Below are positions 1 to 64,000 of a DNA stretch of 64,000 bases, in pieces. The position numbers and the translations under genes were made by a program. Below the pieces are notes generated by a model. That model was not told where the DNA came from, did not search any database, and worked only from the letters and a program-made list of their open reading frames with translations. This DNA is from Granulicella sp. 5B5. GTDB lineage: Bacteria; Acidobacteriota; Terriglobia; Terriglobales; Acidobacteriaceae. Each line of letters begins with the position of its first letter. Position 1 is the stretch's first letter. Location of the stretch: assembly GCF_014083945.1 (NCBI RefSeq), contig NZ_CP046444.1:372001-436000 (forward strand), given 5' to 3'.

Positions 1-2420
1 CTAACTACAAGGGACAAGGGCGATATCACTTGCTTATGCGCGCCGCCCTCTTGCCAACGCATCCGCATCGACATCGAGTCCTTCCCAACTGGAATAGCAA
101 TTCCCAGTGAAGGGCAGAACTCCATACCGACAGCTTTCACAGCATCGAATAGATCCTGATCTTCTCTACCCTCGCCGGCTGCCGCCATCCAATTAGCCGA
201 GAGTTTTATGTCGCTCAATGATTCAATCGATGTGCCTGCTAAATTCGTAATAGCCTCACCAATCGCCATTCGCGCCGATGCTGAGGCGCTAATAATCGCC
301 AAAGGCGTTCGCTCTCCAATGGCCATCGCTTCTCCGCGCAGTTGATCGAAGGAACTTAATGTCACCGCGCAATCGGCAACAGGTACTTGCCATGGGCCGA
401 CCATCTGGTCTTGCACCACCATGCCACCGACACTACGATCTCCAATGGTTATCAAGAAATTCTTCGAGGCAACCGTTGGAAGACGAAGTAATCGCTCCAA
501 TGCATCTTTGAGGTCGATACCTGAGGTATCAAAATCGGCAGTCTTACCTTCGACGCGTACAAATGAACGTTCCATCCGCGGAGGCTTCCCGAACAGCAAC
601 TGCATCGGTAAATCAATCGCTTTCTCATTACTGTCTTCGAGCTCTAAGTATTCCTCTCTCTTTGCGTGCCCCACAACAGCGAAGGGGCACCGCTCTCGCC
701 GACAGATGGCTTCAAATGAAGCTAAGTTCTCCGGTGCAATTGCAAGCACGTATCGTTCCTGAGCTTCATTGCACCATATCTCCAATGGACTTAGCCCGTC
801 TTCGCCCAGCGGAATCGCATTTAAGGCAAACGTGCCGCCACATCCGCCATCTTTAATCAGCTCTGGAAAAGCATTCGAAAGACCACCCGCGCCAACATCA
901 TGAATGAAAGCAATCGGGTTAGCATCACCCATTTGCCAGCAACGATCGATAACCTCTTGGGCGCGACGCTCCATCTCGGCGTTATCCCGCTGAACTGAAG
1001 CAAAATGAAGTTCTGTGTTCATTCCTCCCATGTCACTGGAAGCAGCGCCTCCACCCAGACCAATCAACATGGCAGGGCCACCTAAGGCGAGCAGTGCGTA
1101 TCCCGGAAACATCGCGCCCTTTTCAACGTGATCCGCACGAATGTTACCTAGCCCACCCGCCAGCATGATCGGCTTGTGATAACCATAGTTCACGCCTCCG
1201 CTTTGCTGCTCATAGGTGCGGAAGTAACCGCATAGGTTTGGCCTTCCGAACTCGTTATTAAATGCAGCCGCACCCAACGGGCCTTCGATCATAATCTCAA
1301 GCGCAGATGCTATGTGCGCAGGTCTGCCGATAGTCTGCTCCCACGGCTGCGGAGCTTGAGGTAATAGCAGGTTGGAGACGGTGAAACCGCATAAACCTGC
1401 CTTCGGCTTCCCTCCTCTTCCCGTCGCGCCTTCATCTCGAATCTCCCCGCCCGCACCTGTGGCTGCACCGGGCCATGGAGAGATCGCTGTCGGATGATTG
1501 TGCGTCTCTACTTTGAGCAGAATATCTATCTCTTCCTCATGTGAGCGATAGACGCCATCGACATCAGGGAAATAGCGGCCACCTTGCCATCCACGGATCA
1601 CCGCCGCATTATCGCGATACGCCGAAAGCACGTTTTCGCTCGAATGTGCATAGGTGTTGCGAATCATCTGGAAAAGAGAATGCGGCTGTGCGACACCATC
1701 GATCGTCCATGTTGCATTGAAAATCTTATGACGGCAGTGTTCACTGTTAGCCTGCGCAAACATATAGAGTTCCACATCGGTAGGGTTTCGCCCAAGCCGA
1801 GAAAACTCTTCTACGAGATATTCGATTTCATCTTCTGCCAGCGAAAGCCCGAGTTGACGATCAGCTTCCCTGATCGCCGCCGCTCCGTATTCAAGCACCT
1901 TAATATGTACAAGCTTTTTAGGTACACGCGGGGCAAACAGAGTAACCAGCTCTTCAACACCTTCGAAAAAGACACTCTCCGTCATACGGTCATACAAAGC
2001 AACCGACGAAGCTGTCAGATCTCGAGCATTCGTCACGCAGATCTCTCGAGCACGCTCTACACGTGAGATACCTGCGAAGCCAGTGTTATGCAGAATTTCC
2101 GTAGCCTTGCTGGACCATGGCGACCGAGTACCGACACGCGGCCCAATCCACAGCTTCGCTCCCGGACTGGCGACAGGAGCTTCTCTAGTTACCTCAAGTA
2201 GATCTTCCAGTCGAGATTCATCAACGATCTCATCTTTACTCGCAAGTTGGAGTAAGTAGATATAAGAACTCGATACTATACGCGCTTCGTCATCGATATT
2301 TCGAAGTCGAGATGTTAGCCGTTCAAGTTCGAACGGGGTCATCGCCGCTTGTCCGCGCAGAATGCGAACTACAGGGCTAGATATGTGCTGCAAGGTTTCT
2401 TGAGATATGACTGGCGACAT
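1..2420 (-). CDS. purL: Phosphoribosylformylglycinamidine synthase, long single-chain form (partial)
   Basis: This gene encodes the cytoplasmic FGAM synthase of purine synthesis, which converts FGAR to FGAM with ATP and glutamine. About 806 residues are visible and the frame is open to the window edge, so the C-terminal glutaminase domain lies outside. Residues such as [12 protein letters not shown] (near 225), [20 protein letters not shown] and [10 protein letters not shown] follow the long E. coli-type PurL closely and unlike the short PurL that works with PurS and PurQ. I place the start at the ATG at 2420 because the N-terminal segment [11 protein letters not shown] matches the family N-terminus; the ATG at 2342 would cut it off. 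The gene overlaps the end of purF by 44 bases. Its GC content is low for this window: bases 1801-1860 hold 27 G or C of 60. Function is near certain; the exact start is less so. Confidence 0.95.
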
Positions 2421-3906
2421 CTTCCGTCTGCTTGGCTGTGTCGTTGCGCTGGCGTTCCAGCAGGTTCAAGTATTCCTCGGTGATGTCTCCTGTCACGTAG
2501 ACACCATCGAAGACGGAGGTATCAAAATGCGAAAGCCCAGGACACGCCTCGGTGATAGCGCTCTTGAGATCGTCTAGATCTTGAAAGATCAACTCATCTG
2601 CGCCGATCTCACGTGCGAGTTGAGGCACATCTTTGCCGGTTGCGATCAATTCCGATCTTGCGGGCATGTCTATACCGTATACGTTCGGAAATCGAACTGG
2701 CGGCGCTGCCGAACAAACGTAGACCTTCTTGGCCCCCTGCTCGCGGACCATCGCGATGATCTCTTTGATGGTCGTGCCCCGCACAATTGAATCGTCGACC
2801 AGCATCACATTCTTGCCTTTGAACGCCTGCGGTATGGGGTTCAATTTCCGGCGAATCGACTGCTTGCGCATAGCTTGGCCTGGCATGATAAACGTCCGGC
2901 CTACATAGCGGTTTCTTACAAGTGCGTCGCGGTACGGCAAGTTCAGGCGAGTTGCAATCTCCTGAGCGGCGATTCTACTCGTCGAAGGAATAGGGATCAC
3001 CACATCAATCGGAAGATGTGCCCACTCACGCTGAATCTTAGCGGCAAGCTTCGTGCCCATGTTGATGCGGCATTGGTATACCGAAGCTCCATCCAAAACA
3101 GAGTCCGGTCTGGCAAGGTAAACGAATTCAAAGAGACAGGGTGCCTTCTCGTGTGCCAGAAGACTCACGTGGCGGTGGACTTCACCTTCCATATCAATGA
3201 AGATGACCTCACCAGGTTCGAGGTCATGGTGAAGATCGAACCCACTTACCTGGAGAGCTACACTCTCGGACGCAATCATGTACTCCATGGAACGCCCCAG
3301 ATCGCGAAAGCTCCCCGTATCGCGTGTTCCAAAGATCAGAGGGCGAATTCCATGCAGATCGCGAAAGGCCACCATCCCTACTCCTGCGATCATCGAGACG
3401 ACGGCATACCCGCCCTTGCATCGCCGATGGACCTCTTCCACTGCGGCAAAGACATCGAACTCATTGGGATGTACAGCTCCGCGTCGCGCCATCGCATGGG
3501 CGAACACATTCAACATGACCTCGGAGTCGGAGTTTGTGTTCAGGTGCCGCATGTCCGTCTCGAACAAGCCATCCACGATCTCCGAGACGTTCGTCAGGTT
3601 CCCGTTATGCGCAAACACTATTCCATAAGGGGAGTTCACATAAAACGGTTGAGCTTCGGCGACGGAGGAACAACCGGCGGTGGGATAACGCACGTGACCG
3701 ATCCCGTTGTTTCCGAGCAGACGGGCCATGTTCGTCGCGTCGAACACATCGGTAATCAGCCCTTCCGCTTTCTCCAGGTAAAACTTCCCCTGATAGCAGG
3801 TAGCAATGCCAGCGGCATCCTGCCCGCGGTGCTGCAGCATGGAGAGTGAATCATAGATTACCTGGCTGACCGGACTATGTCCGAAGACGCCAACGATGCC
3901 GCACAT
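2377..3906 (-). CDS. purF: Amidophosphoribosyltransferase
   Basis: The product carries out the first committed step of purine synthesis, making phosphoribosylamine from PRPP and glutamine. It has 509 residues. It begins MCGIVGVF, so Cys2 becomes the N-terminal nucleophile once Met is removed, with no propeptide. The glutaminase domain shows GHVRYPTAG and AHNGNLTN. The PRPP loop [13 protein letters not shown] lies near residues 366-378. Length, lack of a propeptide and segments such as [14 protein letters not shown] resemble the E. coli type and not the Fe-S-containing Bacillus type. It is transcribed ahead of purL with a 44-base overlap, so the two are probably translated together. Confidence 0.96.
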
Positions 3907-4067
3907 AGGTCCTCACTGCCGTTCGGTCACTGGGTAGAAGGGTAGTTCGCGCGCAAAAGTTACAAGACTATTATCGCCGAGAATCGTGAGGAAAATCGAC
4001 CGTTTACCGGCAACCGGGCAGATCGCTGATCTTGGCCCAACAAAGCCGGGCGTAGACTGTTGGAACG

Positions 4068-4448
4068 ATGCGACGCCTGCTGAGTTTTGTCTTGCTGCTG
4101 ATCTTCGGTCTCCCGACCGTTGCGGCGGCACTCGGCGGCTCCTCTGATCCTGACTCTCTTCTGCCTGCGTGCTGTCGCCGGAATGGCGCCCACCACTGCA
4201 TGATGTCTCAAGCAGAGATCGACGCACTTCTGCATGGAACGCACTTTACCAGTCTACGCAGCAAGTGCCCGTACTACCCCACCGCGGCTACTCCCTTGCA
4301 GCACCAGCAACTGGCATTTCGGGCGAACGGGGCCATCTCCGTCAGCCTGATCTCAATGCCTGTTCGTATCGGCCAGATACGGGCATGGGCACGTGTTGCT
4401 GAACGCGGTGCGCGCCACAAGCGTGGCCCTCCGCATAGCCTCCTCTAA
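4068..4448 (+). CDS. Small secreted Cys/His-rich protein upstream of a TonB receptor
   Basis: This 126-residue protein has a clear signal peptide (RRLLSFVLLLIFGLPTVAAA) followed by a mature segment with ACCRRNGAHHC and MMSQ, then a further Cys in SKCPYY. The clustered Cys, His and Met residues suggest metal binding, but that is inference from composition only. It lies 108 bases before a TonB-dependent receptor on the same strand and is probably cotranscribed with it. From memory, small proteins with this CC...HHC pattern recur next to such receptors in Acidobacteriota. No named family is recognised. Starting at 4068 preserves the signal peptide. Confidence 0.75.
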   Translation: MRRLLSFVLLLIFGLPTVAAALGGSSDPDSLLPACCRRNGAHHCMMSQAEIDALLHGTHFTSLRSKCPYYPTAATPLQHQQLAFRANGAISVSLISMPVRIGQIRAWARVAERGARHKRGPPHSLL

Positions 4449-4556
4449 TTCCCTGCCTCAGCAAAGCCCTGCCCTGCCGCTATGCGCGGGCGTCCTTTGC
4501 TGTTCCCTATTCAGGAATTTGTCCCGTCAGCTAATCCGCTGACCTCGAGGAGCGCT

Positions 4557-6830
4557 ATGCGCAAACTTGCACTACAAGCTCTCGTTTTAAGTCTGCTGCT
4601 AACCGCAGCAGCCTACGCGGCCATCTTTGGCCAGATTCATGGCGTCGTTCATGACCCCCAGCACCGTCCCATCGCCGGCGCAACTGTCGAGCTCCACGCC
4701 GCCAACTCCGCCTTTACCCAAAGCACAAACACCGCGGCCGACGGCTCCTTCACCTTCTCCAGCATTCCGCTCGGCGACTACTCCATCACCGTCGGCGCCA
4801 AAGGTTTCGGACGCGAAAAAGAAGCTCTCACCCTCGCCTCTGACACCTCCCCCATCCTGCATCTCGAGCTTCCCATCGCCGCCGCGCAGGAGACCGTCAC
4901 CGTCAGCGCCGCCGCCTCCAACATCAACACCGTAACCCCCACCACCCTCGTCGATCGAACCGACATCGCCGAGACCCCCGGCGCCGACCGCAGCAACTCC
5001 ATGGCCATGATCACCGACTACACACCCGGCGCCTACATGACCCACGACATGCTCCATATGCGCGGAGGCCATCAAGTCAGTTGGCTCATCGACGGCGTCG
5101 AAATCCCCAACACCAACATCGCCTCCAACCTCGCCGCGCAGATCTCACCGCGCGACATCGACTACCTCGAAGTCCAACGCGGCAGCTACTCCGCGGACAC
5201 CGGCGACCGCACCTACGGCGTCTTCAACGTCGTCCCCCGCACCGGCTTCGAGCGCGACCGCGAAGCCGAGCTCGTCCTCACCGCCGGCAACTTCGCCCAG
5301 ACTGACGACCAGCTCAACTTCGGCGACCACACCGAAAAGCTGGCCTATTACGCCTCCCTCAGCGGCAACCGCAGTGACTACGGCCTCGCGCCGCCCATCG
5401 GCCAGGTCGACCACGATGCCACCAACGGCGCCGGCGGCTTCGCCTCCCTCATCTACAACCGCACTCCGCATGACCAGTTCCGCCTCGTCTCGCAGCTGCG
5501 TCACGACTTCTTCCAGATCCCCTACGACCCTGACCCCAACGACTTCGAAAACCAACAATACGATTCCAGCGGCCTCCGCGACTCACAGAACGAACTCGAC
5601 GGCCTCACCGCCTTCTCCTGGCTGCACACCTTCAATGCCTCCACCGTCTTCCAGGTCTCTCCGTTCCTCCATTACAACCGCGCCGACTACAACCCCAATC
5701 CCAACGATCAGCCCACAGCCACCACCGACAACCGCTCCTCCACCTACGCCGGTGCTCAGATCACCCTCAACACCGTCTTCAAACGCAACGACATCGAAGC
5801 CGGTATCTACTCCTTCGGCCAACACGACAACTACTTCTTCGGCGTCACCTTCAACGACGGCAGCGGAACCGCTCCCATCGCTGAGCCTGACTCCGCCAAC
5901 GGCGGTGTCGTCGAAGAGTTCATCACCGACAACTACAAAGCCACTGACTGGCTGACCATCATTGCCGGCCTCCGCCAGAGCCACTTCCAGGGAGCCTTCA
6001 GCGAAAACTACACCGATCCTCGCGTCGGTCTCGCCATCCGCATCCCCAGGCTGAACTGGGTCTTCCGCGGCTTCTACGGCCGCTTCTATCAACCGCCGCC
6101 GCTGGTCACTGCCGCGGGGCCGGTCCTCGCCTTCGCCAACGCCAACAACACGGCCCTCGTCCCACTGCACGGCGAACGCGACGAGGAGCACCAGTTCGGC
6201 GTGCAAATCCCATACAAGGGCTGGCTCCTCGACGCCGACACCTTTAAAACCCGCATCAACAACTTCCTCGACCACTCCAACATCGGTGACTCCAGCATCT
6301 ACTTCCCCGTCACCGTCGACGGCGCCCTCGTCCGTGCGTGGGAGCTGACCCTGCGCTCGCCACGCCTCTGGCACTTTGGGCAGGCCCACCTCGCCTACTC
6401 CAACCAGATTGCCGAACAGCGCGGCAACATCACCGGCGGCCTCATCTGCACCCCCATCGGTGACCCCGCCTGTGACGCCGGCTTCGACTACACCCCTGTC
6501 GACCACGACCAGCGCAACACCCTCAACGTAGGCTTTAATGCCTCACTCCCCTGGCATGCCTACGCCTCCACCAACGTCTACTATGGCTCCGGCTTCGTCA
6601 ACGGTGACCCTGACCCCACAACCCCCTATCCCAACGGCTACCTGCCCCAACACACCACCTTTGACCTCTCAGTTGGCAAAAACTTCGGGGAACGCTTCTC
6701 GGTCTCCCTTACCGACGCAAATGCCGCTAACCGCCGCGTCCTTCTGGACAACAGCCTCACCTTCGGTGGTTTCCACTTCAACGATCCCCGCCAGTACTAC
6801 GGAGAGGTGCGCTACAGGTTCAAATACTGA
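4557..6830 (+). CDS. TonB-dependent receptor with N-terminal CarboxypepD_reg domain
   Basis: This is a probable outer membrane receptor of 757 residues. It opens with a signal peptide (MRKLALQALVLSLLLTAAAYA), then a carboxypeptidase-regulatory-like fold (GVVHDPQHRPIAGATVELHA ... DGSFTFSSIPLGDYSI), a plug domain containing MRGGHQVSWLIDGVEIPN and DIDYLEVQRGSYSAD, and a long beta-barrel that ends in an aromatic residue (RYRFKY). The start at 4557 follows a GAGGAG box at 4546-4551 with good spacing; an in-frame start at 4482 would add a segment before the signal peptide. The substrate is unknown. The Cys/His-rich secreted protein upstream points towards a metal, which is speculative. Confidence 0.9.
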   Translation: MRKLALQALVLSLLLTAAAYAAIFGQIHGVVHDPQHRPIAGATVELHAANSAFTQSTNTAADGSFTFSSIPLGDYSITVGAKGFGREKEALTLASDTSPILHLELPIAAAQETVTVSAAASNINTVTPTTLVDRTDIAETPGADRSNSMAMITDYTPGAYMTHDMLHMRGGHQVSWLIDGVEIPNTNIASNLAAQISPRDIDYLEVQRGSYSADTGDRTYGVFNVVPRTGFERDREAELVLTAGNFAQTDDQLNFGDHTEKLAYYASLSGNRSDYGLAPPIGQVDHDATNGAGGFASLIYNRTPHDQFRLVSQLRHDFFQIPYDPDPNDFENQQYDSSGLRDSQNELDGLTAFSWLHTFNASTVFQVSPFLHYNRADYNPNPNDQPTATTDNRSSTYAGAQITLNTVFKRNDIEAGIYSFGQHDNYFFGVTFNDGSGTAPIAEPDSANGGVVEEFITDNYKATDWLTIIAGLRQSHFQGAFSENYTDPRVGLAIRIPRLNWVFRGFYGRFYQPPPLVTAAGPVLAFANANNTALVPLHGERDEEHQFGVQIPYKGWLLDADTFKTRINNFLDHSNIGDSSIYFPVTVDGALVRAWELTLRSPRLWHFGQAHLAYSNQIAEQRGNITGGLICTPIGDPACDAGFDYTPVDHDQRNTLNVGFNASLPWHAYASTNVYYGSGFVNGDPDPTTPYPNGYLPQHTTFDLSVGKNFGERFSVSLTDANAANRRVLLDNSLTFGGFHFNDPRQYYGEVRYRFKY

Positions 6831-6867
6831 TCGCGCCCTTGACACGACCCGTACAATAGAACTGACA

Positions 6868-6895
6868 GAGAACCCCGGCCAAGGCCGGGGTTCTC
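6868..6895 (+). terminator. Strong hairpin after the TonB receptor
   Basis: Arms GAGAACCCCGGCC and GGCCGGGGTTCTC are perfect 13-base complements separated by AA, 37 bases after the receptor stop codon. A short CATTT follows, so the T tract is weak. The hairpin could also act on the minus strand, where transcription from 8820 converges. Confidence 0.75.
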
Positions 6896-6980
6896 CATTT
6901 CAACCGCTCTCCCGCCCGCTACTGCTCCATCGCAGCAAGCAGGCAAAATTGGCGGCGGAAGTAACCACGAAACTGGTTAC

Positions 6981-7032
6981 GAGGCTAACTTCAATCCGCT
7001 GCGGATCTTAGCCCCCAAACAGGGGGGGAGGG
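6981..7032. repeat. Short REP-like element, copy C
   Basis: The stretch GAGGCTAAC, then CAATCCGCTGCGGAT, then TTAGCCCCC and GGGGGGGAGGG is an inverted copy of the element at 60038-60090. Its two ends also match the ends of the longer elements at 36477 and 41186. It sits between convergent genes and contains the palindrome ATCCGCTGCGGAT. Confidence 0.7.
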
Positions 7033-7089
7033 TCGCCGCCATCACGGTCTGACGACGGAGTAGGCTCGCAGGAAGCCGTTTGAGAGCGA

Positions 7090-8820
7090 TCAGAAGTTGA
7101 AGGCGAGGCCGCCCTGGATGCCACGCGGAATCTGAGCGAGGAAGAGAGTGTGGCCATCCGGAGCGAGGAAGGGCTGGTAGCCCTGCTCCAGCAGGTTGGT
7201 CGCCTCAACTACCGCGTCGATGCCCTGCGGAAGGAAGCGGCCGCACCAGAGTCGCTGACGAAGGAAGAAGCTGAGATAGGCCTCGTCCGGCATGTTGTTG
7301 TAGGCATTGACCTGGGTGAGGGTGCGATTGGGCTGCCAGCGGTACTCCGCCTTGACTGAGGTGCCGGTGTGGAGGACCTTGCCACGGATCGCAACGCTGG
7401 CCGCCGAGGCGGTCTGTGCCGTGAGATTCTGCTGGAGGTCCTGAACCGGAGGAGCGTCGCCGCTGGCGGTCATCGCCGTGCCAAGGTCGTACTTGACCCA
7501 GGTGGAGAGCGCGGGAGTGAGCGGGTGCATCCAGGTGGCGCTCACGCCGCGGGCGGCGAAGCCCTGCGTGGCGACCTGAAAGGTACCGGTGGTAGGATCT
7601 GCCACGATACCGGTCTGCTGGAGGTCCGAGCGCACCATCATGCCGCTGCCACCGACGGCCTCGTAGTTCAGGTGGTCGATGTAACCGCTGACGGTGACGA
7701 CATCCTGACCGAGACGGCGGCTGACGGCGAGCTCATTGTGCGTGCCCTGATTGCCAAGCGGCCGGCCCTGAGCGTCGGATACAGCGGTAAGTTCGGGCTT
7801 GAGACGGTCGAGGTCGTCAGCGCTCTGCACCTGGCGGGAGGTGGCGTAGCGGTACTCGACCACGACGTTGTCCGTGGGCCTCGCTGTGACGTGCACGTAA
7901 GGCTGGGTATGGATGCGGGTGGCTTCGAGCCGCTCCGCCTCAATAAGGGTGCCGACGTCGATCATGACCGCATCGCCAAACTGGAGTTTCTGAGCGCTGG
8001 CGAGGTCGAGTACCTCAAAGCCGGGGCCGAAGCCGGGCATGCTGCCATTCGCAAGTTCGGGATGCGACTGGAAGCCGGTGACGAGGCGGGTGCTGCCGCC
8101 GAGCATCGACTGGCGCTCATAACCGGCGGTGACGGCGACCGAGGGGCCGGGCGAATCGACGCTCTGGGTGTTGTTGCCGATATCGGCGCGGAGGACGGCG
8201 CCATCGCCATCACCCATGGTACGGCTGAGGAGCAGGGCCTGGTGCATGCCGCCATCGCCAAAGGTGCCATCGCCGTTGGTGACGGTGACCCGGCCTTCGG
8301 AGATCGGTTTGGAGGCGGTCTCAGAGCTGGAAGAGATGCTGAGGCCGTCCTCTGGGTCGACGAGGCGAAGGAGCGGACGGTTGGCAGTGGAGCGGAGCGC
8401 CCACTTCCAGTCGTCTACCGGCTCGTCGGCACGACGGCGCTGGGCGGGCAGCCAGTTGTCCGCATCGAAGATGGTGTTCATGGTGAGGTTGACGATGGAC
8501 TGGACACCGGGCTGGAGGCGCAAGTTGCTGCGCAGGGTGGGCATAAAGAATGCTGCCGAGGCGCGAAGTTGATATTTGCCGGGGAGAACGGAGGGAAGGA
8601 TGTAACGGCCATGCTCGTCGCTAAAGGCTACGGCGATGGTGGTGGCGTCGGCGGCGAGAAGCTCAACCATCGCGCCTAGCTGCGGAGCACCGTGGGCATC
8701 GCTGATGACGCCGGAGACTGCAGCGGGGGTATTCGTAGCGCGAGGTGGCTTCGCTGCGCAGGGCAAGACCAGCCCCAGCAGCGTTGCAATCGACATCAGA
8801 CCCGGTACGAATCGTTTCAC
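7090..8820 (-). CDS. CarboxypepD_reg-domain secreted protein, probable outer membrane barrel
   Basis: The product is about 576 residues with a signal peptide (FVPGLMSIATLLGLVLPCAA), a carboxypeptidase-regulatory-like domain (VSGVISDAHGAPQLGAMVEL ... HGRYILPSVLPGKYQLRA) and a long region of alternating polar and hydrophobic strands ending in phenylalanine (GGLAFNF), as in outer membrane barrels. No clear TonB plug is seen, so it is not a full receptor. The GTG at 8820 has a GAGG 12 bases upstream; a TTG at 8832 is possible but sits directly against that box. It follows the GWxTD gene on the same strand after a 260-base gap that includes a GC-rich hairpin near 8945. Function unknown. Confidence 0.75.
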   Translation of the reverse strand: MKRFVPGLMSIATLLGLVLPCAAKPPRATNTPAAVSGVISDAHGAPQLGAMVELLAADATTIAVAFSDEHGRYILPSVLPGKYQLRASAAFFMPTLRSNLRLQPGVQSIVNLTMNTIFDADNWLPAQRRRADEPVDDWKWALRSTANRPLLRLVDPEDGLSISSSSETASKPISEGRVTVTNGDGTFGDGGMHQALLLSRTMGDGDGAVLRADIGNNTQSVDSPGPSVAVTAGYERQSMLGGSTRLVTGFQSHPELANGSMPGFGPGFEVLDLASAQKLQFGDAVMIDVGTLIEAERLEATRIHTQPYVHVTARPTDNVVVEYRYATSRQVQSADDLDRLKPELTAVSDAQGRPLGNQGTHNELAVSRRLGQDVVTVSGYIDHLNYEAVGGSGMMVRSDLQQTGIVADPTTGTFQVATQGFAARGVSATWMHPLTPALSTWVKYDLGTAMTASGDAPPVQDLQQNLTAQTASAASVAIRGKVLHTGTSVKAEYRWQPNRTLTQVNAYNNMPDEAYLSFFLRQRLWCGRFLPQGIDAVVEATNLLEQGYQPFLAPDGHTLFLAQIPRGIQGGLAFNF

Positions 8821-9092
8821 CGCGCTTGACAACCTCGTGTGCGCGCCTACGGCTCTCCAAAAGTCCGTTCAGCTCGTGCAAAACCGACCGTTGGTTGTCC
8901 TGAAAAGAGCCGCATCACGCTTTCGTGTCGTGCGTGCTGTCTGCCCTGCCGCCGTGCCTGAAACCGGCGGCGCTCCATGAACAACTTCAGTCATTCAGAC
9001 TACTGCGGAACCGCGGAATTCTCAACTGCGCGAACCACAATCCCTACTTCTTTAAGACGCCGGAAACGAAGCGCGGGGCCGCTTCGCCCGGT

Positions 9093-10868
9093 TTACTGCT
9101 CGACGATGAACGGGGCGCTCTGGGCGATGGCCTGCTTGGTGACCCCGTCATTGACCTTGATGGTGACCTGATAACGGCCCGGATCGAGACTGGCGAGTGG
9201 CATGCTCTTCTCCAGCGTGACCTGATCGGCGTTGGGGTTCATCTTGGACGCTAACTCGGACATATCGAGAATCTGCTTGTTGGTTGCGAGGTCAAGCACC
9301 TGGTATTCGATGGTCGCGTCGTTCTTCTTGCTGTCGTTGATGCCGAGGTTGTAGACCTGCATCCAGAAGTTCAGGTTCTGACCGCGATGGAAGACGACCG
9401 GGGTAGAAATCGTAGCCGGAACGCGAGGAATGACCTTGGTGTTGCCGATGACGAAGTTGCCGGCGCCTACGTCCTTGGTGGGCACACGCTCCATGGAGCT
9501 GGCGAGGATGAGCGAAGAGGATGCAAGGCGGTCATCGTCATACTTGGGCACGTCCACACTGCGTCTCCAGACGCCGACGTGATCGGGGTTGTTGACGTCC
9601 TTGATGGCGATCTCGACCTTGTAACGGCCCGGGGGCAACGGCAATGCCTTCCAGTAGACCGACTGATTGTTCTTGGTGCGTTGCAGCAGGTCGCTGGGGG
9701 TTTCGACCGTAACCGTATCCTCGAATGTCTGGACAACGCGGTGGGTCATGGTGCTGACACGGCCGAGGATATTGACGACTCCCTTGGAGTCGCCGTCCTT
9801 GGTGGTGTAGGTGATGTCTCCGTTGCGGATCTCGAGAGTGACTGGCACCATGACAGTCTCGTTGGTCAGCTTGACATAGTCGGTGCGGACATCAAAGAGG
9901 AACGGCGGGCCGGTGAGGATCTTCTCCGAGGCGAGGAACTGGTCGAGGTCGGCGAACTTGATCGGCGGGGGGGCGAAGAGCTTGGCGAAGGTGTCGAGGC
10001 GGTCAAACTGCTTGCTCTGCTGGCTGGAGGCGAGCGGACCGTTGCCAAGCTGCTCAAGGCCGCCGCCGGAGAAGCGGTCAGCCTTCTTGGCTTGGCCTTC
10101 CTCTTCGTACTGGGTGAGGCCGGCGCCCGGGACGTGCTTGAGGGCGTCCTTCTCGGAGCGGTCGATGGTGGCGTGGTAGTCGCCGCACATGCAGGTGTCG
10201 ACAAACTCAATGTCGATGTTGTCGCCGATGCCGGCAAGATAGCGGTAGTGCCACACTTCAAACGGGAAGGTAGAGGTGTTGCCGCCGCCCTCTTCCATGG
10301 GACGGTCGTAGCTGCCGCCGGAGGGGTGGGAGTCGATGGAGTCGGGCTTGCCGTAGGCGATGTAGATGTGGCCGCGATCGGTCATCCAGCCGGGCTTGCC
10401 GGCGGCGAAGTGCTCGTTCGCGTAGGCGATGCGGGCGTAGTGCTCGTCCTTGTACTCGTTGTCGGGAGAGTCGGGATTGGGGTTGCGGCGGAGCCAGAAC
10501 TGCTCGATGAACTGATCGCGCTCCTCGTCGTTGGAGAGGCTCTTGAAGGCCTTGGCCTCCTCGTCGGTGATGATCCAGCGGACATCCTCGTCGAGCCACT
10601 TCTTGTACTCACCCTTGAGCTCTGCGCGGGTGTTCTTGACACGCTCACGCTCCTCGCGGTCGGAGAGGCGGCGCTTCAGGGGGTCGGGCTTCTCCGGGGT
10701 GGGTGGAACCTTGACGACCGAGCCGTTGTCCTGCACCGTCTGCTGCTGGCCGGGCTGCTGCACCACTGCGGCAGGTGCCTGGTCCTGCGCCTGGGCGATG
10801 AACCCGGTGCAGGTGAAGCTAACCAGCGCAATGCCAGCGAGTAAAAAGGTACGATTCGGTGAGTTCAT
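9093..10868 (-). CDS. GWxTD domain-containing protein
   Basis: This 591-residue protein has a signal peptide (FLLAGIALVSFTCTGFIAQAQ), a charged segment with DEDVRWIITDEEAKAF, and the diagnostic GWMTDRGHIYIAYGKPDSID motif of the GWxTD family, known mostly from Acidobacteriota and other soil phyla. The C-terminal half holds extracellular-type beta domains (VPVTLEIRNGDITYT, PPGRYKVEIAIKDVNNPDH). The role of the family is not established. The ATG at 10868 has AGGAG 11 bases upstream, better than a GTG at 10880. It diverges from the adaptor gene at 11138. Confidence 0.85.
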   Translation of the reverse strand: MNSPNRTFLLAGIALVSFTCTGFIAQAQDQAPAAVVQQPGQQQTVQDNGSVVKVPPTPEKPDPLKRRLSDREERERVKNTRAELKGEYKKWLDEDVRWIITDEEAKAFKSLSNDEERDQFIEQFWLRRNPNPDSPDNEYKDEHYARIAYANEHFAAGKPGWMTDRGHIYIAYGKPDSIDSHPSGGSYDRPMEEGGGNTSTFPFEVWHYRYLAGIGDNIDIEFVDTCMCGDYHATIDRSEKDALKHVPGAGLTQYEEEGQAKKADRFSGGGLEQLGNGPLASSQQSKQFDRLDTFAKLFAPPPIKFADLDQFLASEKILTGPPFLFDVRTDYVKLTNETVMVPVTLEIRNGDITYTTKDGDSKGVVNILGRVSTMTHRVVQTFEDTVTVETPSDLLQRTKNNQSVYWKALPLPPGRYKVEIAIKDVNNPDHVGVWRRSVDVPKYDDDRLASSSLILASSMERVPTKDVGAGNFVIGNTKVIPRVPATISTPVVFHRGQNLNFWMQVYNLGINDSKKNDATIEYQVLDLATNKQILDMSELASKMNPNADQVTLEKSMPLASLDPGRYQVTIKVNDGVTKQAIAQSAPFIVEQ

Positions 10869-11137
10869 GGGCTGCCGCACTCCTGTTTCTAGACGGTTTC
10901 ATTCTAGACTCCCGGGGCTGCACATACAAGACGCCAGGCGGTGGCACTGTTATGATCAGCCAAGGACTCTCTGTCTCGAACATGGTCGTATTGGTCCGAC
11001 GTTCCGCCCGTAAATACGTCATACCCTTCAGAGGCAGTTAAAGCCGTGGAACCAAACCCGGTTCGCCAGCGTAATTAGCGATAATCGGGCCGCTCGCGAT
11101 ATCCAAAATTGAGCTCAACCGGAAAGCATTGCTTCTG

Positions 11138-12556
11138 ATGAACGGAAAGAAAATCCTCTTTTTAGTCCTGGGTCTGGTCGCGATCGTCGGCCTGGTCGTC
11201 GGAACGTGGCTGCATAGCCGGTCGAATGTGCTGGCGGTGACGACGGCGAAGGCTGTGCGCGAGGACCTCGACGCGAATGTGAGCGGCACCGGGCAGATCC
11301 GTCCGAAGACGTTTGTGAACGTCGGCGCGACTGCGTTTGGGCGGATCACGCACCTGTATGTGAAGGAAGGCGACCACGTGAAGGCCGGCGACATCCTGGC
11401 CAAGGTGGAGAGCGTGCAGCCGGAGGCGACGGTGTCGGCACAGAAGGCGGCGATCCAGGCGTCGGAGACAGACATCAACTCGTACATTGCGGCGGAGAAG
11501 ACCGCGGTAGCGAACGTGTCCGAGGCCAAGGCGGACCTGCAGCAGAAGCAACTGGACTACACGCGCGCCAAGGAGTTGTACCAGGACCAGTTGATCGCCA
11601 AACAGGACTATGACGCGAAGGTGGCGGCCTACAACATGTCCGAGGCGACGCTGCAGCAGCGCAATGCGGCAGTGGCGCAGGCACTGGCGCAGACAGCATC
11701 CGCTCGCGGGCATATGGACCAGGCCGTGGCCAGTCAGCGGGCGAACTACGACTCGTTGGACAAGACGGTCAGCCGCGCGCCGTTCGATGGACTGGTGACG
11801 AACGTGCCGGTGCGCGAGGGCGAGACAGTGGTTGTGGGCATCCAGAACGCGGAGGGCTCCACACTGATGACGCTGGCCGATATGAGCGTGATTACGGCCG
11901 AGGTGAAGGTGGATGAGACCGACATCGTGAACGTGGCGCTGGGGCAGCCTGCCGATGTGACGGTGGACGCTCTGCCGGGCAGGGTCTTCAAAGGACATGT
12001 AACCGAGGTAGGCGACCAGGCGCTGCTGCGCACGACCGGACAGGCGACCTCGACCTCAACGACTGGCACCGAAGAGGCGAAGGACTTCAAGGTAGTGGTA
12101 ACGCTGGACGGCATCAGGGACAATGGGACGCAGATCCCTGACCAGCTGCGGCCGGGCCTCTCCTGCACGGCGAAGATCACGACGGCGCACAAGCCGGATA
12201 CGCTGACAATCCCCATCCAAGCACTCGTGGAGCGGGACGCGGCAAAGGAGGCGGAGCTGTTCAAGAACAACGGCAAGGTTTCCCCGACAGCAGCACCGAC
12301 CGACCCAGGTAAGGCTGTTCCGCTGGTGCAGGGCGTGTATCTGCTGGTGGACGAGAAGAACCGCCTGCGGGTGAAGTTTGTGCCTGTGACGACCGGCGTA
12401 ACCGGCACGACGGACATCCAGGTGCTCTCCGGATTGAAGCCCGGCGATGAGCTTGTGACGGGCCGGTATAAGACGCTTCGTATTCTGAAGAGCGGTCTGG
12501 CTGTGAAGCGTGACAACAGTATTGCCGCACCGATTGTTGACGACAGCACCAGCTAA
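11138..12556 (+). CDS. MacA/HlyD-type periplasmic adaptor subunit
   Basis: The product, about 472 residues, is a membrane fusion protein anchored by one N-terminal segment ([19 protein letters not shown]). It shows the lipoyl-like half motifs [22 protein letters not shown] and [15 protein letters not shown] flanking an alpha-helical hairpin (about residues 110-200) rich in Ala, Gln and Lys, then barrel and membrane-proximal domains. Adaptors of this kind link an inner membrane transporter to an outer membrane channel. An ABC ATPase follows 43 bases downstream. The ATG at 11138 is chosen; a TTG at 11129 is also possible. Confidence 0.9.
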
Positions 12557-12599
12557 TTTCAGTTCCCTGCTGCTTGGCACTGCACCTTTGGAGGTATCC

Positions 12600-13385
12600 A
12601 TGGCCCTCGACACTCTCGACCCAACCGTTCCCGACCATACTGAGCACCGCACAGGCAGCAACGCCGACGGCCCGCATGACGGCGATGTGATCGTGACGAA
12701 CAACCTGTGGAAGACCTACGAGATGGGCGACCAGCTAGTGCATGCGCTGCGGGGCGTGGACATCCGCATCCGTCATAACGAGTACGTGGCGATCATGGGG
12801 CCGTCAGGCTCGGGCAAGTCGACGCTGATGAACCTGCTGGGCTGCCTGGACTCGCCGAGCGAGGGCCAGTACTGGTTGAACGGGCACGATGTTTCGAGCC
12901 TGAACGACGATGAACTGGCGCGCATCCGCAACAAGGAGATCGGGTTCGTCTTCCAGACGTTCAACCTGCTGGCGCGCGCGACTGCGCTGCACAACGTGGA
13001 ACTGCCGCTGATCTACAACGGCACGCCGGCAGCGGCGCGGATCGAACGGGCGAAGCATGTGCTGGAGAGCGTGAACCTGGGCAGCCGCATGATGCACAAG
13101 CCGAATGAACTCTCTGGCGGCCAGCGGCAGCGTGTGGCGATTGCGCGGGCGCTGGTGAACAACCCGTCGATCATTCTGGCCGACGAGCCCACGGGCAACC
13201 TGGATTCGAAGACGTCGGTGGAGATTATGGCGCTGTTCGACGAGTTGCAGGCGCGCGGCAACACGATCATCCTGGTGACGCATGAGCCGGACATCGCGGA
13301 GTTCGCACACCGCATCATCTCGATCCGCGACGGCTCGGTGGAGTCCGATGGGCCGAGCAACCGGATGCGGCATAGCCAACAGTAA
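12600..13385 (+). CDS. ABC transporter ATP-binding protein, MacB/LolD type
   Basis: This 261-residue ATPase has Walker [11 protein letters not shown]-loop VFQTFNLL, signature [15 protein letters not shown], Walker [14 protein letters not shown] and switch His in LVTHEPD, the pattern of the MacB/LolD family that powers export or envelope lipoprotein and peptide transport. The start at 12600 follows GGAGG with good spacing. The FtsX-like permease normally encoded next is missing: the following gene encodes a secreted protein of unrelated type. The permease must be elsewhere if the system works. Confidence 0.92.
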
Positions 13386-13525
13386 CGAGATCGACGCTGG
13401 GATTGTCCGCTTCGCTCATTTTGTGAGTAAGACATTGATAGATCGCGACATCCGCATCTGGAAGCGCAACCTATTGACACGCTGCGCCACAACATTCTGC
13501 CGGAACACGCATCTAAACTAGAGGC

Positions 13526-16500
13526 ATGGCGAAACGACGAGCCTCTTTGCTTCTGACTGCTTCACTGCTTCTTTTCCTCGTTTGCCAACGTGCGTCCGCA
13601 GATGCGCGCTTTGACCTGGTGGGGCCGAAGATCGATGTCCGCGTGACCCGCAGCGGGGTGACGCTGCCGATTGCCGCAGTGCCCAACCTGCAGCCGGGAG
13701 ACCGGCTATGGATCCATCCTGACCTGCCGCCGACCCAATCGGTGAAATACCTGCTGATTGTGGTGTTTCTACGCGGAACGACCAATCCTCCGCCCCCGGA
13801 GTGGTTCACGCGCATCGAGACATGGCAGAAGAGCGTGCGCGAAGAAGGCATGTTCATCACGGTGCCACAGGAGGCGCAGCAGGCGGTGATGTTTCTGGCC
13901 CCCGAAACGGGAGGCGATTTTTCGACGCTGCGGTCTGCCGTACAGGGACGACCTGGAGCGTTCGTCCGAGCCTCGCAGGACCTGCTCGAAGCCGGCTTTG
14001 AGGAGGCGCGGATAGAGCGCTATATCGCCGACATTCGGCGTGTACCGCCAGCCGACCCGGCGGAGCTGCAGAAGCACTCCGACCTGCTGGCGCGGACGCT
14101 GGCGCTGAAGCCCAACGCCGATTGCTTCAAGCGGTCGGTGGACACACAGTTCACGTGCCTGACGCAGTCGGGATCGCAGATTGTGCTGGACGATGGGCAT
14201 GGGCAGACGATCAGCGACACGCTGAATGGACCGGCGTCGGACCTGATTGCACAGGCGAGCTTCACGCAGGCGGCAGGTGGCGGTTTGTACTCGGCGTATG
14301 TGGGCGCAATTGTGGACGTGGTGCGCATCATGGGCAATCTGCACACGGCGCAGTACCAGTACATTCCGGCGATCAGCTTTCCGCAGGCGGAGCAGATGAA
14401 CCTGCGGTTGAATACCCCGCCGTCTTTTCATAATCCGAAGTCGGTGCTGGTGATTGCGCTGCCCGCGGTGCGCGCAGCGGTGCTGCCCCCGCTGCGGACG
14501 GCCGACCCGAACCATGTCGCGTGCATGATTCAACCGTCGGTGACGCTGCCGGTGGAGGGGGCGCCGCTGGTGTTCTCGGCTGACTTTGCGCACAACATGG
14601 TGCTGCATCTGAACACGCCGCCAGGTGCTCCCGTGGAGGCGGATATCCCGCTGACTCCGGATGCTTATTACGGAGGGCTGGTGTTGCAACAACTGCCGAA
14701 ACATCACGTCCCCCTGACGGATACACCGCCGGGGCCGCGGCCCTTGGATGCGCAGCGCGGTGGCAACGCTGCTGCGCCGGCGAAGAAGCCGACCGAGCCG
14801 GAGCCGGTATTGTTGACGGGGACCGTGCAGGGAATGTGGGGATTTGACCGCTTCAGCGGGCCGACGCTGCCGCTGCAGCAGCTGCCAGGCAGCGGCTGGC
14901 ACATTGTGACGCGGGGCGGAAGTGGAGATCTGATTGCAGGCAAGAAGACCGAGCTGCTGCTGGCCTCGACCGGCACGGCCTGTGTACATACGATCACGGC
15001 GCGGCCGAATGGGACGAAGGCGAACATCCGCATCCCGTTCAAGGCCGAGCCGCTGACGCGTCCGCCGGACACGGACTCTGCAACGCAGCCACCGATTGAC
15101 CCATCGGCTCCGCTGTCGGATGTGCTGTCACTGGCCGTGCCGGTGGATCAGAACATTACTCCGGGCGACCTGAACCTGAGCATCCAGCAGTATGACCAGC
15201 CGAAGCCGGACGAGGTAGCGGCACGCACCTTTGCGGAGCCGGCGACGGTGACGTCCGTGGAGCTGCATGCGGGAGATCGTTTGGTTGAGTTGACCGGGAC
15301 GCACCTGAACGAGATCAGCCAGCTGACGCTGGGCGACTTGTCCTTCGCGCCGACAAGCAGCGGGCTTACCGATGTGGATTTTCTGGAGCTGACGCTGGGG
15401 CAGAACACCCCGCCGCCTTCAACACACCAGGGAGAGAAGCTGATGGCGAGTCTGAGCCTGCGCGATGGGCGCGTGCTGACGGTGCCGGTGACAGTCTCCG
15501 CGCCGCGGCCCTCGGTGAGCCTGCTGTCGAAGACGGCGACGCCAGACAAGTCGATCGTTCAACTGACGAACCCGGATGACCTGCCATTGAGCTCGCAGCT
15601 GACGTTTACGCTGAAGAGCCAGAGCCCGTTTCCGCGCAATGGGGAGATTGAGATCGACACGCTGGATGGGACACTGCGAACGGTGCTGACGCTGGCGCCC
15701 TCGGGCGGCCTGCTGCTGCAGGATCCACACACGGTAGTGGCGACCCTCGACCCGCTGCGTTCGTTTGGACCGAGCGCGTTTGGCGCGCTGCACCTGCGCG
15801 CGATCTATCCCTCGGGGATGGAAAAACCGATTACAACGCGGCCAGGTGTTCCTACTCAGAACGGCGAGATTGCGGCGCGGCTGACGGAAGACCTGTCGCA
15901 GGGTGCGATGGATGCAGCCGCACACCCCGCTGCGGAGCGCAATCCGGACGGCACGCTGAAGACAACCACGAACGATACGGCGAGCGTGAGCGACTGGGTG
16001 CCGCTGGCGACGCTGGTGCGGCTGCCCAAGCTGACCCAGCTGCAATGTCCGGCGGAGGTGACGCAACCTTGTACGCTGACGGGCAGCGATCTGTTCCTGG
16101 TGCAGGCGGTATCGAACGACCCGGCGTTTGAGAGCCCCACGGCGGTCCCAGACGGGTTTACCGGGACAACGCTAACGGTGCCGCACGCATCGGCGTACAC
16201 GGTGTTCCTGCAGCTGAGGGACGACCCAGAGGCGATCGACTCGGCGGTCTTCCCTGCACCGCCGCCACCGGTGACGGCGCATGTACACCATGGGGGAGCG
16301 AGGTCGTCGCATAGCTCGAAGGAGGCTGCGGCGGAGGGCTCGGGCTCTACTGCGACACCGACAGCTCCTGCAGATGGTGGAACGACAGCTCCCGCGGCGG
16401 GGACGCCGGCCTCTCCGAACAGCCCGGTAACGACTCCGTCGACGACAGGGACAGGCGCAACGCAGAAGAGCCCGGCGACGAAGCCGGGCCCCTCTAAAAC

Positions 16501-16534
16501 GCCTTCAACTGCACCGCCTGCTACTCCGCAATAG
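13526..16534 (+). CDS. Large secreted protein of unknown function
   Basis: The frame encodes 1002 residues with a signal peptide (RASLLLTASLLLFLVCQRASA). The body has no motif I can assign. It contains a region rich in aliphatic and small residues (about 200-400), several possible immunoglobulin-like or IPT-like beta segments in the second half (TSVELHAGDRLVELTGTHL, then EISQLTLGDLSF), and a C-terminal tail of about 80 residues made almost only of Pro, Thr, Ala, Ser and Gly. It follows the orphan ABC ATPase after 140 bases and overlaps the convergent permease gene by 14 bases. An envelope or surface role is plausible but unproven. Confidence 0.75.
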   Translation: MAKRRASLLLTASLLLFLVCQRASADARFDLVGPKIDVRVTRSGVTLPIAAVPNLQPGDRLWIHPDLPPTQSVKYLLIVVFLRGTTNPPPPEWFTRIETWQKSVREEGMFITVPQEAQQAVMFLAPETGGDFSTLRSAVQGRPGAFVRASQDLLEAGFEEARIERYIADIRRVPPADPAELQKHSDLLARTLALKPNADCFKRSVDTQFTCLTQSGSQIVLDDGHGQTISDTLNGPASDLIAQASFTQAAGGGLYSAYVGAIVDVVRIMGNLHTAQYQYIPAISFPQAEQMNLRLNTPPSFHNPKSVLVIALPAVRAAVLPPLRTADPNHVACMIQPSVTLPVEGAPLVFSADFAHNMVLHLNTPPGAPVEADIPLTPDAYYGGLVLQQLPKHHVPLTDTPPGPRPLDAQRGGNAAAPAKKPTEPEPVLLTGTVQGMWGFDRFSGPTLPLQQLPGSGWHIVTRGGSGDLIAGKKTELLLASTGTACVHTITARPNGTKANIRIPFKAEPLTRPPDTDSATQPPIDPSAPLSDVLSLAVPVDQNITPGDLNLSIQQYDQPKPDEVAARTFAEPATVTSVELHAGDRLVELTGTHLNEISQLTLGDLSFAPTSSGLTDVDFLELTLGQNTPPPSTHQGEKLMASLSLRDGRVLTVPVTVSAPRPSVSLLSKTATPDKSIVQLTNPDDLPLSSQLTFTLKSQSPFPRNGEIEIDTLDGTLRTVLTLAPSGGLLLQDPHTVVATLDPLRSFGPSAFGALHLRAIYPSGMEKPITTRPGVPTQNGEIAARLTEDLSQGAMDAAAHPAAERNPDGTLKTTTNDTASVSDWVPLATLVRLPKLTQLQCPAEVTQPCTLTGSDLFLVQAVSNDPAFESPTAVPDGFTGTTLTVPHASAYTVFLQLRDDPEAIDSAVFPAPPPPVTAHVHHGGARSSHSSKEAAAEGSGSTATPTAPADGGTTAPAAGTPASPNSPVTTPSTTGTGATQKSPATKPGPSKTPSTAPPATPQ

Positions 16535-18146
16535 GTGTGTCACCTGCATCGAGCTCGCCAGGCAGCTCGTGCAGTTGCACACGGCTGTGCTTCTGCCCGT
16601 AGGTGAAGTAGACCACGAGGCCGATGATGAGCCAGATGATGAGCCGCGCCCAGTTGAGCCACCCAAGCTTGATCATCATGTAGCCGTTGAAGAGGATGCC
16701 GAGCACAGGCACCAGCGGCACCCAGGGCGTGCGGAAGGGGCGCTCCTTGTTAGGGTCGGTGTGGCGCAACACCATGATGGAGATGCAGACGATGACGAAG
16801 GCCAGCAGCGTGCCGATGTTGACCATCTTGCCGATGTCGTCGATGGGCGTGAGCGCGCCGACGATGGCGGCAATCGTGCCGACAAGGAAGGTGTTCTTGA
16901 ACGGTGTGCGGAACTTCGGATGCACCTCGGCGAAGAATTTCTTGGGCAGCAGGCCGTCGTTCGCCATGGCGTAGAGAACTCGGGTCTGGCCGAGGAGCAT
17001 GACGAGCATGACACTGGTGAGACCGGCGAGCGCGCCCGCAGTGATGATGTTGCTGGCCCAGGGCAGGCCGCGGTCAAGGAATGCACGCGCGATGGGAGCC
17101 TCAATGCTGACCTGCTGCCAGGGCACCATGCCGGTGAGTACAGCGGCGACTCCGATGTAAAGCAGCGTGCAGACAGCCAGCGAGACAATGATGCCGATAG
17201 GAAGATCGCGCTGCGGGTTCTTAGCCTCCTGCGCGGTGGTGGAGACGGCGTCGAAGCCGATGTAGGCGAAGAAAATGTACGCCGCACCTGCGCCGATGCC
17301 CGCAAAGCCCATGGGAGCGAATGTGTGCCAGCTGCTGCCCCAGTTGGCAACGTGCACGTAACGCGAGCCGAGAACCAGTACAAAGAGCACTACAGCGACC
17401 TTGACGGCCACGATGGCAGTGTTGAACTTGGCCGACTCCTGAATACCGATGGCGAGGATACTGGTGACGACGAGAGCGATGAGGAAGGCCGGGAGATTGA
17501 AGCCGATCTCGTGGCCGAAGAGGACGGGCGCGGCGAGGAAGACGTGGGCGCGGGCCATCATGTCGGCAGTAGGCGCGTCCTTGAGCGCGCCGAGCTTGGC
17601 GATATAGTCCTGCGTGCCCGGCACGTAGCTGGCGTAGTTGGAGGCCATGATCTGGCGGCAGACGTTGTCGAGCGCGACGCCGAGCGCGGTCCAGTGGTCG
17701 TAAGCCAGCCAGAGCGGAAAGTGGATGTGGAAGATTTCGAGGACTTCGACGAAATAGTTGGACCAGCCGGAGCTGACGGTGCTGGCGCCCATGGCGTACT
17801 CCAGCGTGAGGTCCCAGCCGATGATCCAGGCGATGAGTTCGCCGAGTGTGGCGTAGGCATAGGTGTAGGCGGAGCCGGCGAGGGGGATCATCGCGGCGAA
17901 CTCGGCGTAGCAGAGGCCGGCGAAGGCACAGCCGAGGCCGCTGAGCACGAAGGAGAGCATCAGGCCCGGGCCTGCGTAGTGCGCTCCAAGGCCGGCCAGG
18001 ACAAAGATGCCCGCTCCGATGACAGCACCGACACCGAGTGCCGTCAGCTGAAAGGGCCCGAGCGTTCGTTTGAGTGTGTTTTCACCCGTGGCCGAGGCCT
18101 CGGCCATCAGCACATTCATCGACTTCTTCGCAAAAAGATTCGCCAT
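16521..18146 (-). CDS. APC-family amino acid permease, cationic amino acid transporter type
   Basis: This 541-residue inner membrane protein has at least twelve hydrophobic segments and the APC motif GVGAVIGAGIFVLAGLGAHY near the N-terminus, followed by FAGLCYAEFAAMIP and later GFDAVSTTAQEAKNPQRDLP, typical of CAT/YfnA-like carriers. Substrate specificity cannot be read from the sequence. It is the last gene of a probable operon with another APC permease four bases upstream. Confidence 0.88.
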   Translation of the reverse strand: MANLFAKKSMNVLMAEASATGENTLKRTLGPFQLTALGVGAVIGAGIFVLAGLGAHYAGPGLMLSFVLSGLGCAFAGLCYAEFAAMIPLAGSAYTYAYATLGELIAWIIGWDLTLEYAMGASTVSSGWSNYFVEVLEIFHIHFPLWLAYDHWTALGVALDNVCRQIMASNYASYVPGTQDYIAKLGALKDAPTADMMARAHVFLAAPVLFGHEIGFNLPAFLIALVVTSILAIGIQESAKFNTAIVAVKVAVVLFVLVLGSRYVHVANWGSSWHTFAPMGFAGIGAGAAYIFFAYIGFDAVSTTAQEAKNPQRDLPIGIIVSLAVCTLLYIGVAAVLTGMVPWQQVSIEAPIARAFLDRGLPWASNIITAGALAGLTSVMLVMLLGQTRVLYAMANDGLLPKKFFAEVHPKFRTPFKNTFLVGTIAAIVGALTPIDDIGKMVNIGTLLAFVIVCISIMVLRHTDPNKERPFRTPWVPLVPVLGILFNGYMMIKLGWLNWARLIIWLIIGLVVYFTYGQKHSRVQLHELPGELDAGDTPIAE

Positions 18147-18149
18147 CCG

Positions 18150-19676
18150 TTATTCAAACTCCCTGTTTCTTTTCCGTGCAGTCTGCCAGACCCAGTACAC
18201 CGGAACGCCGAGCAAAACGAGCAGCAGCCCCGGCCACGTGTATTGAGGCTTGTATCGCAACAGTACACCACAAATCCACGTTGCCATGACGATATACAGC
18301 GCGGGCAGCACCGGGTACCCGAAGGCTTTGTAGGGCCTCGGCGTGTCCGGCTGGGTGCGGCGCAAGACGAAGAGGCCGCCGATGGTGAGGATGTAGAAGA
18401 CCAGCACGGCGAAGATAACGTAGTCCAGCAGGTTGCCGTACTGGCCGCTGAGGCAGAGCAGGCAAGCCCAGGCGCACTGCATCCAGAGCGAGTTTTTTGG
18501 CACGCCGGTCTTGGCGTCGAGGACGCCGGTGCTCTTGAAGAAGAGGCCGTCGTGGCTCATGGCGTAGTAGACACGCGCGCCGGCGAGTAGCATGCCGTTG
18601 ACGCAGCCGAAGGTGCTGACGAGGATCGCTGCGGCCATGAGCTTGGCGCCGATGCCGCCGAAGGCCGCCTGCATGACAGCGGTGGCGACGCGGTCCTGCG
18701 GTACGGTCTGGATCGCGGATATCGGCAGCACGCTAAGGTAGACAAAGTTGCAGCCGATGTAGAGCAGCAGCACGACTCCCGTGCCGATGGCGAGCGAGAG
18801 CGGCAGGTTGCGCTTAGGGTCCTGGATCTCGCCGGCAGTGAAGGTAACGTTGTTCCAGGCGTCCGAGCTGAAGAGCGACCCTACCTGCACGATGGCGATG
18901 GCTGTGAGGCCACTGACAAGGGCCGCTCCGCCGCCAAGGCCGAGGAAGGAGCCGATCTGGATGGGATGCGTCGTGGTGAGGTTCGCGCTCGCCCAGAAGA
19001 CGTGCCAGTGAGGGCCGAAGTTGGTGGCGACGGCGATGGCATTCTTGGCGAAGAGGCCTACAGCGATGACCGCGAGCAGCGAGAGCACCTTCGTGCTGGT
19101 GAAGACGTTCTGGATCGCCGCGCCGGTCTTGATACCGCGGGTGTTGGTGAAGGTGAGCAGAACGATGATCGCGATGGCCGCGAGGTTCGCAGTGCTGAGG
19201 CCGACGTTCCCGCTGCCGACGTGGATGATCCAGTGGGTCTGGCTGACCGACGGAAAGAAGACGCCGAGGAACTTGCCGAAGGCCACGCCCACGGCGGCGA
19301 TGGTGCCGGTCTGGATGACGGTGAAGAGCGTCCAGCCATAAAGAAAGCCCCAGATGGGACCGAGCGATTCGCGCAGGTAGACGTATTGGCCGCCGGCCTT
19401 GGGCATCATGGCGGCGAGCTCGCCATAGCTGAGCGCGCCGATGATGGTCATGAGCGCGGTGACGATCCACGCGGCGACCAGCAGTGCGGGCGAGCCGAGC
19501 GTGCGGCTCATGTCCGCCGGGACGATGAAGATGCCCGAGCCGATCATGGAGCCCATGACGATGGCCGTGGCCGAAAACAGACCGAGGCCGCGCACAAAGT
19601 GCGGCGCGCTGGTTTCTGTCGTTGAACCCTGAGTGGGAGCCGATGGAGTCACTTCTCCAAACCCTATCGCAAACAC
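18150..19676 (-). CDS. APC-family amino acid permease
   Basis: This 508-residue protein has about twelve membrane segments. The first carries IVMGSMIGSGIFIVPADMSR, then SYGELAAMMPKAGGQYVYLRE, the usual APC start. It differs from its neighbour at 16521 in length and motif spelling, so the two are old paralogues and not a recent duplication. The GTG at 19676 overlaps the end of thiE by 13 bases; a GTG at 19652 is an alternative start. Confidence 0.87.
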   Translation of the reverse strand: MFAIGFGEVTPSAPTQGSTTETSAPHFVRGLGLFSATAIVMGSMIGSGIFIVPADMSRTLGSPALLVAAWIVTALMTIIGALSYGELAAMMPKAGGQYVYLRESLGPIWGFLYGWTLFTVIQTGTIAAVGVAFGKFLGVFFPSVSQTHWIIHVGSGNVGLSTANLAAIAIIVLLTFTNTRGIKTGAAIQNVFTSTKVLSLLAVIAVGLFAKNAIAVATNFGPHWHVFWASANLTTTHPIQIGSFLGLGGGAALVSGLTAIAIVQVGSLFSSDAWNNVTFTAGEIQDPKRNLPLSLAIGTGVVLLLYIGCNFVYLSVLPISAIQTVPQDRVATAVMQAAFGGIGAKLMAAAILVSTFGCVNGMLLAGARVYYAMSHDGLFFKSTGVLDAKTGVPKNSLWMQCAWACLLCLSGQYGNLLDYVIFAVLVFYILTIGGLFVLRRTQPDTPRPYKAFGYPVLPALYIVMATWICGVLLRYKPQYTWPGLLLVLLGVPVYWVWQTARKRNREFE

Positions 19677-20305
19677 GCGAGAAAGTCTTCCACGGACTCG
19701 GCGAGCGTTTGCCCAGGCGCAAAGAGGCCGCTGATGACGGCAACGGAGTCTGCGCCGGCGTCGAGGACGCTGCTGGCGTTGTAGCGAGTGATGCCGCCGA
19801 TGGCAACGAGCGGTTTGCTGGTGAGAGAGCGGGCACGGCGGACGCCTTCGAGTCCGACTGGTTGTTCAGCGTCGGGTTTCGTAGTTGTAGAAAAGACCGG
19901 GCCGATGGCGATGTAGGCTGCGTCGGTCTGGTCGGCCGCGAGGACCTGCTCGTCCGTGTGCGTGGAAAGGCCGACGATTCCCTGCTGGCCGATGTTGCGG
20001 CTAAGAACTTGTTGTGCGTCGGCGACGAAGAGGTCTCCCTGACCGACGTGGACGGCTGACCAGCCGGCGAGGGCTGCGAGGTCTGCGCGGTCGTTCATCA
20101 CAAGCAGGCAGTCGCGGCTGGCGAAGGCTGATGTGATCTCGGCGGCAGCGGCCAGGATTTGCTGCGGTGGATTGACCTTGTCGCGGTACTGCACGAGGCC
20201 GACGCAGGCAGACACAAGTGCCGCCGCGAAATCAGCGACAGCTATGCTGCGCGCATCGAGCGTGGCGCGGTCGGCGATAGCGTAGAGCCTGGGCAGTGAA
20301 AGCAC
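19664..20305 (-). CDS. thiE: Thiamine phosphate synthase
   Basis: The product joins the thiazole and pyrimidine halves of thiamine into thiamine phosphate. It is 213 residues, a TIM barrel with VQYRDK, VMNDRADLA, VGLSTHT, AIGPVFSTTTK and VAIGGI in the expected order. It starts at a GTG. It lies between accC and an amino acid permease and away from thiG at 37992, so thiamine genes are scattered here. No TPP riboswitch was recognised upstream. Confidence 0.93.
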   Translation of the reverse strand: MLSLPRLYAIADRATLDARSIAVADFAAALVSACVGLVQYRDKVNPPQQILAAAAEITSAFASRDCLLVMNDRADLAALAGWSAVHVGQGDLFVADAQQVLSRNIGQQGIVGLSTHTDEQVLAADQTDAAYIAIGPVFSTTTKPDAEQPVGLEGVRRARSLTSKPLVAIGGITRYNASSVLDAGADSVAVISGLFAPGQTLAESVEDFLACLR

Positions 20306-20326
20306 GGTTGTCCTGAGCGGCGAAGG

Positions 20327-21697
<1,371 letters not shown>

Positions 21698-21746
21698 CAG
21701 ACACCTTTGATCTCTTCGTGCAAAAAAATGACTTTGCTTGTTTTCT

Positions 21747-22256
21747 TTACTTGATCGCGAACAGCGGCTGGCCGTACTCGACCGGCTGGCCGGGCTGGAC
21801 GAAGATCTTGACGATCTTGCCGGCGGCGTCGCTCTCGATCTCGTTCATCAGCTTCATGGCCTCGATGATGCAGAGGACCTTGCCGACGGAGACGGTATCG
21901 CCAACGGCGACGAAGGCCGGTGCGTCGGGCGAGGGCGCGGCGTAGAAGGTGCCGACGATGGGCGACTTGACGATGTGTGCGCCGTCTTCTTCGCTGGGGG
22001 CCTTGGCAGGCTCATCCGCCGGAGCCGCGGAGGCGGCAATCGCTACGGGTGCAGCAGGAGCCGGGCCCGCGCCGCGCGAGGCTGCGAGGAGCGCTGCTAG
22101 CTGGCCCGCGTCCACACCGGACGAGGCAGGGGCAGCGGCGCCCTGGAACTTGAGCCCCACCTTCAGGTCCGGCCGCTCCATCTCAAACTCGGCGATGCCG
22201 CTGGCCTTCAAAAACTCCACCAGCTCGCGCAACTCTTTCAGATCATTCCCATCCAT
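21747..22256 (-). CDS. accB: Biotin carboxyl carrier protein of acetyl-CoA carboxylase
   Basis: This 169-residue carrier has an N-terminal helix ([20 protein letters not shown]), an Ala/Pro-rich flexible linker, and the biotinyl domain with the AMKLMNEIE motif whose Lys is biotinylated. It is followed by accC and preceded 34 bases upstream by pepP. The efp gene often found between pepP and accB in other bacteria is absent. Confidence 0.97.
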
Positions 22257-22290
22257 CGGTCAAAACTCCTCAAAACTATCGTGCTGATTG

Positions 22291-23379
22291 CTATAGCTCA
22301 ATCCAAACCTTGGGGCTGGCTGCGGTCAACACCTCGCCACCCCGTTGCGTTACGCGCACCATATCTTCGATGCGCACTCCAAACTTGCCGGGCAGGTAGG
22401 CCCCGGGCTCAATGGTGATGACCATGCCGGGCTCCAGGACCTGCTGCTGCTTTGCGGCGACGCGCGGACCTTCGTGGATCTCCAGCCCGACGCCGTGGCC
22501 GGTGGAGTGGCTGAAGGCCTTCTCCAGCTTTGCCTTTCGCAGCACTGAACGCGCGGCCTCATCGACATCCCCGCAGGTGATACCTGGCCGCACGGCTGCT
22601 ACGGCCGCCTGCTGGGCTTCCAGCACCGAATGATACACGTCCCACTCCTGCGGGCCCGCCTTGCCGAGGTGCACGGTGCGAGTCATGTCGGAGCAATAAC
22701 CGTCGAGAACGACACCAAAATCGAGCGTGACGAAGCCGCGGCGGGGCAGCCTGGCCTTCGTGGCGTGGCCGTGAGGCAGCGCCGAGCGCACCCCGCTGGC
22801 GACGATGGTCTCAAAGCTCATGGCCTCAGCCCCGGCGAGTCGCGCCTGGAACTCGAGGTTAGCGGCGACCTGCACCTCTGTCGCGCCAGGGACGATATGC
22901 TCCAGCACGCCGTCGAACAGGCGACAGCCCAGAGCGGCGGCGCGGCGCATGATGGCAAGCTCGTCTATGTCCTTGATCTCGCGGAGCCGGGCTACGAGGC
23001 CGTCGGCGGCGACGAAGAAGCTGCGCCGCAGCTTGCCCGGGATGGCCTTGCGCAGGGCGTCAAGCTCGGAGACGGTGGTGTGGGAGGCGTCGTACGCGCA
23101 GCTGGTTGCGCCTTGGGCGGCGAGCCAGGCGGCGGCGCGTACCGAGGGTGAACCCTTGTCGATGAAGACCCGGAGGCCCTTGGCTTCGGCGCGGGCCTGG
23201 GTAGTGTAGCGGCCGTCGGTAAACAGCCATGCCCGGCCGCCGAAGAGGGCGACGGCGCCACTGGAGCCAGTGAATCCGCTGAGGTAGCGGACGTCCGGCC
23301 CGTGCGTTGCCAGCAGAGCGTGTGCGCCCGCCTTTTGTGCAGACTCGATCGCCTGTCTGCGTCTTGGTCCGTGCTGCAT
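22291..23379 (-). CDS. pepP: M24-family Xaa-Pro aminopeptidase
   Basis: This 362-residue metallopeptidase removes N-terminal residues before proline. It has a creatinase-like N-terminal domain and an M24 catalytic domain. The two-metal ligands are visible: Asp in VTLDFGV and YCSDMTR, His in HSTGHGVG, Glu in ITIEPGAY and VRIEDMV. It is the first gene of the run pepP-accB-accC-thiE-permeases on the minus strand. Prolidase (pepQ) is an alternative name; the sequence alone does not separate them. Confidence 0.88.
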   Translation of the reverse strand: MQHGPRRRQAIESAQKAGAHALLATHGPDVRYLSGFTGSSGAVALFGGRAWLFTDGRYTTQARAEAKGLRVFIDKGSPSVRAAAWLAAQGATSCAYDASHTTVSELDALRKAIPGKLRRSFFVAADGLVARLREIKDIDELAIMRRAAALGCRLFDGVLEHIVPGATEVQVAANLEFQARLAGAEAMSFETIVASGVRSALPHGHATKARLPRRGFVTLDFGVVLDGYCSDMTRTVHLGKAGPQEWDVYHSVLEAQQAAVAAVRPGITCGDVDEAARSVLRKAKLEKAFSHSTGHGVGLEIHEGPRVAAKQQQVLEPGMVITIEPGAYLPGKFGVRIEDMVRVTQRGGEVLTAASPKVWIEL

Positions 23380-23458
23380 CTGATTATTTTACCTATAGTT
23401 GAGCTGCGCGTTTTCATCATTCCGGCAAAGGCCGGCTGGCTATTCGCTATCATGGAGT

Positions 23459-24346
23459 ATGTCTTACGGTTCGGGCGTGCAGAGCGCCCCCAAGCCCGGC
23501 GCTTCCATCACTCGCCGCAGCTTCATGGTGGGAGCGGGCGCAGCCGCAGCAGAGCTGGCAGGCTTTGCCTCCACCCGTGGACGCCACCAGCTCCAGACCA
23601 CAGAGCGGACCTTCGACATCGCTAACCTGCCGGACGCCTTTGTCGGCTACCGGATCGTGCAGCTGAGCGATATTCACATGGAGGAGTACACCGAGGCCTG
23701 GTACCTGGAGCGCGTGGTCGCAGTGACCAACGCCCTGAAACCAGATCTCGTTCTGCTGACAGGCGACTTCGTCAGTCGCGGGCCGCTGTCTCTGAAGACA
23801 TCGTGGCGGGCCGCCGGGCTCTGTGCGGAGATCCTGACCGGACTGAAGGCGCCGCAGCGCTATGCGATCCTGGGCAATCATGACGTCGCCGTTGGCGCCG
23901 AGCATGTCATCATGCCTCTGCGTGAGCATGGGACGCCGTTTCTTGTGGACAGCTATGTGGCGATTGAACGCGGCTATGACCGCATATGGCTCTGCGGCAC
24001 CGACGATGCCACGACAACTCCCGACCTGCGGACGACAGTCCCGCCCGACCCACGCGCCCCTGTGCTGCTGATGTGCCACGAACCGGACTACGCCGACGAC
24101 CTGATGAAGATGCCGCAGTTTTCGAAGGTAGACCTGATGCTCTCCGGCCACAGCCATGGTGGACAGGTGCGGCTGCCGTATCTGGGGCCGTTGATTCTGC
24201 CACCCGGCGGGCGCAAGTATGTGGAGGGCCACTACCAGCTGGGTCGTACCCAGCTCTATGTCAACCGAGGGATCGGCACAGTGGGCATACCCCTGCGCTT
24301 CGACTGCCCTTCGGAGATCACGCACATCACGCTGCAGCGCGCTTGA
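23459..24346 (+). CDS. Tat-exported metallophosphoesterase
   Basis: The 295-residue product carries a twin-arginine signal (ITRRSFMVGAGAAA) and calcineurin-like phosphoesterase motifs in order: QLSDIHMEEY, LLTGDFVSRG, AILGNHDVA and MLSGHSHGGQ, giving a di-metal site. Related enzymes (YkuE/LpxH-like) act on phospholipid or UDP-sugar-lipid substrates, but the substrate here is unknown. The ATG at 23459 follows GGAG four bases upstream and keeps the Tat motif close to the N-terminus. It converges on the HTH gene. Confidence 0.88.
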   Translation: MSYGSGVQSAPKPGASITRRSFMVGAGAAAAELAGFASTRGRHQLQTTERTFDIANLPDAFVGYRIVQLSDIHMEEYTEAWYLERVVAVTNALKPDLVLLTGDFVSRGPLSLKTSWRAAGLCAEILTGLKAPQRYAILGNHDVAVGAEHVIMPLREHGTPFLVDSYVAIERGYDRIWLCGTDDATTTPDLRTTVPPDPRAPVLLMCHEPDYADDLMKMPQFSKVDLMLSGHSHGGQVRLPYLGPLILPPGGRKYVEGHYQLGRTQLYVNRGIGTVGIPLRFDCPSEITHITLQRA

Positions 24347-24361
24347 CACCCCGCAACACAC

Positions 24362-24619
24362 CTAACGCGCGCGTACCACCGGCTTCTTCACCGCAGGATC
24401 GACCGCGACAGGCGGCGCCACTACACCGCTCTTCTCGTCCATCCAGTTGTCCAACAGGCTCTTGCGAAAACGCCAGCGGTTGCCCAGCTTGAAGGCCGGC
24501 ACAAAACCTTCGGAGGCGTAGCGATAGAGCGTGTCCCCGCTGATGCCCAGGTACTCCGCTGCCTGGCGAATGTCCATCACCTCGCGAATCGCGACTTGTT
24601 CTTGTGCACCTGCTGGCAT
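24362..24619 (-). CDS. Small helix-turn-helix protein, excisionase/BldC-like
   Basis: This 85-residue protein contains one HTH of the MerR/excisionase type (MDIRQAAEYLGISGDTLYRY followed by FVPAFKLGNRWRFRKSLLDN), the pattern of HTH_17 proteins. The tail is Pro/Val-rich. No phage or integrase gene is nearby, so a regulator is more likely than a true excisionase. The leader contains a hairpin (GAACCCG with CGGGTTC, 24642-24660). Confidence 0.85.
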   Translation of the reverse strand: MPAGAQEQVAIREVMDIRQAAEYLGISGDTLYRYASEGFVPAFKLGNRWRFRKSLLDNWMDEKSGVVAPPVAVDPAVKKPVVRAR

Positions 24620-24863
24620 CGCCGTCTCCTGTCTTCGGGTGGAACCCGTCTTCCGGGTTCTTAGGGGTTCTCTCCCGGTAGTTGCTGTTGTACCGGATTT
24701 TCCACAGGGTTACAAGCGGAAGGGGAACCATATTGACGGCGCAGAACTTACCCAGCTAAGGGTTGCAAAGTAGTTACTATAAAAGGAGTTACGAATCATG
24801 CGAGTCACCGACACCTCAAGCATCGCAGTAAGGAAAATCGGGATACCACTGAGATGAATAAGC

Positions 24864-25940
24864 TTACCTCTCGCGATGCCACCAGGAAGACCACAGAGCT
24901 TCCTGGCCGATAACCTCGGTCGGCTCTCCTGGCCGAGGTGACCAGAGGCGCACGCCTCGTTCGTTTGCCAGCTCGGAAATGCGCTCCATGGGCTGCCGCC
25001 ACCCGTGCAGGGCCAGGCTGAAGAGCCCCCAGTGAACCGGCATCAGCAGGCCGGTCGCACCCATCGCCTGATAGGCTTTTACGGCGTTGTCCGGTCCCAG
25101 GTGGATGTCGGGCCAGAAGGGCGAGGATGCGCCGATCTCCAGCATGGTGAGATCGAAGCCGCCCTGGTATTGCGCGGCGATCTGGGCGAAGCCGTCCCAC
25201 GGGCCGGAGTCTGCGCCGTAGTAGATGCGGTGCTGCAAACCTTCAAGCACAAACGAGCTCCAGAGCGTTGTAAAGCGGTCACTGATGCCGCGGCCGGAGA
25301 AGTGTCGCGAGGGCCACGCGGTGATCTTGAGCCCGGCCAACTCGGCGCTCTGGGTCCAGTCCAGCTCGGTGATGCGCTCGGCAGCAACACCGAACTCGCG
25401 CAGCCAACGGCCTACGCCGAGTGAGGTGACCCACCGGGCCTGCGGCTGCAGACGCGCCAACTGGCGGACGGTGGAAGCACCGAGGTGGTCATAGTGGTCG
25501 TGCGAGATGATGACGGCGTCAAGCGGCGGCATGGCTTCGAGTGCCAGCGTAGGAGCGAAGAAGCGTTTGGGGCCCATCCAGCGGAATGGGCTGGCACGCT
25601 GTTCCCAGACAGGGTCGATAAGAATGCGGACGCCGTCGATCTCCACCAGCGACGAGGAGTGCCCGAACCAGGTGACGCGCAGGCCGCTGGCCGGAGGTGT
25701 CGCGTAGAGGCTGACATCGGTTGGGAACGGCCCGAGCGGCTGCTTTGGCTCGGTCTCCTCGCGGTTGAAGACGTACTGAGGCAACACCTTGAAGACGGTG
25801 CTGAAGCCGCCCACCGTGGTCGGCATGGGGTTGAGATAGGCCTTACCGGCCTTCTTCGCTCGCTGCAAAAGTGTCATTTCAGAATTGGATGCAGCAAGGC
25901 CTCGAAGTTCTTCAACTCGGTGTTGTGGGGCATTACTCAC
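24864..25940 (-). CDS. MBL-fold metallo-hydrolase, NAPE-PLD/RomA-like
   Basis: The product, about 358 residues, has the metallo-beta-lactamase fold: WFGHSSSLVEIDGVRILIDP, then the zinc motif SHDHYDHLG, then PSRHFSGR, GADSGPW and MPVHWGLFSLA. The arrangement matches the UlaG/RomA/NAPE-PLD group. A lipid-like substrate would fit its position: its GTG start overlaps the end of an acyl-CoA synthetase gene by eight bases. Substrate is inference only. An internal ATG at 25877 is an alternative start. Confidence 0.85.
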   Translation of the reverse strand: MSNAPQHRVEELRGLAASNSEMTLLQRAKKAGKAYLNPMPTTVGGFSTVFKVLPQYVFNREETEPKQPLGPFPTDVSLYATPPASGLRVTWFGHSSSLVEIDGVRILIDPVWEQRASPFRWMGPKRFFAPTLALEAMPPLDAVIISHDHYDHLGASTVRQLARLQPQARWVTSLGVGRWLREFGVAAERITELDWTQSAELAGLKITAWPSRHFSGRGISDRFTTLWSSFVLEGLQHRIYYGADSGPWDGFAQIAAQYQGGFDLTMLEIGASSPFWPDIHLGPDNAVKAYQAMGATGLLMPVHWGLFSLALHGWRQPMERISELANERGVRLWSPRPGEPTEVIGQEALWSSWWHRER

Positions 25941-27693
25941 GATACAGGGCGGCGATCTCGTCCTTGTACTTTTCGAGGATGACGCGCCGCTTCAGCTTCA
26001 TGCTGGGGGTGAGCTCGCCGCTATCAATGTTCCACTCCTCAGGGACGACAAGGACGCGCTTCAGCGTCTCATGCTGCTCGAGGCCGGCGTTCACCTTCTT
26101 GACGATGCTCTCGTATTGCTTTTGCACCTTGGGGTTCTTCACGAGAGCATCGCGCTCCCCTGCGGGGACGCCGTTCTGATCGGCCCAGCGCACCAGCGCC
26201 GCGATGTCCGGCGAGATGATCACGCTGGCGTACTTCTTCATGTCGCCGACGACAGCGGCGTTGCTCACTAGGCCATCGGCCTTGAGCTTGCCCTCGATCG
26301 GCTGCGGCGCGATGTACTTGCCGCCGGAGGTCTTCAGCAGCTCCTTCTTGCGGTCGGTGATGGAGAGGTAGCCATCTTCCACCTTGCCGATGTCGCCGGT
26401 CTTGAACCAGCCATCGGCAGTGAACTCCTTCTTCGTCTCCTCCTCGCGGCGCCAGTAGCCGGCGAAGACAGAGGTACCCTTCACTTCGATCTCTCCATCA
26501 TCTGCGATGCGCAGCTCGATGTTGGGGATGATGCCACCGACGGTGCCAATGCGGTAGCCATCGAAGGTGTTCCGCGAGAGCACAGGCGAGGTCTCGGTGA
26601 GGCCGTAGCCCTCAAAGACGCGGATGCCGAGGTCGAGGAACCATACCGATGAGTCCATGCCAAGCGGCGCGCCGCCCGAGACGAAGAGCCGTGCGTTGCC
26701 GCCGAAAGCCTCGCGCAGCTTGGAGTAGACAAGCTTGTCGGCGAGCTTCCAGAGCGGCGAGCTGGGCTGTTTGCCCGCCATGATCTCCTTGCTATGGCTC
26801 TTGCCCACGCCCTGCGCCCAGTGGAAGATCTTCTTCTTGAGGCCGGTTGACTTAGATTCAGTTCCCTGCCGGATCTTCTCGTAGACGCGCGGCACGGCGA
26901 GGAAGATGGTCGGACGGACGGCCTTCATCGCGCCGACTAGGTCGTCGAACTTAGGCAGATAGGCGATCTGGCCGCCGTTGCCATAAATGGCGTAGTCGAG
27001 GTGACGCGCGAGCGCGTGGCTGAGCGGCAGGAAGGAGATCGACGAGTCCTTCGGACCGATGTACAGACCGTCGGTCGAGTGGCGCAGGTTGTCGGCGAGG
27101 TTCTTATGCGTGAGCACCACGCCCTTGGGGTCGCCGGTGGTACCGGAGGTGTAGACGATGGTCGCCAGCTCTTCAGGCTTGGTCTCGCGCACCATCGCGT
27201 CAAAGCTGGCGTCGGGTTTCTCCAGGCCGACCGCGCCTTTGAGCGCTGCGGAGAAGCTCTCAACGTTGCTGCCGAAGTCGCCTTCGTCAAAGATGCAGAC
27301 GTGTTCGAGGGTCGGGACCTCACCGGCCTCGCAGAGTTTTTTGAACTGCTGCTTGCCGGAGAGGATGAAGGCCTTCGAGCCGGAGTCGCGCAGAATGTAG
27401 CCCATCTGCTCAGGCGTGAGCGTCTGGTAGAGCGGCACGCTGACCGCTCCGATGGCCAGAATGGCGAAGTCGACAACCGGCCACTCCCAGCGGTTCTCGC
27501 TGACGAGGGCGACGCGGTCGCCGCGCTGGATGCCCCAGCGGCGCAGTAGCTCGACTGCCGCGCGGACGCGGCCGTACATTGCCTGCGAGCTGATGGGCTT
27601 CCAGTCGCCGTGGTCCTTCCACTGCGCCACGGTGGTGGAGCCGCGCTGGCTCATAAACAGGAACAACTCGTTGATCGTCGAAAAATCCAGCAT
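25933..27693 (-). CDS. Long-chain acyl-CoA synthetase (AMP-forming)
   Basis: This 586-residue enzyme activates fatty acids to acyl-CoA. It shows the AMP-binding motif YTSGTTGDPKGVVLTHKNL, the GYGLTETSP motif, and the hinge region WFKTGDIGKVEDGYLSITDRKKE with the later KTSGGKYIAP. This is the FadD15-like branch. It is cotranscribed with the MBL hydrolase downstream and diverges from a MarR-type remnant 170 bases away. Confidence 0.92.
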   Translation of the reverse strand: MLDFSTINELFLFMSQRGSTTVAQWKDHGDWKPISSQAMYGRVRAAVELLRRWGIQRGDRVALVSENRWEWPVVDFAILAIGAVSVPLYQTLTPEQMGYILRDSGSKAFILSGKQQFKKLCEAGEVPTLEHVCIFDEGDFGSNVESFSAALKGAVGLEKPDASFDAMVRETKPEELATIVYTSGTTGDPKGVVLTHKNLADNLRHSTDGLYIGPKDSSISFLPLSHALARHLDYAIYGNGGQIAYLPKFDDLVGAMKAVRPTIFLAVPRVYEKIRQGTESKSTGLKKKIFHWAQGVGKSHSKEIMAGKQPSSPLWKLADKLVYSKLREAFGGNARLFVSGGAPLGMDSSVWFLDLGIRVFEGYGLTETSPVLSRNTFDGYRIGTVGGIIPNIELRIADDGEIEVKGTSVFAGYWRREEETKKEFTADGWFKTGDIGKVEDGYLSITDRKKELLKTSGGKYIAPQPIEGKLKADGLVSNAAVVGDMKKYASVIISPDIAALVRWADQNGVPAGERDALVKNPKVQKQYESIVKKVNAGLEQHETLKRVLVVPEEWNIDSGELTPSMKLKRRVILEKYKDEIAALYRE

Positions 27694-27825
27694 CCAGTCG
27701 TTCTCCCAAAAGGGTTTGGCCGTCGTAGGGACGGCTGTCAGCAGCCCGCAGTCATCTTACCTGCTGGGCTTTGCTCTTGGATGCACAGGCCAACGTAGAC
27801 CGGCCAGCGCTTCATCGAGAAATAT

Positions 27826-27854
27826 AGTTTCTAAGGAAACTGTTTCCATATAAT
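27826..27854 (+). promoter_or_regulatory. Promoter with MarR-type palindromic operator
   Basis: A perfect palindrome AGTTTC-TAAG-GAAACT spans 27826-27841, and a consensus TATAAT lies at 27849-27854, ten bases before the ATG at 27864. The palindrome overlaps the -35 position, as expected for a repressor site. Inverted repeats of this kind are usual for autoregulated MarR genes. It could also affect the divergent acyl-CoA synthetase. Confidence 0.65.
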
Positions 27855-27863
27855 CTTCTTTTC

Positions 27864-28094
27864 ATGGACAACCGAAGAGCAGCCGGCACGGAGATCAGCG
27901 GCCTGAAGAAGCACACCGGCTTCTGGCTCTGCTTCATCTCCAACTACGTCTCCCATGCCTTTGCGCGGAAGCTGATGGACAGCGGCCTCACGGTCGCCGG
28001 CTGCTACTGGGCCTACCTCACCGGGCGCCGGGTTGTGTACCTCAGCCGTAAGGGAGAGATCCACATTGAGGAGTTCCCTCGCCCGCAGGCGTAG
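27864..28094 (+). CDS. MarR-family N-terminal remnant fused to an unrelated tail
   Basis: The frame encodes 76 residues. The segment KKHTGFWLCFISNYVSHAFA continuing to the LTVA near residue 45 reads like the N-terminal dimerisation helix of acidobacterial MarR regulators. After LTVA the expected winged helix-turn-helix is missing. Instead about 30 residues follow (GCYWAYLTGRRVVYLSRKGE and IHIEEFPRPQA) that I do not recognise and that no other frame restores. A deletion relic is the simplest reading; a small protein that binds other MarR proteins is possible. The promoter and operator in front appear intact. Confidence 0.6.
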   Translation: MDNRRAAGTEISGLKKHTGFWLCFISNYVSHAFARKLMDSGLTVAGCYWAYLTGRRVVYLSRKGEIHIEEFPRPQA

Positions 28095-28105
28095 CTAAGG
28101 TGTAG

Positions 28106-29233
28106 TTATGGGTTCGTATCGGCGGTTGGCCCATTCTGCGGAGCGACCTTCGGGAAGTAGCCGGCGCGGGTGCGGACCTGCAGGTTGCGGAAGCCCTTCT
28201 CTTTGGCCTCGACGTGGATCTCACGGTAGCCGCCGAGCGAGGGCGGCTTGGTGGAGCGGTACTCGATGGTGTACTGCGCGCGGATGTCGGCAGCTACTTC
28301 CTGGGTGATTCCATCGACGTCCTTGAGCGCCTTCGGGAAGTAGGCCACGCCGCCGGTCTGGGCGGCGAGTTCGCTGAGCACCTCGCGGGAGTGGCGCGCC
28401 TCGCTGCGGCTGGTGTCATCGCCAAAGAGCAGGCCAATGCAGTAGATCGCGGGGCCATCGAGGTCCTGCACGCGGCGGATGGTCTGCTCCAGCGTGGCGC
28501 TGGAGGCGTTGTCGTCGCCGTCGGTGACGATAAGGAGAACCTGCTTGGGACGGTGCGCGTTCTTGGCCAGGTAGTCGGCCGAGGCGATCACGGCGTCATA
28601 GAGTGCCGTGCCGCCGCTGGACCGGATGTAGCTCAGGCCCTGCTGCAGCTTGGCGATCGAGTTGGTGAAGTCCTGGTCGATGTAGGCCTCGGAGCTGAAG
28701 TCGACGAGGAAGGCCTCGTCCTGCGGGTTGGAGAGCCGGACGAGGTCCAGGCTGGCGGCATCGACCGCGGCTCGCTTGTCGTACATGGAGCCGGAGCTGT
28801 CGATGAGGATGCCCATGGAGACGGGGACATCCTCGTGCCGAAATCCGATGATGGTCTGCGGCACCCCGTCCTCATAAACATGGAACGAGGACTGGCCGAG
28901 CGAGTCGACCGAACGGCCCGCGCTGTCGATGACGGAGGCGTTCAGACGCACCTCGTAAGCGTCGGCATGCAGGATGTACTTGCCGTCCTCTTTGGAGATG
29001 GTATTGCCAGTGGCCTGCGCGTCCCCGCCAGGCTGGGCCGGGGGCGGCGCGTTGCCATCGGGCGAAGGCACCGGGTCGGAGTCCCGGGAGAGATCGGGAG
29101 CGGGTGCTGCGTGGCCCGGGTTCTGTGGCACAGCCTGCGGAGCTTGTGCTCCAGCCCGTGCTACACCTGGCAGAAAAGCTGCCAGCAGGATCAAACTTCC
29201 AGTCCAAGTCTTACAGTTACTGCGTTGGTGCAT
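28106..29233 (-). CDS. Secreted VWA-domain protein, acidobacterial type
   Basis: The 375-residue product has a signal peptide, a Pro-rich spacer, a short beta domain (YEVRLNASVIDSAGRSVDSL) and a von Willebrand A domain with the MIDAS motif GILIDSSGSMYDK and LLIVTDGDDNAS. The overall plan matches the VWFA-related domain family expanded in Acidobacteriota. Its role is unknown. It overlaps the preceding VWA gene by 17 bases, so the two are translated together. Confidence 0.88.
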   Translation of the reverse strand: MHQRSNCKTWTGSLILLAAFLPGVARAGAQAPQAVPQNPGHAAPAPDLSRDSDPVPSPDGNAPPPAQPGGDAQATGNTISKEDGKYILHADAYEVRLNASVIDSAGRSVDSLGQSSFHVYEDGVPQTIIGFRHEDVPVSMGILIDSSGSMYDKRAAVDAASLDLVRLSNPQDEAFLVDFSSEAYIDQDFTNSIAKLQQGLSYIRSSGGTALYDAVIASADYLAKNAHRPKQVLLIVTDGDDNASSATLEQTIRRVQDLDGPAIYCIGLLFGDDTSRSEARHSREVLSELAAQTGGVAYFPKALKDVDGITQEVAADIRAQYTIEYRSTKPPSLGGYREIHVEAKEKGFRNLQVRTRAGYFPKVAPQNGPTADTNP

Positions 29234-30251
29234 AGTACCCCTCGCGACTATGCGCCATGAGCGCAGGCAAGCCTGGCGGTGGAATGAGTCGCACCTTCAA
29301 TTTACGATATTGGCCGTCCCGCTTGCGATCCGAAGGGGTATAGCCAATGACATATTCATCGCGTAGCTCCTCGCTGATGCGCTCGGCGATGTCGGCAAGG
29401 TCCTGCAAGTCGAGCACCTTGAAGAGCCTGCCGCCGGTCGCTGTGGAGATATCGTTCAGCAGGATCGGCCCATTCTGCTCTTCTTCGGTGGCCGCATACT
29501 GGTCGAAGATGCCGATGGAGTAGATCTGGACCTCACTCTCGCGGATGACCCGCTTCAGCTCGCCCTCCGTATACCGGCTGCGGTTGTCGCCGCCATCGGA
29601 GATCACGAGCAGGGCCTTGCGCTGCCATTTAGCCGACTTGAGCTTGTTCACGCCCAGGTAGATGGCATCGATCAGCGCGGTCCGGTTCTGGGGCTTCAGC
29701 ATCACCATTCGGGCTTCTACATCCTCCACATCCGACGTGTAATCGACCAGGATCGCCGGCCGGTCGTTGAAACCTACGACGAAGAACTCGTCCTGCGGGT
29801 TGCAAGTGTGCAAAAACTCGCTGAGCGCTTTGCGCGCCCGGATGAACTTGGACTGCATGCTGCCGCTGAGGTCAAAGACGATGCCGATGGAGAGCGGCGC
29901 GTCCTCGGTACCGAAACTTTTGATGGTTTGCTGTAGATTGTTGTCGAATACCGCGAAGTTTTCCTTCTCAAGCCCGGTAACGAGGCGGTCCATGGGATCG
30001 GTCACGCTAACCGGCACCAACACCATGTCTACATTCACGCGGATCTCCCCGCCGTTGGCCGAAGTGGCTCGGGCTGCGACATCACCGTCGACGATCGCCG
30101 GTTTCAGGTCCTTGGGCATCGCTGGAGGCGGCGGCGCAGCGGTATGCACATCGTTCAAGGGGTTCTCCTGGGCCCTGCACGGCACCCCACACCACACCAG
30201 CAACGCCAGAACGCCGCCTGCCCCCATCCAGACTCTCCAGCTAACGCTCAT
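29217..30251 (-). CDS. Secreted VWA-domain protein, acidobacterial type
   Basis: This 344-residue protein has a signal peptide (VWMGAGGVLALLVWCGVPCRA), a beta segment (IRVNVDMVLVPVSVTDPMDR) and a VWA domain with MIDAS residues in GIVFDLSGSMQSK and LLVISDGGDNRS, ending with a conserved DEYVIGYTPSD strand. It is the first of two paralogous VWA genes. Sharing of the whole domain plan suggests an old tandem duplication. Confidence 0.88.
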   Translation of the reverse strand: MSVSWRVWMGAGGVLALLVWCGVPCRAQENPLNDVHTAAPPPPAMPKDLKPAIVDGDVAARATSANGGEIRVNVDMVLVPVSVTDPMDRLVTGLEKENFAVFDNNLQQTIKSFGTEDAPLSIGIVFDLSGSMQSKFIRARKALSEFLHTCNPQDEFFVVGFNDRPAILVDYTSDVEDVEARMVMLKPQNRTALIDAIYLGVNKLKSAKWQRKALLVISDGGDNRSRYTEGELKRVIRESEVQIYSIGIFDQYAATEEEQNGPILLNDISTATGGRLFKVLDLQDLADIAERISEELRDEYVIGYTPSDRKRDGQYRKLKVRLIPPPGLPALMAHSREGYYAPTQ

Positions 30252-30519
30252 ACATCAACTCCGCCGGGGCCCACTTGCTTTGCGCCCTACAGTACCGCAA
30301 TTTCCGCTCCGACGCATAACTATCTGCTCCCGCATCCGCGCCGCGCAACTAACGACGGTCACGTTTGCGAGGACGCCGCACGATGCTCGAGGCACATTTC
30401 CCATAATTGACCGCCTATCGAGCGTGTGCTCTAATTCGCGCGTCCGTCTCAGCGTGCTTTTTCGCGTCCGGAACATAAGCATTTCGATCTGTGATGAGCT
30501 ACCAGGAGGCAATTCAGTT

Positions 30520-32859
30520 ATGCACTTTGGCGTACCCGCGGCCCTTGCTTTCATCCTGCAGAATGCAGTCCCCACAGCACCCTCTTCAAGCGACGCACTC
30601 TGGCTCTGGATCGCCCTCGGCGTCGGCTTCCTCGCCCTGATCGCCGCATTTGTTCTCGCAAAGATCGTCCTCTCGGCCGACACCGGCACCGTGGACATGC
30701 AGACCATCTCCAACGCCATCCGCGAGGGCGCAGAGGCATTCCTGGCCCGGCAGTACCGCACCATCGGCATCCTTGCCGTGGTGCTGGCCATCCTCCTCTT
30801 TTTGGGCTACAACTTCTCGCCGCGCACGCATGACGTCGCGCTGAAGACCGTGGTTGCCTTCCTCGTCGGGGCCATCTGCTCCGGGCTCGCAGGCTTCACC
30901 GGCATGTACGTCTCCATCCGCGCCAACATCCGCACTGCCGCCGCGGCTCGTAACTCGCTCAACGGCGCTCTGCAAGCCGCGCTGCGCGGTGGCGCCGTCA
31001 CCGGCCTGGTGGTCGTCGCGCTCTCGCTCATCGGTGTTGGTGTGCTGTTCTTCGTCTTTGGCGGTCTCGACCACCCTGAGCAGGTTCCATACCAGCTCGT
31101 CGGCTTCGGCTTTGGAGCGTCGCTGGTGGCACTCTTCGCGCAGCTTGGTGGCGGCATCTATACCAAGGCCGCCGACGTAGGTGCCGACCTCGTAGGCAAG
31201 GTCGAAGCTGGCATCCCTGAAGATGACCCACGCAACCCGGCCGTCATCGCCGACCTCGTCGGCGACAACGTCGGCGACTGCGCCGGCCGTGGCGCGGACA
31301 TCTTCGAGTCCACCGCAGCCGAGAACGTCGGCGCGATGATCCTCGGCGTCGCGCTCTATCCGGTCTTCGGCATCAAGGGCATCATCTTCCCCCTGATCGT
31401 CCATGCCATCAACCTCATTAGCTCGATCATCGGTGTAGCCATCGTGAAGACGAACGACACAGAAGACCCGATGTCTGCGCTGAACCGCGGCTTCTACGTC
31501 ACCAGCGTGCTCGCTCTGGCGGGCTTCGCGTTCGCGGTGCACTCGATGCTGAACGGCCCCGGCGTCGTCTGGACGTGGCTGCTGGCCTGCGGTGTCACCG
31601 GCATGGTCACGGCGTTCCTCTTCGTCTGGATCACGCAGTACTACACCGAAAGCAAATACCGCCCGGTGCAGTCCATTGCAGAGGCCTCGCTTACCGGCCC
31701 GGCCACCAACATCATCAGCGGCCTCGCCGTCGGCATGGAGACACCCGCGCTGCCGGTGATCGTCATCTCCGCCGCGCTGCTACTCAGCTACTACTTCGGT
31801 GTAAAGGGCCTTGCAGGTGCGACCGACGCAAACGGTATGCCGCTGCACATCGCCAACTACGCCAAGGGAATCTACGGGACAGCCATCGCCACGATGGGCA
31901 TGTTGAGCACCGCCGCCTACATCCTCGCGATGGATACCTTCGGCCCCATCACCGACAACGCCGGCGGCATCATCGAGATGTCCAATCAGGACGAAGCGGT
32001 CCGCGACAAGACCGACAAGCTCGACTCGGCCGGCAACACCACCAAGGCGCTCACCAAGGGCTACGCCATCGGCTCGGCATCGCTCGCGGCGTTCCTGCTC
32101 TTCTCCGCGTATCTGGAGGAGATCAAGTCCATCGTAACCTCCCGCGTCAACGACGCACTCGCCGCAGGCATTCCGGCCTACATGCCGCCGCACTGGTCGT
32201 TCACCAACATTAATCTCGCTGAGATTCCCGTCTTCGTCGGCGCTCTGCTCGGCGCGATGCTGACGTATCTCTTCTCTTCGCTCGCCATCAAGGCCGTAGG
32301 AAGAACAGCCCAGATGGTCGTCAAGGACGTCCGCGACCAGTTCCGCGAGAACCCCGGCATCATGGCAGGCACCAGCAAGCCCGACTACGCGCGCTGCGTC
32401 AGCATCGTCACCGGCGCGGCGCTCAAGGAGATGGTCCTCCCCGGCATCCTCGCCGTCGGCCTGCCCGTCGCCGTCGGCCTCATCTTCCGCAACTTCTCGG
32501 CAGTCTATGGCTCCGGCTCCGAAGGCCTGCTGCCCGGCGCGCTCTCCACGGTTCCGACCATCAACGGTGTCGCGGTCAACCTCGGCGGCGCGGAGGCTGT
32601 CGCTGGTCTGCTAATGGTCGGCACCATCTCCGGCATCCTACTCGCCATGCTGATGAACAACGGCGGCGGCGCATGGGACAACGCCAAGAAGTGGATCGAG
32701 ACCGGCGTCTACGGCGGCAAAAAATCCGACGCTCACAAAGCCGCAGTCGTCGGCGACACCGTCGGCGATCCGTTCAAGGACACCGCCGGCCCGTCGCTGC
32801 ACGTGCTCATCAAACTACTGGCGACGATCACGCTCGTGCTCGCGCCCCTGTTCCTGTAA
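30520..32859 (+). CDS. hppA: Membrane-bound proton-pumping pyrophosphatase, K+-independent type
   Basis: The 779-residue, roughly 16-helix enzyme couples PPi hydrolysis to ion pumping. Substrate motifs are present: GADLVGKVEAGIPEDDPRNP, GDNVGDCAGRGADIFES and GDTVGDPFKDTAGPSLHVLI. The residue that sets potassium dependence is Lys509 in GNTTKA, where K+-dependent enzymes have Ala, so this should be the K+-independent class, whose known members pump protons. The ATG at 30520 follows AGGAGG at 30504-30509. The frame is open upstream on the plus strand, but that stretch is covered by the VWA gene and lacks signals. Confidence 0.95.
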   Translation: MHFGVPAALAFILQNAVPTAPSSSDALWLWIALGVGFLALIAAFVLAKIVLSADTGTVDMQTISNAIREGAEAFLARQYRTIGILAVVLAILLFLGYNFSPRTHDVALKTVVAFLVGAICSGLAGFTGMYVSIRANIRTAAAARNSLNGALQAALRGGAVTGLVVVALSLIGVGVLFFVFGGLDHPEQVPYQLVGFGFGASLVALFAQLGGGIYTKAADVGADLVGKVEAGIPEDDPRNPAVIADLVGDNVGDCAGRGADIFESTAAENVGAMILGVALYPVFGIKGIIFPLIVHAINLISSIIGVAIVKTNDTEDPMSALNRGFYVTSVLALAGFAFAVHSMLNGPGVVWTWLLACGVTGMVTAFLFVWITQYYTESKYRPVQSIAEASLTGPATNIISGLAVGMETPALPVIVISAALLLSYYFGVKGLAGATDANGMPLHIANYAKGIYGTAIATMGMLSTAAYILAMDTFGPITDNAGGIIEMSNQDEAVRDKTDKLDSAGNTTKALTKGYAIGSASLAAFLLFSAYLEEIKSIVTSRVNDALAAGIPAYMPPHWSFTNINLAEIPVFVGALLGAMLTYLFSSLAIKAVGRTAQMVVKDVRDQFRENPGIMAGTSKPDYARCVSIVTGAALKEMVLPGILAVGLPVAVGLIFRNFSAVYGSGSEGLLPGALSTVPTINGVAVNLGGAEAVAGLLMVGTISGILLAMLMNNGGGAWDNAKKWIETGVYGGKKSDAHKAAVVGDTVGDPFKDTAGPSLHVLIKLLATITLVLAPLFL

Positions 32860-32874
32860 TTGACTCAAAAGCGA

Positions 32875-32902
32875 GAAGGCCGCCTCGTCCAAGGCGGCCT
32901 TC
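32875..32902 (+). terminator. Terminator hairpin after hppA
   Basis: Arms GAAGGCCGCCT and AGGCGGCCTTC are perfect 11-base complements with a six-base loop, 15 bases after the hppA stop. The T tract is short. Confidence 0.75.
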
Positions 32903-32961
32903 TTGGGATGCAGCTTGGCAACCGCCTTACTCCGGTCTACGCTGTACTCAGGAGATTGCCC

Positions 32962-33219
32962 ATGACCACGGAAACCATCTCTCTCGCCTCGGAACTCGAA
33001 GCTGTTACTGCGCCTTTCATCGCCAGCGGCAAGTTTGCCAACGCCACCGAAGTCGTCCACGCCGCCATGGACGCCCTCCGCCACCAACTTGACGAGGCGG
33101 CCTATGACAAAGCGTGCGAACGAGCAGCTGAAGAAGGCGAAGCCAGCGGTCTGGTCGACTTCGACATCTTCGAAAGAGTTCGCGCCGAGCTTGGATTGAA
33201 ATCAAGGGTTCGCGTCTGA
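32962..33219 (+). CDS. parD: ParD-family antitoxin
   Basis: This 85-residue protein has the ParD/CC2985 plan: a short ribbon-helix-helix-like start (TISLASELEAVTAPFIASGK), then FANATEVVHAAMDALRHQ and an acidic C-terminal helix that would bind the toxin. A GGAG box lies eight bases before the ATG at 32962. Its TGA overlaps the expected parE ATG (TGATG). It would neutralise the toxin and repress the operon. Confidence 0.85.
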   Translation: MTTETISLASELEAVTAPFIASGKFANATEVVHAAMDALRHQLDEAAYDKACERAAEEGEASGLVDFDIFERVRAELGLKSRVRV

Positions 33220-33511
33220 TGCCGAGGTTCGGTACTCCAGCAGAGCATTGGCCGACCTAAGGGAAATAGGAACTTTCACCCTCGAAAAGTGGGGAATCCA
33301 GCAGGCAGAAATGTATCTCGACGAAATCGACGATACCTGTGTGTTCATCGCCAAGAACCTCCGGGTCGGGCGGGTCTACGATCCCTCGCATCCAACTTGG
33401 CGAAGATTCGAGCACAAGAGTCACGTCATTCTTTACTCCCAAAACCGGTCCGGCGTGACCATCCAGCTCATCCTGCACAAGAGCCGTCTGCTGCCCTCGA
33501 CTCCTCGCTGA
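33219..33511 (+). pseudogene. parE: ParE-family toxin gene with a one-base frameshift near the start
   Basis: The ATG at 33219 overlaps the parD stop, and its first codons read MPRF, a normal ParE start, but the frame stops soon after. One base later the other frame reads RYSSRALADLREIGTFTLEK and continues to 33511 as a full ParE body (WRRFEHKSHVILY, IQLILHKS). Inserting one base near 33231 restores a toxin of about 97 residues. As it stands the only in-frame start is a TTG at 33248 without a clear ribosome site, so the gene is probably inactive or the assembly has an error. Confidence 0.75.
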
Positions 33512-33586
33512 CAAACCTCCCCGTCCGCGCTATCCTTTCCCCGTCATCCAAATTCCACACTCTCCCGCCTCAAAGGAGACCCAGCC

Positions 33587-34702
33587 ATGTCATCCATCCG
33601 ACTACTCGTAGGAACCCGCAAAGGCGCCTTCGTGCTCACCTCCGACGGCGCGCGTAAAGACTGGACGATCTCACAGCCGCACTTCGCCGGTTGGGAGCTC
33701 TATCACCTCAAGGGCTCACCCGCCGACCCCAACCGTCTCTATGCCTCGCAGTCGTCCGGCTGGTTCGGCCAGCAGATCCAGCGCTCCGACGACGGCGGCC
33801 TCACCTGGAACCCGGTCGACAACAAGTTCGCCTACGATGGCACGGCCGGCACGCACCAGTGGTACGACGGCACGCCGCATCCATGGGAGTTCAAGCTCGT
33901 CTGGCACCTCGAGCCCTCGCTCACCGACCCCGACACCTGCTACGCGGGCGTCGAGGACGCGGCGCTCTTCCGCACCATTGACGGCGGCGCCTCATGGCAT
34001 GAGCTGTCCGGCCTGCGCACCAGCGCCACCGGCCCCAACTGGCAGCCCGGCGCGGGCGGGCTCTGCCTGCACACCATCATCCTCGACAAGACCAATCCCG
34101 AGCGCATGGTCATCGCCATCTCCGCGGCGGGCGCGTTCCGTACCGACGACGGCGCGAAGACCTGGAAGCCCATCAACAAGGGCCTCTACTCCAAGTACAT
34201 CCCCGACCCCACGGCGGAGGTCGGCCACTGCGTGCACCATGTCGCCATGCACCCGGCCAAGCCGCAGACGCTGTTCATGCAGAAGCACTGGGACGTGATG
34301 CGCTCGGACGACGCCGGTGACCAGTGGACCAAGATCAGCGGCAACCTGCCTACCGACTTCGGCTTCGTCATCGACGTGCACGCACACCAGCCGGAGACGG
34401 TCTACGTGGTGCCCATCAAGTCCGACGCTGAACACTTCCCTCTCGACGGTGAGCTGAAGGTCTACCGCAGCAAGTCCGGTGGCAACGAGTGGGAGCCGCT
34501 GACCAACGGCCTGCCACAGAAGGACTGCTATGTGAACGTGCTGCGCGATGCGATGTCCGTCGATCAACTCGACGACTGCGGCATCTACTTTGGCACCACC
34601 GGCGGCCAGGTCTACTGCTCGCCCGATGGTGGCGAAAGCTGGAGCGCGATTACGCACGATCTGCCCGCGGTGCTCTCAGTTGAAGCACAGACGCTGCCCT
34701 AA
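33587..34702 (+). CDS. BNR/sialidase-like repeat protein, probable beta-propeller
   Basis: The 371-residue protein has no signal peptide and several Asp-box-like repeats ([50 protein letters not shown]) spaced as in a propeller. This fold is used by sialidases, photosystem assembly factors and many unknown proteins. No glycosidase catalytic residues can be assigned. A MoaD/ThiS-like gene follows after three bases, and the pair looks like a unit. Confidence 0.85.
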
Positions 34703-34705
34703 GCT

Positions 34706-35011
34706 ATGCCTGCCGTCCGCGTCGACCTGCCCGCACCGCTGCGCCGCCTGGCCAGCATCTCCGGCCATGAGGTCACTCTCGACCTCGCGGCCGCGGTGAC
34801 GCTTGAGGCGGTAATCCGGGAGCTGGAAGTCCGCTACCCTGCCCTGCGCGGCGCCATCCTCGACCACCACACGCAGCAGCGCCGTCCGTTCCTACGCTTC
34901 TTCGCGTTGAACGAGGACATCTCGTTGCAGCCGCTCGATGCACCATTGCCTTCCGCCATCGCCGACGGCAGCGAACCGCTGCTCATCATCGCGGGGATTG
35001 CTGGCGGTTAG
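34706..35011 (+). CDS. MoaD/ThiS-family small sulfur-carrier-like protein
   Basis: This 101-residue protein fits the ubiquitin-like MoaD/ThiS fold and ends in the required Gly-Gly (LLIIAGIAGG), the site where a C-terminal thiocarboxylate is formed in this family. It follows the BNR-repeat gene after three bases and overlaps the convergent GNAT gene by four. No E1-like activator, cysteine desulfurase or MoaE lies nearby, so its acceptor is unknown. Confidence 0.85.
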   Translation: MPAVRVDLPAPLRRLASISGHEVTLDLAAAVTLEAVIRELEVRYPALRGAILDHHTQQRRPFLRFFALNEDISLQPLDAPLPSAIADGSEPLLIIAGIAGG

Positions 35012-35535
35012 ACGATCTCGCGCTCCAGCACGATGAAGTGCAGATCGTCGCGCAACGGCTTGCCCAGGCGCTCGTCGCCATACGGAAACGGCTCGGTATC
35101 GCCGGTCTTCGTATAACCGCGCCGCTCGTACCACGCAATCAGCCCCACGCGCACATGCAGCACCGTCATGCGGATGCGTGTGCCTCCGCGCTCGCTGGCG
35201 TAGCCTTCAGCGGCAGCGAGCAACGTGCGTCCAAGCTGGCGGTTCTGGCGGTCAGGACGCACCGTCAGCAGGCCGAGATACCAGACGCCGCCAGCCTCCG
35301 GGTTCAGCCACGCCGTACCCAGCAGCGGGCCATCCTCAGTATCGCGCCACACCAGCAGAACGCCGTTGGGCTTGGCCGCCAGCTCTTCCCGCAGCGACGA
35401 ATCGCTCAGGCGCTGCCCTTCGATAATTCCTTCTTCGACGTTCCAGCTCGCACCCGCGCCGGTGCCTCGATAGGCGAGGTTCGCCAGCGCAACCACCTCT
35501 GCAAAGTCCGCTTCCACTACAGGCCGCAAGATCAT
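35008..35535 (-). CDS. GNAT-family N-acetyltransferase
   Basis: The 175-residue product has the GNAT core: MILRPVVEADFAEVVALANL at the N-terminus, the strand GVWYLGLLTVRPDRQNRQLG with the acetyl-CoA loop, then RTLLAAAEGYASERGG and the late LIAWYERRGYTKTG. The substrate is unknown. Confidence 0.87.
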   Translation of the reverse strand: MILRPVVEADFAEVVALANLAYRGTGAGASWNVEEGIIEGQRLSDSSLREELAAKPNGVLLVWRDTEDGPLLGTAWLNPEAGGVWYLGLLTVRPDRQNRQLGRTLLAAAEGYASERGGTRIRMTVLHVRVGLIAWYERRGYTKTGDTEPFPYGDERLGKPLRDDLHFIVLEREIV

Positions 35536-35557
35536 GGTGCCAGTTTAATCCCACGCG

Positions 35558-36199
35558 TCAGAAGCGGAAGTAAGCCCCCAGCATCGGCTCCGCTGTATGG
35601 AAGAACGCACCCGTGGAGGAGTATGCAGTCGCCAGTTGTGGGGCCTTGTACACGTTGCCGCGGTACTGCCCACGGATGCCGAGATGCGGCAACACAGCCC
35701 AGTCCACTCCGCCGCCGTATACCAGCACGCCCTTCGTCTGCGACTGTGCTCCATTCTGCGAGCCCGCAGGTTGGTTGAAGAGAATCCCGCCACCCGCCAG
35801 CAGAAATGGCCGCAGGTTCAGGATGTGCGCCGACACCTCATAGTCCGCAGTCACCTCATGCGCGTTCGCAGGCACAAACTTGTTCGCTGGCCCAACCACG
35901 TTGCACGTCGGGACAGGGTTTCCAGGGCAAACGACCTCCTCCGAATAGTTCTGGTCTGCCCGGTTCCATGCGTACGTCACCTCATACCCAAGCAGCGGGT
36001 TGGACTGGTGGTGCAACTCCACCAGCACACCCGCCTGGTTCGATGGGCTCTGGGTGACGCCATTACCATTCACCGTTCCGCTGAAGGCGCCATACACACT
36101 CGCAGCCACGTCGGTCTGGGCGTTCGCTGCGCTCGCCGTCGCTGCTGCCAGAGCCACCAGAACTGCAATCGTCCACCGTCTACGAGTCATAGGGTCCAC
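35558..36199 (-). CDS. Outer membrane beta-barrel protein
   Basis: This 213-residue protein has a signal peptide (WTIAVLVALAAATASAANAQ), alternating strands such as GVLVELHHQSNPLLGYEVTY and a terminal aromatic (LGAYFRF). It resembles the OmpA/OmpW-like eight-strand barrels common in Acidobacteriota. Two Cys in VVCPGNPVPTCN may form a loop disulfide. Function unknown. Confidence 0.82.
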   Translation of the reverse strand: MDPMTRRRWTIAVLVALAAATASAANAQTDVAASVYGAFSGTVNGNGVTQSPSNQAGVLVELHHQSNPLLGYEVTYAWNRADQNYSEEVVCPGNPVPTCNVVGPANKFVPANAHEVTADYEVSAHILNLRPFLLAGGGILFNQPAGSQNGAQSQTKGVLVYGGGVDWAVLPHLGIRGQYRGNVYKAPQLATAYSSTGAFFHTAEPMLGAYFRF

Positions 36200-36476
36200 T
36201 CCTCAGCTTGATACAGGAGGTCTCCATCCATGGCTTGCGTACCATCTCATCAGAAACCTCTGTATCCGATGCTCGCTTAGACGCGAGCCTGCACAAGGAG
36301 TTGCGCTGAATTTTGTACCGGAATCGAGCCCCACAATCACCCTGAATTCGCGCTGTCAAGCCCGAACAGTCTATCTTGAACATTCCATGCCAGATACGAG
36401 GATAAGACAATAGGCTCCAAACCGTTAGAATGAAAGTAGAGCCTTCTTGAGATACAATAACCTCCACTATCTGTGG

Positions 36477-36609
36477 TGCTATAACCCCTTTATTTCCCAG
36501 ATCATACCCGCAACCATATAAAGAATCAGCCACTTACCCCCGGGATCACCCCGTAAGTCGCTGATTCTACTGGATACCGCCGCTACATAGGGAGGGGGAG
36601 GGGTATCCC
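36477..36609. repeat. Long REP-like element, copy A
   Basis: About 130 bases match the element at 41186-41317 in inverted orientation, with differences spread along the length. Both carry an inner palindrome (here 36523-36567, arms GAATCAGCCACTTAC and GTAAGTCGCTGATTC) and end in GCTACATAGGGAGGGGG. The rest of the gap 36200-36636 shows no gene; it presumably holds the promoters of the two divergent genes, but none stands out. Confidence 0.85.
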
Positions 36610-36636
36610 ACAGCCCCCGAAAGTACAATCGAAGTC

Positions 36637-37989
36637 ATGGCTCGCCTTTACCCGTTCCGCGCTCTCCGTTACGATCCAGCCCGCGTCAGCATGACCGATG
36701 TCGTTACCCAGCCCTACGACAAGATCTCCCCGGAGATGCAGGAACGCTACTACCAGGCCAGCCCCTACAACCTCATCCGCGTCATCCTGGGCAAGCACCT
36801 GCCCGGCGATACAGACGCCCAGAACGTCTACACCCGCGCCGCCGCCACGCTGAGCGACTGGCGCAACGAAGGTGTCCTGAAGGAAGAGGCCGAGCCTGCC
36901 CTCTACGGATACTCGCAGACCTATACGGTGCCCGGCACCGACGAGGTGCGCGAGCGCCGCGGGTTCATCGGCCTGGCGCAGCTCTCCGACTACGCCGACC
37001 GCGTCGTCTATCGCCACGAGCAGACGTTCCCGAAGCATAAGTCCGACCGGCTTGCACTCTTCAAGGCCACGCGCGCCTACTGCGAGCAGATCTACATGCT
37101 CTACTCGGACCCGACATTTACCGCCGAGCAGATCATCTTTGCTGAGGGTGCCGCGCCGGAGCTGGAGATCACCGATGAGTACGATGTCGTGCATCGTGTG
37201 TGGAAGCTCACCGATCCTGCACTGATCCAGAAGGTGCTGGCAACGATGGACGACAAGTGGCTGCTCATCGCTGATGGGCATCACCGCTATGAGACCTCGA
37301 CGGCCTACATGTTCGAGCGCGCCGCCGAGCTTGGCGTCGACCCCAAGGCCGCGCCGAAGACCGACGCAAATGGCCTGCCGCAGCCGGCCTTCCCCGAGCA
37401 GGCGATGATGATGACCTTCGTGAATATGGACGCGCCCGGCATCACCATCCTGCCGACGCACCGTGTCGCCTTCGGCCTGCCACACTTCAACGGCCGCGAC
37501 TTCGCACGGAAGGCCGAACAGTACTTCACAGTGACAGAGATTCCGGCTAACACCGACGGCAAACTGCCCGGTGCGGCAGGCCTGCTCAAGGCCTTGAACG
37601 AGACTGAGGGGGTAGCGTTCGTCGCCGCCACGCGCGATGGAGATTTTCTGCTGAAGCCCAAGCCTGAGGCCGTTGCGCCATTGCTCGCGGACCTTTCGCC
37701 ACGCAAGCAGCAACTGGATGTGACGCAACTGCACAAGGTGGTGCTGGATAAGCTGCTGGGTCTGAACGAAGAGACGGTACGAGCAGGCTCCAACGTGCGT
37801 TACCTGCGCGAGGCCACCGACGCCCTGCAACAGGTGGGCAGCGGCAATGCCGATGTTGCTTTCCTCATCAAGCCCGTCACGCTGGAGCAGATGAAGGACG
37901 TCTCGCTGAACCTGGAAGTGATGCCGCAGAAGTCGACGGACTTCTATCCGAAGCTGCTCAGCGGACTGGCGATGTACACGCTGGACTAG
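36637..37989 (+). CDS. DUF1015 family protein
   Basis: The 450-residue cytoplasmic protein begins ARLYPFRALRYDPARV and contains VVTQPYDKISPEMQ, ERRGFIGLAQLSDY, RHEQTFPKHKSDRL and the conserved ADGHHRYETS motif, which marks DUF1015. The biochemical role of the family is not settled. It converges on thiG with two bases between the stop codons. Confidence 0.92.
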   Translation: MARLYPFRALRYDPARVSMTDVVTQPYDKISPEMQERYYQASPYNLIRVILGKHLPGDTDAQNVYTRAAATLSDWRNEGVLKEEAEPALYGYSQTYTVPGTDEVRERRGFIGLAQLSDYADRVVYRHEQTFPKHKSDRLALFKATRAYCEQIYMLYSDPTFTAEQIIFAEGAAPELEITDEYDVVHRVWKLTDPALIQKVLATMDDKWLLIADGHHRYETSTAYMFERAAELGVDPKAAPKTDANGLPQPAFPEQAMMMTFVNMDAPGITILPTHRVAFGLPHFNGRDFARKAEQYFTVTEIPANTDGKLPGAAGLLKALNETEGVAFVAATRDGDFLLKPKPEAVAPLLADLSPRKQQLDVTQLHKVVLDKLLGLNEETVRAGSNVRYLREATDALQQVGSGNADVAFLIKPVTLEQMKDVSLNLEVMPQKSTDFYPKLLSGLAMYTLD

Positions 37990-37991
37990 CG

Positions 37992-38762
37992 TTACTTCGA
38001 GATGCCCTCGAGCGGTGAGCTGGCGGTGGCATAGAGCTTCTTCGGCATGCGTCCGGCGAGGAACGCTTCGCGACCGGCTTCGACGCCCTTCTTCATCGCT
38101 GAACTCATCAGCACTGGGTCCTTCGCAGCGGCCATTGCGGTGTTGAGTAGTACTCCGTCAAAGCCCATCTCCATTGCCAGAGCTGCGTCGCTCGCGGTGC
38201 CGAGGCCAGCATCGACGATCAGCGGAACCTCCGTGATGAGTTCGCGCATCATGCGCAAGGTATAGGTGTTCGCGATGCCGAGGCCCGTGCCGATAGGAGC
38301 GCCAAGAGGCATCACAGCCGCTGCACCAACGTCAATCAGACGCTTGGCGAAGACGATGTCATCTGTCGTATAAGGGAGGACGGTGAAGCCTTCCTTGACC
38401 AGCACACTGGTCGCTTCGACCGTCGCCTGCACGTCGGGATAGAGCGTCGCCTGGTCGCCGATCACTTCGATCTTGACCCAGTCGGAGAGCCCAACCTCGC
38501 GACCGAGGCGTGCCGCTCGGATCGCCTCTTCTGCGGTGTAGCAACCCGCTGTGTTCGGCAGCAGGAAGTACTTCTTGGGATCGATGAAGTCGAGCAAAGA
38601 TTCCTTACTTCGGTCGAGGTTCACTCGCCGCACTGCGACAGTGACCATCTCTGCGCCGGAGACTTCGATGGCGGCCTTCGTCTCAGCGCCATCCTTGTAC
38701 TTGCCTGTTCCAACAATCAACCGCGACCGAAACGTACGTCCTGCAATGACCAACTCGTCCAT
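37992..38762 (-). CDS. thiG: Thiazole synthase
   Basis: ThiG builds the thiazole ring of thiamine from deoxyxylulose phosphate, dehydroglycine and ThiS thiocarboxylate. The 256-residue TIM barrel contains [11 protein letters not shown], the Schiff-base Lys in [34 protein letters not shown] and [11 protein letters not shown]. The usual partners thiS, thiH or thiO and thiC are not adjacent. Upstream, a small structured unit ends in a terminator 28 bases before the start. Confidence 0.95.
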
Positions 38763-38790
38763 GCCTCTAGTCTAATCGCCCGGAAACACA

Positions 38791-38822
38791 AACGGCCTGC
38801 TCCAGCGAAGGAGCAAGCCGTT
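38791..38822 (-). terminator. Hairpin terminator upstream of thiG
   Basis: Arms AACGGC-TGCTCC and GGAGCA-GCCGTT pair with one mismatch around a six-base loop. On the minus strand the stem is followed by TTTGTGTTT, so it should end a transcript that comes from about 39000 and precedes thiG. Confidence 0.6.
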
Positions 38823-38846
38823 ATGCGGTGATCTGGGTGGTTTGAC

Positions 38847-39031
38847 CTGAGGCATCCGTACTGGATGGGCCTCTGCAGAGTGGTACGAACTGCCAGGACT
38901 AGAGCACGGATGCTCTAAGCCTCAGTCACCTCACGTGTTGTCGTGCTACTGGAACTATCAATCTTCATAGGCTTGGACCATCCTCCTTTCCCGTGTGTCT
39001 GAAAGGTAAATTAGAGTCTGCCGCACGTCAA
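38847..39031 (-). other. Candidate small transcription unit with 17-codon ORF and structured RNA
   Basis: On the minus strand a TTGACG (39026-39031) and TACCTT (39003-39008) are 17 bases apart. An AAAGGAGG box follows at 38982-38989, then a 17-codon frame at 38915-38968 (MKIDSSSSTTTREVTEA), 13 bases from the box, which is long. The end of that frame folds into a stem: CTGAGG (38847-38852) with CCTCAG (38920-38925), and CATCCGT (38853-38859) with ACGGATG (38906-38912). The terminator at 38791 comes next. It may be a peptide gene, a small RNA or a leader; no known class fits. This accounts for most of the gap 38763-39093. Confidence 0.4.
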
Positions 39032-39093
39032 ACCACCCGCTATGACGATGCTGCATCTGATTGATGGACGGATATTTGCAAGGAGATCACTCC

Positions 39094-39315
39094 ATGAAAC
39101 CTGTCACCATCATTGGCGCAATCCTGATTATCGTGGGCATTGTTGGATTCGCCGTCGGCGGCTTTACGTTCTCACATGAGAAGAAAGACGTGGACCTCGG
39201 GCCCCTGCAGGTTTCTCATGAGCAGAAGAATACTGTTCCCATTCCTCCGATCCTGAGCACAATCGCTCTGATAGGTGGGATTGCCCTAGTCGCTGCCGGG
39301 GTGAAGAGCCGCTAA
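39094..39315 (+). CDS. Small two-helix membrane protein
   Basis: The 73-residue product has a hydrophobic helix at each end (VTIIGAILIIVGIVGFAVGG and ILSTIALIGGIALVAAG) around a short charged middle (SHEKKDVDLGPLQVSHEQ). Similar small proteins are widespread and unnamed. An AAGGAG box precedes the ATG at 39094. It converges on the metal-sensor gene. Confidence 0.75.
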   Translation: MKPVTIIGAILIIVGIVGFAVGGFTFSHEKKDVDLGPLQVSHEQKNTVPIPPILSTIALIGGIALVAAGVKSR

Positions 39316-39318
39316 ATG

Positions 39319-39588
39319 TTACTTCATATACGCGCGTACAAGGTCGATCAACTCTTCTCCGAGCTCTGGCGTAAGGGCGGTTGCCTTTGGCCCAACGAGA
39401 TGTAGGCGGATATGGTCTTCGAGGACCTCGGCCATGAGGCCGTCTACACCTCCGCGCACCGCAGCCAGCAGCATCAGTACATCAGCACAGTCTCGGTTTT
39501 CAATCAGGCTCCGCTCCACGGACTCAACTTGTCCGTGGATTCGTTTGGCGCGATTGATTAATTTCGCTCGCTCACGTGTCGTTTCCAT
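39319..39588 (-). CDS. CsoR/RcnR/FrmR-family transcriptional repressor
   Basis: This 89-residue all-helical regulator has KRIHGQVESVERSL, Cys34 in NRDCADV, and GLMAEVLEDHIRLH with His59 and His63, ending IDLVRAYMK. Cys34 and His59 match positions 35 and 60 of FrmR and RcnR, His63 matches RcnR position 64, while the N-terminal His of RcnR is missing. The sensed signal could therefore be a transition metal or formaldehyde. A matching operator lies just before its start codon, so it is probably autoregulated. Confidence 0.88.
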   Translation of the reverse strand: METTRERAKLINRAKRIHGQVESVERSLIENRDCADVLMLLAAVRGGVDGLMAEVLEDHIRLHLVGPKATALTPELGEELIDLVRAYMK

Positions 39589-39596
39589 AGTGCAAA

Positions 39597-39615
39597 TATA
39601 CCCTACCGGGGTATA
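39597..39615. promoter_or_regulatory. CsoR/FrmR-type operator
   Basis: The inverted repeat TATACCC-TACCG-GGGTATA has the AT-ends and GC-tract core typical of CsoR/RcnR/FrmR operators. It lies nine bases before the ATG of the repressor gene (start at 39588) and upstream of the divergent porin gene at 39738. Confidence 0.75.
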
Positions 39616-39737
39616 CTAATTCCTAGTTTACTGAGGCTCGTTATATACATTGAACTGTCATTGAGGACACCCTCTGACCGGCCGTTCATCAAACCCTCAT
39701 ACTTGCTCCGTACATTCACTGGGAACCCTCTCGACCG

Positions 39738-41183
39738 ATGCCCTTCCTGACACCTGGCCGATCTGTATATCTCGCGCTGTCTTTGTTGCTGGCTATCTCC
39801 GCGCCGCTCCTTGCGCAGCAGAACAGCGATTCTGCGCCTGACGCTCCGCAACCGCAGCTGACACTCTTTCCGCATCCCGATAGTGCGCGGTATCTACTCT
39901 CGGGGCAAGTCAATATCGTCTTTCAGGCTCATCCTGGATTTCACTCGCCTTACTCAGGTACCAATTCATTTCTGGCGAGAGGCGAGTACAAGGTGTCGCT
40001 GGTGGGAACGCTATATACGGGGTTCGAGGTGAACTCAAAGCCTCGCTACGAGACAGATGCCATTTTTGATATGGAGTCGGCGGGCGGACGGGGTATCTCC
40101 GAGGCATTGGGGCTGGCCGGGTTTACGAACCTTGACGTTGTGCGGAACCCGAACCTGGGGTCAACCCCGTATGTCGCCCGAGTGCAGCTGCATCAGACGA
40201 TCGGGTTTACGGACACGATGGTGAACCAGCAACGGACACAGTTCTCGCTGGCCACGAAGGTGCCGGAGCGGCGGCTGGACCTGCGGGTGGGGAAGATGAG
40301 CCTGCCGGATGTGCTGGACATCAACGGGCCGGGTTCGGACTCGCACCTGCAGTTCCTTAACTGGACGGCCGACAACAATGGCGCGTGGGACTATGCGGCG
40401 GACACTCGCGGCTATACCTATGCGGCAGTGGCTGAGTACGACGACAAGGACTGGTCGGCGCGGTATGCGCTGGCGCTGATGCCGACCATCGCTAACGGGA
40501 TTGACCTGCAGTGGAACCTGCGCCGCGCGAGCGGACAGAATGTGGAGTTCGAGTACCGCAAGACACCGTTTGCTCTGCTACCGGAACGCTGGTTGTCGCC
40601 GGAGCGCAAGGGTGTAGTGCGCGCGCTGAGCTTCGTCAACCACGCGAATATGGGTGACTATCGCACGCAGATCAACGAGGCGCTTGCAGAGCGGGCGAAC
40701 GGGGATCTGAGCGCAGTGCCGGTGATTACGGCGCATACGCCGCAGACGACTGTGAAATACGGGTTTGGGCTGAACTTCGAGCAGGAGCTGACGCAAGATG
40801 TGCGTCTGTTTGGGCGTTTTGGGTGGAACGAAGGGCAGCATGAGAGCTATGCGTATACCGAGGTTGACCAGACGTTTGAGGTTGGTGGCGATATCGCTGG
40901 CTCGCGTTGGGGACGAGCGAATGACAAGGTCGGCATTGTCGGAATTTCCAATGCGATCAAGCGCGATCACCAGGAGTACCTGGCGCTGGGCGGGCTGGGG
41001 TTCCTGCTGGGGGATGGGGCGCTAAGCTATGCGCGCGAGGACATCCTGGAGAGCTACTACAACGCACACAACTGGCGGGGGCTGTACAGCGCGTTCGATG
41101 TGCAGTTGATCGCGCATCCGGGCTACAACCAGGCGCGCGGGCCGGTGACCGTGTTCACCGTACGGACGCACGTAGACTTCTAG
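39738..41183 (+). CDS. Carbohydrate-selective porin, OprB-like
   Basis: The 481-residue protein has a signal peptide (SVYLALSLLLAISAPLLAQQ) and a barrel with strands such as TQFSLATKVPERRLDLRVGK and VKYGFGLNFEQELTQDVRLF, closing in an aromatic residue (RTHVDF). The plan fits the OprB family of sugar porins. It diverges from the FrmR-type regulator, whose operator is 120 bases upstream, so it may share that control; this is inference. Confidence 0.82.
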   Translation: MPFLTPGRSVYLALSLLLAISAPLLAQQNSDSAPDAPQPQLTLFPHPDSARYLLSGQVNIVFQAHPGFHSPYSGTNSFLARGEYKVSLVGTLYTGFEVNSKPRYETDAIFDMESAGGRGISEALGLAGFTNLDVVRNPNLGSTPYVARVQLHQTIGFTDTMVNQQRTQFSLATKVPERRLDLRVGKMSLPDVLDINGPGSDSHLQFLNWTADNNGAWDYAADTRGYTYAAVAEYDDKDWSARYALALMPTIANGIDLQWNLRRASGQNVEFEYRKTPFALLPERWLSPERKGVVRALSFVNHANMGDYRTQINEALAERANGDLSAVPVITAHTPQTTVKYGFGLNFEQELTQDVRLFGRFGWNEGQHESYAYTEVDQTFEVGGDIAGSRWGRANDKVGIVGISNAIKRDHQEYLALGGLGFLLGDGALSYAREDILESYYNAHNWRGLYSAFDVQLIAHPGYNQARGPVTVFTVRTHVDF

Positions 41184-41185
41184 CC

Positions 41186-41317
41186 GGGATACCCCTCCCC
41201 CCTCCCTATGTAGCGGAGGGCTCTAGCGGAATCAACGACTTACGGGGTGATCCCCGGGGTAAGTCGCTGATTCTGTATATAATTGCGGGTATGATATGGG
41301 AAGGATTGGGGTTAGCG
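41186..41317. repeat. Long REP-like element, copy B
   Basis: This element starts three bases after the porin stop codon. It is an inverted copy of the one at 36477-36609. Its inner palindrome is at 41229-41273, arms GAATCAACGACTTAC and GTAAGTCGCTGATTC, with one mismatch. It fills half of the gap 41184-41481; the rest is A/T-richer and shows no gene. Confidence 0.85.
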
Positions 41318-41481
41318 CGAAGTTTTGTGGCGTAACGGTTTTGACGTACAGTCGCGAGTTTGTTTCGAGTTTAGAGTTCCAGTTTTTCTTTGCTTACTTC
41401 TAGTATAGAAGGCTGGAAAGGAGAAAGTGTTTTTGTCTGCTGCGAGCTAAACCGCTCACAATGAACGATTTGAATAGCAGA

Positions 41482-41997
41482 CTAGACCATCGGAGGCTTG
41501 ACACGCTTGGGGCTCAGTCCGGCCTGGCTTTTCTTGAGGCGCAGGCGGGAGATCAGCCCAACGTCGAAAAAGGCGATGCCGAGAATGCCGAGAACTATTG
41601 CCAGCCGGTACAGGCGACCGATTGAAGCGATGCGGGCGGAACCGGGCAGGCCGGATGGATAGGCGACGGGAACCGTGGCGGCAGTGGGGAGATCGGGGTC
41701 GTCAGGGTCTGTGCTGGTGACGGGGTCCGTGAAGGTGACGAGTTGGCCGGAGGGCAGGCGGAAACGGAGGTGGGTGGCGTAGGTGACGTTTCCCATTGCA
41801 TCCTGCGAGGCGCTGGTTTCGGTGACTACGGCCTCAGCACGAGGCCAGGATTTGAAGGTCCACCAGGTGTTCGCGGCAGAGAGGGCTGCAAGAGCCATCA
41901 GTACGCCGCCGATCCATGGAAGAAAAGATGCGCTGAGGCGATAGAACCGGTTTTTCAGCGCGAGTATTTCTTGAAGGGCAAACATTCCTGTCTCCAA
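41482..41997 (-). CDS. DUF3592 family membrane protein
   Basis: The 171-residue protein has one membrane helix near the N-terminus (WIGGVLMALAALSAANTWW), an extracytoplasmic beta domain (WPRAEAVVTETSASQDAMGN then THLRFRLPSGQLVTF) and a second helix (LAIVLGILGIAFFDVGLI). This is the DUF3592 layout. Function unknown. A start at 41985 is possible. Confidence 0.8.
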   Translation of the reverse strand: METGMFALQEILALKNRFYRLSASFLPWIGGVLMALAALSAANTWWTFKSWPRAEAVVTETSASQDAMGNVTYATHLRFRLPSGQLVTFTDPVTSTDPDDPDLPTAATVPVAYPSGLPGSARIASIGRLYRLAIVLGILGIAFFDVGLISRLRLKKSQAGLSPKRVKPPMV

Positions 41998-42102
41998 CGA
42001 TATAGGTTGGCGGGCCTGTAAACGATTTTGACTTCGATATTCGCGCGCTTAGGCAAGAGCGAAGAATAAGAGACTAAATCAGTCCTATATACTGGCCTCA
42101 CC

Positions 42103-42588
42103 ATGACGACGAAAGCCCACGCCACTCTTCGACTTTTTCGACAACTGCACCTCTACATTGGAATCTTCATCTCTCCAGCCCTGCTGTTCTTTGCGTTTAC
42201 GGGGGCGTTGCAGACGTTCAGCCTGCATGAGAGCGTGCGCGGCAGCGACTACAAACCAGCGCACTGGGTGATGGTGCTGGCGCAGATCCACAAGAACCAG
42301 AGCACGGTGATCCAGCAGAAGAAGCCGGGGCCTCCGCCGGAACAGGCAAAGGGCAACGCTAGCCGGGACGGGGCCAAAGGCAAGCCTGCAGAGGCAGCGG
42401 CGCCGGTGGTGTCGAAGAGAGAGCAGCATGTGCCGCTGAAGATCTTCTTTCTGCTGGTGTCGTTGAGCCTCATGATGTCGACGCTGACGGGAATCTATAT
42501 GGCCTACAAGTTTGTCCGGAACCGAGTGGTTGTGACCGGATTGCTGGTGGCCGGAGTGCTGGTTCCGTTGGCGCTGCTGCCGTTCTGA
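42103..42588 (+). CDS. Short PepSY-associated membrane protein
   Basis: The 161-residue product begins with LFRQLHLYIGIFISPALLFF, the first helix typical of PepSY_TM proteins, followed by a hydrophilic stretch rich in Lys, Pro and Ala (about 65-105) and two further helices (LKIFFLLVSLSLMMSTLTGI and VVVTGLLVAGVLVPLALLPF). It is far shorter than full PepSY_TM ferric-siderophore reductase-like proteins. It could be a minimal family member or a reduced one. Confidence 0.78.
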   Translation: MTTKAHATLRLFRQLHLYIGIFISPALLFFAFTGALQTFSLHESVRGSDYKPAHWVMVLAQIHKNQSTVIQQKKPGPPPEQAKGNASRDGAKGKPAEAAAPVVSKREQHVPLKIFFLLVSLSLMMSTLTGIYMAYKFVRNRVVVTGLLVAGVLVPLALLPF

Positions 42589-42699
42589 TGTCTGTGGAAT
42601 GGAGGGCGGGTTCACGGGGCGGAACAAGGCGAGACAAATCTACGTTCGTGGGGCGACAATAGGCAGCGAAGACTCATTCCATTTGGAGAACCTGTTTCA

Positions 42700-43554
42700 A
42701 TGCTGAATCGCCGTCGCATCTCTGCTTCCCTGCTCAGTCTGTTCATTCTTTCTATAGTTACCGTTGGGCTGCGCGCGCAGCAGGCTACGCCTACAAAACC
42801 TTCGGCGGACCTGGCGGGGCTGGCGCATGTGGCGATCCGGGTGCACGACCTGGATGCGGCCGTGGGGTTCTACGAGAAGCTGGGGTTTGTGCGGGCGTTT
42901 GCGCTGTCGCGCGATGGCAAGGTGTACGAGGCGTTCATCAAGATCAATGACCAGCAGTACATTGAGCTGTACCCGGTGGATGCGAAGAACACGCAGGTGG
43001 GGTTTCTGCATGTGTGTTTCTCCGGCAATGACCTGCAGGCTGCGCATGACTATTACGTGCAGCAGGGGCTGACGCCAAATGCGGTGAGGACAGCCGGCGC
43101 GGGAAACCTGTTGTTTACGATGCCTGGACCAGCGACGCCGACAGGGCAGCAGAACATGGAGTACACACAGTACATGCCGGGGTCTCGGCATACGAAGGCG
43201 ATTGGGGAGTTTTTAGGGGCGGACCGTATCTCAACGAAGATGGTCGAAGTGGCGATCGCGTTCGATGACCCGGCGCAGGCGGCGGCGTTCTACAAAGACA
43301 AGGTGGGCTTTACGCCGGAGAAGCATGGTGTGTTTGCGCTGCCGGGGAACTCGTCGGAGGCGATCCGCGTGGTGCCCGCGGCGAAGCTGGGGACGAAGGC
43401 GGACATTGTGTTTGCAGCGGGCAAGGATGCCGCGAAGACGCTGGAGCAGCGGGGTGTCGCGTTTACGCGGGGCGCGGAGTTTGGCGGCAAGGGTGACCTG
43501 ACATTGACTGATCCCGATGGGAACCTGATTGTGTTGCAGACCACTAAGCAATAG
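42700..43554 (+). CDS. Secreted two-domain VOC (glyoxalase-like) protein
   Basis: The 284-residue protein has a signal peptide (ISASLLSLFILSIVTVGLRA) and two vicinal-oxygen-chelate halves: GLAHVAIRVHDLDAAVGFYE with a His ligand and YIELYP, then KMVEVAIAFDDPAQAAAFYK with a Val at the equivalent of the first His. The second half therefore lacks part of a typical metal site. VOC enzymes include glyoxalases, dioxygenases and resistance proteins; the reaction here is unknown. Export of a VOC protein is less usual. Confidence 0.85.
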   Translation: MLNRRRISASLLSLFILSIVTVGLRAQQATPTKPSADLAGLAHVAIRVHDLDAAVGFYEKLGFVRAFALSRDGKVYEAFIKINDQQYIELYPVDAKNTQVGFLHVCFSGNDLQAAHDYYVQQGLTPNAVRTAGAGNLLFTMPGPATPTGQQNMEYTQYMPGSRHTKAIGEFLGADRISTKMVEVAIAFDDPAQAAAFYKDKVGFTPEKHGVFALPGNSSEAIRVVPAAKLGTKADIVFAAGKDAAKTLEQRGVAFTRGAEFGGKGDLTLTDPDGNLIVLQTTKQ

Positions 43555-43589
43555 GTTCTGCTGGCTGTTCCAGCATCTGCAAATGCGGG

Positions 43590-43630
43590 GATCTCTCCAC
43601 GACGCTTCGCTCCGGTCGAGATGACAACAT
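43590..43630. repeat. GGTCGA-type intergenic repeat, copy 1
   Basis: ATCTCTCCACGACGCTTCG followed by CTCCGGTCGAGATGACAACA matches elements at 45460 and 60313, but the central palindrome is missing here, leaving only the two ends. Confidence 0.65.
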
Positions 43631-43649
43631 TTGTGTAGAACGCAAAAGA

Positions 43650-43677
43650 AAACGGCTGCCGGGGAGGGCAGCCGTTT
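43650..43677. terminator. Bidirectional terminator hairpin
   Basis: Arms AAACGGCTGCC and GGCAGCCGTTT are perfect 11-base complements around a six-base loop, between the convergent VOC and Gly-rich genes. T or A runs on both sides suit termination in either direction. Confidence 0.8.
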
Positions 43678-43697
43678 CTGTTGCGTGAAGTTGAGGC

Positions 43698-44264
43698 TTA
43701 GCGATGTCCGCCGCCGCCGTGACCACCACCACCATGGAAGCCGCCACCGCCGTGGAAACCTCCACCACCGCCATGGAAGCCACCGCCACCACCGGCGCGG
43801 AAGCCGCTAGCACCGCCGCCGTGATAACCGCCGCCAGCGTAGCCGCCATGGTATCCACCGCGATAGCCGCCTGCGTAGCCACGACCGCCGTAGCCACCAC
43901 GATAGCCGTAGCCACCACGACCGTATCCATAGCCCGAGCGGTAGCCATAGGCACCACGCCAGCCCCCGTAACCGCCCCAACCGGCACCATAGTAGCGACC
44001 GCCAAACCAACCGCCGCGGAACCACGGGCCGGCGCCGATGAAGAGGCCGCCGTTGAACCATTCAGGGCCGTAGTAGCCGTAGGGCGCGCAGGCATACGGA
44101 GCGTAGTCATAATAGCCATAAGAGCATGCGGGGGCAGCATAGGGATAACCGTAACCGCCAATACCAATACCCACCGAAACCTGCGCGTTCGCTTTGGGCG
44201 CCGGCGCGAGGGCAAAACCTAATCCGAGAACTGCGAGAACTCCGAGATAGCGTAAACGACGCAT
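43698..44264 (-). CDS. Secreted Gly/Tyr/His-rich repetitive protein
   Basis: The 188-residue protein has a signal peptide (RYLGVLAVLGLGFALAPAPK with AQ after it) and then almost only Gly, Tyr, Arg, Ala and His. Repeats run from GGYGYP-like units to GGYRGGYHGGY and at the C-terminus GFHGGGG units, four times over. Such low-complexity envelope proteins could coat the cell or bind metal through His, but no function is known. The opposite strand is also open through this repeat because of the codon pattern. Confidence 0.75.
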   Translation of the reverse strand: MRRLRYLGVLAVLGLGFALAPAPKANAQVSVGIGIGGYGYPYAAPACSYGYYDYAPYACAPYGYYGPEWFNGGLFIGAGPWFRGGWFGGRYYGAGWGGYGGWRGAYGYRSGYGYGRGGYGYRGGYGGRGYAGGYRGGYHGGYAGGGYHGGGASGFRAGGGGGFHGGGGGFHGGGGFHGGGGHGGGGHR

Positions 44265-44502
44265 GTGGTGCTCCTTCCGGTCCCGCTCGAGCGTGCGCGA
44301 TTCGATACGGGCGAGGGGCTCGGAACACTCACTGAGGTTCGCGTCCGTTCCCAGCTATTAGAACCCAGGGGTACGGGAAATGTTGCATAAATGTGAAGGC
44401 GAATCGGACCATGCTGGATGCTGATTTTGTCGCGCAACGATAACCGCGCGTGGATGTTCGCGTTGCGGGCAACCTTTGAAGCACGACCTATACTGGGTAC
44501 TC

Positions 44503-45438
44503 ATGATTTCGCCTATCTGGTTTGAAAGCGCTGCGTTTTTGCTGGGGCTGATCTTCGGCAGCTTTTTGAATGTGTGCATCAGCCGGCTGCCGGCGCACGA
44601 GAGCCTCTGGAAGCCACGATCGCACTGCCGGAGTTGCGGGGCGACAATTGCGTGGTACGACAATCTGCCGGTACTGAGCTGGGTTCTGCTGCGGGCGAAG
44701 TGCCGAGGGTGCGGGGAGCAGATCTCGTGGCGGTATCCGGTGGTGGAGATTGCGGTGGGAGTATGGTTTGCGCTTGCTGCATCCAAATTAGAGAGCTTCA
44801 TCAGAACTCGCAACGGATCTAGCAACTGGTTGCCTTCCTACTATTACAAGGGATATTTTGACGTCGCGATTTTTCTCATTCTCGGCTTCCTGCTCATCGG
44901 GCTGATGGTGATGGATTGGCAGACGCACAAGCTGCCAGATGTGTTTACGTGGACAGGGATTGCGATTGGTTTTTTGCTGGCATGTGTGCGGGTGGCGCTT
45001 CTGGGGCCGCATGAGGATGAGGTGATTCTGCATGGGCGCAATCCGCTGAGCAGTCCGGGTAATGTGGTGGATGCGGGAAACGTGGTGCTGACCGGGCCCG
45101 AGCATGTGGTGCTGGGATGGCTGGGAGCCGTGGTGGCGGCGGGGTGTCTGCTGCTGGTGGTGCGGTGGGTTTATATGAAGCTGCGCGGTCGCGAGGGCAT
45201 GGGGCTGGGCGATGCGAAGCTGCTGGCCATGATTGCGGCTTTCCTGGGGTTCTGGCCGGCGATGCTGGCGCTGTTTGTGGGTGTGGTGACGTGCTCGGCG
45301 TATGCGCTGGTGCTGCTGGCGCGTGGGAAGGCGCAGGCCGCGACGCGGCTGCCGCTGGGGACGTTTCTTTGCGTCGGCGGATTGGTGGCGGCGCTGGTGG
45401 GGCCGCAGCTGATTGCGTGGTATCAATCGCTGCTGTGA
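44503..45438 (+). CDS. Type IV prepilin leader peptidase/methyltransferase
   Basis: This inner membrane aspartic protease cleaves and methylates type IV pilin-like proteins. The product has about 311 residues. It has the N-terminal domain with GSFLNVCISRLP and two CxxC pairs (CRSCGATI, CRGCGEQI), then the catalytic Asp residues in MVMDWQTHKLPD and GMGLGDAKLL. No pilin genes are next to it. The ATG at 44503 keeps the first helix; a TTG at 44476 is possible. Confidence 0.92.
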   Translation: MISPIWFESAAFLLGLIFGSFLNVCISRLPAHESLWKPRSHCRSCGATIAWYDNLPVLSWVLLRAKCRGCGEQISWRYPVVEIAVGVWFALAASKLESFIRTRNGSSNWLPSYYYKGYFDVAIFLILGFLLIGLMVMDWQTHKLPDVFTWTGIAIGFLLACVRVALLGPHEDEVILHGRNPLSSPGNVVDAGNVVLTGPEHVVLGWLGAVVAAGCLLLVVRWVYMKLRGREGMGLGDAKLLAMIAAFLGFWPAMLALFVGVVTCSAYALVLLARGKAQAATRLPLGTFLCVGGLVAALVGPQLIAWYQSLL

Positions 45439-45459
45439 AAACTGTGGCGGGAGAACTGC

Positions 45460-45512
45460 AGGTCTCTCCACTGCGTCCGCAAAGAACGCGGACTCCGGTC
45501 GAGATGACACAT
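45460..45512. repeat. GGTCGA-type intergenic repeat, copy 2
   Basis: AGGTCTCTCCACTGC, then a GTCCGC-AAAGAAC-GCGGAC hairpin, then TCCGGTCGAGATGACACA. The ends match copies at 43590 and 60313 while the hairpin arms differ in sequence but remain paired. Confidence 0.75.
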
Positions 45513-45603
45513 CTTTCTTCATGATGAAGAGATCGGTGTTGTGCTGCGATTTTGTCATTCCCTTGCCCGCTTGACGGTGGCGCTCCTATACTCAAAGCTG
45601 GCC

Positions 45604-46011
45604 ATGCAAACGAATCCATATATCTGGCAGTACATTCCCTTCGCACTTCAGGTGCTGGTCGCGCTGGCGCTGGCCGGCGGGATGGTGGGTGCGTCGTTCT
45701 TTATCGGCAAACACAAGCGGAGCAAGGTGAAGCTGGGCGCGTATGAGTGCGGCATGGACCCGGTGGGCGATGCGCGCGGACGGTTCAGCGTGAAGTTCTA
45801 CATGGTCGCGATGCTGTTCATCCTGTTCGATGTGGAAGCGGTGTTCATGCTGCCGTGGGCAGTGGTGTACCGGCAACTGCACCAGATCACGGGGTCTCGG
45901 CTGTTCGGGTTCTGGGAGATGGTGGTGTACCTGGGCTTTGTGGCCGTGGGGCTCTTTTATGTGTGGAAGAAGGGCATCCTGAACTGGACCAACGACAAGG
46001 CCGATCTGTAG
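45604..46011 (+). CDS. nuoA: NADH-quinone oxidoreductase subunit A
   Basis: This small membrane subunit of complex I has about 135 residues and three helices. It contains KLGAYECGMDPVGDARGRFS and VKFYMVAMLFILFDVEAVFM, the hallmarks of NuoA. The ATG at 45604 is chosen because the upstream part of the open frame has no conserved sequence. It opens the nuo operon. The next gene is nuoC, only 30 bases on, so nuoB is missing from its normal place. Confidence 0.95.
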   Translation: MQTNPYIWQYIPFALQVLVALALAGGMVGASFFIGKHKRSKVKLGAYECGMDPVGDARGRFSVKFYMVAMLFILFDVEAVFMLPWAVVYRQLHQITGSRLFGFWEMVVYLGFVAVGLFYVWKKGILNWTNDKADL

Positions 46012-46041
46012 GCCGCAACAGAGATTTGCTGAAGGGCTTTT

Positions 46042-46548
46042 ATGACCGATCCAATTACGAATCCTGCCACGCCGGAAGCCTGCTTTGGTAAAGAGGCCGT
46101 CTCGCTGGCGCTGGCCGACCATGCCGCGGTGCAGGGACTGGCGGAGTACATCCTTGATGCAAAGTGGGACCGCAAGGAGCTGACGCTGACGGTGGCTCCT
46201 GAAAACATTGTGGCTGCGTGCAAGGCCGCGCAGGCTGCCGGGTACGTCTTTTTCGAGGATGTCACCGGAGTGGATTGGTATCCGGCGGAGCCGCGGTTCC
46301 AGTTGAGCTACTCCCTGCTGAGCTACAAGCTGAAGCAGCGGATTCGCGTGGTGGTGCGGCTGAACGAAGGGCAATCGGTGGCGTCGATTACGGGCGTTTG
46401 GCCGGCGGCGAACTTTTATGAGCGCGAGGTATTCGACCTGTTCGGCGTGCCGTTTACGGGGCACCCGAACCTGACGCGCATTATGATGCCGGACAACTGG
46501 AAGGGACATCCCCTGCGTAAGGACTACCCGGTGGAGGGGTACAGATAA
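46042..46548 (+). CDS. nuoC: NADH-quinone oxidoreductase subunit C
   Basis: The 168-residue hydrophilic subunit of the Q-module carries the family signature YEREVFDLFGVPFTGHPNLT followed by RIMMPDNWKGHPLRKDYP. It is a separate gene and not fused to nuoD. Its stop abuts the nuoD start. Confidence 0.95.
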   Translation: MTDPITNPATPEACFGKEAVSLALADHAAVQGLAEYILDAKWDRKELTLTVAPENIVAACKAAQAAGYVFFEDVTGVDWYPAEPRFQLSYSLLSYKLKQRIRVVVRLNEGQSVASITGVWPAANFYEREVFDLFGVPFTGHPNLTRIMMPDNWKGHPLRKDYPVEGYR

Positions 46549-47832
46549 ATGTCGCCGATCGAGGAACTGGACGAGATTACCGCTGAAGATATGAAGATTC
46601 CCGGCGTCGCGGACGTGGTTCGCGAGTCGGTGACGCACCACAAGCCGCATGGGTCGGACCCGGTGAGCGATCAGACAATGATCCTGAACATGGGCCCGCA
46701 GCATCCGTCGACGCATGGCGTGCTGAGGCTGGTGATCGAGCTGGATGGCGAGACCGTGATCTCGCTGGCGCCGGACATCGGGTATCTGCATACGGGCATT
46801 GAGAAGACCTGCGAGGCGAAGTTTTATGCGCAGGTGACTCCGATGACCGACCGCATCGACTACCTGTGCCCGATGACGAATAACACGGCCTATGCGCTGG
46901 CGGTGGAGAAGCTGCTGGAGCTGGAGATTCCGGAGCGCGCGCAGTACATCCGCGTGCTGTTCAATGAGCTGACGCGCATTCAGAGCCACTTGGTGTGGTT
47001 GGGTACGCATGCGATGGATATCGGCGCGCTGACGGTGTTCCTGTACTGCTTCCGCGAGCGCGAGGCGTTGCTGCGCATCTTTGAGGCGGTGAGCGGGCAG
47101 CGCATGATGACCAGCTTTGTGCGCATCGGCGGTGTGAGCCTGGAGCTGCCGCCGGGGCTGCTGAAGGACATCCGTACGTTCCTGGCGGATTTTCCGTCGA
47201 AGATCGCGGAGTACGAAGGGCTGCTGAATGGCAACCCGATCTGGCAGTCGCGACTGAAGGACGTAGGTATGCTTTCGGCTGAGGACGCTATTGCGCTGGG
47301 CGTGAGCGGGCCACCGATGCGCGCTTCGGGCATTGATTTCGATGTGCGGCGCGATATGCCGTACTCGGGCTATGAGAAGTTCCAGTTCAATGTGCCGGTG
47401 TCGAATGGCTGCGATGTGTGGGCCCGGTACCTCGTGCGCATGGACGAGATGCGCGAGAGCGTGAAGATCTGCCTACAGGCGCTGGATGGGTTGCCGGAGG
47501 GCCGCATTATGGCCGATGCTCCGAAGATCATTCTGCCGGACCGCGAGCAGATGAAGACGCAGATGGAGTCTCTGATCCATCACTTCAAGATTGTGACCGA
47601 AGGCTTTGCGGTACCGGTGGGAGAGGCAACTTCGTCGGTTGAGGCTCCGCACGGGATGATGAACTACTACGTCGTCTCGGATGGCACGGCCAAGCCGTAC
47701 CGCGTGCATATGCGGAATGCCGACTTTGCGAATCTGCAGGCGCTGGAGACGATGTGCAAGGGCCGGTTGATTGCGGATGTGGTCGCTGTGATTGGGTCGA
47801 TTGATGTAGTGCTGGGTGCTATTGATCGGTAG
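46549..47832 (+). CDS. nuoD: NADH-quinone oxidoreductase subunit D
   Basis: This 427-residue Q-module subunit forms the quinone pocket with NuoB. It shows MGPQHPSTHGVLRLV near residue 46, where His lines the quinone site, then DIGYLHTGIEKTCE, RVLFNELTRIQSHL and the C-terminal MRNADFANLQALETM and IGSIDVVLGAIDR. The normal length and motifs suggest a working subunit. Confidence 0.97.
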   Translation: MSPIEELDEITAEDMKIPGVADVVRESVTHHKPHGSDPVSDQTMILNMGPQHPSTHGVLRLVIELDGETVISLAPDIGYLHTGIEKTCEAKFYAQVTPMTDRIDYLCPMTNNTAYALAVEKLLELEIPERAQYIRVLFNELTRIQSHLVWLGTHAMDIGALTVFLYCFREREALLRIFEAVSGQRMMTSFVRIGGVSLELPPGLLKDIRTFLADFPSKIAEYEGLLNGNPIWQSRLKDVGMLSAEDAIALGVSGPPMRASGIDFDVRRDMPYSGYEKFQFNVPVSNGCDVWARYLVRMDEMRESVKICLQALDGLPEGRIMADAPKIILPDREQMKTQMESLIHHFKIVTEGFAVPVGEATSSVEAPHGMMNYYVVSDGTAKPYRVHMRNADFANLQALETMCKGRLIADVVAVIGSIDVVLGAIDR

Positions 47833-47861
47833 AGGTTACTACTGGCCGCTGAGGAGTCCAA

Positions 47862-48134
47862 ATGCATAGCAATTCCGAACGGAATCGATTGCGTCACGCC
47901 GGACGAATTCCTCAAGAGACGCTGGATTATCTCGCTTCGAAGAAGCGAGATAACAGGCTGGGCCTGCTGGAAGTTCCTATCCTCCTCATCACTGTCTTCT
48001 CATTGACTCTCTTGGTCATGCTGCTGTTTCGAATCCACAAGCCTCTGCTTTCCAGCGATTCGCTCCTCATCTGCGTATTGATCTTTTTTCTTTCGAGCCC
48101 GCTGCGACGCAGAATTCGAAGTTCCTTCGCTTGA
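47862..48134 (+). CDS. Small membrane protein inside the nuo operon
   Basis: The 90-residue product has a basic N-terminus and two hydrophobic helices (LLEVPILLITVFSLTLLVML and LLICVLIFFLSS). It lies 29 bases after nuoD and overlaps the next ORF by four bases (ATGA), so it is translated with its neighbours. Codon use is A/T-richer than nuoD. No family recognised. Confidence 0.6.
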   Translation: MHSNSERNRLRHAGRIPQETLDYLASKKRDNRLGLLEVPILLITVFSLTLLVMLLFRIHKPLLSSDSLLICVLIFFLSSPLRRRIRSSFA

Positions 48135-48433
48135 ATGACCGACTTCATATCGAGCTTTGGACTTCATGGGCTTCCCTCCTACGCAGCTATGCGGCTGCGC
48201 ATGGGTTGAATGCGAAGGAACATGCGGTGGTTGAGGTGAGTTCGGAGGAGATTACGCTACGGGTTGGCAGCCGGTGGATGCGGTTTACGGCGGATCAGGT
48301 TGAGCGCAGCGACGGTGGCACGGTTTCTTTTGCGTTGAATGAGGATGGCACGGTCTCGGTGGGTGGAGCGCCTGCGGAGGAGATGGATATGGCCGCGGAG
48401 CGGTTTGCGCGTGAGATGCTGCATGGCGGTTAG
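48131..48433 (+). CDS. Small soluble protein inside the nuo operon
   Basis: The 100-residue acidic protein contains IELWTSWASLLRSYAAAHGL, then a compact beta region (EITLRVGSRWMRFTADQVER) and MDMAAERFAREML. It has no signal peptide or membrane helix. It starts inside the stop of the previous ORF. From memory, similar small proteins sit between nuoD and nuoE in other Acidobacteriaceae, which would fit an accessory or assembly role; this is unverified. Confidence 0.7.
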   Translation: MNDRLHIELWTSWASLLRSYAAAHGLNAKEHAVVEVSSEEITLRVGSRWMRFTADQVERSDGGTVSFALNEDGTVSVGGAPAEEMDMAAERFAREMLHGG

Positions 48434-48568
48434 AAGGGCTGGCGCGAACTCCGTCCGTTTTTGTCGGGATTCGTTTTTCGGCCACAGGTTGTGGAGAGCG
48501 TGAGACTTCCACGGCGACACGATAGTAGACTAGTAATCGACGCCTTCTTTTCGAGAACTTAGGACTCT

Positions 48569-49078
48569 ATGAGCAGCATTGCGAACTCGATCTTTACGCC
48601 TGAGACGGCGGCCCGCTTCGATAAGCTGGCCTCGATTTACCCGGTGAAGCGCTCGGCGCTGGTACCGATGCTGTTGTATGCGCAGGACGAGATTGGCTAT
48701 GTCTCGAATGCGGCAGTGGCTGAGATTGCCGAGCGGCTGGACCTGCTGGAGCTGGATGTCCGCAACGTGCTGAGCTACTACTCGATGCTGCGGACCGCCC
48801 CGGTGGGCAAGTACAACGTGCAGGTGTGCACGAACATCAGCTGCATGCTGCGCGGCGGGTTTGAGCTGCTGGACCACTGTAAGAAGACCCTGCATATCGG
48901 ACACAAGGAGACTACCGCGGATGGTCTCTTTTCTTTGGAAGAGGTGGAGTGCATTGGGGCGTGCTGCTGGGCGCCGGCCGTGCAGGTGAACTACGACTTC
49001 CATGAAGACCTGACCCCCGCGAAGATGGATGCGGTGCTCGAAGACTATCGTGCCGGACGCGGAAAGGACGTGAAGTAG
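48569..49078 (+). CDS. nuoE: NADH-quinone oxidoreductase subunit E
   Basis: This 169-residue thioredoxin-like N-module subunit holds the N1a [2Fe-2S] cluster. The four Cys ligands are visible as VCTNISC and ECIGACC. It is preceded by a 135-base gap and ends one base before the nuoF start codon. Confidence 0.96.
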   Translation: MSSIANSIFTPETAARFDKLASIYPVKRSALVPMLLYAQDEIGYVSNAAVAEIAERLDLLELDVRNVLSYYSMLRTAPVGKYNVQVCTNISCMLRGGFELLDHCKKTLHIGHKETTADGLFSLEEVECIGACCWAPAVQVNYDFHEDLTPAKMDAVLEDYRAGRGKDVK

Positions 49079-50413
49079 ATGCCTACCCTGGTTTCGCATC
49101 CGGATGAAGTGAAGGTGGTAAGCCGCAGGTTCGGCATGGGCGCTACCGACATCGACAAGTACGTGGAACTGGACGGCTACAAGGCCGTGCAGATGGCGAT
49201 CGAGCAGGGGCCGGAGTGGATCATCAATACGATGAAGGCCAGCGGATTGCGCGGACGAGGCGGTGCGGGATTCCCGACCGGCATGAAGTGGTCGTTCGTT
49301 CCGAAGGTGAGCGAGAAGCCGAAGTATGTGCTGGTAAACGGTGATGAGAGCGAGCCCGGCACGTGCAAGGACCACGTGATCTTTCTGCACGATCCCCATG
49401 CGGTGATTGAAGGCACGATGATCGCGGGGCTGGCGATTGGTGCGAAGCTTGGGTTCATCTATCTGCGCGGTGAGTATCGCTACCTGCTGAAGATCGTGGA
49501 GAAGGCCGTTGCCGACGCATATGCGAAGGGCTATCTGGGCAAGAACATCTTTGGCAAAGAGGGCGTGGACTTCGACATCATTACGCAGACCGGCGCGGGC
49601 GCGTATGAGGTGGGTGAAGAGAGTGCGCTGATGGAGTCGCTGGAGGGCAAGCGTGGCGTGCCGCGCATCAAGCCGCCGTTCCCTGCCGTGGTGGGGTTGT
49701 ATGGTGGGCCGACGGTGATCAACAATGCCGAAACGATTGCGAATGCTCCGCACATTTTGCTGATGGGCGGCGAGTCATACGCGAAGCTCGGTACGGAGCG
49801 CAACGGTGGGACGCGGCTGTTCGGCATCAGCGGCCATGTGGAGCGGCCGGGCGTGTATGAGCTGCCGATGGGCTACTCGATGCGCAAGGCAATTTACGAA
49901 GTGGCCGGTGGCATCAAGGATGGCAAGAAGCTGAAGGCGGTTGTGCCTGGTGGATCGAGCTGCCCTGTGCTGCGCGCCGATGAGATTGATGTAGGGCTGG
50001 ACTTCGACCAGATGGCGAAGGCTGGAACGATGCTGGGTTCAGGCGGGATCGTGGTGCTCGATGAGTCGGTGAGCATTGTAGAGTTTGCACTGCGGACGAT
50101 CCGGTTCTACCAGCATGAGAGCTGCGGGTGGTGCATCCCGTGCCGTGAAGGAACGGATTGGATCAAGAAGACGCTGACGCGTTTCCATGCAGGTGGCGGC
50201 AATAAGAAGGACATCGACAATATTCAGTATCTGGCTGAGAACATGATGGGGCGCACGTTCTGCCCGCTCGGTGATGCGGCTGCGATGCCGACGCTGGGCT
50301 TCATCAAGAAGTTTCGCTCGGAGTTCGAGGAGTATCTCGAAGGCAAGCGCGTGGAGCATCCGTTGATTCAGATTCAGCCGGTTGGCGAGCCTGAGCTCGC
50401 AGGAGCGCATTAG
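49079..50413 (+). CDS. nuoF: NADH-quinone oxidoreductase subunit F
   Basis: This 444-residue subunit oxidises NADH on FMN and passes electrons to N3. It shows the FMN/NADH loop SGLRGRGGAGFPTGMKW, VNGDESEPGTCKDH, and the [4Fe-4S] ligands ESCGWCIPCREG with the fourth Cys in GRTFCPLGDAA. Confidence 0.97.
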   Translation: MPTLVSHPDEVKVVSRRFGMGATDIDKYVELDGYKAVQMAIEQGPEWIINTMKASGLRGRGGAGFPTGMKWSFVPKVSEKPKYVLVNGDESEPGTCKDHVIFLHDPHAVIEGTMIAGLAIGAKLGFIYLRGEYRYLLKIVEKAVADAYAKGYLGKNIFGKEGVDFDIITQTGAGAYEVGEESALMESLEGKRGVPRIKPPFPAVVGLYGGPTVINNAETIANAPHILLMGGESYAKLGTERNGGTRLFGISGHVERPGVYELPMGYSMRKAIYEVAGGIKDGKKLKAVVPGGSSCPVLRADEIDVGLDFDQMAKAGTMLGSGGIVVLDESVSIVEFALRTIRFYQHESCGWCIPCREGTDWIKKTLTRFHAGGGNKKDIDNIQYLAENMMGRTFCPLGDAAAMPTLGFIKKFRSEFEEYLEGKRVEHPLIQIQPVGEPELAGAH

Positions 50414-50417
50414 GGTT

Positions 50418-52763
50418 ATGGCAGACGTATCGTTCACAGTAGATGGCAAGAAGCTGACCGCACCTGCGGGAACGCTGTTGATTGATGCCTGCAAATCCGC
50501 GGGGATTGAGATTCCGGCGTTCTGTTACTACCCGGGGCTGAGCTTGCAGGCCGCGTGCCGCATGTGCGTGGTGCGGATTGAGAAACAGCCGAAGCTCGCG
50601 ACGGCCTGCACAACGACGGTAGCTGAAGGCATGAACGTAACGACCGAGTCGCCAGAGATTGCGCAGGCGCGCAAGGCGACGCTGCAACTGCTACTCGGGA
50701 ACCATCCGCTGGACTGCCCGGTGTGCGATGCAGGTGGTGAGTGCGAACTGCAGGACATGACGTTCAAGTATGGTGCGGCGGACAGCTTCTACACTGAGCC
50801 GAAGAACCATCGCGAAGAGCAGCAGTGGTCGCCGGTGGTGTACTTCGACCGGCCGCGTTGCATCCTTTGCTATCGCTGTGTACGCATGTGCGGTGAGGGC
50901 ATGGACATCTTTGCGCTGGGCGTGCAGAACCGCGGCAGCAGCAGCGTGATTGCTCCCAACATCCCGGTGAGCGAGTCTCCCAATGGCATGGCTGCGCTGG
51001 ACTGCGAGCAGTGCGGGATGTGCATTGATGCGTGCCCGGTGGGGGCGCTGACCAGTGGCACGTATCGGTACAAGACGCGGCCATGGGAGATGAACCATGT
51101 GGCGACCGTCTGCACGCACTGCGGCGATGGCTGCAAGACGACTCTGGGCGTGCGGTCCGTGAGCGACGGCAGCGAGATTGTACGCGGGGACAACCGCGAC
51201 AAGAGCGGCATGAACGGCGACTTCCTGTGCAACAAGGGGCGGTATGCGTTCGACTTTGCGAACAACATCGAGCGGCTGACGTCTCCGCTAGTTCGCAAGG
51301 ACGGCAAGCTGGTGCCTGTGAGCTGGGAAGAAGCTCTGGGCTTTGCGGGCAAGCGGCTGCGCGAGATCCGCGATGAGAAGGGCGCCAATGCTGTCGGCGT
51401 GATTGGATCGAACCGCACAACGAATGAAGAGAGCTATCTGCTGCAGAAGTTTGCGCGGACAGTGATTGGGACGAACAACATCGACCACCATCGCACGGCT
51501 GACTATGTGACGCTCGCGACCGCGCTGCAGGGCACGACGACCGTAGCAGGTAAGCCACGCTTTGCCTCTCAGCGCTGCGTAGAGAAGTCGCCTGCGATCC
51601 TGCTGGTGGGTGGCGATCCAACGAATGAAGCTCCGTTGACGGCGTGGAATATCCGCACGAATGTTCGCTTGAACAAGGCGCGCGTGTACGTTGCCAACCA
51701 TCGTGATATCAAGCTGAAGCGTCAGGCGAAGGCGTTTACACCGGTTGCTGAGTTCGGGTATGCGGCGTTCATTGACTCGCTGGGCGAGGAGAACGAGTTC
51801 ACCAAGGCGGTGAAGTCCGAAGAGAAGCTGTTGGTCGTTGTCGGCAACGAACTGCGCGGAGGCGAATTGGCCAAGCTGATCGCTGCCCTGCCCCATGCAA
51901 AGTTCGCGCTGCTCGCGGACTATGCGAACTCGCGCGGTGCGGCGGACATGGGCGTACTACCGGATGCCCTTCCGGGATATCAGCCGCTGACTGGCTCTGC
52001 CATCGCCAGTGAGTATACGAGCCCGAGTGAGCCTGGGTTGGATCTGCTGGGCATGTTCGATGCCGCTGCGAATGGCAAGCTGGCCGCGTTGTATGTCGTC
52101 GGTTCCAACCCTGTGAAGCGTTACGGGATCGACGCAACCGCGCTGAAGGACACATTCGTGATTGTGCAAGACATGTTCCTGACCGAGACGGCTATGCTTG
52201 CGGATGTGGTTTTACCGGCGGCTAACCTCTATGAGAAGTCCGGTTCGGTGACAAACAGCTATGGCGATGTGCAGCTTGTGAGCAAAGCTGCCGACAAAGC
52301 CGGCGTCCGTTCTGACTTCGAGATGATTGTGCGGCTAGCTGACAAGTTTGGGCATGAGATCAAGACGCTGGTGCCGTTCGGCAAAGGCCTGCGCGCGGAC
52401 ATGGGCCAAACACGCGGCGCACAGAGCGGAGAGGCCGACCGTCACAGTGTCTGGCTAACAGCCAACAATATGGAGCCAAAGCTCTCGCCGTTCGATCCGT
52501 TCGCAATTCTCGATGAGATTCAGAGGCTGGTTCCGGGCTATGACAAACTGCTGCGGCTGCAGCTACTGAGCGGTAACGATCAGCACATTGCGCCCGCAGG
52601 TTCCGGGCTGGTACAGATCAGCGGCAGCCGTAAGGACCTTGTGCTGCCTGCTGCCGATTCTCTTTTCACTTCCGGCTCACTAACGCGTTACTCCCCAATG
52701 CTGCAAGATGTGCAGCGCCACCAGGCGGATGAAGCCGCCACACCCCTGGCCTCTGCCGACTGA
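50418..52763 (+). CDS. nuoG: NADH-quinone oxidoreductase subunit G
   Basis: The 781-residue N-module subunit carries the electron wire. N-terminal [2Fe-2S] Cys appear in CYYPGLSLQAACRMC, the N5-type motif in DCPVCDAGGEC, N4 in CILCYRCVRMC and CEQCGMCIDACP. A further CTHCGDGC and a distant Cys in GDFLCNKGR form an N7-type site at the start of the molybdopterin-fold domain. The ATG at 50418 is four bases after the nuoF stop; an earlier in-frame start at 50382 lies inside nuoF. Confidence 0.96.
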   Translation: MADVSFTVDGKKLTAPAGTLLIDACKSAGIEIPAFCYYPGLSLQAACRMCVVRIEKQPKLATACTTTVAEGMNVTTESPEIAQARKATLQLLLGNHPLDCPVCDAGGECELQDMTFKYGAADSFYTEPKNHREEQQWSPVVYFDRPRCILCYRCVRMCGEGMDIFALGVQNRGSSSVIAPNIPVSESPNGMAALDCEQCGMCIDACPVGALTSGTYRYKTRPWEMNHVATVCTHCGDGCKTTLGVRSVSDGSEIVRGDNRDKSGMNGDFLCNKGRYAFDFANNIERLTSPLVRKDGKLVPVSWEEALGFAGKRLREIRDEKGANAVGVIGSNRTTNEESYLLQKFARTVIGTNNIDHHRTADYVTLATALQGTTTVAGKPRFASQRCVEKSPAILLVGGDPTNEAPLTAWNIRTNVRLNKARVYVANHRDIKLKRQAKAFTPVAEFGYAAFIDSLGEENEFTKAVKSEEKLLVVVGNELRGGELAKLIAALPHAKFALLADYANSRGAADMGVLPDALPGYQPLTGSAIASEYTSPSEPGLDLLGMFDAAANGKLAALYVVGSNPVKRYGIDATALKDTFVIVQDMFLTETAMLADVVLPAANLYEKSGSVTNSYGDVQLVSKAADKAGVRSDFEMIVRLADKFGHEIKTLVPFGKGLRADMGQTRGAQSGEADRHSVWLTANNMEPKLSPFDPFAILDEIQRLVPGYDKLLRLQLLSGNDQHIAPAGSGLVQISGSRKDLVLPAADSLFTSGSLTRYSPMLQDVQRHQADEAATPLASAD

Positions 52764-52776
52764 GATTGACGACACG

Positions 52777-53841
52777 ATGAAGCTCTCAACTTTTCAAATC
52801 TTCCTGTTGCTCACGGTCGTCAAGATCGCGGTGGTGTTGGTGATCACGCTGACAGCAGTAGCCTATACCGTGCTGCTCGAGCGCAAGGTGCTTGGCCGTA
52901 TGCAGAACCGCTGGGGACCCTCGCGCGTTGGCCCGTTTGGACTTCTGCAACCGCTTGCCGACGGCATCAAGCTCTTCCTCAAGGAAGACCTTATGCCTCT
53001 CGCCGTCGAGCGCCCGCTGTTTGTAGCGGCACCCATCATTGCGTTGACGTGTGCACTGATCTCGATCTCGATGGTGCCGTTCGGCGATAACATTGCACTT
53101 CCGGGAACCAACGTCGATCTCTTTCAGATCGCGAACATCAATGTTGGCCTGCTCATCATCCTCGGCATTACCAGCATCGGCGTTTACGGCATCGCTCTCT
53201 CCGGCTGGAGTTCAAATAACAAGTACTCTCTGTTTGGATCGCTGCGTTCGACCGCGCAAGTGATCAGCTATGAGCTTGCGCTAGGGCTTTCGCTCGTCGG
53301 CGTGGTACTGCGTGCGGGCTCGTTATCGCTTCGGGACATCGTCAATTCGCAAAGCAAGCATGGGCTACTCTCCTGGAATATCTTTGGGGGGCTTCAGATC
53401 GTCGGCTTCTTCGTGTATCTGATGGCTGCTTATGCAGAGACAAACCGTTCGCCGTTCGATCTCCCTGAGGCGGAGAGCGAGCTTGTCGCCGGTTATCACA
53501 CCGAATATTCGTCGATGAAGTTCGCCATGTTCTTCATGGCTGAGTACGCGAACATGATCACGGTGGCCTGTGTAGCGACACTGCTTTTCTTTGGAGGAGC
53601 CGGTTCACCTTTTGGGCACACCTTCGATCATCTTTTTGCCAGCGGTATCCTGCACGCAATCCTGCCTGTTTTCTGGTTTGTGGCTAAGGTATTCGCGTTT
53701 CTGCTGCTCTACATCTGGGTGCGCGCAACATTACCGCGTTTTCGCTACGACCAGCTCATGGGTTTCGGATGGAAGTTTTTGTTACCAGTAGCAATGGCAA
53801 ATATCCTCGCCACCGCACTGGTGCTGGCCTACCGCAGTTGA
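52777..53841 (+). CDS. nuoH: NADH-quinone oxidoreductase subunit H
   Basis: This roughly 354-residue membrane subunit joins the Q-module to the proton pumps. It has VLLERKVLGRMQNRWGPSRV, PFGLLQPLADGIKLFLKED, and AYAETNRSPFDLPEAESELV. The ATG at 52777 begins 13 bases after nuoG stops. Only 72 bases separate it from nuoJ, so the nuoI gene expected here is absent. Confidence 0.96.
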   Translation: MKLSTFQIFLLLTVVKIAVVLVITLTAVAYTVLLERKVLGRMQNRWGPSRVGPFGLLQPLADGIKLFLKEDLMPLAVERPLFVAAPIIALTCALISISMVPFGDNIALPGTNVDLFQIANINVGLLIILGITSIGVYGIALSGWSSNNKYSLFGSLRSTAQVISYELALGLSLVGVVLRAGSLSLRDIVNSQSKHGLLSWNIFGGLQIVGFFVYLMAAYAETNRSPFDLPEAESELVAGYHTEYSSMKFAMFFMAEYANMITVACVATLLFFGGAGSPFGHTFDHLFASGILHAILPVFWFVAKVFAFLLLYIWVRATLPRFRYDQLMGFGWKFLLPVAMANILATALVLAYRS

Positions 53842-53913
53842 ACGGAAGAAACGCATTTACAATCGAGTTACAACGACACGAAAGAAGCGGAAAGACGAGA
53901 GATTGAAGCAACG

Positions 53914-54420
53914 ATGCAAATTGTCCTCTTCACCATCTTCGGATTATTGGCAGTAGCGGCCGCATTGAATATGCTGCTACAGCGCCATCCGATCAACTCG
54001 GCGCTTTCGCTGGTCGTCGTTATGATGTCGCTGGCTGTTCTGTACTGGTCGCTCGGCGCAGAGTTCCTAGCCGCCGCGCAGGTGATCGTGTACGCGGGCG
54101 CCATCATGGTCCTGTTCATCTTTGTGGTGATGCTGCTGAACGCAGGCGAAGAGACCCGAACGCACGGCTCTAAGATCGCTTCGATTGCGGGCTTTCCGGG
54201 GGGAGCAGCAATCTTCTGCCTGCTGAGCTTTGTGTTTCTGAAGTATCGAAGCGTGCTGGGCACGGCGCAGCTGGGTGGCTTGCAGGCCGGCGCGGAGAGC
54301 AACCTGCTCAGGATCGCACACTCGTTGTTTACGACCCTGCTTCTGCCGTTTGAGGTCACCTCCATCCTTATCCTCGTTGCAATCCTCGGCGCTGTTGTGC
54401 TGGCGCGGAAGGAGCTCTAA
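53914..54420 (+). CDS. nuoJ: NADH-quinone oxidoreductase subunit J
   Basis: The 168-residue membrane subunit has five predicted helices and the conserved segment FLAAAQVIVYAGAIMVLFIF. It follows nuoH without nuoI and is four bases ahead of a 37-codon ORF. Confidence 0.93.
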   Translation: MQIVLFTIFGLLAVAAALNMLLQRHPINSALSLVVVMMSLAVLYWSLGAEFLAAAQVIVYAGAIMVLFIFVVMLLNAGEETRTHGSKIASIAGFPGGAAIFCLLSFVFLKYRSVLGTAQLGGLQAGAESNLLRIAHSLFTTLLLPFEVTSILILVAILGAVVLARKEL

Positions 54421-54424
54421 CGTT

Positions 54425-54538
54425 ATGCATTTTCTCCATGACGGCCAGTCACATACCACGCTTGCTTTCGCGCTCGGCGCCGGTACAGCCATTGTGATGA
54501 TCGGCCTTGTTCGCTGGAACAACCGGAGGCAGAGCTAA
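54425..54538 (+). CDS. 37-residue single-helix membrane protein between nuoJ and nuoK
   Basis: The frame encodes a peptide with one probable helix ([20 protein letters not shown]) and a basic end (WNNRRQS). It starts four bases after nuoJ and its TAA shares a base with the nuoK ATG (TAATG), so ribosomes could pass straight through. No known NuoJ or NuoK segment matches it. It may be an extra small subunit or only a coupling leader. Confidence 0.5.
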
Positions 54539-54840
54539 TGGTGCCCACAGCGTATTACCTGGTGCTGGGTGCCGTTCTGTTCTGCATCGGCATCGCCTCC
54601 TTCCTGATTCGGCGTAGCGTCATCACGATCTTCATGTCGATCGAGTTGATGCTCAACGCCGTGAACCTGACGTTCGTAGCCTTCGCGCATATGTGGGGGC
54701 AGGTATCGGGACAGATCTTTGTCTTCTTCGTCATGGTGGTTGCCGCGGCTGAGGCCGCTGTAGGTTTGGCCATCATCATCGCGCTCTTCCGTGTGCGGCA
54801 GACGCTCAACGTCGACCAGGTGAACCTGCTCAAGAACTAA
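54538..54840 (+). CDS. nuoK: NADH-quinone oxidoreductase subunit K
   Basis: This 100-residue, three-helix subunit has [20 protein letters not shown] with the conserved membrane Glu, and [20 protein letters not shown] with the second. Both are needed for proton transfer in this MrpC-like subunit. Confidence 0.96.
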
Positions 54841-54885
54841 TGAACGATTTCCACGCGGCACTCGCGAGATAGAACTTCAAGACAC

Positions 54886-56916
54886 ATGAACACAAACCTG
54901 CTGTGGCTCATTCCGACTCTTCCCTTCGCCGGCTTCCTGATCAATGGAACGCTGGGCCGCAAGCTGCCGCGCGGTATCGTTGCCGCTGTGGCTCTCCTGT
55001 TTACGGCCGTGCCCGCGTTAATCGTTGCAGATCTTTGGATCTACATGAAGTCGGCCGGCGCGCCGCTGGCGTTGAGCGTGAGAAGCTGCCCGTGGATTGC
55101 TGTATCAGGATTTCATGTTGACTTCGCGTTTGCCGTCGACCACCTGACGTTGATCATGCTTGGAGTGGTTACGGGCGTTGGTTTTCTGATCCATGTGTAC
55201 TCCGCGGGATATATGGCGCATGAAGAGGGATACTGGCGCTTCTTCGCGTATCTGAACCTCTTCATGTTCTTCATGCTTGTGCTTGTGCTCTCTGCTAGCT
55301 TCCTGTTGTTGTTTGTGGGCTGGGAAGGTGTGGGTCTCGCGAGTTATCTGCTGATCGGGTTCTATTTCACGAAGGACTCCGCCGCGAACGCCGGCAAGAA
55401 GGCATTCATCGTCAACCGTATTGGCGACTTCGGGTTTCTGCTCGCGATGTTTCTGATCGTCGCGCACTTTGGGTCACTCGACTTCCATACTGTCTTCGCC
55501 AACGCGTCTACAATCCCAGCACCGATTACAGCGATCTGCCTGTTGCTGGTGCTGGGTGCCACCGGCAAGTCCGCGCAGATTCCGCTGTATGTGTGGTTGC
55601 CCGACGCCATGGAGGGCCCGACTCCTGTGTCGGCCCTGATCCATGCGGCGACGATGGTGACCGCCGGCATTTACATGGTGGCCCGGTGCCACGTGCTGTT
55701 CGATATGTCGCCCACAGCATTGGCGGTTGTTGCATGTATCGGCGCCGCGACGGCATTCTTTGCGGCGACGATCGGGATGGTGCAGCATGACATCAAGCGC
55801 GTGCTCGCCTACTCGACGGTTTCGCAACTCGGCTACATGTTCATGGCCTGTGGCGTTGGCGCTTACTCCGCAGGCATCTTCCACCTGATGACACATGCTT
55901 TCTTCAAGGCGCTGCTCTTCCTTGCGGCCGGGTCCGTGATCCATGCCCTTTCAGGCGAGCAGGACATGCGAAAGATGGGTGGTCTGCGCAAACGGATTCC
56001 AATTACCTTCTGGACGATGACTGCGGGGGTCTTCGCCATCGCCGGTCTGCCACCACTATCGGGCTTCTTTTCCAAGGATGAGATTCTCTTACAGACTTTC
56101 TCGCATGGTGGCAGCCTCTACATCTTCCTTTGGCTGGTCGGCCTGATTACTGCGGGGCTCACCTCGTTTTATATGTTTCGGCTTTGGTTCAAGACCTTCT
56201 TCGGGCCGGAGCACTTTGACGAACATACACATAGTCTTTCTGCGCATGGTGCGACGGTCCACTCCAGCAAGTCCTCCACGCTTACGCTGGAGGCAGAGCC
56301 CGATAACGGCCATGCGTCTCACTCGCAGGGTGTGCATGAGTCTCCGCTCGTGATGACTGTGCCGCTGATGGTTCTTGCGCTGCTGGCAACCATTGGAGGC
56401 ATTGTTGGTGTACCCTCCGCGTTCGGTGGGCACAATGAATTCGAGCATTTCCTAGAACCCGTTTTCGCCTCCGGCAACCTTCCCGTGCACGAAGCGGGCT
56501 CGTCCATGCTTGCCATCAGCCTGGCTATCGTCTCCGTTCTGGTGGCTTTGCTCGGTCTCTATGTCGCGTGGCTGTTGTACTACCGCAAACCCGGACTCAG
56601 CCGGAAGCTTGCAACGTCAAGCGGTGCGGCCAAAGGGCTTTACGCCCTTCTCGATCACAAATACTGGGTCGACGAGATCTATGGCCGAGGTATTGTCGCG
56701 CCACTGCTTGCCTCGTCGCGAGTACTTCTGAATGGTCTTATCGATACTGGAGTTGTCCAGGGTTCAGTCAGTCTGATCGCAGGCACGACGGGGGCGGTGA
56801 GTTCCCTCACCCGCCGCATGCAATCTGGCAACATTCGTTCTTACGCTGGCTGGCTCGCGCTGGGCGCGGCCGCTGTTATCGCTGTAGCCCTTTTTGGCCA
56901 TTACCCTTTGCACTAG
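54886..56916 (+). CDS. nuoL: NADH-quinone oxidoreductase subunit L
   Basis: The 676-residue antiporter-like subunit has the conserved LLLFVGWEGVGLASYLLIGF, LPDAMEGPTPVSALIHAATM and MVQHDIKRVLAYSTVSQLGY segments, with the Lys and Glu of the proton path, and a long C-terminal region that matches the lateral helix of NuoL. A His- and Ser-rich stretch (about residues 440-490) is an insertion of no known role. Confidence 0.96.
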   Translation: MNTNLLWLIPTLPFAGFLINGTLGRKLPRGIVAAVALLFTAVPALIVADLWIYMKSAGAPLALSVRSCPWIAVSGFHVDFAFAVDHLTLIMLGVVTGVGFLIHVYSAGYMAHEEGYWRFFAYLNLFMFFMLVLVLSASFLLLFVGWEGVGLASYLLIGFYFTKDSAANAGKKAFIVNRIGDFGFLLAMFLIVAHFGSLDFHTVFANASTIPAPITAICLLLVLGATGKSAQIPLYVWLPDAMEGPTPVSALIHAATMVTAGIYMVARCHVLFDMSPTALAVVACIGAATAFFAATIGMVQHDIKRVLAYSTVSQLGYMFMACGVGAYSAGIFHLMTHAFFKALLFLAAGSVIHALSGEQDMRKMGGLRKRIPITFWTMTAGVFAIAGLPPLSGFFSKDEILLQTFSHGGSLYIFLWLVGLITAGLTSFYMFRLWFKTFFGPEHFDEHTHSLSAHGATVHSSKSSTLTLEAEPDNGHASHSQGVHESPLVMTVPLMVLALLATIGGIVGVPSAFGGHNEFEHFLEPVFASGNLPVHEAGSSMLAISLAIVSVLVALLGLYVAWLLYYRKPGLSRKLATSSGAAKGLYALLDHKYWVDEIYGRGIVAPLLASSRVLLNGLIDTGVVQGSVSLIAGTTGAVSSLTRRMQSGNIRSYAGWLALGAAAVIAVALFGHYPLH

Positions 56917-56934
56917 AGAGATCGCGTACATCCG

Positions 56935-58527
56935 ATGAACTTCGACCACTCCATCCTGACGCTCATCCTGCTGACGCCGCTCGTGGGCGCAGCGGTGCTC
57001 GCCCTGCTGCCGGAGCGCGAGGGGCAAAATTTGCATGCAATCGGCGCACTCGCGATTACCTTGCTTACGTTTCTGCTGACCCTGCATCTGCCGTGGCACT
57101 ACAACTACTCAACCCCTGCCGGAAGCTTTCAGTTCGAGCAAAACTACAGATGGATCACCTCACCAGCCATTCGGTATCACCTTGGTGTAGACGGCCTTTC
57201 GATGTGGCTGATCGTGCTGGCTGGGTTTCTGGCGCCTGTAGGCGTGCTGGCCTCCTGGAAGACTATCCAGAGCCGCACAAAGCTGTTTTACGTGCTCTTC
57301 CTGTTGCAGCAGGTCGCGATGCTTGGCATCTTTGTGGCGCTTGACCTGTTTCTCTACTACGGCTTCTGGGAGATGTCGCTGGTCCCAATGACGCTGCTGA
57401 TTGCGACGTTCGGCCGAACTGAGAACCGCCGTCGCGCCGCCATCAAGTTCTTCATGTACATGTTCATCCCATCGGCTGTGCTGCTGGTCGCGATGGTCTG
57501 GCTCTATGCGAAGACGGGGACATTCGACCTACCGGTGCTCCATGCGATGGCACTGAACCACAGCATTGTGGCCAGCCCGAAGGCTTTGTTGTTCTGCTCG
57601 CTTGCGTTCCTGGTCGCGTTCGCCGTGAAGGTGCCGGTGTTCCCGCTGCATGGTTGGCTGCAGGAGGCGGTCTCTGAGGCTCCAACGGCTGCGGTGATGT
57701 TGCTCGCCGGCAAGCTTGGACTCTACTCGATCCTGCGGTTCAGCTTCGGCATCTTTCCCGAGCAGTCGCACGCGGTTGCTCCCTGGTTGATTGCCCTGGG
57801 TGCAATCGGCATTGTGTATGGATCGCTGATCGCCCTGATTAAGAGCGACCTCAAGAAACTTGCCTCGTTCTCGACGTTGGCTCACGTGTCCTTCGTTGTG
57901 CTGGGTATCTTTACGTTCACGGTCGCTGGTGTAGACGGCGGTGTGTTTCAGATTCTGAATGAGAGCTTAGTCGGCGCGGCGTTGTTTGTTCTGCTAGGCC
58001 TGCTGTATGAGCGTTACGGCAGCTATGAGATTCGCGACTACGGCGGGCTTGCATCGCGGCATCCGTGGATGGTGACGATGTTCGTCATCACGACACTCGC
58101 CGCTGTTGGGCTGCCGATGCTGAACGGATTCGTAGGCGAGTTTTTGATCCTCTCCGGCACGATGCAATCTGTGATCAGCCACCATGTTCTCTGGACCGTG
58201 GTGGGAACGACCGGGGTGATCTTCAGCGCCAGCTATATGCTCTGGATGATCCAGCGCGTTTTCTACGGCAGCATCGGTCACCGGCCCAGCGAGGTTCATG
58301 GATGGGACCTGACGGCGCGTGAGCATGTTGAGCTTTGGCCGTTCGCAGTGCTGTTCCTTGTTATGGGCGTTGCATCTCCTCTTTGGATGAAGGCCATCGA
58401 CGGTTTTGGAGCACCCACGGCGGGCCAGACGCAGGAGCAGACCTTGAACCTCAATACATTGATGGATGCCGTTCATAACGGCAAGGCAACCATCACAAGT
58501 GTCATAGTCACGAAGGAGGTCCGCTAA
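56935..58527 (+). CDS. nuoM: NADH-quinone oxidoreductase subunit M
   Basis: The 530-residue antiporter-like subunit contains DLFLYYGFWEMSLVPMTLLI, FPLHGWLQEAVSEAPTAAVM and LIKSDLKKLASFSTLAHVSF, the NuoM pattern. Its stop codon shares one base with the nuoN start. Confidence 0.96.
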   Translation: MNFDHSILTLILLTPLVGAAVLALLPEREGQNLHAIGALAITLLTFLLTLHLPWHYNYSTPAGSFQFEQNYRWITSPAIRYHLGVDGLSMWLIVLAGFLAPVGVLASWKTIQSRTKLFYVLFLLQQVAMLGIFVALDLFLYYGFWEMSLVPMTLLIATFGRTENRRRAAIKFFMYMFIPSAVLLVAMVWLYAKTGTFDLPVLHAMALNHSIVASPKALLFCSLAFLVAFAVKVPVFPLHGWLQEAVSEAPTAAVMLLAGKLGLYSILRFSFGIFPEQSHAVAPWLIALGAIGIVYGSLIALIKSDLKKLASFSTLAHVSFVVLGIFTFTVAGVDGGVFQILNESLVGAALFVLLGLLYERYGSYEIRDYGGLASRHPWMVTMFVITTLAAVGLPMLNGFVGEFLILSGTMQSVISHHVLWTVVGTTGVIFSASYMLWMIQRVFYGSIGHRPSEVHGWDLTAREHVELWPFAVLFLVMGVASPLWMKAIDGFGAPTAGQTQEQTLNLNTLMDAVHNGKATITSVIVTKEVR

Positions 58528-60017
58528 TGTCTACCAACCTCCTTACGCTGCTTCCTGAACTCATCATGACCGTGACGGGTGTGCTCGTCATGCTGATTGA
58601 GCCGCTGATACCTGTTGGACAGTCGCGCAAGCCGTTGGGGTGGCTCGCTGCTTTGGGTACGCTGGCGGCTGGGCTGGCTGCGTTTTATCAGCTGCAGGTT
58701 GTCAATGCGCATGGCGTACAGACGGGCTTCTATGGGTCGATCCAGGTGGATGCGTTCTCCGTGTTCTTCCACCTTCTGATCGCAAGCATCGTGCTGGCAA
58801 CGCTGCTTGGATCGCTGGACTACTTCGAATCGCCAATCACACATGCCGGAGAGTACTTTGCGCTAGTGCTCTTCGGGGCGACTGGCATGATGTTCATGAC
58901 CAGCTCCGTTGAGCTGCTGATGGTGTTCATTGGGCTCGAGATTTCGTCGATCTCCACGTACATCCTGGCGGGCTTCCGCAAGGGCCGCGCGACGGCCTCC
59001 GAGTCCTCCATCAAGTACTTTCTTACTGGCAGCTTTGCGACGGCGTTCTTTTTGTACGGGATCGCCCTTTGCTATGGGGCGACAGGCTCTACCGGTATCG
59101 CGGCTATCGCGGCGGGGCTCCCTACTGCTACGGCGAAGATGCCGCTCATGACCTTTCTGGCGGTCGCCATGGTGCTGATCGGGCTTGGCTTCAAGGTGTC
59201 GGCGGCGCCGTTTCATGTCTGGACGCCGGATGTGTACCAGGGGGCTCCGGCTCCCGTAGTTGGCTTGATGTCCACGGCACCGAAGGCTGCGGCGTTTGCG
59301 GTGTTGCTACGGTTCCTGTTCAACGGTGCGCCTGTGCTTCGCGACCACTGGATACTGCTGATTGAGATCCTTGCCGTGCTTTCCATGTGCATCGGCAACC
59401 TGGGTGCGCTTCGCCAGCACGATGTGAAGCGGCTACTCGCTTACTCCTCCATTGCTCATGCCGGCTACCTGTTGGTGGCCTTTACCGGTACGCATGAGAA
59501 CGCGGTATCCGGAGCCATGTTCTATATCGCAGCCTATGCCGCGATGAACGTCGGCGCGTTCCTGGTGCTGACGCAGCTCTCGGGGTTCTCCGAGCGGGTG
59601 CGCTCTCTGGAGGACTTTACGGGGATCGCGCTGAAGCGTCCCGGGCTCTCCGCCCTGTTGGGCTTCTTCCTCCTTTCGCTGATCGGGATTCCCTTCACTG
59701 GCGGGTTCTTTGGCAAGTTCTATGTTTTTGCCGGAGCCGTACATAACGGGCATGTCTGGCTGGCGATCATTGGCCTGCTGAACTCGGGCGTGGCCTGCTT
59801 CTACTACCTGCGGCTGCTGGCTGCGATGTACTCGCGGCCGCTGACCGACAGCGTGAGCTATGTGCCGGTGCGGAAGGTTACCGTCCCTGCGGCTGTGGCC
59901 CTGGCGGCGACTGCGCTGGCGACGCTTGGGCTGGGAATCTTGCCCAACAAGCTGGTGCATCTGGTGGAGCGGGCGGCGCCAGTGACGGCCGCCGTCACGA
60001 TCCAGAGCGGGCAGTAA
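58527..60017 (+). CDS. nuoN: NADH-quinone oxidoreductase subunit N
   Basis: This 496-residue subunit is the last gene of the operon. It shows ELLMVFIGLEISSISTYILA, FHVWTPDVYQGAPAPVVGLM and LRQHDVKRLLAYSSIAHAGY. It overlaps nuoM by one base. No classical terminator follows directly; the next elements are repeats. Confidence 0.96.
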   Translation: MSTNLLTLLPELIMTVTGVLVMLIEPLIPVGQSRKPLGWLAALGTLAAGLAAFYQLQVVNAHGVQTGFYGSIQVDAFSVFFHLLIASIVLATLLGSLDYFESPITHAGEYFALVLFGATGMMFMTSSVELLMVFIGLEISSISTYILAGFRKGRATASESSIKYFLTGSFATAFFLYGIALCYGATGSTGIAAIAAGLPTATAKMPLMTFLAVAMVLIGLGFKVSAAPFHVWTPDVYQGAPAPVVGLMSTAPKAAAFAVLLRFLFNGAPVLRDHWILLIEILAVLSMCIGNLGALRQHDVKRLLAYSSIAHAGYLLVAFTGTHENAVSGAMFYIAAYAAMNVGAFLVLTQLSGFSERVRSLEDFTGIALKRPGLSALLGFFLLSLIGIPFTGGFFGKFYVFAGAVHNGHVWLAIIGLLNSGVACFYYLRLLAAMYSRPLTDSVSYVPVRKVTVPAAVALAATALATLGLGILPNKLVHLVERAAPVTAAVTIQSGQ

Positions 60018-60037
60018 CGGGCTTACTTTCTTCGCTC

Positions 60038-60090
60038 CACCCCTCCCCCGTTTTGGGGCTATGATCCGCAGCGGATTGGGGTTAGCCTTG
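60038..60090. repeat. Short REP-like element, copy D
   Basis: CACCCCTCCCCCGTTTTGGG, then ATGATCCGCAGCGGATTGGG and GTTAGCC. It is the inverse of the copy at 6981-7032 and shares both ends with the long copies. A separate perfect hairpin follows at 60096-60117 (ACCTTCGT with ACGAAGGT). The gap 60018-60481 shows no gene; besides these and the repeat and terminator listed separately, nothing else is seen in it. Confidence 0.75.
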
Positions 60091-60312
60091 TATGCACCTT
60101 CGTGTAGTTACGAAGGTCGCGGGCTTCTTCTCTTCTCAAAACAGCGTTGTAAGAAGGTTCTGAACCCTGCTCATACCCACGGGGTAGCCCGGCGATGGCC
60201 GCGCTGACTTGGGGTGCTTCTATTGTATGGTGTCTGTCAAGAGCAGGCGGCATTGATGGGGTGACATACGGGATGGATATGCTCGCGCCTTTGGCTCTCG
60301 CTACGACAAATA

Positions 60313-60373
60313 CAGGGGTTTCTCCGCTCCGCATCGCGATAAAGCCGCGATGCTCCGGTCGAAATGACGATCT
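60313..60373. repeat. GGTCGA-type intergenic repeat, copy 3
   Basis: This is the fullest copy: CAGGGGTTTCTCCGCTCC, then GCATCGCG-ATAAAGC-CGCGATGC as an eight-base-pair hairpin, then TCCGGTCGAAATGACGA. Related copies lie at 43590 and 45460. Confidence 0.75.
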
Positions 60374-60422
60374 CTTGAGCAGAAGGGCGTTTAGTGCCGT
60401 TTCTGGCTGGCCGACTACCGAT

Positions 60423-60467
60423 GCCAGCAAAAAGGCCCCCGCCGAAGCGGAGGCCTTTTATGCTGGC
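60423..60467 (-). terminator. Long terminator hairpin downstream of atpE
   Basis: GCCAGCA with TGCTGGC and AAAAGGCC with GGCCTTTT form a nearly continuous stem of about 15 pairs. On the minus strand it begins 15 bases after the atpE stop codon, so it should end the atp transcript. Confidence 0.85.
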
Positions 60468-60481
60468 TTTGAACCGGAGTC

Positions 60482-60787
60482 CTAGGCGTGCACCTTGAGG
60501 AAGATGATGACGAAGGTGAACAGGGCGAGGGACTCGATGAAGGCGAGGCCGAGGATGAGGAAGATGAAGATGCCAGGGCGTGCACCCGGGTTGCGGGCGA
60601 GGGCCTCAGTGGCAGAGGCGGTTGCCTTGCCCTGACCGATGCCGCACAGGCCGGCCGCGAGGGCCATGCCCAGACCGGCAGCGAGCGGAACCCACTGAGC
60701 AGCCGAACCGGCCGCTTCCTGACCAAAAGCCGGCACCGAGATGAGCAGTGCGGCCAACGCCATAAAGAGATACTGCAGCTTACGCAT
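60482..60787 (-). CDS. atpE: ATP synthase Fo subunit c
   Basis: The 101-residue rotor subunit has two helices and the polar loop SATEALARNPGARPG. The ion-binding carboxylate is Glu85 in GLAFIESLALF; Gln52 on helix one and Ser86 are also present, and the position five after Glu is Phe90. An extra N-terminal hydrophobic segment (LFMALAALLISVPAFG) looks like a cleavable signal. The ATG at 60787 is chosen: the frame stays open to 61168 but that part overlaps atpB and lacks family sequence. Confidence 0.93.
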   Translation of the reverse strand: MRKLQYLFMALAALLISVPAFGQEAAGSAAQWVPLAAGLGMALAAGLCGIGQGKATASATEALARNPGARPGIFIFLILGLAFIESLALFTFVIIFLKVHA

Positions 60788-60918
60788 AGTGTTACTCCAT
60801 GCCCCCGTAGATCTCGCCTTCAGTGGGTGGTTGAGGCTCACCGTGCTGGCCCCCTCACGCTGAGAGGCGGTAGTACGCACCTTGAAGAGGGGGCGCCCCT
60901 TCAAGGGAATGTCAAAGT

Positions 60919-61653
60919 CTAATGGTCGTGCGCCACGGCCAGCGACAGGTAGATCGCCGCGAGCAGGAAGAACACGTAAGCCTGAACGATGGCCACGCCA
61001 AGGTGCAGACCGAGGAAGAGCAGCGGGATGCCGACCGGCACCAGCGAGAAGAACGCCAGGGTAAGAAGGTCGCCCGCAAACATGTTGGCGTAGAGCCGCA
61101 CGGTGAGCGAGAGAACACGCGCGCAGTGCGAGATGATCTCGATGGGCAGCATCAGCGGATAGAGCCACCAGACGGGGCCAAGGAACTGCTTGATGTACGC
61201 GAAGCCGTTGGCGCGGATGCCGTGGTAGTGGTAGTACACGAAGGTGACGACCGCGCAGCCGAGCGGCACCGTGACATAGGCCGTCGGCGACTCCAGCCAG
61301 GGCGAGGCGAGGCCAAGGAGATTGCAGACCAGGATGAAGAGGCCGAGCACCGTGAGGTAGCCGGTGAACTTCTCCGAACCGTGGCCGATGATCTGCTCAC
61401 CTTGGTCGGTGACGAACTCGTGTGTCATCTCGGCGAGGTGCTGCACCGGGCCGGGCTCTTCGACGGAGAGCGTGAGGCGCACCCAGACGAAGTAGATGAC
61501 GAGCATCAGGAAGACGAGAAACTCCATCGAAACAGCGTTCGTGATGGGAGCTGCCGGGTGGGTCGCCGGGGCGTGCACCGCTACCAGCAGCTTGTCGACT
61601 GCGGGCGCGAAGAGGTGGTTCAAAATCCTGGTAAAGAAGAGCTGCTTGGGCAT
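60919..61653 (-). CDS. atpB: ATP synthase Fo subunit a
   Basis: The 244-residue stator subunit forms the ion half-channels beside the c-ring. The essential Arg is visible in LSLTVRLYANMFAGDLL, and the following helix holds GVAIVQAYVFFLLAAIYLSL. It lies 131 bases upstream of atpE. The b, delta and F1 genes are not in the window. Confidence 0.95.
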   Translation of the reverse strand: MPKQLFFTRILNHLFAPAVDKLLVAVHAPATHPAAPITNAVSMEFLVFLMLVIYFVWVRLTLSVEEPGPVQHLAEMTHEFVTDQGEQIIGHGSEKFTGYLTVLGLFILVCNLLGLASPWLESPTAYVTVPLGCAVVTFVYYHYHGIRANGFAYIKQFLGPVWWLYPLMLPIEIISHCARVLSLTVRLYANMFAGDLLTLAFFSLVPVGIPLLFLGLHLGVAIVQAYVFFLLAAIYLSLAVAHDH

Positions 61654-61698
61654 ATAGAAAGATCAGTCAAAAGGCTTTCTGGCTGTCGGGAAGACCCG

Positions 61699-62148
61699 CT
61701 ACACCGTCCATGCCTTCACCAGCCGGAGAGCCTCGACGGTAAGGGCAAAGATGCCCAGCGCGAGGCCTGCTGCGAGCGCATATACAGAGCCATCCAGTGT
61801 CTTAAGACTAACATAGAGGGCCAGAATCGTTAGGCCCAGCCTGAGGAAGAAACCGATAAGCACGCGGCCCATGGGGCGGGCCTGGCCCTCGGCGACGTCC
61901 ATGCGTTCGATCACCGCACTCATCAGGCGGAGCCACTCCCAGAGGCCGGAGGCGGAGATGGCTGAACCAACGAGCAACAGAGCCGCGGAGCGCCAGCCGA
62001 GCTTCCACCAGACGACCGGCAGGGCGATGGCGGTGATAATGCCGGTGAGCCGCAGGGCGCGGAGGATGGCGCGCTTGAAGTCGTCATCGGTGAAGCCGGC
62101 GAGCATGCCCTGCCCTGAGCTTGGGTCAGGACCTTGATCGGGGCTCAT
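61699..62148 (-). CDS. atpI: AtpI-like ATP synthase assembly protein
   Basis: This 149-residue protein has four hydrophobic helices (LTGIITAIALPVVWWKLGW, ALLLVGSAISASGLWEW, VLIGFFLRLGLTILALY, VYALAAGLALGIFALTV) in the AtpI plan. It starts inside the end of the upstream gene (ATGA overlap) and precedes atpB. AtpI helps c-ring assembly in some bacteria. Confidence 0.8.
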   Translation of the reverse strand: MSPDQGPDPSSGQGMLAGFTDDDFKRAILRALRLTGIITAIALPVVWWKLGWRSAALLLVGSAISASGLWEWLRLMSAVIERMDVAEGQARPMGRVLIGFFLRLGLTILALYVSLKTLDGSVYALAAGLALGIFALTVEALRLVKAWTV

Positions 62149-62399
62149 TGGCCGCTCCGTTTCAGGTACTTGCTGGAGACGCGGAAGATCTGGATGAAGC
62201 CGCCGAGCGCGCCGAGCAGGATGCCGGTGATGCCCATCCAACTGGTGCCGAAGTGCTTGTCGAGCCCGGCGCCGGCGAGCCAGCCGATGACGCAGCCGGC
62301 GGGGAGCGCGAGGGCGAGCTGGACCATGGACTCGGCGGTGACGAGGTCCTTGAGCGAGCCTTTTGAGTTGGGGCCGGGCGTGTTGTTGTCGTCAGCCAT
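62145..62399 (-). CDS. AtpZ/AtpI-family small membrane protein
   Basis: The 84-residue product has two helices (MVQLALALPAGCVIGWLAGA and GITGILLGALGGFIQIFR) with LDKHFGTSW between them, the AtpZ signature. AtpZ and AtpI can form a cation channel or assist assembly. It is the first gene of the atp run and diverges from lysS. Confidence 0.83.
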   Translation of the reverse strand: MADDNNTPGPNSKGSLKDLVTAESMVQLALALPAGCVIGWLAGAGLDKHFGTSWMGITGILLGALGGFIQIFRVSSKYLKRSGQ

Positions 62400-62489
62400 C
62401 GTTGTACAAGCTATCACCGCAGGCGGCTTTGGCACCAATCGAGAAAGCTATACTGAGATGTCAAGATTCCTACACAAGCGAGATGTACT

Positions 62490-64000
62490 TTGTCCCAGTT
62501 CCAGAGCCAGTTTGAAGAGAAGCTGTACCGCGAGCGGCAGGAGAAGCTGAACCGCATCGCCGAGATTGTGCGCGAGCAAAACCCTGCCATCTCCGAGATT
62601 GCCGCGAAGTATCCGAACAGCTTTCCGGTGAAGCATACGATTGCGGAGGTGCTGCCGTCGGGGCTGGATGAGCAGGGCGAGCTGAAGTCGGCTGAGACGC
62701 TGGAGGCGGCGGCGATCCATACGGCGATTGCGGGGCGCGTGATGGCGCACCGGCTGCAGGGCAAGGCCGGGTTTGCGACTCTGCAGCAGGGCGGCGCGCG
62801 GTTGCAGATCTACGTTCGCAAAGACGATGTGGGCGAGCCTACATTCGAGCTGTACAAGTTGCTGGACCTGGGCGACCACGTGGGTGTGACGGGCGTGCTG
62901 ATGCGGACTCGGACGGGTGAGCTGACGCTGAAAGTACAGACGCTGACCGTGCTGACGAAGGCGATGCTCGCGCTGCCGGACAAGTTTTCCGGGCTGGAGG
63001 ATACGGAGACGCGGTATCGGCAGCGCTCGCTGGATTTGATTGTGAACACAGATGTTCGCGAGACGTTTGTGAAGCGCGCGGCGGTGCTGCGCGCGCTGCG
63101 AACGTTCTTTGACTCGCGTGGGTATCTGGAGGTCGAGACGCCGATGCTGCATGTGGTGGCCGGTGGCGCGGCGGCGCGGCCGTTCAAGACGCACCACAAT
63201 GCGCTGGATATTCCGCTGTCGCTGCGGATTGCGCCAGAGCTTTATCTGAAGCGGCTGGTGGTTGGCGGGCTGGATCGTGTGTATGAGATCAATCGCAACT
63301 TCCGCAATGAGGGTGTGAGCACGCAGCATAATCCTGAGTTCACGATGCTGGAGTTCTATCAGGCTTATGCGAACTATCACGACCTGATGGATCTGACGGA
63401 AGAGCTGGTGAAGTTCGTTGCGATGGAAGTGAATGGGACGACGAAAGCGACGTTCAATGATGTCGAGATTGATCTTGGGAATTGGACGAAGCTCTCAATG
63501 AGAGAGGCTATAAATAAGTTCATGCATCCAGAAGCATCTTTGCAGCCTTTTACGGATCAGGAATTCAGCGATCGTGAATTGCTCGCGGAGAAGTTACATG
63601 TTGGAAGTAGAAACCTCGGAAAATATTTAGATGGACCGCCCAAAGATGCAGATTGGACTGTTGAGGCAAAGCCGCTAAGCCCTGAACAAATTGAGCGCGA
63701 AATTCTGGCCAACAGTGTGTTCTTCTTCGATGTGATTGCGAAGAAACTCGCTGCCGGTGAAAGCTTGGGTAAGCAAATTGCTGAACTTTTCGAATACCTC
63801 GCCGAACCCCACCTCGTCCAGCCGACGATCATCTATGACTTCCCTCTTGCGGTTTCGCCGCTGTCGAAGGTGAAGGCGGATGAGCCGGAGTGGGTGGAGC
63901 GGTTTGAGTTCTACATCGGCGGGTTCGAGGTGGGGAATGCGTTCAGTGAGTTGAACGATCCGGAGGACCAGCGGAACCGGTTCCTCGAACAGCTGAAGGA
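62490..64000 (+). CDS. lysS: Class II lysyl-tRNA synthetase (partial, with internal insertion)
   Basis: The enzyme charges tRNA-Lys. About 503 residues are visible and the frame runs off the right edge. It has an OB-fold anticodon domain, then class II motif 1 around FFDSRGYLEVETPMLHVVAG and motif 2 in NRNFRNEGVSTQHNPEFTML, and later FEVGNAFSELNDPEDQ. A TTG at 62490 fits the family N-terminus; no in-frame ATG precedes it. Between MREAI and LGKQIAELFEYL there are about 55 residues more than in E. coli LysS, encoded by A/T-richer DNA (63601-63660 holds 26 G or C of 60). Confidence 0.95.
   Translation, partial: MSQFQSQFEEKLYRERQEKLNRIAEIVREQNPAISEIAAKYPNSFPVKHTIAEVLPSGLDEQGELKSAETLEAAAIHTAIAGRVMAHRLQGKAGFATLQQGGARLQIYVRKDDVGEPTFELYKLLDLGDHVGVTGVLMRTRTGELTLKVQTLTVLTKAMLALPDKFSGLEDTETRYRQRSLDLIVNTDVRETFVKRAAVLRALRTFFDSRGYLEVETPMLHVVAGGAAARPFKTHHNALDIPLSLRIAPELYLKRLVVGGLDRVYEINRNFRNEGVSTQHNPEFTMLEFYQAYANYHDLMDLTEELVKFVAMEVNGTTKATFNDVEIDLGNWTKLSMREAINKFMHPEASLQPFTDQEFSDRELLAEKLHVGSRNLGKYLDGPPKDADWTVEAKPLSPEQIEREILANSVFFFDVIAKKLAAGESLGKQIAELFEYLAEPHLVQPTIIYDFPLAVSPLSKVKADEPEWVERFEFYIGGFEVGNAFSELNDPEDQRNRFLEQLK

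Follow-up and report, generated by a model that had tools for sequence, protein, structure and literature searches.

Conserved pairing of a beta-propeller gene with a gene for a ubiquitin-like Gly-Gly protein in bacteria: a candidate carrier-acceptor pair

INTRODUCTION

What might a beta-propeller protein do with a ubiquitin-like protein as its partner? The question is raised by two adjacent genes of Granulicella sp. 5B5, which lie in the 64,000-nucleotide stretch of contig NZ_CP046444.1 analyzed here (positions 372,001 to 436,000; the window). A first-pass annotation, made from the sequence alone, described a BNR-propeller gene followed three bases later by a MoaD/ThiS-like gene whose product ends in Gly-Gly, and proposed that the propeller is the partner or target of the small protein. 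It held that loss of the terminal Gly-Gly in homologues, or an absence of conserved pairing, would refute the idea. In this study, we examined the folds of both proteins, their conservation and linkage across genomes, and the activating enzymes that could serve the small protein.

RESULTS

The two genes and their surroundings

Direct reading of the sequence bears out the close spacing and the Gly-Gly end: the propeller and small-protein open reading frames share a reading frame and lie at the coordinates given in Table 1, only the triplet GCT separates them, and the small protein closes with LLIIAGIAGG before a TAG stop. Most of the relatives found in genome_contigs have an ATGA stop/start overlap where the window pair has its 3-base spacer.

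Table 1. Features of the propeller and small-protein genes, in window coordinates
Feature	Position	Strand	Basis or remark
Shine-Dalgarno-like AGGAGA	33574..33579	+	Before the propeller gene, 7 bases upstream; read directly
Asp-box (BNR) beta-propeller protein, seven-bladed, 371 aa, ATG start	33587..34702	+	Pfam, 3b7f, AF2, Foldseek
Codon of conserved K12, predicted B-C loop of blade 1	33620..33622	+	Conservation
Codon of invariant H162	34070..34072	+	Conservation
Codon of invariant S179	34121..34123	+	Conservation
Codon of invariant H217	34235..34237	+	Conservation
Codons of invariant Q232 and H234 (QxH)	34280..34288	+	Conservation
Codon of invariant R320	34544..34546	+	Conservation
Spacer GCT, 3 bases, between the two genes	34703..34705	+	
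Beta-grasp small protein (SAMP1/CysO/MoaD-type), 101 aa, Gly-Gly end	34706..35011	+	Sequence, AF2, Foldseek
C-terminal Gly-Gly codons GGC GGT	35003..35008	+	Read directly; conservation

Genes for a ParD-like antitoxin (32860-33219) and a ParE toxin (33248-33511), both on the plus strand, lie just 5' of the propeller gene. On the other side, a GNAT acetyltransferase gene (35008-35535, minus strand) is convergent with the small-protein gene, and the stop regions overlap by about 4 bases. Farther along the window, a thiazole-synthase-like gene, ThiG-type by eye (37992-38762, minus strand), stands without an adjoining thiS; the genome's ThiS is elsewhere (L053).

The propeller belongs to the 3b7f group

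The BNR/Asp-box label of the upstream gene holds, as its product matched the Pfam families Sortilin-Vps10 (E 5e-13) and BNR (E 4e-7) above their cut-offs, and it contains six Asp-box-like hairpins. Its solved relative by sequence is 3b7f (E 1.1e-64, whole length), the protein Reut_B4987 of Ralstonia eutropha, which is listed as a protein of function not known (PMC2716378). An AlphaFold2 (AF2) model built from an alignment of relatives reached a pLDDT of 94.2 and a pTM of 0.92, and its best Foldseek match was again 3b7f (TM 0.88), with GH74, Ycf48, and sortilin more distant. The whole-length match in sequence and fold, together with the repeated Asp-boxes, places the propeller in the 3b7f group.

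Plasmid records name this propeller an exo-alpha-sialidase. Asp-box repeats and the weaker matches to GH74 and sialidase propellers would fit a true exo-sialidase or glycosidase to which the small protein is an accessory. We found no FRIP-like sialidase motif in the protein and saw no signal peptide by eye, the chain opening with its first beta-strand at residue 3; the sialidase label in public records is therefore unsupported. The best match, 3b7f, is itself a protein without an assigned function, and the pairing of a secreted glycosidase with a Gly-Gly carrier would be unusual. We consider this reading very improbable.

Fifteen paired representatives of less than 62% identity share invariant T10, H162, S179, H217, Q232, H234, R239, and R320, and 14 of the 15 (93%) keep K12. 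All 16 propellers that lack a linked carrier also have K12, as well as H162, S179, H217, Q232, H234, and R320. By the strand order of the model, the B-C loops would contain K12, S179, Q232, and H234, and the starts of inner strands would include H162, H217, and R320. Judged from strand order and the usual placement of Asp-boxes on the opposite face, rather than from coordinates, the conserved residues would ring the mouth of the central channel.

The small protein has a beta-grasp fold

The MoaD/ThiS-like label of the downstream gene stands on structural grounds. The Pfam ThiS profile does not carry it, with a score of 16.3 bits against a cut-off of 22.5, whereas the structure model and its fold matches do. 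AF2, again run on an alignment of relatives, predicted with confidence a beta-grasp fold whose tail is flexible (pLDDT 92.5), and CysO is the solved relative by sequence (E 0.005). The best solved Foldseek matches were SAMP1, CysO, and BexX-CysO, and the matches also included MoaD-type proteins and Urm1-Ahp1; the Foldseek probability was 1.00 against SAMP1, CysO, MoaD, and Urm1. By its modeled fold and not by profile, the small protein is thus a divergent member of the ThiS/MoaD/CysO superfamily. SAMP1 is its closest solved fold match, ahead of CysO, but the two scores are almost equal, so the fold cannot tell a protein tag from a sulfur carrier. A tblastn search of plasmids with the small protein alone gave no matches because the family is too divergent for a single-sequence search; a search by way of the propeller found the carrier beside most plasmid propellers.

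Pairing is conserved across phyla

Co-occurrence of the two genes was exact in two surveys, although shared ancestry makes the counts less independent than they look. Of 41 relatives drawn from the same genus, order, and class, 22 have the propeller at more than 70% identity and the identical 22 have the small protein (E <1e-18); both close forms are absent from the remaining 19. Of 296 Actinomycetota, 19 have a close propeller (full length, at least 63% identity), and exactly those 19 have a close carrier (E <1e-25). Two more close actinomycetotal propellers are partial matches, apparently cut by contig ends.

A propeller scan of genome_contigs returned 80 loci at 72-80% identity, labeled Acidobacteriota, Planctomycetota, Gemmatimonadota, Chloroflexota, Actinomycetota, Vulcanimicrobiota, Verrucomicrobiota, Pseudomonadota, and others, with the proviso that many are metagenome bins whose phylum labels may be wrong. 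Named strains among them belong to Granulicella, Edaphobacter, Bryocella, Acidipila, Pseudonocardia acidicola, and Oscillochloris, and the pair is also present on complete replicons of Burkholderia, Cupriavidus, Mitsuaria, Pseudomonas, and Arthrobacter. In Cupriavidus metallidurans CH34, it is at L044. A near-full propeller was found at 160 loci, 6 of which end too early to be evaluated. The remaining 154, which are partly non-independent (some genomes are represented twice, and L008-L027 were recruited by the carrier, the others by the propeller), include 138 with a linked carrier. The carrier follows the propeller in 112, precedes it in 13, lies within about 2 kb in 8, and is fused to it in 5; the other 16 have none.

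These arrangements form clades in a propeller tree, where the gene order switches between deep branches while linkage stays. The carrier comes first in a clade of Burkholderiales and Pseudomonas and in one actinomycetotal clade, inside which the five fusions nest, and the propeller comes first elsewhere. The 16 unlinked propellers, full pocket kept, fall mostly in Streptomyces-like and Rhodobacterales clades. Loci of this kind from Streptomyces-like and Rhodobacterales genomes are L168-L173, L175, L178, L038, and L040-L042.

The pairing is far beyond chance. The first-pass expectation that it would be conserved across phyla is borne out through changes of gene order and gene fusion, and we regard a functional pairing of propeller and carrier as nearly certain. 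In the 5-kb flanks of the 80 loci, a search for a third conserved gene found only variable genes of stress or detoxification type to recur: VOC/PhnB, HxlR, YCII, DoxX, and SRPBCC. These neighbors, along with recurrent sigma factors, hint at mobile stress or detoxification islands and name no product or pathway.

Activating enzymes and other carriers

The first-pass remark that no activating enzyme is nearby is correct for the pair's neighborhood in the window. Elsewhere in the genome, a single contig of 3.93 Mb, there are two ThiF-family E1 genes. One, a ThiF-rhodanese gene of MoeZ type, is clustered with genes for a CysM-like PLP synthase, a JAMM protease, and a further carrier of the ThiS family (L051); the other is of MoeB type and stands alone. 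The carrier gene in the window is not linked to a CysM-like synthase or a JAMM protease, an arrangement that the same genome has at L051. The genome further encodes ThiS, a fused MoaD-MoaE, and a carrier linked to ThrC. At L055 (4239-5998; C1:3483238-3484997), a ThrC-like gene is directly followed by this carrier, which is of CysO type and has the tail CFADGD after its Gly-Gly; the tail of the carrier beside CysM and JAMM (L051 5755) reads ADCLCCCL. At L054 (4868-5590), a single protein combines MoaD and MoaE, as mycobacterial MoaX does.

Might the small protein be a redundant second CysO that only feeds cysteine or molybdopterin synthesis, with the propeller an unrelated neighbor? Its likeness to CysO in sequence and fold would suit this. 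The genome already has its CysM-JAMM-CysO-like cluster, its ThrC-linked carrier, and its MoaD-MoaE fusion, however, and the exact co-occurrence and the fusions oppose the view of an unrelated neighbor, which makes the idea hardly credible.

An E1-like gene, which the first-pass annotation had advised looking for, does adjoin the pair in two genomes of different phyla. In an acidobacteriotal locus (L059), a MoeZ-type gene comes immediately after the pair, in the same orientation, and a JAMM gene is about 5 kb off; in a gemmatimonadotal locus (L121), a MoeZ-type gene lies divergently upstream, adjoining the pair. Against roughly 0.1 immediate MoeZ neighbors expected by chance over about 110 loci, at 1-2 such genes per genome, two are suggestive but not proof. 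E1 linkage was absent from 32 further loci with flanks of about 4-9 kb, save for a weak match at a distance of 7 kb. A single MoeZ can serve more than one carrier, as it does MoaD and CysO (PMC3227635).

Several of these results bear on protein tagging, an idea raised by the first-pass annotation, in which the small protein would be a modifier like SAMP or Urm1 and the propeller an E3-like adaptor, a reader, or the main target. The closest solved fold match, SAMP1, is an archaeal modifier, Urm1-Ahp1 was matched as well, the genome has the JAMM protease needed for removal, and the conserved lysine K12 sits in a predicted loop of blade 1. We noticed no E2-like gene, nearly all loci have no dedicated E1 with the pair, and the near-equal SAMP1 and CysO scores leave the fold undiscriminating. 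On balance, tagging is unlikely.

The Gly-Gly tail and the fusions

Of 132 complete carriers, a count that leaves the fusions aside, 131 retain Gly-Gly: 111 end exactly there, and 20 continue beyond it, for example as GGC, GGCGGD, or GGQWV. The exception is a Nonomuraea carrier (L037). For this tally, L037 and L191 were reassigned on visual inspection, and one further carrier, cut by a contig end, stands outside the 132. Loss of the motif, which the first-pass annotation had thought might undo its proposal, is thus confined to one homologue. With cross-phylum linkage, fusion, and E1-like neighbors in two genomes, the proposal that the propeller is the partner of a Gly-Gly protein is well supported.

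Five actinomycetotal open reading frames (L179, L181, L182, L187, and L189) run without a stop through carrier, short linker, and whole propeller, with an ISGG (or VSGG) motif now internal, between carrier and linker. By analogy, the tails after Gly-Gly and the internal Gly-Gly of the fusions recall carriers that need trimming by a protease. MoaX of Mycobacterium tuberculosis, a MoaD-MoaE fusion, is active only once cut after Gly-Gly (PMC4326299), and a JAMM enzyme cuts the MoaD-MoaE fusion in Deinococcus (PMC8832034).

The fusions could also be read as proteins that work uncut. The carrier would then form a non-covalent complex in which its tail, never activated, is a plug, regulator, or chaperone of a propeller enzyme. 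The internal Gly-Gly in the fused proteins, the single carrier without Gly-Gly, and a pocket that is equally conserved without a linked carrier all agree with such a complex. It leaves the retention of Gly-Gly in nearly every carrier and the two MoeZ-adjoining loci unexplained, and the known Gly-Gly cutting of fused MoaD-MoaE stands against it. We judge a purely non-covalent role unlikely.

DISCUSSION

The simplest reading of these results, by analogy with MoaD-MoaE and CysO-CysM, is that a carrier is encoded beside its acceptor. We propose that the two genes form a dedicated carrier-acceptor pair in which the small protein is a ubiquitin-like carrier of the CysO/SAMP type. Its Gly-Gly would be adenylated, and probably thiocarboxylated, by the MoeZ-type E1-rhodanese that the genome shares among carriers. 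The JAMM protease would first cut those carriers that have residues after Gly-Gly or are fused to the propeller. The propeller, presumably cytosolic, would be the cognate partner, and its pocket of K12, H162, S179, H217, Q232, H234, and R320 may take up the flexible tail, most likely as a sulfur donor. Some propellers offer precedents for such docking: the solved structures of Ycf48-D1 and sortilin, only distant fold relatives among the Foldseek matches, contain bound peptides, and the top face of kelch propellers binds C-terminal carboxylates (PMC11568203). The unlinked propellers with a full pocket argue against the mechanism, since the pocket may serve otherwise or use a carrier in trans, as do the rarity of E1 linkage and the Nonomuraea carrier that lacks Gly-Gly. 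Taken whole, from MoeZ activation to sulfur transfer, we give the mechanism a nearly even chance of being right.

Among known systems, the CysO/CysM/Mec+/MoeZ cysteine pathway of M. tuberculosis is similar in that a Gly-Gly beta-grasp carrier is encoded beside its acceptor and in that a MoeZ-type E1 and a JAMM protease are present in the genome. It differs in its acceptor, which is a PLP enzyme rather than a beta-propeller; moreover, E1 and JAMM genes are normally unlinked to our pair, and in the Granulicella genome a different gene, CysO-like, stands next to CysM. In the MoaD-MoaE molybdopterin synthase and MoaX too, the carrier lies next to its acceptor or is joined to it, and Gly-Gly marks the junction of the fusion, but the pair described here has no MoaE-like fold and the genome's own MoaD-MoaE fusion is elsewhere. 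In fold, the small protein is matched best by SAMP1 and Urm1, but the pair in the window is bacterial. Neither modifier is known to have a dedicated propeller partner. If bacteria did use the pair widely for tagging, the propeller would be a dedicated reader or E3-like adaptor holding the Gly-Gly tail in its mouth, much as the kelch-propeller E3s of eukaryotes bind C-terminal degrons; we think this quite unlikely.

The carrier of the pair resembles the small carriers that Iyer et al. cataloged in 2006 in their analysis of ThiS/MoaD neighborhoods, which are patchy, probably horizontally spread, and accompanied by JAB and E1-rhodanese genes (PMC1779556). Their paper makes no mention of an association with a propeller, BNR, or sialidase protein, and a 2007 survey of the beta-grasp fold does not mention the pair (PMC1949818). 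Although 3b7f is related to the propeller along its whole length in both sequence and fold, the literature that we found ties no carrier partner to it. The open literature on MoaD with BNR, propeller, or sialidase proteins, to which our search was confined (subscription-only papers were outside its scope), has nothing on the pair, and the genome annotation places the two genes side by side, uncommented. Among ubiquitin-like carrier systems, we rate the pair as an arrangement undescribed in the papers covered.

With a relative already crystallized (3b7f) and a likely activating enzyme at hand, the hypothesis is open to direct test. If it is true, a role would be assigned to a propeller family of many bacterial phyla, present in the lab-tractable Cupriavidus among others, that is now mislabeled exo-alpha-sialidase, and the propeller would join the short list of acceptors for ubiquitin-like sulfur carriers.
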